From: a virus
DNA length: 23,034 nt
Virus record (IMG/VR): IMGVR_UViG_3300032053_000551
Coordinates: 1-23,034 of that record
Direction: 5' to 3' (one strand)
In this document: piece by piece, positions 1-23,034 of the stretch
How positions within the stretch are numbered: the stretch's first letter is position 1
Layout: the number at the start of each line of letters is the position of its first letter
The notes under the pieces: model-generated
Told to the model about the DNA's origin: nothing
The model's input: the letters and a program-made list of their open reading frames with translations, nothing else
The model's database searches: none
Made by a program: the position numbers and the translations under genes

Positions 1-284
1 ATCTTTTCCAACTGGTTCAAGGCCAACAACCAAAGATCATTGAAGTCTCTTTGGTCGAGTTTGGTTTCCACTTCAACGCACCGCCCAGCGGTATTGACCT
101 TGAGCGTGAAATAGTAGGACTCTAAACCGTTGGATTTCTTGACTGACTTTCGGATGCGTGTGGTGATTCCTCGTGTGGCAATGAGGTATCCCTGAGAGAT
201 CGAATACTGCTCAGAAGAAAGCTCATTGACGGCCATCTCGCACTCGGATCGAATGATAAACTTACGTTCGTTTTCCGTGGGAAT
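1..284 (-). CDS. CYTH-domain (triphosphate tunnel) protein, C-terminus beyond the window
   Basis: The N-terminal ~95 residues of a CYTH-fold protein, a family that hydrolyses or binds inorganic and organic triphosphates inside a beta-tunnel. The diagnostic ExExK is present as E4-N-E6-R-K8 (PTENERKF), followed in family order by QGYL, a TRIR basic strand, YYFTLK, an EVETKL acidic strand and FNDLWLL. The frame is closed by TAA upstream, and no ATG, GTG or TTG lies between that stop and the ExExK motif. An AAGGAG Shine-Dalgarno (291-296) sits 6 nt before an ATT codon (282-284), so I place the start at ATT. The first ATG (234-236) would delete the motif. The start overlaps the 3' end of the HNH gene by 23 bases. 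The family usually has about 150-200 residues, so a third or more is missing off the left edge. Its role in a phage is unknown. Confidence 0.8.
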   Translation of the reverse strand, partial: MPTENERKFIIRSECEMAVNELSSEQYSISQGYLIATRGITTRIRKSVKKSNGLESYYFTLKVNTAGRCVEVETKLDQRDFNDLWLLALNQLEK

Positions 285-933
285 GGGATTCTCCTTTTTT
301 GTTTTTGATTTGTTTAATTACTACAGACAAAAGAAGCATGTCTTCGTATGAAAAGAAATGATTTTTGACGGTATTACACTGGTGACAACAGGGAACAACA
401 TTTGTCAACAAATAGCCAACTTCATTATTTTTTCTGTCTAATCCACATCCTGTTGGATTTAGTTCTCCATCACAGTAGTGACAGTTTTGAGCAATTAAAT
501 TCTTGTAATTTTCTAATGGAATCTCCCAAACTTCTCCTGATCTTGCTGCCCGTCTTTCTGAGTGTTTCCATCTAGTGTAAGCGTCTTGTGATTTTGTTCT
601 CACTCTTTTTAATTCGCATTTTTTGCAATACCGCCGCCGAATATCTTTCGCTGGCGAATGCAAATTAAACTCACCTATTGGTTGTAGTTCTTTGCAATCT
701 TTGCAAATCCTATTGCCAGACTCGCTGGCAGATTTTATGTAACATTTTCTACTACAGTGTAGAACAATTTCTGATCTGGCTTTTGATGTAGCAAATTCCT
801 TGTTGCAAAAATTGCATGTTAATTTAACCTGATTTATTCGCTTATAAGCATTGTAACATTTCATGTTACAAAACTTCTTTGAAGTCGAGATTGAATCGCC
901 ACAGTAATTGCATGTATTATTCATGCAATACAT
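262..933 (-). CDS. HNH homing-type endonuclease with multiple zinc fingers
   Basis: Free-standing HNH nuclease, probably a mobile gene cutting a related phage genome. The N-terminal half holds treble-clef-type cysteine pairs: CNYC with FCNMKC (residues ~8-26), CNFC with CSRKC (~40-64), and CKDC with YCKKC (~77-105). The HNH core is C-terminal: CHYC (~149-152), then GLDRKNN and GYLLTNVVPCC followed by QCN and a Lys, the usual phage HNH layout. ATG at 933 (alternative at 924) has no good ribosome site. The gene lies between the ferritin-like gene and the CYTH gene, whose ribosome site and start are inside its 3' end. It could be a group I intron remnant, but neither neighbour looks split. Catalysis is not tested by sequence alone. 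Confidence 0.88.
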   Translation of the reverse strand: MYCMNNTCNYCGDSISTSKKFCNMKCYNAYKRINQVKLTCNFCNKEFATSKARSEIVLHCSRKCYIKSASESGNRICKDCKELQPIGEFNLHSPAKDIRRRYCKKCELKRVRTKSQDAYTRWKHSERRAARSGEVWEIPLENYKNLIAQNCHYCDGELNPTGCGLDRKNNEVGYLLTNVVPCCHQCNTVKNHFFSYEDMLLLSVVIKQIKNKKGESHSHGKRT

Positions 934-973
934 AGAGTGCTGACTCAGAATTTCAAACCAATGTTTTTAATTT

Positions 974-1405
974 TCAGCAACCACGCACGATTTGTTTGAA
1001 ATGATCCAGGTCTTCACGACTGGCTTGGACCTGTCCTTCGAGGAAGATTTCAAGCCATGTTCCATCAACGCCGCCCAATTCGTCGGCATCCTTCATTCGC
1101 TGCACATAGTTTTTGACGACTTCCTCTTCCATCATAACAGCATATTCCATGATGTCTTTAGGGTCGGTGTATTTTCCGAAATCATTTGACTCAAAAGTGG
1201 CAACGCCACCCAAACCAATGATAACGTCTGAAAATTGTGAAACATGCAGCATTTCTGAAGCTGCTTCTTTGAGAAACAACTCCTTGTATTCAGCACAATG
1301 CAGGCCGGTCACGGCGCTCGCATGATACAAGTAAAAACGTAAATGCTTCCATTCATTTTTGAGATCGTCATTCAACATCTGAATCATTTTGTCTTTGTTC
1401 ATCAT
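974..1405 (-). CDS. Ferritin-like / bacterioferritin-like four-helix protein
   Basis: Ferritin-superfamily protein of 143 residues, expected to be a four-helix bundle that binds iron. By chance its numbering matches E. coli bacterioferritin: E18 in helix A, E51 and H54 (SEMLHV) in helix B, E94 in helix C, and M52 at the position of the haem-ligand methionine. Helix D (EIFLEGQVQASREDLDHF) does not give the expected Glu/His ligand pair in register, so the diiron centre may be incomplete or altered. The start overlaps nothing: the M28 stop TAA directly abuts this ATG, and AAGGA in the end of the M28 gene serves as ribosome site (second codon is also ATG). Iron storage or oxidative protection during infection is inference; a Dps-like or structural role is possible. 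Confidence 0.82.
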   Translation of the reverse strand: MMNKDKMIQMLNDDLKNEWKHLRFYLYHASAVTGLHCAEYKELFLKEAASEMLHVSQFSDVIIGLGGVATFESNDFGKYTDPKDIMEYAVMMEEEVVKNYVQRMKDADELGGVDGTWLEIFLEGQVQASREDLDHFKQIVRGC

Positions 1406-2533
1406 TTAATCCTTGTGAAAAGGTACATCTTTGTGTCCGTGATCGTGCGTGTATTCCATCTCCCGGAATCCACCATAATTGAACGATGGCTTAGTATTTG
1501 AATTGACAACTTTCCATGTCAATTCAAATCCATACTTGGCCACATTCTCAATGCCAGAGAAATTGATTTTATCTGCTGTATCTCTCGGCGTGTGATAATT
1601 GTCGTGCATTCCAGTATGCAGGAATGCAATTGGAACCTTCTTATTATAGAAGCAGGCGTGATCGCTGCCACCACTGCTTCGACCTGTAATGCTCTTGGCA
1701 AATGAGTATTTTCCACTCAATTCACCAATGATGCTCGAAACATCAGGAGAGCTTTCCCCTTCGTTGAAGGCGACGGTAGTGCGAGCTTTCCCCAAATATC
1801 CAACCATATCCATATTGAGCATGAATATATGCTTGCGGATATTTGGACTCCCCTTTGGGAAAATAGGGTTGTCGCAATAATATCGTGAACCAATTAACCC
1901 CATCTCTTCGGCACTGAAAGACATGAAGACCACGGTTCTTTTGTTCTGACCACGCAAGGATGCAAAGGTTTTGGCGATTTGAAGCAAAGCCACCGTCCCT
2001 GAAGCGTTGTCGTCAGCACCAGGATGAATCTTCCCGCCGCCCGCACGACTCATGGACGGACCCCAGCCAATATGGTCCATGTGTGCGCCAACAACTACGA
2101 TCTCATCTTTTAATTCGGTGCCTTCAATCCAGGCGATGATATTCTGTGTGAAATCATCGCCTGTTTCGTTTTTCGGTCCAGCATTCATTCTTTGGATATT
2201 GAACTTTTGATATGCCGTATCGAGGCCGAAACTTTCATATATCTTTTTCAGATAATCGGCAGCGACAACATTTCCTTTTTTGCCAGACATCCGACCTTCA
2301 AGTTCGGCAGAACACAAATACTCTAAATGCTTTTGCAATTCGCTTTCAGATATATCTGCGATGGCTTCATCGTAAGTCTTTTTGCGTGGCGGGTCCACAT
2401 CAGGTGGCGGCAACGGCTTGACCGGAGGAACGAATTCTTTTTGAACAATGGGCGGCGGGACATCACGCTTGCTGATATAGACAGCAAGCAAAATGATTCC
2501 CAGCGACAGGACAACGAGATGGAGCTTACGCAT
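1406..2533 (-). CDS. Exported M28-family zinc aminopeptidase with N-terminal membrane anchor
   Basis: Metallopeptidase of family M28 (375 residues), removing N-terminal residues with two zinc ions. The order is a short basic N-terminus, one hydrophobic segment (~5-20) acting as signal anchor, a Pro-rich linker (~25-50), then the catalytic domain. All metal and catalytic residues are visible: H151 and D153 in GAHMDH, D174 in GADDN, E209-E210 in SAEEMG, D242 in NMDMVG, and H314 in NYHTPRDT. The tail is His/Asp-rich. I chose ATG 2533 because it begins right before the signal segment; an in-frame TTG at 2578 is also open. It is directly followed by the ferritin-like gene. The active domain should face the periplasm. 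Such an enzyme is uncommon in phages; roles in envelope degradation, peptide scavenging or particle entry are open. Confidence 0.9.
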   Translation of the reverse strand: MRKLHLVVLSLGIILLAVYISKRDVPPPIVQKEFVPPVKPLPPPDVDPPRKKTYDEAIADISESELQKHLEYLCSAELEGRMSGKKGNVVAADYLKKIYESFGLDTAYQKFNIQRMNAGPKNETGDDFTQNIIAWIEGTELKDEIVVVGAHMDHIGWGPSMSRAGGGKIHPGADDNASGTVALLQIAKTFASLRGQNKRTVVFMSFSAEEMGLIGSRYYCDNPIFPKGSPNIRKHIFMLNMDMVGYLGKARTTVAFNEGESSPDVSSIIGELSGKYSFAKSITGRSSGGSDHACFYNKKVPIAFLHTGMHDNYHTPRDTADKINFSGIENVAKYGFELTWKVVNSNTKPSFNYGGFREMEYTHDHGHKDVPFHKD

Positions 2534-2561
2534 GGCAAACCCTGTTTTATTAGTGTGTTGG

Positions 2562-2570
2562 CTATATATT
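2562..2570 (-). promoter_or_regulatory. AT-rich promoter-like element upstream of M28 gene
   Basis: The 9-base element AATATATAG (minus strand) lies 28 nt before the M28 ATG. The identical 9-mer occurs 31 nt before the other exported protease gene (8086-8094, plus). It could be a TATA-type late-phage promoter core, but AT-rich words recur by chance and no partner element is evident. Confidence 0.25.
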
Positions 2571-2627
2571 CTGTCCAAACAACCTACAAGGAAGCGAGGA
2601 CGCCAACTTAATTAGAAAAGGAATATA

Positions 2628-4499
2628 ATGGATCAAGCCGTATTTTTCAAGAGCAAACGTGACTCTGTTTGGCGAGGCAAATACAAAACCCTCGAAGAAT
2701 TCTACAAGAGTGGTGGGAAGATACTTAAACGAGGGGAGGGCAAAAAGAGCCGTCTTCAATATGATCCCGACTACTACACTCTCGACAAGTACGAACTTGA
2801 AATTGATCCTGATGAACCGCTGGAAAACTTCGAGACTTACGATCCATCCCGTCGTCAAAAAGAAATCATCAAGTGTTATAACAGCTTCGCTTATTTCTGC
2901 CACAAATATGTGAAGATTCTTCACCCTATGGACGGTTTGATTCCGTTCGTATTATACAACTATCAGCGGAAGGTTATCCAGGAATACGAAAACCACCGAT
3001 TTAACATCATCAGCAAGTTTCGTCAAGGGGGACTGACGACAGTGACTTTGCTGTGGGGCATGTGGCGCTGCATGTTCCAACTCGACCAACAGATCATGAT
3101 TTTGGGACGAACCGACCGTGATGCCACGGATATTGGCATGATGGTGGATCGTTCTATTGAGAACTTCCCAGAATGGTTGAAGCCAAAGAAAGACGGTAAG
3201 TGGAATGACCACATGAAGATGTTCACGGACACCGGGTCAGCCTTAAAGTTCCACTCTCCTGAAGCTGCTCGTGGTAAGTCCGTTACATTCTTGATCGTGG
3301 ACGAAGCTGCGTTCATTGATGACATGGACAAGCACTGGAAAGCCATGTGGCCTATTCTTTCGACGGGTGGTGGTTGCACCCTCGTATCGACGGTCAATGG
3401 TCTTGGTAACTGGTATGAACAAACCTACCACGAAGCACAAGAAAAGCAAAACCGCTTCAACATCATCGACTTGGATTATTGGGAACATCCCGACTACAAC
3501 GACGATGAGTGGGTTAAAGAACAAAAGGCACAACTCGGCGAGAAGGGCTTCTTGCAGGAAGTGTTGCGTGAGTTCCTTGGCTCCGGTGATACTTACTTCT
3601 CCGCTAAGGTCATCACGCAACTCACAGAGCAAACCAGAAACAATTACCCTAGCCGCAAGTTGTTCCCGAAATGGGTCAACAAGTCAGGCCGTATTGCTGT
3701 ATTGGAAAGCGAAGACCACAACAAGGGTGCTATGTGGGTCTGGAAAGAGCCAATTGATGGCCACGAATACATCATTGGCGCTGACGCTGCCGAAGGCCAG
3801 GGCAACAACAATGACAATTGCTGTTTTCAGGTAATTGACACAGCAACTTTGGAACAAGTGGCCGAGTTTTACTCCAATATCATTGTGCCTCACGAATTCG
3901 CTCAGGTGCTTAATGAAGTGGGCATTTATTACAACAATGCTCTGATTGTTGTCGAAAACATGGGTCCAGGTGGGGCTGTTCTAAGCAACCTTCAATTCAC
4001 CTTGTTTTACGAGAGCCTTTATTACGAAAGCCTTAAATCGGCCAACGTAAAACCGGGCATCAAAATTGGTCAAGTAAACCGATCTCTATATTTGGAATCT
4101 CTCCAAAATCGGCTATTGAACCAAACTGTTCGTATTAACAGTATGCGATTCGTTATGGAACTCCAGACTTTTGAGTACAACCCTGTCACTCGCAAGGCTG
4201 AAGCTCAGAAAGGCAAGCACGACGACGCTATTATGTCTATGTGTATGGCCCTTTATGTTCGTGATTCCATGTTGCGAGACATACCTATGGGTGCAGAGAT
4301 TCCGAAAGAAGTAACGGCCACGCTAAAAGCTCAGGTATACGAAGAAATCAAACGTGAATTGATGGAAGGAAGACCAGAAGATTTCCTCATGGACGATGAA
4401 ATAGACCTTTTATCGCCCGACAAAGATACTGTTATGCCCGGTGTTATTTTCAATATCGAGCGTCGGAACGATAGACTTTTGCGTGAATTCGGATGGTAA
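2628..4499 (+). CDS. terL: Phage terminase large subunit (ATPase and nuclease)
   Basis: DNA-packaging motor of 623 residues. ATPase domain: deviant Walker A SKFRQGGLTTVT (~129-140), where the usual P-loop Lys position of T4 gp17 (SRQLGKTT) is Leu136 and basic residues K130 and R132 lie upstream; Walker B FLIVDEAAF (~221-229, D225 E226); coupling motif STVNG (~254-258). The nuclease is RNase H-fold: D385 (GADAAEG), E443 (VVENMGPGG) and D532-D533 (KHDDAIMS). ATG 2628 has AAAAGGA five nt upstream. The gene leads a plus-strand run diverging from the M28 gene and is followed 24 nt later by a homing-type nuclease, a common association for terminase genes. No small terminase subunit or portal is recognisable nearby. 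The family identification is firm; substitutions in Walker A of this kind occur in other phage terminases. Confidence 0.96.
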   Translation: MDQAVFFKSKRDSVWRGKYKTLEEFYKSGGKILKRGEGKKSRLQYDPDYYTLDKYELEIDPDEPLENFETYDPSRRQKEIIKCYNSFAYFCHKYVKILHPMDGLIPFVLYNYQRKVIQEYENHRFNIISKFRQGGLTTVTLLWGMWRCMFQLDQQIMILGRTDRDATDIGMMVDRSIENFPEWLKPKKDGKWNDHMKMFTDTGSALKFHSPEAARGKSVTFLIVDEAAFIDDMDKHWKAMWPILSTGGGCTLVSTVNGLGNWYEQTYHEAQEKQNRFNIIDLDYWEHPDYNDDEWVKEQKAQLGEKGFLQEVLREFLGSGDTYFSAKVITQLTEQTRNNYPSRKLFPKWVNKSGRIAVLESEDHNKGAMWVWKEPIDGHEYIIGADAAEGQGNNNDNCCFQVIDTATLEQVAEFYSNIIVPHEFAQVLNEVGIYYNNALIVVENMGPGGAVLSNLQFTLFYESLYYESLKSANVKPGIKIGQVNRSLYLESLQNRLLNQTVRINSMRFVMELQTFEYNPVTRKAEAQKGKHDDAIMSMCMALYVRDSMLRDIPMGAEIPKEVTATLKAQVYEEIKRELMEGRPEDFLMDDEIDLLSPDKDTVMPGVIFNIERRNDRLLREFGW

Positions 4500-4523
4500 T
4501 GACTACATACACTGGAGGTTATT

Positions 4524-5273
4524 ATGGACATTACCAAAGATCAACTAGAGCAAGAATATCAGTCAGGTTTGTCGATGAGTCAATTAGCTGAAAAATATGG
4601 AACTAGCGTTGGAACAATTTTTCGCCACATGAAAAAATTTGGTTTACAATCTCGCCCGCCAAGTCAGGCTATGAAGGGTAAATCTTGCTCACCGGAAGTA
4701 GCTGCCAAGATTTCTGCGGCAAATAAAGGAAAGAAAAAAAGCGAGGAGCATCGGCGAAAACTAAGTGAAAGTAAAAAGGGAATTAGACATCCGAATTACG
4801 GTAAAAAACGGGTGCATGGCAAAAGGATATGGCATCAACAACCTGATGGCAATTGGGTCGCTATGAGAAGTAGTTGGGAGACTGCATATGCTTCTTGGCT
4901 CGACAAACAGGGAGTTGCCTGGGAGTATGAATCCAAAACTTATATTCTCTCTGATGGCTCTGCTTATACGCCTGATTTTTGGCTGATCGAGATAAAAAAG
5001 CATGTTGAGGTTAAAGGGTGGATGCGAGCTAAGTGGCAAAAAAAATACGAGCGATTTTGTGTAGATCATCCCGAAGCTGACATTATTTTCGCTGACCGTG
5101 TTTATCTCGAATCTCTTGGAATTGACCTCAAGCAATTATTTGTTAGCACCAGACCGAAGTTTGCATGTGAACAATGCGGCATTGAATTTCACAGAATATA
5201 TAAAACACAGCGTATGTGTTCGACAGAATGTCGAAATAGATACATCGCCTGTAATCGAAAGAGGCGAAAGTAA
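4524..5273 (+). CDS. NUMOD3-containing PD-(D/E)XK homing-type endonuclease
   Basis: Mobile nuclease of 249 residues with a composite layout: N-terminal helix-turn-helix (~13-35, LAEKYGTSVGTIFRHM), two NUMOD3-like DNA-binding repeats (SPEVAAKISAANKGKK and SEEHRRKLSESKKG, ~53-90), a PD-(D/E)XK catalytic core (Glu in SSWETAY, PDF in YTPDFWL, VEVKG as the ExK), and a C-terminal zinc finger (CEQC then CSTEC). It is not GIY-YIG or HNH. A strong GGAGG precedes ATG by 6 nt. Placed just behind the terminase gene, it may target a terminase-linked site in related phages. Its stop TAA directly abuts the next ATG, so it is embedded in the operon. Specific cleavage site unknown. Confidence 0.88.
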   Translation: MDITKDQLEQEYQSGLSMSQLAEKYGTSVGTIFRHMKKFGLQSRPPSQAMKGKSCSPEVAAKISAANKGKKKSEEHRRKLSESKKGIRHPNYGKKRVHGKRIWHQQPDGNWVAMRSSWETAYASWLDKQGVAWEYESKTYILSDGSAYTPDFWLIEIKKHVEVKGWMRAKWQKKYERFCVDHPEADIIFADRVYLESLGIDLKQLFVSTRPKFACEQCGIEFHRIYKTQRMCSTECRNRYIACNRKRRK

Positions 5274-6239
5274 ATGTCGTTCATGAAATACCTCGAAAAT
5301 AAAGCTCGACCAAGCAGCATCCTTGTCGTCATGGACGAATACAAGGAAAAGCTGCAAGCTGATATGGCGAGCCTTATGCTCAAACCAGACAAACAGCTTA
5401 TTGAAGCCCGCAAAAACATCGTCAATATCAAAGAGGTCGCCAGAACACTATCAGAACTGGCGTACCCGTTATCTGATGAGTTCAAGATGGCAATACGCAC
5501 AGGCGATCCAAAAAGAGTAAATCATGCCCATATGACATTCCGTCGTTGGGTGGATTATCACAACGCAGATCGTGCCTTGTCTGACAAAATCGAAACAGCA
5601 ATGTTTCAATATCAGACCAAGTTGTATGGAAAAGAATTTGGTCCAGAAGAAGCCGATGCAGTCGCCAAATCTTCTTTGTCCGAATCAACGGCTATCTTTG
5701 ACCAGATGTCACACAATATAAATTTGGCAATATCCAAAATCCCTACATGGCATAATCATAAAATTGTCATAGAGGCCATCTGCCCAGAAGTGGGATGGGT
5801 GTCATCGGAAGCCAAAATCACCGTAGGCGAAGCGTTCCATGCAGTTTTCTTGTACGAACACACGTCAACGGGATTTAAGGCGAAATTGCTTACAGAAGAG
5901 GAAATGCCCGCAAGTCTTAAAGTTGATATGCAAGATTTGCTGGCAAAGCTAAGAACCAACCCTAAATACAACAAGATATTGACTTTGTATATGACAAGGC
6001 CAATATCCGAACGTCGATATTTTGAAATTGCAAAAAGAGATTTGTCACTTGGAATTGAAGCGGTTTTGCCGAGCCACATCACCTTAGCGACAAGTCCTTT
6101 GCCTGGAGACTCCGATGTATGGAAAGTCCGGGTTGAAGAAAAATACCTTAAAGAATATCTCCATGAGGGAGATGTAAAAGAATATCAAGTCATCGGGGAA
6201 GAAGCCCCAATGCGCTGGATCGAGAGGATGAGTAAATGA
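5274..6239 (+). CDS. Unknown 321-aa phage protein with capsid-targeting-like N-terminus
   Basis: I do not recognise this protein. It is mainly helical and charged in the first half, with a mixed C-terminal half containing EVGWVSSEAKITVGEAFHAVFLY. No catalytic motif, signal peptide or membrane span is visible. The N-terminus MSFMKYLENKARPSS resembles the start of the 2H phosphoesterase (MSFKQFLVNEGRR) and of the 670-aa protein (MLGFKEYRNRLTEA), and recalls T4 capsid-targeting peptides. The start ATG follows the stop of the upstream nuclease without gap, and the end overlaps the next gene by ATGA, so it is translated as part of the terminase operon. A virion or head-associated role is inference from position. 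Confidence 0.85.
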   Translation: MSFMKYLENKARPSSILVVMDEYKEKLQADMASLMLKPDKQLIEARKNIVNIKEVARTLSELAYPLSDEFKMAIRTGDPKRVNHAHMTFRRWVDYHNADRALSDKIETAMFQYQTKLYGKEFGPEEADAVAKSSLSESTAIFDQMSHNINLAISKIPTWHNHKIVIEAICPEVGWVSSEAKITVGEAFHAVFLYEHTSTGFKAKLLTEEEMPASLKVDMQDLLAKLRTNPKYNKILTLYMTRPISERRYFEIAKRDLSLGIEAVLPSHITLATSPLPGDSDVWKVRVEEKYLKEYLHEGDVKEYQVIGEEAPMRWIERMSK

Positions 6240-6577
6240 AAAACAACACAAACGAGACAAGGGCTGCTTTGCAGAAAGCGTTAGCGCAAGTACCGCAAGA
6301 CCATGCTTTGTCAGAAGTACGTTATCACATACGGGCCGCTCTAGGAAAGCTGGAGACTGTTGAGAAGAAACGGGATCGTCGTGAGGTTAACTCGGAACGT
6401 CGTGAATTGGCACAGGGCCAAGGCAATGCGTATTCGTATGACCCATTCCGAGCAATTCAGGCTATTGACGAGGAAATCGCCAAAGAGAAAGCCAAGATTG
6501 AAAACATTCAACAACGCCGCCGTACACAAGATGACGAGAAAGATGACGGCAATGAGCTTCAAACAGTTCTTGGTTAA
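6236..6577 (+). CDS. Small charged coiled-coil protein, unknown function
   Basis: A 113-residue protein, very rich in Lys, Arg, Glu and Gln, with predicted long helices (~40-65 and ~75-105, for example AIDEEIAKEKAKIENIQQRRR) that look like coiled coil. It has no Cys pairs, signal peptide or enzyme motif. It starts in an ATGA overlap with the previous gene, and its last 26 bases overlap the start of the 2H phosphoesterase gene, suggesting coupled translation. A scaffold, adaptor or head-assembly role would fit but is not shown. Confidence 0.75.
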   Translation: MKNNTNETRAALQKALAQVPQDHALSEVRYHIRAALGKLETVEKKRDRREVNSERRELAQGQGNAYSYDPFRAIQAIDEEIAKEKAKIENIQQRRRTQDDEKDDGNELQTVLG

Positions 6578-7109
6578 CGAGGGGCGTAGAAATAAATACG
6601 ACTACTCTTCATTATTGGTCGAGCCGCCAGAAGAAGTTACAGACAATGTAATTTCTTGGGGGTGGGATCATGTACCTAATGAATCGGTGTTTCTTGATAC
6701 TAAAGACCCCAGCTTTGGTCGAGAAGATGACCCTCATATTACTTTGATCTATGGCATTCACACAGACATCTTAAAAGAAGTGTCTGATTTGTTTATCAAA
6801 GAAAAAGAGTTTGAGTGCAAGTTAGGCAAGATTGATATGTTTACGAAAAGCGATAAATTCGATGTGCTAATCGTAAACGTGGAATGCGAAGAGTTACACA
6901 GGCTAAACTGTAAGATGCGAAGAAGTTTAGAAGCTACTGAGAGCTATCCTGTTTATGTGCCTCACGTTACAATTTGCTACATGAGAAAAGGTCAAGGCAA
7001 ACAATACATTGGTAATGACGCTTTTGTAGATGAAAAGTTTACGATCAACAAGATTTTATTTTCTTCAAAGACTGGCGAAAAAACCCCAATAAAGTTAGGT
7101 GCAAAATGA
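6552..7109 (+). CDS. 2H-superfamily phosphoesterase (LigT/2'-5' type)
   Basis: 185-residue protein with the two HxT motifs that define 2H phosphoesterases: H62-I-T64 (DPHITLIYG) and H138-V-T140 (VPHVTICYM), each on a beta strand. Members act on 2'-5' or cyclic phosphodiester bonds. T4-encoded Acb1, which destroys CBASS signalling nucleotides, belongs to this superfamily, so an anti-defence role is possible; tRNA or RNA repair is an alternative. I chose ATG 6552, giving MSFKQFLVNEGRR; an ATG at 6543 is also in frame, and earlier in-frame starts lie within the upstream gene. Translation is probably coupled to the upstream coiled-coil gene. The end overlaps the next gene by ATGA. The N-terminal ~15 residues precede the domain and look like a capsid-targeting tag. 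Confidence 0.87.
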   Translation: MSFKQFLVNEGRRNKYDYSSLLVEPPEEVTDNVISWGWDHVPNESVFLDTKDPSFGREDDPHITLIYGIHTDILKEVSDLFIKEKEFECKLGKIDMFTKSDKFDVLIVNVECEELHRLNCKMRRSLEATESYPVYVPHVTICYMRKGQGKQYIGNDAFVDEKFTINKILFSSKTGEKTPIKLGAK

Positions 7110-7621
7110 AAAAAGATTGGCATGGCTTAGTTAAGATTCTCGAAATCCAACACATCCGAGATGGCAAGGTGATTTGGGAAGAGAAAAATCTACTCAACAC
7201 TTTGCATATTGGTGGAGAGATGTTTATGTTGACCTGCGCATTTGACAGCAGCCCAGGAACATACCCGCCAGCAAACTATTACTTTGGACTCGACAATCGA
7301 GGGGCGATCACCGTTGATGATCTCATGACGGATATCATTGATGAACCATCTGGCAATGGATATTTGCGGCAGGCTGTAAGTTCGTCAAATCAATTTACAA
7401 TTGACATTGTAAGTGGCGTTTACCGAGCCACCAGCCAGATCGTCACCTTTAGTGCAACAGGATCTGGCTGGGGTCCAGTATCCAATTTGTTCATGGCAAC
7501 TAGCGTAGATGGGTCCGGCATCCTATTGGCCAGCAACCCACTGTCAAATAGCATCACACTCACAAACGGCGATGCCATCAACATGCGTATGGCTCTCGCT
7601 CTCAGAGATGTGCCAACTTAA
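7106..7621 (+). CDS. Phage virion-type beta-rich protein, probably tail or head decoration
   Basis: 171 residues, rich in Gly, Ser, Thr and Asn with alternating beta strands. The C-terminal part (LFMATSVDGSGILLASNPL, then SITLTNGDAINMRMALAL) has the pattern I associate with small phage structural proteins that end in a strand-turn-strand carrying 'GD' before a Met/Ala-rich strand. No signal peptide or enzyme motif is seen. The start overlaps the 2H gene (ATGA); the end overlaps the convergent gene by four bases (TTAA). It closes the terminase operon. Exact virion location unknown. Confidence 0.75.
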   Translation: MKKDWHGLVKILEIQHIRDGKVIWEEKNLLNTLHIGGEMFMLTCAFDSSPGTYPPANYYFGLDNRGAITVDDLMTDIIDEPSGNGYLRQAVSSSNQFTIDIVSGVYRATSQIVTFSATGSGWGPVSNLFMATSVDGSGILLASNPLSNSITLTNGDAINMRMALALRDVPT

Positions 7622-8070
7622 CTACTCATGGTGTCTTGAAGCAACTCGTCAGGTTTAATTTCAACAAAATGCACCACATTGAATTTGTGAATGCCTTGTT
7701 GAACTTTATTGTATTGCCTGAACTCCAGCCATTCAGAACCACCGTCTTTCACGTCCAATAGTCTTTCGGATGTGCCTAGCTGAACGGCTACAACATCTTG
7801 CACTTCTTCAGGCACATTGTCGCCACCAAGCTCCAATTTCTGCGGTAGATTGATGTTGTAGCCTTCTTCCATAGGCATAATTGCCTTGTTGATCGCTTCG
7901 TTCGTCAATTTGTACTTACAGAACATCTCTTTAGCAGGCTCGGAAGTGGTTCCACGATGGAACCATACAGGTATACTCACGCCCGTAACTTCAAGAGATT
8001 CGCCAGAATGCAGCTTATAGCGCTGCTCTCGGTTCAAATAGATGTAATGCGAAATAGTCAATGTTGCCAT
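7618..8070 (-). CDS. Unknown 150-aa protein
   Basis: Not recognised. A soluble, mixed alpha/beta protein of 150 residues without Cys pairs, signal peptide or membrane segment; it ends in a strand-rich stretch (KFNVVHFVEIKPDELL). ATG 8070 has AGGA seven nt upstream. It is a single minus-strand gene between two plus-strand units: it converges on the virion-type gene with a TTAA overlap and diverges from the protease gene across 55 bases. A small structural or assembly protein is possible but unsupported. Confidence 0.75.
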   Translation of the reverse strand: MATLTISHYIYLNREQRYKLHSGESLEVTGVSIPVWFHRGTTSEPAKEMFCKYKLTNEAINKAIMPMEEGYNINLPQKLELGGDNVPEEVQDVVAVQLGTSERLLDVKDGGSEWLEFRQYNKVQQGIHKFNVVHFVEIKPDELLQDTMSS

Positions 8071-8085
8071 TCTTTGTTCCTCACA

Positions 8086-8094
8086 AATATATAG
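8086..8094 (+). promoter_or_regulatory. AT-rich promoter-like element in divergent spacer
   Basis: AATATATAG, 31 nt before the protease ATG and identical to the 9-mer before the M28 gene. Its reverse complement, CTATATATT, faces the 7618-8070 gene about 15-25 nt before its start, so the element could serve both directions. Offered as a candidate only. Confidence 0.25.
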
Positions 8095-8125
8095 ATGGTA
8101 GTAGTCTTCATGCTAAGGAGTAGCA

Positions 8126-9025
8126 ATGTTCAAATTATCTTGTATTTTTGTCTTGTTGGTTAGTTTCCTGGCCCCATTTGTCAGCGGTGAAACACCCTCT
8201 GTGTATTCATACGATGCACTAGACAATATGCCGATTATGGAGCGTCGGCCTACTGGTTTTGCAGGCATGGCTCCAGTCGAGCAACGTGGTCCAGAGTTCC
8301 GTAAGTTTCTCGCTGCATCTGTCAAAATCAGCGTGGGCGGCGGGTCTGGTTCTGGAACCATTGTTTATTACGATGCAGCTAAAAATCTCGCTTACGTTGC
8401 ATCTTGCGGGCATATGTGGAGTCAAGGAACTATGTCCGCAGAAGAAGGCAAGCGTCGAAATATGACTTGCAAAATCATCACTTGGTATCATAACGAAAAG
8501 AAGCTGGATGCTCCCAAGAGTTACAATGCCAATGTAACATTCTATAGCTATATCAGCGGTCAGGACACATCACTTGTGACTTTTACTCCAGATTGGCAAC
8601 CTGAGTATTTCCCCATTGCTCCTGTGAACTACGAGTACAAGGCTGGTCGCCATGCTCACTCATTGGGATGTGATGGTGGCAATGAAGTTGCTCATTATGA
8701 CATCGAAATGTTTGGACTTGGCGGCGGGGATTTGGTTACGAATCAAAATAGCCCACGCCCAGGACGTTCTGGTGGTGGGCTGATGGATGATGACGGATAC
8801 TATATTGCGACTTGCTGGGGAACCCAATATCGTGATGGTAGTGGCAAAGGATTCTTTACTCCTTTATCTGCCATTCACGGATATTGGAACAAGCAAAGTG
8901 GATATGAGTTCTTGTTGAGCCAGAAGCCGGGCGGCACAGCAGCACGCCAGATTCCTGTCAAAGACCGCAGTGGTACACAAGGCACATACACGCCAGAATA
9001 TATTTTGCTTCCGGGTGGACGTTAA
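8126..9025 (+). CDS. Exported trypsin-like serine protease
   Basis: 299-residue protease of the chymotrypsin fold. A clear Sec signal peptide covers residues 1-21 (Lys3, hydrophobic core, cleavage near VSG). The triad is visible: H96 in VASCGHMW (equivalent to the TAAHC region), D147 in QDTSLVTF, and S215 in GRSGGGLMDDDG, with GSGSGTIVYY forming the strand before the His. After the domain comes a ~40-residue low-complexity tail. ATG 8126 follows AAGGAG by about 6 nt. The next gene starts inside its stop (TAATG), so the two are coupled. The product should act outside the cytoplasm of the host or on the virion surface. A secreted trypsin-like enzyme is unusual in phages; the target is unknown. 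Confidence 0.88.
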   Translation: MFKLSCIFVLLVSFLAPFVSGETPSVYSYDALDNMPIMERRPTGFAGMAPVEQRGPEFRKFLAASVKISVGGGSGSGTIVYYDAAKNLAYVASCGHMWSQGTMSAEEGKRRNMTCKIITWYHNEKKLDAPKSYNANVTFYSYISGQDTSLVTFTPDWQPEYFPIAPVNYEYKAGRHAHSLGCDGGNEVAHYDIEMFGLGGGDLVTNQNSPRPGRSGGGLMDDDGYYIATCWGTQYRDGSGKGFFTPLSAIHGYWNKQSGYEFLLSQKPGGTAARQIPVKDRSGTQGTYTPEYILLPGGR

Positions 9026-9669
9026 TGTTGAAAGTTGAAAAAAAACATTACTATATCCGATTTGGACTTGGAGATCGGTGGGCTTCTATTTCTTATCTTC
9101 TCAGAAAATCACAAGAAAAAGGGCGTCCAGTTTTCATTGATGGCGACGCCGACTCAGGACATCTTTACGAATTGGCTAGTTATTTTGATACAACTGGCCA
9201 ACTCATTTATGAGAAGGGTCGGTCAATATTGCCAATGAATTACCATGAGGCTTTTTCAACAAAATATCTTCCAACAAAAAAGACCTGGAGAGATACAAAT
9301 AGCAAAGTTGTGGCATACCAATTTGATGGCTTTTCGTCATTCTGGGATAAAAATCCATCTGATAAAGAAATAACCGAATTCCTGAACTATCTCACTTCCC
9401 GTGGGTTTACGTCGGTAGATTTAGGACACATGAAGCCATTACCTTACATCATCGAAACATTGACCACATGCAAATTCTTCGTTGGATGTGCAAGCGGCAT
9501 AGGTCACATCAGCATGAGTGTCAATACGCCTATGTACATTATTCTGCACAATCTGCCAGAAGGTGGCCCGCCACCTTATGGCGCAGAATATCAAAGAACA
9601 GTTTACAGCAGCAAACCAGATGTTCAATTCTTCAAATACTTAAAGGACTTGATGAACCATTTAGGTTAA
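9025..9669 (+). CDS. GT-B-fold sugar transferase-like protein (GT9-like)
   Basis: 214-residue protein with the look of the C-terminal half of an ADP-heptose-type (GT9) transferase: after a Rossmann-like N-terminus (GLGDR) comes FVGCASGIGHISMSVNTP, matching the family's conserved pocket in which a Gly/Ser-rich turn and a His bind the nucleotide sugar, followed by a strand (MYIILHNLP). It is shorter than typical GT9 enzymes (about 320-350). It overlaps the protease stop by TAATG. The C-terminal end overlaps the convergent PD-(D/E)XK gene by nine bases. It may add sugars to DNA, virion proteins or host surface glycans; the acceptor cannot be read from sequence. Confidence 0.75.
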   Translation: MLKVEKKHYYIRFGLGDRWASISYLLRKSQEKGRPVFIDGDADSGHLYELASYFDTTGQLIYEKGRSILPMNYHEAFSTKYLPTKKTWRDTNSKVVAYQFDGFSSFWDKNPSDKEITEFLNYLTSRGFTSVDLGHMKPLPYIIETLTTCKFFVGCASGIGHISMSVNTPMYIILHNLPEGGPPPYGAEYQRTVYSSKPDVQFFKYLKDLMNHLG

Positions 9670-10437
9670 GCTGTAAAACGGGCAGATTTTACGATAATCA
9701 CATCGTCGGCACTGGTCATTCACACGACCGTAAACATCATCTGCTTTAGTATTTACAATTTCTTTGTAAGCGTCATGCAATTCCTGCTCCGCAGAAATCA
9801 GCGATTCCTCGCTGAACTTGGTGGCGATCAAATCCCCGCCTTCCAGGTAATATAACGCAGCCCGAATATTCTCGGCTTTTGCCCCGAATTCTTTTTGAAC
9901 GACCCGTGCGTAACAGCGAAGCTGAATATCGTTGCGGATCGTATTTGCGTTCTTCCGGTAGAATCCCTTCTTCGTCGTCTTGTAATCCAAAATGAAATAT
10001 TTGTCGCCCCGGATAATCAAGCGGTCGATAAACCCCGTGATGAAATGCTGGTCTGGCGGCTGGAGATCGTAGTGGAACTGCCACTCCAGATGTCCGTCAA
10101 ATCCAATGCGGTCACTTAACTGCTTGAGATTCCGAACGTGTTCTGGTAACTTCTTTTTGTAGCTCGCTTCCAGAACTGGCGGGCCTTGCCCCTTCTCGAC
10201 TTCGATAATCCCGTGCAGGCAGTCGTGGGCAATATCTTCAATTGCACGTTGGCCTTGTTCTTGGACGTATACTTCGGCTATCTTATGAACCAGTTTCCCG
10301 TACACGAAATACGGTTGCACCGGACCTTCGACCGGAACCTTCAGGTGGTAACGGAATTTGTATTTAGCTTGGCATTCATTCCAGGTTTGTTTTCTTGAAA
10401 CGCTGATGTGTTCACAAATTAAATGGTCTTGGCTCAT
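9661..10437 (-). CDS. Fe-S PD-(D/E)XK nuclease, Cas4/RecB-like
   Basis: 258-residue nuclease of the Cas4/AddB/RecB type. Motifs in order: SRKQTWNEC (~14-22), H51 in GKLVHKIAE, D138 in ITGFIDRL, D151-Y-K153 (ILDYKTTK), Q172 and Y176 in IQLRCYA. Four Cys could hold a 4Fe-4S cluster: C22, then C243, C246 and C252 in QCRRCDYRKICPF. Such enzymes process DNA ends in recombination and repair, usually as 5'-3' or bidirectional exonucleases. ATG 10437 follows GGAG. It diverges from the primase gene across 69 bases, fitting a replication/recombination locus. It contains no helicase and is not part of a CRISPR system here. Confidence 0.92.
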   Translation of the reverse strand: MSQDHLICEHISVSRKQTWNECQAKYKFRYHLKVPVEGPVQPYFVYGKLVHKIAEVYVQEQGQRAIEDIAHDCLHGIIEVEKGQGPPVLEASYKKKLPEHVRNLKQLSDRIGFDGHLEWQFHYDLQPPDQHFITGFIDRLIIRGDKYFILDYKTTKKGFYRKNANTIRNDIQLRCYARVVQKEFGAKAENIRAALYYLEGGDLIATKFSEESLISAEQELHDAYKEIVNTKADDVYGRVNDQCRRCDYRKICPFYSLT

Positions 10438-10506
10438 AATGACTCCACCAAAGGGTAAGTATTAAGTACATTGTAAAGTATATGGTCAGTCGAACTAGAG
10501 GGAAAT

Positions 10507-11556
10507 ATGGCTGTTGACTTCAATAAATTCGTGAAATGGGCAAAGGCCCGCTTTGGCGAGGATAATATTCTCGTCAAAGGTAAAGAAGTACGCATCAACA
10601 GCATATTCGACAAAGGCGACGATGATTTCCACCTTTGGTGTTCGCCCACAGGCGGAAAGAAGAAGCGAAAAGGAGGCGTTTACCACTGCTTTAAGACCGA
10701 CCAGAAAGGCAGTTTGATAAAGCTGGTTCAGATTGTTGACAGTTGCGACAGAGAAGACGCACTGACAACGCTGGATGGCCGAACCAGCATTCGAGACTTG
10801 GAGAAGCAACTTGAGGATATGTTCGCCGATCCGGTCGAACAGGAACCAATAGTTCCCAAGCCAGACTTGCAATTGCCATTGGGATGCGAACTGATCTCTG
10901 CCCTTGGCACCAATAACTGGTGGCGAAAGAAGGCAGAAGAATACCTTACAAACCGGCATCTCCCAATTGATGGGCTGTATATCTGCACAGAAGACAGATA
11001 CAAAGCCAGAATAATCATTCCCTATTACGACCGTAGCAAAAAGCTCGTGTATTGGAATGGTCGGCATATTGGAAAGTCTAAATGCAAGTATCTCGGTCCA
11101 CCTAAAGAGGTTGGCGTGGGCAAAGAAGACGTTGTATTCATGGCAGGCTCTTGGCCGAGTGCCGGTGCCACTGTCTATCTTTGTGAAGGCGAATTCAATG
11201 CAATCAGCTTGTCTCTCTGCGATCTGAATGCCGCCGCTTGTGGTGGAAAAAACATGAGTGAAAAGCAAGCTCTAATGCTCACAGATTACAAAATTGTATT
11301 GTGTCTGGACCGGGACAAGGCCGGTAAGCAAGGCACCACGAAGATGACTTCTATGATTTCTTCGGTGGAAACTGTCAAGGGAAATGAAAAACTAAAATTC
11401 GTGATCCCACCGCCAGGATATAATGATTGGAACGAAATGTTGGTCAAATTAGGGGCAGCAGTTCTCCATCACTATATCCAAAAAAACCAGCGGCCACTAG
11501 ACTATTCTTGGCCTCATGGAACTCATGCAAGTTATGTCAAGGATTTACTCGGTTAA
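10507..11556 (+). CDS. DnaG-type Toprim primase
   Basis: 349-residue primase that should make RNA primers at the phage fork. An N-terminal basic zinc-type region holds WCSP (C45) and VYHCF (H60, C61); the ligand set looks reduced compared with the CHC2 finger. The Toprim domain follows: E227 in LCEGEFNA, then D268-x-D270 in VLCLDRDKAG, the acidic triad of DnaG enzymes. YNDWNEML (~305-312) is the family's downstream motif in a phage-type primase. A GAGGG ribosome site precedes ATG 10507. The next gene begins three bases after the stop. There is no helicase domain, so it should work with a separate helicase outside the window. Confidence 0.9.
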   Translation: MAVDFNKFVKWAKARFGEDNILVKGKEVRINSIFDKGDDDFHLWCSPTGGKKKRKGGVYHCFKTDQKGSLIKLVQIVDSCDREDALTTLDGRTSIRDLEKQLEDMFADPVEQEPIVPKPDLQLPLGCELISALGTNNWWRKKAEEYLTNRHLPIDGLYICTEDRYKARIIIPYYDRSKKLVYWNGRHIGKSKCKYLGPPKEVGVGKEDVVFMAGSWPSAGATVYLCEGEFNAISLSLCDLNAAACGGKNMSEKQALMLTDYKIVLCLDRDKAGKQGTTKMTSMISSVETVKGNEKLKFVIPPPGYNDWNEMLVKLGAAVLHHYIQKNQRPLDYSWPHGTHASYVKDLLG

Positions 11557-11559
11557 GTT

Positions 11560-11973
11560 ATGAAAGCACTTACAGTCAAAAAACTCCAGGAAGCATTCGT
11601 GGGTAAGGTATGCACCATACTCACTTCTACCGTTGCCAAGACGGACTTCCAGGACCAGCAATTCTCCGACTTCTTTACGGCAATTATTGAGTCTTTGGAT
11701 GAAGATGGCATCTTCGCCAAGCACCACATGACAGGATGCCGCAATTACTATACTTGGACACACATCATAGGCGTTCTTGAAGAACAAGTGATTCAACAAG
11801 ATGACCCTAAGTATGAAGAAATCATGCAAGAGATTAAAAAGGCACCTGTTGAGCGTCAACAGAATATTGTGCCTGTTGATCCTAATGCTTCCCTTTTTGT
11901 AGACCCTGAAATGATGGCATCCCTGGCACGACAAGCTAAGGAAGCCCAAGGAAAAATGTTGAGGAAACAATAA
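11560..11973 (+). CDS. Unknown 137-aa protein between primase and GlpX
   Basis: Not recognised. 137 residues, helical and acidic, with an unusual His/aromatic stretch in the middle (AKHHMTGCRNYYTWTH) and a C-terminal charged helix (ASLARQAKEAQGKMLRKQ). No classic domain or signal peptide. The start lies three bases after the primase stop with no clear ribosome site, so it is probably read by coupling. Its TAA overlaps the GlpX ATG (TAATG). Its place could suggest a replication accessory factor, but nothing in the sequence proves this. Confidence 0.7.
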   Translation: MKALTVKKLQEAFVGKVCTILTSTVAKTDFQDQQFSDFFTAIIESLDEDGIFAKHHMTGCRNYYTWTHIIGVLEEQVIQQDDPKYEEIMQEIKKAPVERQQNIVPVDPNASLFVDPEMMASLARQAKEAQGKMLRKQ

Positions 11974-12914
11974 TGCGTAACAATATGGATTTGATCCGTG
12001 TAACTGAAGCTGCTGCAATCGCTGCCGCAGCCTGGGTGGGCAGTGGTAAGAAACTCGAAGCTGATTTGGCCGCTACTAACGCCATGCGTGACAGACTTGA
12101 TCGCATGGATGTTGCAGGGACAGTCCAGATTGGAGAAGGCAAAAAGGACCAAAGCTATGGTCTGTTCAAAGGCGATCTAGTCGGACGTGGCTGGCACCAC
12201 AATGAAGACGGCGAAATCATTATGTGGGATCAAAACACCAAGGAAGTAGACATTGCGCTCGACCCTATTGACGGAACAACGCCCACAGTAACGTCAGGAC
12301 CAGAAGCCATGAGTGTCATTGCTATGGCCGATAAAGGAGCCATGTATGACACAGATGAGCATTACATGCTTAAACTGGCTGTCAGTGGCGATGTAGCCCG
12401 TAGAACCAATCTTTGTCTTAGCACGCCATTGCCTGTATTGTGCAAACAAGTTGCTGAAGTCTTGAATAAGCCTGTGGACAAATTGATGGTTTGCATTCTT
12501 AATCGTCCACGTCATGAAGAATACATTGCCCAAATGAGAGAACTAGGAGTCAGAATTAAACTGATCCAGGACTGCGACATCTCTGGTGCAATCGCTGCTG
12601 CCGATGGTGGAAATATTGATATGCAGTTTGGTGTAGGTGGCGCACCTGAAGCTGTTGTTACAGCGGCTGCGGTCAAGTGTTTGAGAGGATTCTTCTTGGC
12701 CCAAGTTTGGGACAAAGATGTGGGTCTAAAGGGAGACACCTTCTCCCATGATGACTTGGTGAGAAGTCACTGTTGTTTTGCTGCCACCGGCATTACCGAT
12801 GGCAGTCTATTGAAGGGAGTTTCTGTTAACTCTCGTGGTCCCACAACTCACAGTGTCATTATGCGATCTGAAAGTGGCACAGTCCGCTGGGTTCAAGCCA
12901 GACACGGCAATTGA
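11973..12914 (+). CDS. glpX: Class II fructose-1,6-bisphosphatase (GlpX)
   Basis: 313-residue GlpX phosphatase, which removes the 1-phosphate of fructose-1,6-bisphosphate (some members also act on sedoheptulose-1,7-bisphosphate). The entire family signature is present: RVTEAAAIAAAAW at the start, K27 and D31 (GKKLEADLAATNAMR), E55 in QIGEGKK, D97-P-I-D-G-T, RPRHEEYI, DCDISGAI, GGAPE (E226) and the ATGITDGSLLKGV end. Against E. coli GlpX, K29, D33, E57, D85 and E213 are kept; E88 of DPIEGT is Asp, and GEGExDE is GEGKKDQ. The segment before the last domain is shorter. The ATG overlaps the previous stop. Active-site residues suggest a working enzyme with altered surface. It may feed fructose-6-phosphate to nucleotide or sugar synthesis. 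Confidence 0.95.
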   Translation: MRNNMDLIRVTEAAAIAAAAWVGSGKKLEADLAATNAMRDRLDRMDVAGTVQIGEGKKDQSYGLFKGDLVGRGWHHNEDGEIIMWDQNTKEVDIALDPIDGTTPTVTSGPEAMSVIAMADKGAMYDTDEHYMLKLAVSGDVARRTNLCLSTPLPVLCKQVAEVLNKPVDKLMVCILNRPRHEEYIAQMRELGVRIKLIQDCDISGAIAAADGGNIDMQFGVGGAPEAVVTAAAVKCLRGFFLAQVWDKDVGLKGDTFSHDDLVRSHCCFAATGITDGSLLKGVSVNSRGPTTHSVIMRSESGTVRWVQARHGN

Positions 12915-12989
12915 TTACTTTTTGGACTTCAGATTGAAGCTGCCAATGTAACGACTGCCATCAAAGGTTCCCTTGAATATACCAGGGGA
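12915..12989 (-). other. In-frame 3' continuation behind TAA of the exported protein
   Basis: Directly behind the TAA of the 12990-13301 gene the same frame reads on for 24 codons: SPGIFKGTFDGSRYIGSFN then LKSKK and TAA at 12915-12917. The text continues the beta pattern of the protein, and the new stop abuts the GlpX stop (12912-12914) without a spacer. The simplest reading is one ancestral gene of about 128 codons cut by a TAA at codon 104. Confidence 0.7.
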
Positions 12990-13301
12990 TTATTTACTCA
13001 TTTCGCCCTTCCATTCATAATCGGCACCGTCAATTTTGGCGGTGCCTGTTAGTTTATCGGGAGGACCGATAAACTTCACTTCGTAGTCGAATTTAACGCC
13101 CATCCAGATTCCATAGAAGCGACCTTTCCATTTGTCGCCTCCCAGGTCTGTAACTTCGGCAGTCATAATGCCGTCGAGTTTTCTATTGGTCGTAATCCAC
13201 TCACCTTCATAAACGAACTGAGCGGCTACAGTCGGATGGATTGTGGATGTCGTCGTTGCCAATACTGTCATTAGCAAAAAAGCTGCAAATGCACTTTTCA
13301 T
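12990..13301 (-). CDS. Small exported beta-rich protein, 3' end cut by an in-frame stop
   Basis: 103 residues with a Sec signal peptide (Lys2, hydrophobic core, likely cleavage after TVAA). The mature part is a compact beta pattern: FVYEGEW, GIMTAEVTDLGGDKWKGRF, GVKFDYEVKF, then LTGTAKIDGADYEWKGE. I recall similar small proteins in planctomycete genomes; this is memory, not a search. The frame ends in AAA-TAA, yet sense coding resumes in the same frame for 24 more codons (12915-12989). ATG 13301 abuts the TAG of the 670-aa gene, with AAAGG seven nt upstream. Either the stop is a recent mutation, or the shorter form is functional, or readthrough gives a longer form. A sequencing error cannot be excluded. 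Confidence 0.72.
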   Translation of the reverse strand: MKSAFAAFLLMTVLATTTSTIHPTVAAQFVYEGEWITTNRKLDGIMTAEVTDLGGDKWKGRFYGIWMGVKFDYEVKFIGPPDKLTGTAKIDGADYEWKGEMSK

Positions 13302-15314
13302 CTATCGCCTTTTTTGAAGTTGTTCTTTGAAATACTGCGTTCTCTCTGTGAACGAAAGCATTTCAATCTTCTTTTGTTCTACTAAAGGCTGTGGCACGCC
13401 TTTGCGTTCATGAAGACGCTGCTTATAGAAGTTCTTCAAATCTGTTACAGTCCACTCGAATTCAACATTGGCATGTTTTTTATAGGATGTGTGAACATTC
13501 TCGGCTTCGACCAAATCGTTTTCGAGTGCAGCAAGGTCTGCTCGATCCTTTATTTTATCTAATTTTTCTAGTAATGCTTCTTTTGTCTTTCCATTCGACA
13601 ACACTTCAATACGGTCCCTCAGTCTTGTCTTTTCACCCGACAATGTTTTAATACGGCCCTTCAGTCCCTTTTGTCTGACAGGCTTTTCTTCTGGCGTCGG
13701 ATTAGGAATGGCCTCAGCACCATCCATGCCCGCAACTCTGGTCTTTGGATCAGGCGGTGCATCTGTAGGCGTGTCGTCGCCCTTGTGCATAGGCTCGCTC
13801 AATCCAGAACCATCTCCAGTGAACTTCTTCACTTCAGGCACTTCATCGCCAATACTTCCCACACGGCCCCTCAAAGAAGGCTTGGCGAGAAGCAAAGCAC
13901 CGTTACGGTCCCTCAAAGAAGGCTTGGCTGGCTCAGGGGTTGGCATTGTAGGGGCTGGATCGACCATAGGTGCAGTCTTTGGTGCTTCAGTCTCACCGCC
14001 TGCCATAGCTGCGTCACGAGCCGCATCAACGTCCGAAGGGGCCGTTGAACGAGGCATCCTTCTACGAGCTTGTTCCGTGGCAGCTTTCGCTTTTTCTACT
14101 CTAGCAAGAAGTTCTGACACGCTTTTTATTGGAGACTCATGGTGTTCCCAGCGATCTGATTTGTGCATCTCTCTATGCCAATGCGATCCGCTTTTTGCCC
14201 CTGCGCAATTTTTGCTAATTGGCAACTTTTTATTTTCTTGAGCGTCTAGGATTTCTCTTCGTGGATCACCAATTCGCAAAATCCAAGGCATATTTTTTAT
14301 TCCGTGATCTTTATCTAAGCAGCCATCAATTTTTGACGAACCCTGATGTGCTTGTCCACCACCATATCTGTTCCATCTCTTCATTTCATCAGGAGTAAGT
14401 TCACTCCACTTCTTTCCAGTGGTAGGTGGAGTAAAAAACATTCCATGCTCGGAATCGGCTGGGGAAGCTGCATCTGGGGAAGCTGCATCTGGAGAAGCTG
14501 CATCTGGAGACGCCGAAGGTCCAGAAACAGGAGCTTTTTCAAAGCGTTCCCAATCATCAGCGGCTTTTTGTCTGATTGAATTTTTTTTGCTTTTGAGTCT
14601 GTCGATTAAATCCTGGGCTGTTTTTATATCCATTTTTTTGGATTTTGCCCAACCTTCTACAACCTTGACTAAATCCAAAAATCCACCTGGGACTTTAGAA
14701 TCCTGTTCTTCCTCTTGAGGAGCCGCTGATGCAGGTTCTTCTGGTGTTCCCATTGAAGCAGCAGGCACTTCAGGTGTTCCCATTGAAGCAGCAGCAGACA
14801 TAGGAGAACTGTCCTCTGCACCACCCACAATAGACATGAGCTTTTGCTTGAGTTCTTGCGCCTTTGTGTCGATCATGCGCACCAAACGTAGATTCTCGGC
14901 ACCAGCAGGAACATCTTCGTTGAGTTGTTCTTCTAGTGATTCGCAGATGTCTCGAAGAGACTTATAATCGGCTAAAGAGAGACTGTTGGGATTGAAAGAT
15001 TCCTGAGTAGCACCCAGGTCGTCGCCGAGCTTGTTTTGCCAGAAATATGGGTTGGTTTGGTTGTAACGACCGTGCCACATATTGGACATAGTGTTCTTAA
15101 AACGGTCCCATACACCCCGACGTTGCGCAAGTGGCGTCATCGGGTTCATAAGGGTCCGCTTTAAGTCAGAAACCCAAGCATCAACGATTTGATTGACTTG
15201 TTTTTGGATATTTGCAGCCCTCTCGTGTTTTAACACGTATTCAGGCTGAACTCCAGTTTCAACGTCAGGTGTGGCTTCTGTAAGCCTATTGCGATATTCT
15301 TTGAATCCCAGCAT
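13302..15314 (-). CDS. Large low-complexity phage protein with capsid-targeting-like start
   Basis: 670 residues, not matched to a known family. Segments: an N-terminal tag-like MLGFKEYRNRLTEA; a helical region (~30-165); Ala/Pro/Glu-rich linkers with AASMGTPE (two copies) and SPDAA (three copies); a central compact segment with Trp, His and Cys (~290-395, GRYN-type text such as NRYGGGQAHQGSSKIDGCL and SGSHWHREMH) that could be a small enzyme or metal domain; then more linkers and four KxLRxR-like motifs (SLRDR, SLRGR, GLKGR, RLRDR) before a charged C-terminal helix. ATG 15314 follows AAGGAG by six nt. It may be an internal head protein or carry packaged cargo, from tag and disorder; this is inference. 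Confidence 0.82.
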   Translation of the reverse strand: MLGFKEYRNRLTEATPDVETGVQPEYVLKHERAANIQKQVNQIVDAWVSDLKRTLMNPMTPLAQRRGVWDRFKNTMSNMWHGRYNQTNPYFWQNKLGDDLGATQESFNPNSLSLADYKSLRDICESLEEQLNEDVPAGAENLRLVRMIDTKAQELKQKLMSIVGGAEDSSPMSAAASMGTPEVPAASMGTPEEPASAAPQEEEQDSKVPGGFLDLVKVVEGWAKSKKMDIKTAQDLIDRLKSKKNSIRQKAADDWERFEKAPVSGPSASPDAASPDAASPDAASPADSEHGMFFTPPTTGKKWSELTPDEMKRWNRYGGGQAHQGSSKIDGCLDKDHGIKNMPWILRIGDPRREILDAQENKKLPISKNCAGAKSGSHWHREMHKSDRWEHHESPIKSVSELLARVEKAKAATEQARRRMPRSTAPSDVDAARDAAMAGGETEAPKTAPMVDPAPTMPTPEPAKPSLRDRNGALLLAKPSLRGRVGSIGDEVPEVKKFTGDGSGLSEPMHKGDDTPTDAPPDPKTRVAGMDGAEAIPNPTPEEKPVRQKGLKGRIKTLSGEKTRLRDRIEVLSNGKTKEALLEKLDKIKDRADLAALENDLVEAENVHTSYKKHANVEFEWTVTDLKNFYKQRLHERKGVPQPLVEQKKIEMLSFTERTQYFKEQLQKRR
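13869..13928. repeat. 18-base direct repeat inside the 670-aa gene
   Basis: Two identical copies of an 18-mer (CCTCAAAGAAGGCTTGGC) start at 13869 and 13911. On the minus strand each encodes AKPSLR, followed by GR or DR. It points to local duplication of a short basic motif. Confidence 0.75.
14464..14508. repeat. Three 15-base tandem repeats encoding SPDAA
   Basis: Three contiguous copies of GAAGCTGCATCTGGR (14464-14478, 14479-14493, 14494-14508). The unit keeps the reading frame and encodes Ser-Pro-Asp-Ala-Ala linkers on the minus strand, a likely slippage-prone site. Confidence 0.85.
14743..14794. repeat. Two 22-base direct repeats encoding AASMGTP
   Basis: The 22-mer beginning GGTGTTCCCATTGAAG occurs at 14743-14764 and 14773-14794, 30 bases apart and in frame, giving two AASMGTPE copies in the linker of the 670-aa protein. 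Confidence 0.8.
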
Positions 15315-15347
15315 GATTTCTCCTTGCTTTATATATCTCTGCTGAGA

Positions 15348-15806
15348 TTAGTTATGATCGCTAACGTATTCACCAATCTTTTTTAGGGACATTAGGCAAG
15401 AATCGAATCGGTGATAGTCGCTGGAAATGTAATCCAGGGCGATTTCATCGAATTTGTCCGAAATCTCATCTTCTACTTCAAAGTAGATTGCTTTGCCTTT
15501 CTTCCCGACAACCTTGTACTTGTGCATGAGAATGTAAGCGGCAGCGCCCAAATCCGTTACGAATCGGTGATTCCTCGTCTCGAAGTTGTATTCGCCGATC
15601 TTCTTCAGCGACATGATGCAGGCATCAAATCGGTGAAACTCACTTGATAAGTAATCAAGGGTTAATTGGTCAAATTTCTCAGACGTATGGTCTTCAGTGA
15701 GCAAGAAGTAAATATCCTTGCCTCGACGACCAATAACCTTGATGTCGTGCATCAACAAGTATGCTGCGGCTCCAAGGTCGCTAACACTCTTCTGATTCTT
15801 TTTCAT
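15348..15806 (-). CDS. Duplicated DUF5659-like protein
   Basis: 152 residues formed by two copies of one ~65-residue domain (residues ~8-73 and ~83-147). By eye about 42 of 65 positions agree, including DLGAAAY, the MHxxKV strand, GK-x-IYF, LDY, HRFD and MSLKKIGEY. The pattern (AAYLLM-helix, KVIG strand, IYF strand, C-terminal helix) resembles DUF5659, a small domain frequent in phages and mobile DNA. I chose ATG 15806 (AAAGG seven nt upstream); a longer frame from 15866 runs through a hairpin and lacks a ribosome site. It lies 3' of the actin-like cluster. Function unknown. Confidence 0.8.
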   Translation of the reverse strand: MKKNQKSVSDLGAAAYLLMHDIKVIGRRGKDIYFLLTEDHTSEKFDQLTLDYLSSEFHRFDACIMSLKKIGEYNFETRNHRFVTDLGAAAYILMHKYKVVGKKGKAIYFEVEDEISDKFDEIALDYISSDYHRFDSCLMSLKKIGEYVSDHN

Positions 15807-15830
15807 TTCTAGCCTTTCTCTTTCTGTAAA

Positions 15831-15855
15831 TCCCGCACCCAAATTGGATGCGGGA
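15831..15855 (-). terminator. Intergenic hairpin, weak terminator or processing site
   Basis: An inverted repeat (TCCCGCA, one mismatch, three more pairs, 3-base loop) sits between the 15871-16782 stop and the next ATG. On the minus strand it is followed by only ATTTAC, so it lacks a real U-tract. It may attenuate or stabilise the transcript between two genes of the cluster. Confidence 0.35.
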
Positions 15856-15870
15856 TAGGGTTGCATCTTC

Positions 15871-16782
15871 TTAGAACACTTTCTTCAACTGGCTTGCGAC
15901 CAGCTTTCCTACGGTCCTCTCTGCAATCTTAGCAGAAACCAGACCTTTCAAGCCACTGTATGCAGCCTGAACTTCACTGTATGTGATTTTGGTCTGCGCA
16001 CCATTGACGCAAAGGACATCGTTTTCCCACTGCAAACATAGATGAGAAACATTCAAGCGAATTGCTTTGATAATTCCATCTGGGTCTGCAATCTTGTTGG
16101 CCCCGAAAACCTTGTCAATAGCCGCCATACACTTAGTAGCGTTATTCATCAAATCGTTTCCGGTGTCCTTTACAACGCCTTCACTGATGTCGCTCTTGTG
16201 TTCAAAAATCTGTCGCTTCTTCTTGCGGCAGGTCCACAGGTTATTGTGGCTGAAACCAGTGCTGCGAGCTTCTTGATAAGCTGTCCCATCGTATTCTGAT
16301 TCGGCAAGTCCTGAAATAGTTAAGTTCTCCTTCAAGCCATCTTCCAAAACCTCAAGCGGCTTCACGTTCTTTTCAAAAGCCATCTTGCGAATATCATACG
16401 GAATATCACACAGGTCAATAATGCCATCCTCTGCGGCGGCTTCGTGCATCAGATTGATATTGGCTGGGATGAAATACTTTTCATCGACCCAAACAGTTTC
16501 TTCTTTGTCATTGATGGTCTTAAAGCCATAGTTGGCCTTGTACCCTGAGTATTCATGTCTCTTTTCAATGACGGGATACTTGTTCCCAATTGTGAATTTC
16601 AGGTGTTTGACCTTAGACTCGTTCATGTGAAGAGGTTCTGGAGCGTACTCCAGCATCGTGTACTCTTTAGGCTTCTCGAAGATGGTGTTTGTCTTCTCTT
16701 CGTGTTCTCTTCGCTCGCTACCCGACATTTCTCCGAGTGGCTTGTAAAAGCGATCTGTGTTCTCTGTTGTAACTTCGTTCAT
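15871..16782 (-). CDS. Unknown 303-aa protein in the actin-like cluster
   Basis: Not recognised. Two-part appearance: an N-terminal half with beta text (KHLKFTIGNKYPVIEKRHEY, ETVWVDEKYFI) and acidic patches, and a C-terminal half that is helical and Lys-rich (LWTCRKKKRQIF, LVSAKIAERTVGKLV) with three Cys. No signal peptide or catalytic signature. AAAGGA lies upstream of ATG 16782, 22 bases after the actin-like stop, so the two are almost surely cotranscribed. It could be a DNA adaptor, regulator or client of the actin-like ATPase; none is shown. Confidence 0.78.
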   Translation of the reverse strand: MNEVTTENTDRFYKPLGEMSGSERREHEEKTNTIFEKPKEYTMLEYAPEPLHMNESKVKHLKFTIGNKYPVIEKRHEYSGYKANYGFKTINDKEETVWVDEKYFIPANINLMHEAAAEDGIIDLCDIPYDIRKMAFEKNVKPLEVLEDGLKENLTISGLAESEYDGTAYQEARSTGFSHNNLWTCRKKKRQIFEHKSDISEGVVKDTGNDLMNNATKCMAAIDKVFGANKIADPDGIIKAIRLNVSHLCLQWENDVLCVNGAQTKITYSEVQAAYSGLKGLVSAKIAERTVGKLVASQLKKVF

Positions 16783-16804
16783 TGGTTCTCATCCTTTTTC
16801 TAAT

Positions 16805-17809
16805 TTACTTTGCTGCTTCCGCTGCCAGCAGACAGCCACGAGCAACACTGTATAACGGATCACTTGGCTTAATGATCTCGCCGATTTGAATAGGCAAATC
16901 AGCCTGCTGAATCGTTTCCTTAAAGATGGTAGCAAAACCATAAGGAGAAGAGGTTCCACCAGCAATTACCACGTCAACCGGAGCGTCGGCACGAACCGAT
17001 TTGGTAATGTCTGCAAAACCCTTCTTGATACCCTGTACGGTATGTTCTATCATCAGCCTGTATTGAGTATGAATGGCTCGTTCCACCAACGAGGCAGGAG
17101 CCTTAGTCAAGTCAATCTTCGTCTTTTCTCTATTGATGAAAGAAATCGACTCGCCCGTGGCCTTAGCAGCCTGACGGTCGATCCAATCTCCTGAGTTGAC
17201 AATCGAAAAAGCGAAAACAGGATTGCCATACATCGCATAGCATAGGTTAACCATGCCAGCACCAAAGCTCACGCCAATACCAGTGAAAGCCTTCTTGCCA
17301 AGTTCTGCATAGACCAGGGCTAGGGCTTCATTGATTGGGTGTGCATCCACCTTGCGACCCGTCTCATCCTTGTATGCCTTGAAGATGGCTTCAAGGATTC
17401 TCTGGTGATAATCGGCGTCTGTATCTTCATTGATGGCGTTGGCTGGTACGCAGTAGTACAACACTTCGCCGTCTTTTGTAAGGCCGTCAATCAATGAGTG
17501 CATCATGATCGACATAATCTGGAATGCGTCTTTTTCTTTTGGATTAACGCATCCGTGAATCATGGGCCGCTTCAGTTCAAGCTGGCTCATTGTGTAAGTC
17601 ATATTGCAAGCCGCCTCGCCCAATGCGTAGGCCACCTTGTCTCGTTCAATCAACGGGACGCCTGCCGTCTTCATCATGTTGAATACGAAACGATTGTCTA
17701 ACGGGAGTTCCAAGAAAGCATTGACTTCTCTCTTGTATACAAAATCTCCCTTGCTGTCCCTGTGGCAGCAGACCAAATTAAATGTTCCACAATCAAAACC
17801 GATTGGCAT
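16805..17809 (-). CDS. Actin/Hsp70-superfamily ATPase (ParM/MreB-like)
   Basis: 334-residue actin-fold ATPase. Phosphate-1: GFDCGTFNLV (~4-13, D6). Connect-1: INEALALVY (~159-167). Phosphate-2: GVSFGAGMVN (~179-188), where the usual first Asp of DxGxGT is Ser181. Adenosine motif: VVIAGGTSSPYGF (~280-292). Length and lack of a substrate domain favour a ParM/MreB-like filament former over a full Hsp70 chaperone, but FtsA- or chaperone-like roles remain possible. GGAG seven nt before ATG 17809 lies at the end of the 76-aa gene. Phage actins move DNA or segregate genomes in known cases (for example AlpC); the same role here is inference. Confidence 0.85.
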   Translation of the reverse strand: MPIGFDCGTFNLVCCHRDSKGDFVYKREVNAFLELPLDNRFVFNMMKTAGVPLIERDKVAYALGEAACNMTYTMSQLELKRPMIHGCVNPKEKDAFQIMSIMMHSLIDGLTKDGEVLYYCVPANAINEDTDADYHQRILEAIFKAYKDETGRKVDAHPINEALALVYAELGKKAFTGIGVSFGAGMVNLCYAMYGNPVFAFSIVNSGDWIDRQAAKATGESISFINREKTKIDLTKAPASLVERAIHTQYRLMIEHTVQGIKKGFADITKSVRADAPVDVVIAGGTSSPYGFATIFKETIQQADLPIQIGEIIKPSDPLYSVARGCLLAAEAAK

Positions 17810-17812
17810 AAT

Positions 17813-18043
17813 TTACTCCCGTTTTCCAAAATCAATTTTAGGTGAAGACCCAAAGTCAGGAATCATAAACTCACTATCTTTAGGCGATTCCTTTTTCTTT
17901 TCTATTTTCTGTTCCACCGACTGTGCAGAAACCTTAACACCATCGGTGTTTAAGTTTATGGTTAGCTCCAAGGCAATTGATACCTGGATTTCACCATCTT
18001 TGGTCAATATTTTGACCGATCCTGGCTTAATTAGTTGCGGCAT
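17813..18043 (-). CDS. Small partner of the actin-like gene, unknown
   Basis: 76 residues: an N-terminal beta stretch (GSVKILTKDGEIQVSIALEL) and a basic/acidic disordered tail (EQKIEKKKESPKDSEFMIP). The stop is three bases from the actin-like ATG and supplies its ribosome site. In ParM-type systems a small DNA-binding adaptor often neighbours the actin gene; here no DNA-binding motif is evident, so this is a suggestion only. AGGAT or AAGG lies just before ATG 18043. Confidence 0.72.
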   Translation of the reverse strand: MPQLIKPGSVKILTKDGEIQVSIALELTINLNTDGVKVSAQSVEQKIEKKKESPKDSEFMIPDFGSSPKIDFGKRE

Positions 18044-18078
18044 ATCCTATTTACCTTCCCTGCTATTTTTTTTCCAAA

Positions 18079-19065
18079 TTAAGCTAGTGATATGCGATTT
18101 TTTCCATATGGCCATCGTTCAAACATTGTTCTGATCCCCGTCTGTAATTCCTCTCGACTTAGCTCGGTCAAGCAGGGTTTTTGAGCTTTATTACACTTTG
18201 GACAATCACCGAATTTGAAGCACGGCCCGCAATCCCAATTGCCATTGTCACGGTGTTTTTGAACTAATACGAAGTTAAAATGCTTCCCGTAAGCCTTTCC
18301 ATCTGCAAAGGTGAAGATGCCCACGAGCGGCTTTTTAAGTCCTCCAGCCATATGGAAGGTTGCAGTATCAACAGATACGACATAATCTGCCACTGCTATG
18401 TATGCCATCCACTCTTTGATGGTAGCCCCGTATATCCCTGGGATGCCCAGTCGTGTAAGGTCTGCTATCTCTTTGTTATGTAGTCCAACCAAATTGCAAT
18501 CTTTTGTGGCCTCAACGACAGCCTCAATTTGAGACGGCATTAAAGTCTTCACGGCCATTTTTGAGACTGGCGCAAATAACACGGTTGGTTTGTTCGTGTC
18601 TGGAGCAATAACTCTTAACTTCTTGCGACAGTATTCCAGAAACGCTGGGTTGAATCGAAACTGCATTTCATGTTTGTTTAACGTGACACCACAGTATTTG
18701 GCCCATATATCCGCTCTGTGTTCTAGGCACATTGGCGCATTTAGGTTTTCATATCTATCTGCAATTGAGACGCAGGTGTTGTAATGATTGATGTAGTCGT
18801 TGATGTTCACTGTTCTGGAATCAACTACTTCACTAAGACAGGGATGGTCTTTGGCGGCATCCATGTATTCTGGTAAACAAGCAAAAATCAAATCGGCTTC
18901 TGGACATATGGCTTTGAAGTCGGCGAATAGCATTCGTTGCATTAAAACATCGCCCAATCCTCCTTTGTCGTGCCATATGAGGATTCGATTTCGTTTGGCA
19001 TAGAAGTCTCTAAGGCTCAGTGGCTTAGGCTTATAAACGGCGGCTGGTTTACGAAGATGTCCCAT
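18079..19065 (-). CDS. GT9 (ADP-heptose-type) glycosyltransferase-like protein
   Basis: 328 residues, full-length for the heptosyltransferase family. GGLGDVLMQR (~35-44) is the N-terminal loop after strand 1; VSVDTATFHMAGGLKKPLVG (~230-249) is the conserved nucleotide-sugar pocket with D233 and H238. A Cys cluster near the end (C279, C282, C288, C291, C298) may bind zinc, as in some family members. ATG 19065 has no strong ribosome site. It follows the terminator behind the 19139 gene, so it may have its own promoter. It likely modifies a surface glycan or a phage component; donor and acceptor unknown. Confidence 0.87.
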   Translation of the reverse strand: MGHLRKPAAVYKPKPLSLRDFYAKRNRILIWHDKGGLGDVLMQRMLFADFKAICPEADLIFACLPEYMDAAKDHPCLSEVVDSRTVNINDYINHYNTCVSIADRYENLNAPMCLEHRADIWAKYCGVTLNKHEMQFRFNPAFLEYCRKKLRVIAPDTNKPTVLFAPVSKMAVKTLMPSQIEAVVEATKDCNLVGLHNKEIADLTRLGIPGIYGATIKEWMAYIAVADYVVSVDTATFHMAGGLKKPLVGIFTFADGKAYGKHFNFVLVQKHRDNGNWDCGPCFKFGDCPKCNKAQKPCLTELSREELQTGIRTMFERWPYGKNRISLA

Positions 19066-19086
19066 GCCATGATAGAGTGTGTCAAT

Positions 19087-19118
19087 AAAAAAACCCCGGT
19101 AGGAGATTCCTACCGGGG
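19087..19118 (-). terminator. Strong rho-independent terminator behind virion-type gene
   Basis: Perfect 11-bp stem (CCCCGGTAGGA and its complement, 3-base loop, 19094-19118) followed on the minus strand by seven U (19087-19093). It lies 21 bases behind the stop of the 19139-19753 gene and would end its transcript. It is the only clear intrinsic terminator in the window. Confidence 0.92.
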
Positions 19119-19138
19119 CCTGAAATTCAAAGAATCAA

Positions 19139-19753
19139 TTAGCTATTGCAAACGCTCTTGACCGAGACAAGAACTTGAACTGCTGTGGTTGCGCCACCAG
19201 AAACAGTATTTGCGAACTCCAACTTCGTGACCGAGAGATCACCGTGATTGAAGACCTGGGTTTCGCCAGCGCCAAGATCGAAGATTGCGTTTGCTGTGCC
19301 GTTCAGACGAACCTTGACAGCAGTGCCGCCTTGGTTAGCAATCTGTACGAACACTGCGAAGCCGCCTGTGTCTCCAAGGATGTCCACGACGTTAGCCGTG
19401 TAGGTCGATCCGTTAGTGATGGACAGGTCGTAAACCTTAGCATAGGTGTTTTCGTCCGAAACGTCGCTGTATACAGAGCCATCATCGGTAACGACTTCAA
19501 TGAAGGCGTCGGCCAATGCGCACTGAGGATAAGCAAAACGCTTCCAGTAGTTGCAGTCGGTGAACTGGTCGCCGTCCTTCAACTTGCGATTTGTGTGATT
19601 TGGTCCAGCAACGTAGATTGTACGCTGAATCGAAGGACTCATTCCAGTACCCAATTGGCTATGATTCAAAGCCGAAATGGATGTTGCTGTTGCTGGGTTC
19701 AGGTCCATATTTCCCTGAGCAATGCTGTTCAAAGCTACCTTAAATACGCTCAT
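19139..19753 (-). CDS. Beta-rich virion-type protein
   Basis: 204 residues, rich in Thr, Ser, Ala, Gly and Asn, with long alternating strands (SITNGSTYTANVVDIL, GFAVFVQIANQGGTAVKVRL, LSVTKLEFANTVSGGATTAV). The composition and length suit a major or decoration virion protein. No signal peptide or enzyme motif. I chose ATG 19753 (AGGAG six nt upstream) over an in-frame start at 19801. The dedicated terminator suggests strong, separate expression, which fits a structural protein. No homologue was identified by eye. Confidence 0.8.
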   Translation of the reverse strand: MSVFKVALNSIAQGNMDLNPATATSISALNHSQLGTGMSPSIQRTIYVAGPNHTNRKLKDGDQFTDCNYWKRFAYPQCALADAFIEVVTDDGSVYSDVSDENTYAKVYDLSITNGSTYTANVVDILGDTGGFAVFVQIANQGGTAVKVRLNGTANAIFDLGAGETQVFNHGDLSVTKLEFANTVSGGATTAVQVLVSVKSVCNS

Positions 19754-19806
19754 GTTTTCTCCTAAGAGTGTATCAGAGTTGTGTGATTTCCCTAACTTCA
19801 CATTAG

Positions 19807-20424
19807 CTATGCAGGAAGCATAAGGATTTGTCCGCTTGGGAAGAGTTTCTTGAATAGATTCTCACCAAATCCCGTTGGAATCAACGTAACGGCCCTGCCA
19901 GCAGCCGCAGCTTGATAGAATTGCTCGTTTTCAACCCCCACGACCCAACCAGCATCTTCAGTGCTTCCGTTGACTTCTGGCTGGTATCCTTTGCTTTGAA
20001 TATGAGACATTGCCAGTTTGATTTGATTGCCTGTAAGTGTTTTTACAGGAGCTATGGCATTTGTAAGCAGAACGCACTTTTTGTTTTTCAGTGGTTGGTC
20101 GGCTCTAATTGGACCAAAAGGGATTTCAGATTCATTCATGAATTCCTCTATTGGATTTGATTGCATGTCACAAAGCAATTCACGAACGTAGCCAAACAAA
20201 TGCTTGTTGTCTTTTAATTCCTCTCTTGTGATTATTCTCTCTTCACCTTTGAGTAAATAAGCTGAGTCTTCTCGACACGCCAAGTAAACCTTGACGCCAG
20301 GGAAAGCAGACTCCATGTAGGGTCTGAGCAACTTTAGTTGAACGATGTGTTCTTTGTTATTGCCGAAGTAAGCAATACAATAGTTGTCTTTGACTTTGGC
20401 GTACTGAGGTAAAGGTATTGGCAT
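19807..20424 (-). CDS. Rossmann/GT-B-like protein, possible sugar transferase
   Basis: 206 residues starting with a Rossmann-like strand (NYCIAYFGNNKEHIVQLKLL), a charged middle part, then a strand-loop (KKCVLLTNAIAPVKTL) and WVVGVENEQFYQAAAAGRAV, which resembles the nucleotide-sugar pocket of GT-B enzymes. Similar in plan to the 9025 and 18079 genes but with weaker motifs. ATG 20424 shares the CATG with the start codon of the plus-strand gene at 20423; an earlier start at 20448 is in frame. No clear ribosome site. Sugar-transferase function is probable, not proven. Confidence 0.68.
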   Translation of the reverse strand: MPIPLPQYAKVKDNYCIAYFGNNKEHIVQLKLLRPYMESAFPGVKVYLACREDSAYLLKGEERIITREELKDNKHLFGYVRELLCDMQSNPIEEFMNESEIPFGPIRADQPLKNKKCVLLTNAIAPVKTLTGNQIKLAMSHIQSKGYQPEVNGSTEDAGWVVGVENEQFYQAAAAGRAVTLIPTGFGENLFKKLFPSGQILMLPA

Positions 20425-20611
20425 GAATAAAAACCATAATGAAGCCATTGCGGGAGCGAATGCGTTTCAGGCTTTTGCGAAAGAGTTTGGGCCTGATGAC
20501 GTTTACACTCGCATAATTTTGGAAATTCTGTTGGAAGAACTTCTTTCTCCATCATACAAGCTAGTAACAAAATATCACGAGGAGAAGAAAGATGGCAGTA
20601 AAATCAACTGA
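20423..20611 (+). CDS. Small helical protein, unknown
   Basis: 62 residues, mostly helical (AIAGANAFQAFAKEF, YTRIILEILLEELL) with a charged tail. No known motif. Its ATG overlaps the ATG of the minus-strand gene in one CATG, and AAAGG lies within that gene's first codons, about 8 nt upstream. The last 20 bases overlap the next plus-strand gene. Real expression is plausible because the pair is in tandem and well coupled. Confidence 0.6.
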   Translation: MNKNHNEAIAGANAFQAFAKEFGPDDVYTRIILEILLEELLSPSYKLVTKYHEEKKDGSKIN

Positions 20612-20960
20612 TTTGTACTTTTACCTTGGTAGAAGAGACAAGGGGGGCATCAGAATCCTCGCAAAATTTCAAGGACGACATCAATTGGCCGTGCGAGTCG
20701 ATGATTTGGCACCATTGCAGTTGCCGGTTGGTTGGGAAACTCAATTAGAACAACTTGTTTTTGATTCCCGCATGTTGTGGGAGCCGTGGATTGAATCTGC
20801 CGAGACGTTTGATGATTTCAGAGCAAGTCTTAAAATCAGGGGATATTCAAACGTCCCGGTAAGCGCACAACCTGAGTTCGTGCCTGCGACAATACAGATG
20901 CCTACAGTTAATGTGTCACATCTTGCACACAAAACAACGATGTTGAGAAAAGGTCGTTAA
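20592..20960 (+). CDS. Unknown 122-aa protein
   Basis: Not recognised. 122 residues with beta text (LYFYLGRRDKGGIRILAKF, HQLAVRVDDL) followed by Trp-rich helices (WETQLEQLVFDSRMLWEPW). No Cys, signal peptide or enzyme motif. GAGGAG lies seven nt before ATG 20592. It ends in a TTAA overlap with the convergent 20957 gene. A small structural or assembly protein is possible. Confidence 0.72.
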   Translation: MAVKSTDLYFYLGRRDKGGIRILAKFQGRHQLAVRVDDLAPLQLPVGWETQLEQLVFDSRMLWEPWIESAETFDDFRASLKIRGYSNVPVSAQPEFVPATIQMPTVNVSHLAHKTTMLRKGR

Positions 20961-21268
20961 TCTTCTCGTTTGACATACATTCGATGTATGATGAAAGAGC
21001 CACTGTCAACTTCAATTAGAACATTGTGTCCATTTGCATCTGCAATGGTGCCGCCATTCTTCTTGAAGTCTCTGGCCACTTCTTCAATTTCGCCGTCTTG
21101 AGTTTCAATGCGAGAGAGAAGTCGCTTAAATGCGACCTTGGACTCTACTTGTAAGCCAATCATGTTTGGTTTTGATTTAGCATCTTGCTGATTATCCATC
21201 CACTTCTTAAAATCACTGAAGTTAAATGGTCCGAAGGGATCACCCTTTTCGTCAATCCGTTTGTTCAT
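20957..21268 (-). CDS. Unknown 103-aa protein
   Basis: Not recognised. Soluble, charged, with FSDFKKWMDNQQ near the start and an EEVARDFKKNGGTI helix-turn followed by strands (HNVLIEVDSGSFIIHRMYV). ATG 21268 follows GGAAATA; a TTG at 21277 is in frame. It overlaps the end of the upstream gene by 17 bases and the 3' end of the convergent gene by four. It may act with the DUF115-like neighbour, but nothing shows this. Confidence 0.72.
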   Translation of the reverse strand: MNKRIDEKGDPFGPFNFSDFKKWMDNQQDAKSKPNMIGLQVESKVAFKRLLSRIETQDGEIEEVARDFKKNGGTIADANGHNVLIEVDSGSFIIHRMYVKRED

Positions 21269-22118
21269 TATTTCCAACCCCGAAGAAGGATAAGATTTTA
21301 CCTTCTTCTAAATATGTAGCATTTGTGTAGTTTGGTCCGCTTGAGCAATCGCCTGTTAAGACTTCTTGATATTTCTGGCTCCCCAGCCAGTATAAATTGC
21401 CATCAATTAAACCATGCGAAACCTCGTGCTGTGGATACATCCACAGCCCGTTTTCCAACTTTACTGCCCCTGGCCGTTCATCCTTGAACGAATCATCACA
21501 GCAAAACAACATCAGTCGTTCCACTCCGAATCGGTAGGCCAATCCTATGGCCGCACATACTGGATTGCGATAATCGTCCACTTGCCATTGCACTTCTTTC
21601 GCACCAAGCGTGGTGTAGCTCTGTTCGCCTACAGGATAGTACCTCATCTTGGTCCCTCTGTAGTTTCTCAGAAACTCATGGTTGACTCTAGGTGATGCTA
21701 TGCACTTTGGTAAAACCTTTCCCCGTCTTGGCAAGTACCTCATGCACTCGTCATACGGATTGTTAACCACATAATAGTTAATGTTTCTGTTTGCAATTTC
21801 CCATTTTGCCAATGAACCATTCACGCCAATTATGGTTATATTTTTTGGTAATTGACCAAGAATCTTTTGCTTCTCTTTGAACCCGTAACCATCCGATACA
21901 ATCACAACATCAGGATGGTGCGTTTGTTCTGAGTCAATCCATTGATTTCTCTGAAAACCATTTTGAACTTCGTTTTGAAGAAATGCAAAATGATCTTTAG
22001 CATCAATGGTGTTATTGATGTCAACGTATGGAACATTATTGACAATGAAATTACGGACCCACTTGTTTTGTGTAGTCAATAAATATTGATTGCCATTGGA
22101 ATGTTTTTTGATTCTCAT
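21252..22118 (-). CDS. DUF115/MAF-like Rossmann protein
   Basis: 288 residues with text resembling the DUF115 (MptE/MAF) family: DVVIVSDGYGFKEK then NITIIGVNGSLAKW and NINYYVVNNPYDECMRYLP, a Rossmann-like order in which a Gly-rich turn follows strand 1 and a conserved Asn/Gly segment follows strand 2. Later VCAAIGLAYRFGVERLMLF fits a core helix and strand. Members act on sugars or pterins or are linked to surface-glycan modification. The start overlaps the stop of the cryptic frame upstream (ATGA). Substrate unknown; identification is moderate. Confidence 0.7.
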   Translation of the reverse strand: MRIKKHSNGNQYLLTTQNKWVRNFIVNNVPYVDINNTIDAKDHFAFLQNEVQNGFQRNQWIDSEQTHHPDVVIVSDGYGFKEKQKILGQLPKNITIIGVNGSLAKWEIANRNINYYVVNNPYDECMRYLPRRGKVLPKCIASPRVNHEFLRNYRGTKMRYYPVGEQSYTTLGAKEVQWQVDDYRNPVCAAIGLAYRFGVERLMLFCCDDSFKDERPGAVKLENGLWMYPQHEVSHGLIDGNLYWLGSQKYQEVLTGDCSSGPNYTNATYLEEGKILSFFGVGNNEQTD

Positions 22119-22216
22119 TGCTTATGCGTGCCGCTCATATAAATTGAACTTAAACTAACTTCCAACAAAGCTGCGATTTGCTTCCATGTTTTTCCGCTCA
22201 ATAGTTTTTCAATATC
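22115..22216 (-). other. Cryptic helix-turn-helix frame behind the repeat protein
   Basis: Behind the TAA of the 22217 gene the same frame runs 33 codons to a TGA overlapping the next ATG as ATGA. It reads IEKLLSGKTWKQIAALLEV and continues SLSSIYMSGTHKQ, which has the spacing of a DNA-binding helix-turn-helix. There is no ATG, GTG or ribosome site at its start; a TTG at 22199-22201 is possible. It may be a remnant of an older gene, a readthrough extension, or a tiny coupled gene. Confidence 0.45.
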
Positions 22217-23034
22217 TTATTTTTGCGCACAAGGCACAATAGCAACGCATTGAGCGTTGCCGTCATCTCCGGTTAGTCTGCTGATGTCTAAGTTGATCTT
22301 GACATCAATTGGCGCTCCTTTGTAAACCAATTCAATCTCTGGCTTATCAGGTAGTACCAATCGAATTTCTGATGGTGCGCCAATCAATTCAATAGAACTT
22401 GGAATGCCAACCACTTGGATTGAAGTAGGAATGCCGCTCGCATCAATCTTAATTGCCGGGAATGAATCCGGTACTTCCAATTTAATCGACTGTGGCAAAC
22501 TAGCAGTGTCTAATATGATTGACTTAGGTAGGCTGTATGCCACCAATTCAATAAATGAAGGAATGCTATCTGCAACTATTCTGATCTCCGTAGGCAAAGG
22601 AGTGTCAGGTCCAATGATCTTAATGTCTGGAATCTTTGGAGCTTCTACTCGAATGATCTGTGGAATATCATGCAACACTCGAATATCAGGAATCTCTGGC
22701 ACTCGCACAAAAATTTCTGAAGGTATGCCAACATCAGCCATTTGAACTTCAATGGGATCAAAATCACTTGATAGACCGTCATTCAATGCCGCAGACGCAG
22801 CACGGAATGCCGTAGGCCCACCACTTGGACAACTTATTGTCACCGTACATGAACAAGTTGGTGGCGTACCCCAATTGACGTTCACAGTCGGTGCAGGACC
22901 GAAACTAATTGGACCAAATGTCGGTGCAGGACCGAAACCAATTGGACCAAATGTCGGTGCAGGACCGAAACCAATTGGACCAAATGTCGGTGCAGGACCG
23001 AAACCAATTGGACCAAATGTCGGTGCAGGACCGA
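22217..23034 (-). CDS. Repeat-built fibre-like protein, N-terminus beyond the window
   Basis: At least 272 codons, open to the right edge. The N-terminal part in view has four full copies plus a partial copy of an 11-residue Gly/Pro repeat (TFGPIGFGPAP). A Cys/Ser link follows (TCSCTVTISCPSGG). The rest is about a dozen copies of a degenerate 11-14 residue unit of the form (I/L)PxxIxL/V (for example GIPSSIELIGAPSEIRLVL), which suggests a beta-solenoid. The apparent GTG start at 22885 is inside the open frame, so the true start lies outside the window. Protein ends in CAQK and TAA. Such built-up beta proteins are often phage fibres or adhesins; here this is inference. Confidence 0.8.
   Translation of the reverse strand, partial: GPAPTFGPIGFGPAPTFGPIGFGPAPTFGPIGFGPAPTFGPISFGPAPTVNVNWGTPPTCSCTVTISCPSGGPTAFRAASAALNDGLSSDFDPIEVQMADVGIPSEIFVRVPEIPDIRVLHDIPQIIRVEAPKIPDIKIIGPDTPLPTEIRIVADSIPSFIELVAYSLPKSIILDTASLPQSIKLEVPDSFPAIKIDASGIPTSIQVVGIPSSIELIGAPSEIRLVLPDKPEIELVYKGAPIDVKINLDISRLTGDDGNAQCVAIVPCAQK
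22888..23034. repeat. 33-base tandem repeat encoding 11-residue Gly/Pro units
   Basis: Four full copies of a 33-mer beginning TCGGTGCAGGACCGAAAC (22888, 22921, 22954 and 22987) and 15 bases of a fifth reaching the edge. Copies 2-4 are identical; copy 1 differs by one base. The unit is a multiple of three and keeps the minus-strand frame. The near-identity means recent expansion. Confidence 0.96.

Follow-up and report, generated by a model that had tools for sequence, protein, structure and literature searches.

The window, by which is meant the whole stretch of DNA analysed here, is a 23,034-base IMG/VR virus record, and its contig is thus a 23-kb fragment. At its centre is an open reading frame on the plus strand (11973-12914) which encodes 313 amino acids, starts with ATG and has no internal stops. 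The features that surround this gene are listed below in the order in which they occur.

2628-4499, plus strand: T4-type large terminase subunit (Pfam PF03237; PHROG 2, E 5e-45; 53% identical to that of the 595-kb phage LR756511)
9661-10437, minus strand: PD-(D/E)XK exonuclease at the left edge of the conserved block, oriented away from the primase (Pfam PF12705, E 2e-28; synteny)
10507-11556, plus strand: DNA primase (Toprim, DnaG-like), which heads a co-directional set (Pfam PF13155, E 3e-11; PHROG 47, E 7e-34)
11560-11973, plus strand: o11560, conserved phage protein of 137 aa, function not assigned (no Pfam match; syntenic homologues)
11973-12914, plus strand: GlpX-type class II fructose-1,6-bisphosphatase (FBPase), 313 aa (GEG-K57, DPIDGT102, R178-P-R180, I198-Q-D-C-D202, E226)
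12990-13301, minus strand: 103-aa reading frame convergent with GlpX, with a hydrophobic N-terminus that looks signal-peptide-like by eye (also found in L002 and L003, the closest two relatives)
13302-15314, minus strand: o13302, phage protein that evolves fast and contains proline/acid-rich repeats (relatives have a convergent counterpart beside GlpX, LR756511 has one beside o11560)
15348-15866, minus strand: o15348, conserved phage protein with two LGAAAYxxMHxYxxxGxxGK repeats (synteny)
16805-17809, minus strand: actin homologue of the volactin type, by which this huge-phage clade can be recognised (Pfam PF25216, E 1e-68; in synteny throughout the clade)
18079-19065, minus strand: GT9-family glycosyltransferase (Pfam PF01075, 33.5 bits against a cut-off of 22; syntenic)

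Because it carries the terminase, the primase and the exonuclease, the contig is that of a phage. GlpX is the third gene of the co-directional set, in which o11560 follows the end of the primase (11556) after 3 nt, and the TAA stop of o11560 (11971-11973) overlaps the ATG of GlpX (11973-11975). The TAATG arrangement near the primase that was described in a sequence-only reading of this DNA is therefore confirmed, and the overlap suggests that o11560 and GlpX are translated together. Scans for consensus promoters and terminators returned nothing decisive. As regards timing, GlpX would be co-expressed with the replication genes. The same reading had seen several sugar-transferase genes in the window; one of these is clear, the GT9 gene (18079-19065), while a second GT9 match (9025-9669) and an MptE-like match (21252-22118) both fall below the cut-off. 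On the far side of the terminase, a ferritin-like protein and an M28-family peptidase (974-2578) adjoin it, and a ferritin-like gene also adjoins the terminase in the contigs L243, L247 and L248.

The GlpX protein matches the Pfam family FBPase_glpX (PF03320) over its full length, covering profile positions 4-307 of 307 with a score of 310.6 bits (cut-off 27; E 1.2e-92). Against the narrower NCBIfam equivalog TIGR00330 it scores 236.8 bits, which is below the cut-off of 259.3 bits, and since the shortfall is small the protein is regarded as a divergent member of the family. An AlphaFold2 model built from 13 related sequences (pLDDT 88) was compared with the PDB, and the top 24 matches are all class II FBPases or dual FBPase/SBPases, with TM-scores (query) of 0.82-0.89; the best is the M. 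tuberculosis FBPase II structure 7txb, at 0.87/0.89. The dN/dS ratio between the window gene and three close relatives is 0.03-0.043, and among close phages 0.03-0.045 (Nei-Gojobori; in pairs further apart, synonymous sites are largely saturated), and purifying selection of this strength indicates that it is the protein for which the gene is maintained. The window gene is accordingly a real and intact class II FBPase gene carried by a phage, as had first been claimed, and it is under selection.

The GlpX locus across huge phages

Relatives in IMG/VR, including contigs of 223 kb and 532 kb, hold GlpX at the same place, and the gene order exonuclease-primase-o11560-GlpX-(o13302)-o15348-volactin is met again in contigs as long as 532 kb. 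A wider scan yields 35 viral GlpX loci, among which nine contigs of up to 341 kb present the order (exonuclease)-(primase)-o11560-GlpX-o15348-(o15871)-volactin-o17813-GT9-o19139, one of them starting at o11560. In the wider-scan contigs whose neighbours were read, an o13302-like convergent gene lies between GlpX and o15348. Terminase genes are found in 7 of 20 further GlpX contigs. The identity of the GlpX proteins to that of the window (89, 82, 65, 63, 57, 55, 52 and 46%) falls in parallel with that of the primase, the exonuclease and volactin.

The phage closest to the window in its terminase (53%) and its volactin (65%) is the 595-kb uncultured phage LR756511, which has the same gene order around the locus but differs in having no GlpX: its counterparts of o11560 and o13302 overlap directly, and no GlpX match at E 1e-5 is found anywhere in its sequence. 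A backbone tree built from five markers places LR756511 inside the clade, as sister to GlpX-bearing phages (100/100 support), and because of this position a loss of GlpX in LR756511 is the simplest reading. GlpX thus looks like an inherited, standard part of these huge phages as opposed to a recent theft from a host. With respect to the marks of a viral auxiliary metabolic gene, the phage contig is genuine and the flanks are phage genes, but the gene is syntenic and old in the clade, where a recent acquisition from a host would be expected.

The usual view of auxiliary metabolic genes is that they are host genes, sporadic in occurrence and recent. The central-carbon enzyme at this locus behaves as an inherited phage gene, with a fixed place by the primase, purifying selection, divergence parallel to that of its neighbours and occasional loss.

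Several local variations in the neighbourhood were also noted. In L027-L029, three extra co-directional genes lie between o11560 and GlpX, the first with hydrophobic stretches that look membrane-protein-like by eye. In L020 (6913-8004), L230 (5014-6117) and L237 (5589-6686), GlpX is beside or near a gene for a saccharopine-dehydrogenase-like oxidoreductase, and two of these three neighbourhoods, which make up a second recurrent setting of the gene, contain a MazG-like gene (L020, Pfam-confirmed; L237, by eye). The best match in the phage collection, MT837112, is an unverified record, and it was treated as contamination because its other genes (of oxidoreductase and Nudix-like kinds) read as actinobacterial.

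Active-site motifs and substrate

In the structural study of the Francisella enzyme (PMC10289334), the key GlpX residues are E57, a DPxE/DGT motif containing the nucleophilic Thr, and RPR, and the motif IxDGD, which binds the furanose hydroxyls and is critical for ring binding, is described as strictly conserved. In the window protein, the metal site M1 (Glu57; Asp-Pro-x-Asp/Glu) and the Thr nucleophile are represented by E55, D97-P-I-D100 and T102, and the Arg/Lys-Pro-Arg anchor of the 6-phosphate by R178-P-R180. When 10 phage proteins, 10 from Omnitrophota and 30 others are aligned, the metal site, the nucleophile and the 6-phosphate anchor prove to be kept in all 20 phage and Omnitrophota proteins (with D or E at position 100). 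The furanose motif is IQDCD in the window protein, which retains both Asp residues but departs from strict IxDGD, and for this reason the protein is classed as a GlpX variant.

Since the published active-site residues are kept, IxDGD excepted, the window protein looks catalytically competent, with ring binding in question; that the catalytic residues are preserved had already been recognised from the letters alone. Decay of the active site is ruled out by the preservation of these residues together with the low dN/dS. The enzyme would convert fructose-1,6-bisphosphate (FBP) to fructose-6-phosphate (F6P), and might also accept sedoheptulose-1,7-bisphosphate. E55 and D97-P-I-D100 would hold Mn or Mg, T102 would carry out the attack, R178 and R180 would bind the 6-phosphate, and the ring would be bound by D200-C-D202.

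Three substitutions separate the phage and Omnitrophota proteins from the 30 others (positions in E. coli numbering). The Gly-to-Cys change in the ring motif (G187C) is present in 20 of the 20, and all 30 others have Gly; M92P, which puts a Pro two residues past the Thr nucleophile, is likewise present in 20 of 20 and none of 30; and E59K, which turns GEGE into GEGK, occurs in 19 of 20 and none of 30. Most of the other GlpX proteins from viruses bear this signature too, at times with GEGI instead of GEGK. In fold, in length, and in E55/D97/D100, T102, the RPR anchor and E226, the window protein resembles the GlpX proteins of E. coli, M. tuberculosis and F. tularensis (PF03320). It differs from these cellular proteins in being phage-borne, in its GEGK, IxDCD and DGTxP motifs, in a longer loop between GEG and DPI and a shorter C-terminal loop, and in scoring below the TIGR00330 cut-off.

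The motif changes reported in the sequence-only reading require revision on this basis. GEGKKDQ, with GEGK for GEGE, is a real change, whereas DPIDGT is ordinary and not an alteration, because wild-type M. tuberculosis FBPase II (6ayy) has DPIDGT and 6 of the 30 cellular comparison proteins share the D at this Asp/Glu site. The most unusual change, from IxDGD to IQDCD, had been overlooked. The shortened segment exists in the C-terminal loop, which is about 10 residues shorter than in M. tuberculosis and more so relative to E. coli; the GEG-DPI loop, on the other hand, is about 14 residues longer. The picture of a host gene whose motifs were altered by the phage is not supported; the differences define an old subfamily.

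Because the Gly-to-Cys change falls in a ring-binding motif that has been called strictly conserved, the substrate or the rate may differ from those of other GlpX enzymes. It is therefore necessary to consider that the Cys-variant subfamily (IxDCD, GEGK, DGT-T/R-P) may belong to a pathway specific to phages and act chiefly on a substrate other than FBP, for instance sedoheptulose-1,7-bisphosphate or a different phosphosugar. The near-complete separation of G187C, E59K and M92P between the two sets of sequences, the recurrence of the signature in other viral GlpX proteins and the role of the changed motif in binding furanose hydroxyls (PMC10289334) are all consistent with such a shift, as is the saccharopine-dehydrogenase-like gene which takes the place of GlmS near GlpX in L020, L230 and L237. 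The metal, nucleophile and 6-phosphate-anchor residues are nevertheless unchanged, both Asp residues of the ring motif are kept, and the adjacency of GlmS in five contigs, described below, fits the production of F6P, so that a changed substrate is judged unlikely, though it deserves serious attention. The Cys variant offers a single-residue test of substrate choice.

A separate GlpX-like protein in a Rhodospirillaceae genome (L033, 3001-3912) has GEGKKDE, but LPLEGP stands where DPxEGT would be; it lacks the Thr nucleophile and is possibly inactive or of other function; the same genome contains a second GlpX match.

GlmS and the use of fructose-6-phosphate

In five sister contigs (L027-L030 and L150), a GlmS gene adjoins GlpX tail-to-tail, at a distance of one to a few bases except in L027, where the gap is about 1.2 kb and contains an HNH-type gene. 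The GlmS proteins of L027-L030 match TIGR01135 with about 550 bits. GlmS converts F6P and glutamine to glucosamine-6-phosphate (GlcN6P), and because it consumes F6P the pair reads as a route from FBP through F6P to GlcN6P, which makes it a concrete and testable path by which host FBP could reach phage glycans. The distant GlpX phage G008 also has a GlmS-like gene, which scores under the family cut-off. No full-length GlmS was found in the window contig or in the covered parts of G002, G004, G006 and G007, and none over the cut-off in 20 other GlpX contigs. The link is therefore lineage-specific, and GlmS was rejected as a general partner of GlpX.

Searches of five large contigs (G002, G004, G006, G007 and G008) with E. 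coli reference enzymes recovered only a nucleotidyltransferase, an SDR-like protein, rfbC, prs, a weak glf match and the GlmS-like gene of G008. The nucleotidyltransferase is RfbA-like and occurs in G002, G004 and G006. With single-sequence E. coli queries, and in contigs that are possibly incomplete, talB, tktA, rpiA, fbaA, pfkA, zwf and gnd were not detected in any of the five, so the possibility of other carbon genes elsewhere in these genomes is not borne out for upper glycolysis or the pentose phosphate pathway.

These results bear unequally on the two uses of F6P, nucleotides and glycans, that had been proposed at the outset. The glycan branch gains independent support from the F6P-consuming GlmS beside GlpX in sister phages, and on the best available evidence, which consists of gene content and adjacency, an amino-sugar or glycan role is the best supported reading of product use. 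The nucleotide branch, in which F6P would pass through the non-oxidative pentose phosphate pathway to PRPP for DNA synthesis, would be consistent with the co-directional arrangement of GlpX with the primase and with a prs-like gene, which is present only in the 532-kb contig G006 (77860-78927). The absence of detected pentose phosphate and upper glycolytic enzymes in the five large contigs leaves this branch without specific support, however, and the prs-like gene may serve NAD salvage, since G006 also has a NAMPT-like gene; a primary role in nucleotide supply is accordingly quite improbable. The NAMPT-like genes lie near the RfbA-like nucleotidyltransferase in both G002 (L117, 10181-11602) and G006 (L103, 17572-18954), and together with the prs-like gene they could form an NAD-restoring pathway of the NARP type as opposed to one for nucleotide synthesis.

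The interpretation that we consider probable is that the window gene encodes an active class II FBPase of a virus-dominated subfamily, that a clade of huge tailed phages has inherited it as a near-core gene, and that its F6P is directed mainly to amino sugars. The flux would bypass host control of this gluconeogenic step and would pass mainly into amino-sugar and sugar-nucleotide synthesis (through GlmS, then GlcN6P and UDP-GlcNAc) and secondarily into host pathways. The GT9 gene that belongs to the conserved block and the RfbA-like genes in G002, G004 and G006 are counted in favour of this interpretation; the Gly-to-Cys change in the ring motif, the patchy distribution of GlmS, the missed TIGR00330 cut-off and the 23-kb length of the fragment are counted against it.

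Origin and relation to described viral genes

The phylogeny of the window protein with bacterial GlpX covers cellular sequences from Omnitrophota, Pseudomonadota and plasmid-bearing species only. In a tree of 67 rows, the Cys-variant proteins form one clade with 100/100 support, made up of 22 viral and 10 Omnitrophota rows, and the Omnitrophota rows are a single branch within the viral diversity. The AU test rejects a tree in which the viral Cys-variant rows are all kept separate from Omnitrophota (p = 0.0055), a result which is only suggestive because the group was named after the tree had been seen and because several deep forks have support of 85-91. Within this limited cellular sampling, the nesting suggests a transfer of GlpX from phages into Omnitrophota. 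Complete GlpX genes are found in about 10 of about 190 sampled Omnitrophota genomes, all in the Cys-variant subfamily by the rows examined. It is possible, but tentative, that a Cys-variant (IxDCD) FBPase evolved within huge phages, is near-core in a deep clade, pushes host carbon into amino sugars together with GlmS, and was passed to Omnitrophota as the only complete GlpX detected in their sampled genomes. Should the bacterial copies prove to be of phage origin, the gene would have moved against the direction normally assumed, and these uncultured phages would have a candidate host in Omnitrophota.

The opposite history, in which the phage recently took an auxiliary gene from its bacterial host and altered it, is the picture given by the sequence-only reading. 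In agreement with it, the nearest cellular relatives of the window protein are from Omnitrophota MAGs, at about 52-55% identity, and within the window, clear similarity at the DNA level to 384 Omnitrophota genomes is confined to GlpX (BLASTN with 20 kb of the window gives matches below E 1e-4 only inside GlpX). Yet no cellular GlpX above about 55% identity turned up in the phyla searched, the locus is syntenic in deep relatives across the clade, GlpX diverges in parallel with its neighbours, and the Omnitrophota copies are nested among viral ones. A recent acquisition is rejected on the synteny and the trees and must be regarded as very improbable, and descent within the phage clade is the preferred history. 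An alignment- and motif-based scan of 84,980 genomes gave three loci, which narrows the room for other cellular holders of the gene, though some may exist; a single-protein scan of genome contigs with the window GlpX gave nothing.

Omnitrophota are not established as the host. Between the window and the Omnitrophota genomes no spacer-like match stood out, the best exact runs being 24 nt, and the phage GlmS proteins are 35-43% identical to Omnitrophota GlmS over full-length matches. Fragmentary GlpX-like matches also occur in Omnitrophota (G138, G067, G049, G123, G149 and others) within frames of about 1,000 to 13,400 aa, separate from the complete GlpX genes.

Viral glpX is already in print. 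The available parts of two reports, on viromes of contaminated soil (PMC12615777) and a trench (PMC12448302), describe the presence and abundance of an auxiliary class II FBPase gene on viral contigs, and that of PMC12713726 lists viral glpX as not validated. Relative to those parts, the new points here are a syntenic locus shared across the clade, a subfamily marked by the Cys variant, GlmS as a neighbour, and Omnitrophota copies nested among viral ones. In rumen viral contigs, fbp and tpi have been read as supplying nucleotide precursors (PMC5704599), which likewise proposes an F6P-producing step as the benefit to the phage, but without a viral gene that consumes F6P, such as the GlmS of the sister phages. 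The pentose phosphate genes of cyanophages (talC, zwf, gnd, cp12) are also central-carbon genes on large T4-type phages, but they represent other enzymes and another pathway, of which talB, zwf and gnd were not detected here. The text of Al-Shayeb 2020 (PMC7162821) mentions neither LR756511 nor fructose, and no description of an FBPase gene in a huge or jumbo phage was found in the openly readable literature, a coverage that largely leaves out subscription journals.

A second group of viral GlpX proteins (L219-L225, on contigs of up to 163 kb) has the canonical motifs GEGELDE, DPLEGT and ISDGDV and sits with Pseudomonadota in the tree, and these two properties identify it as an independent acquisition. 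In the two contigs of this group that were read closely, GlpX is followed by an uncharacterised gene of about 660 aa.
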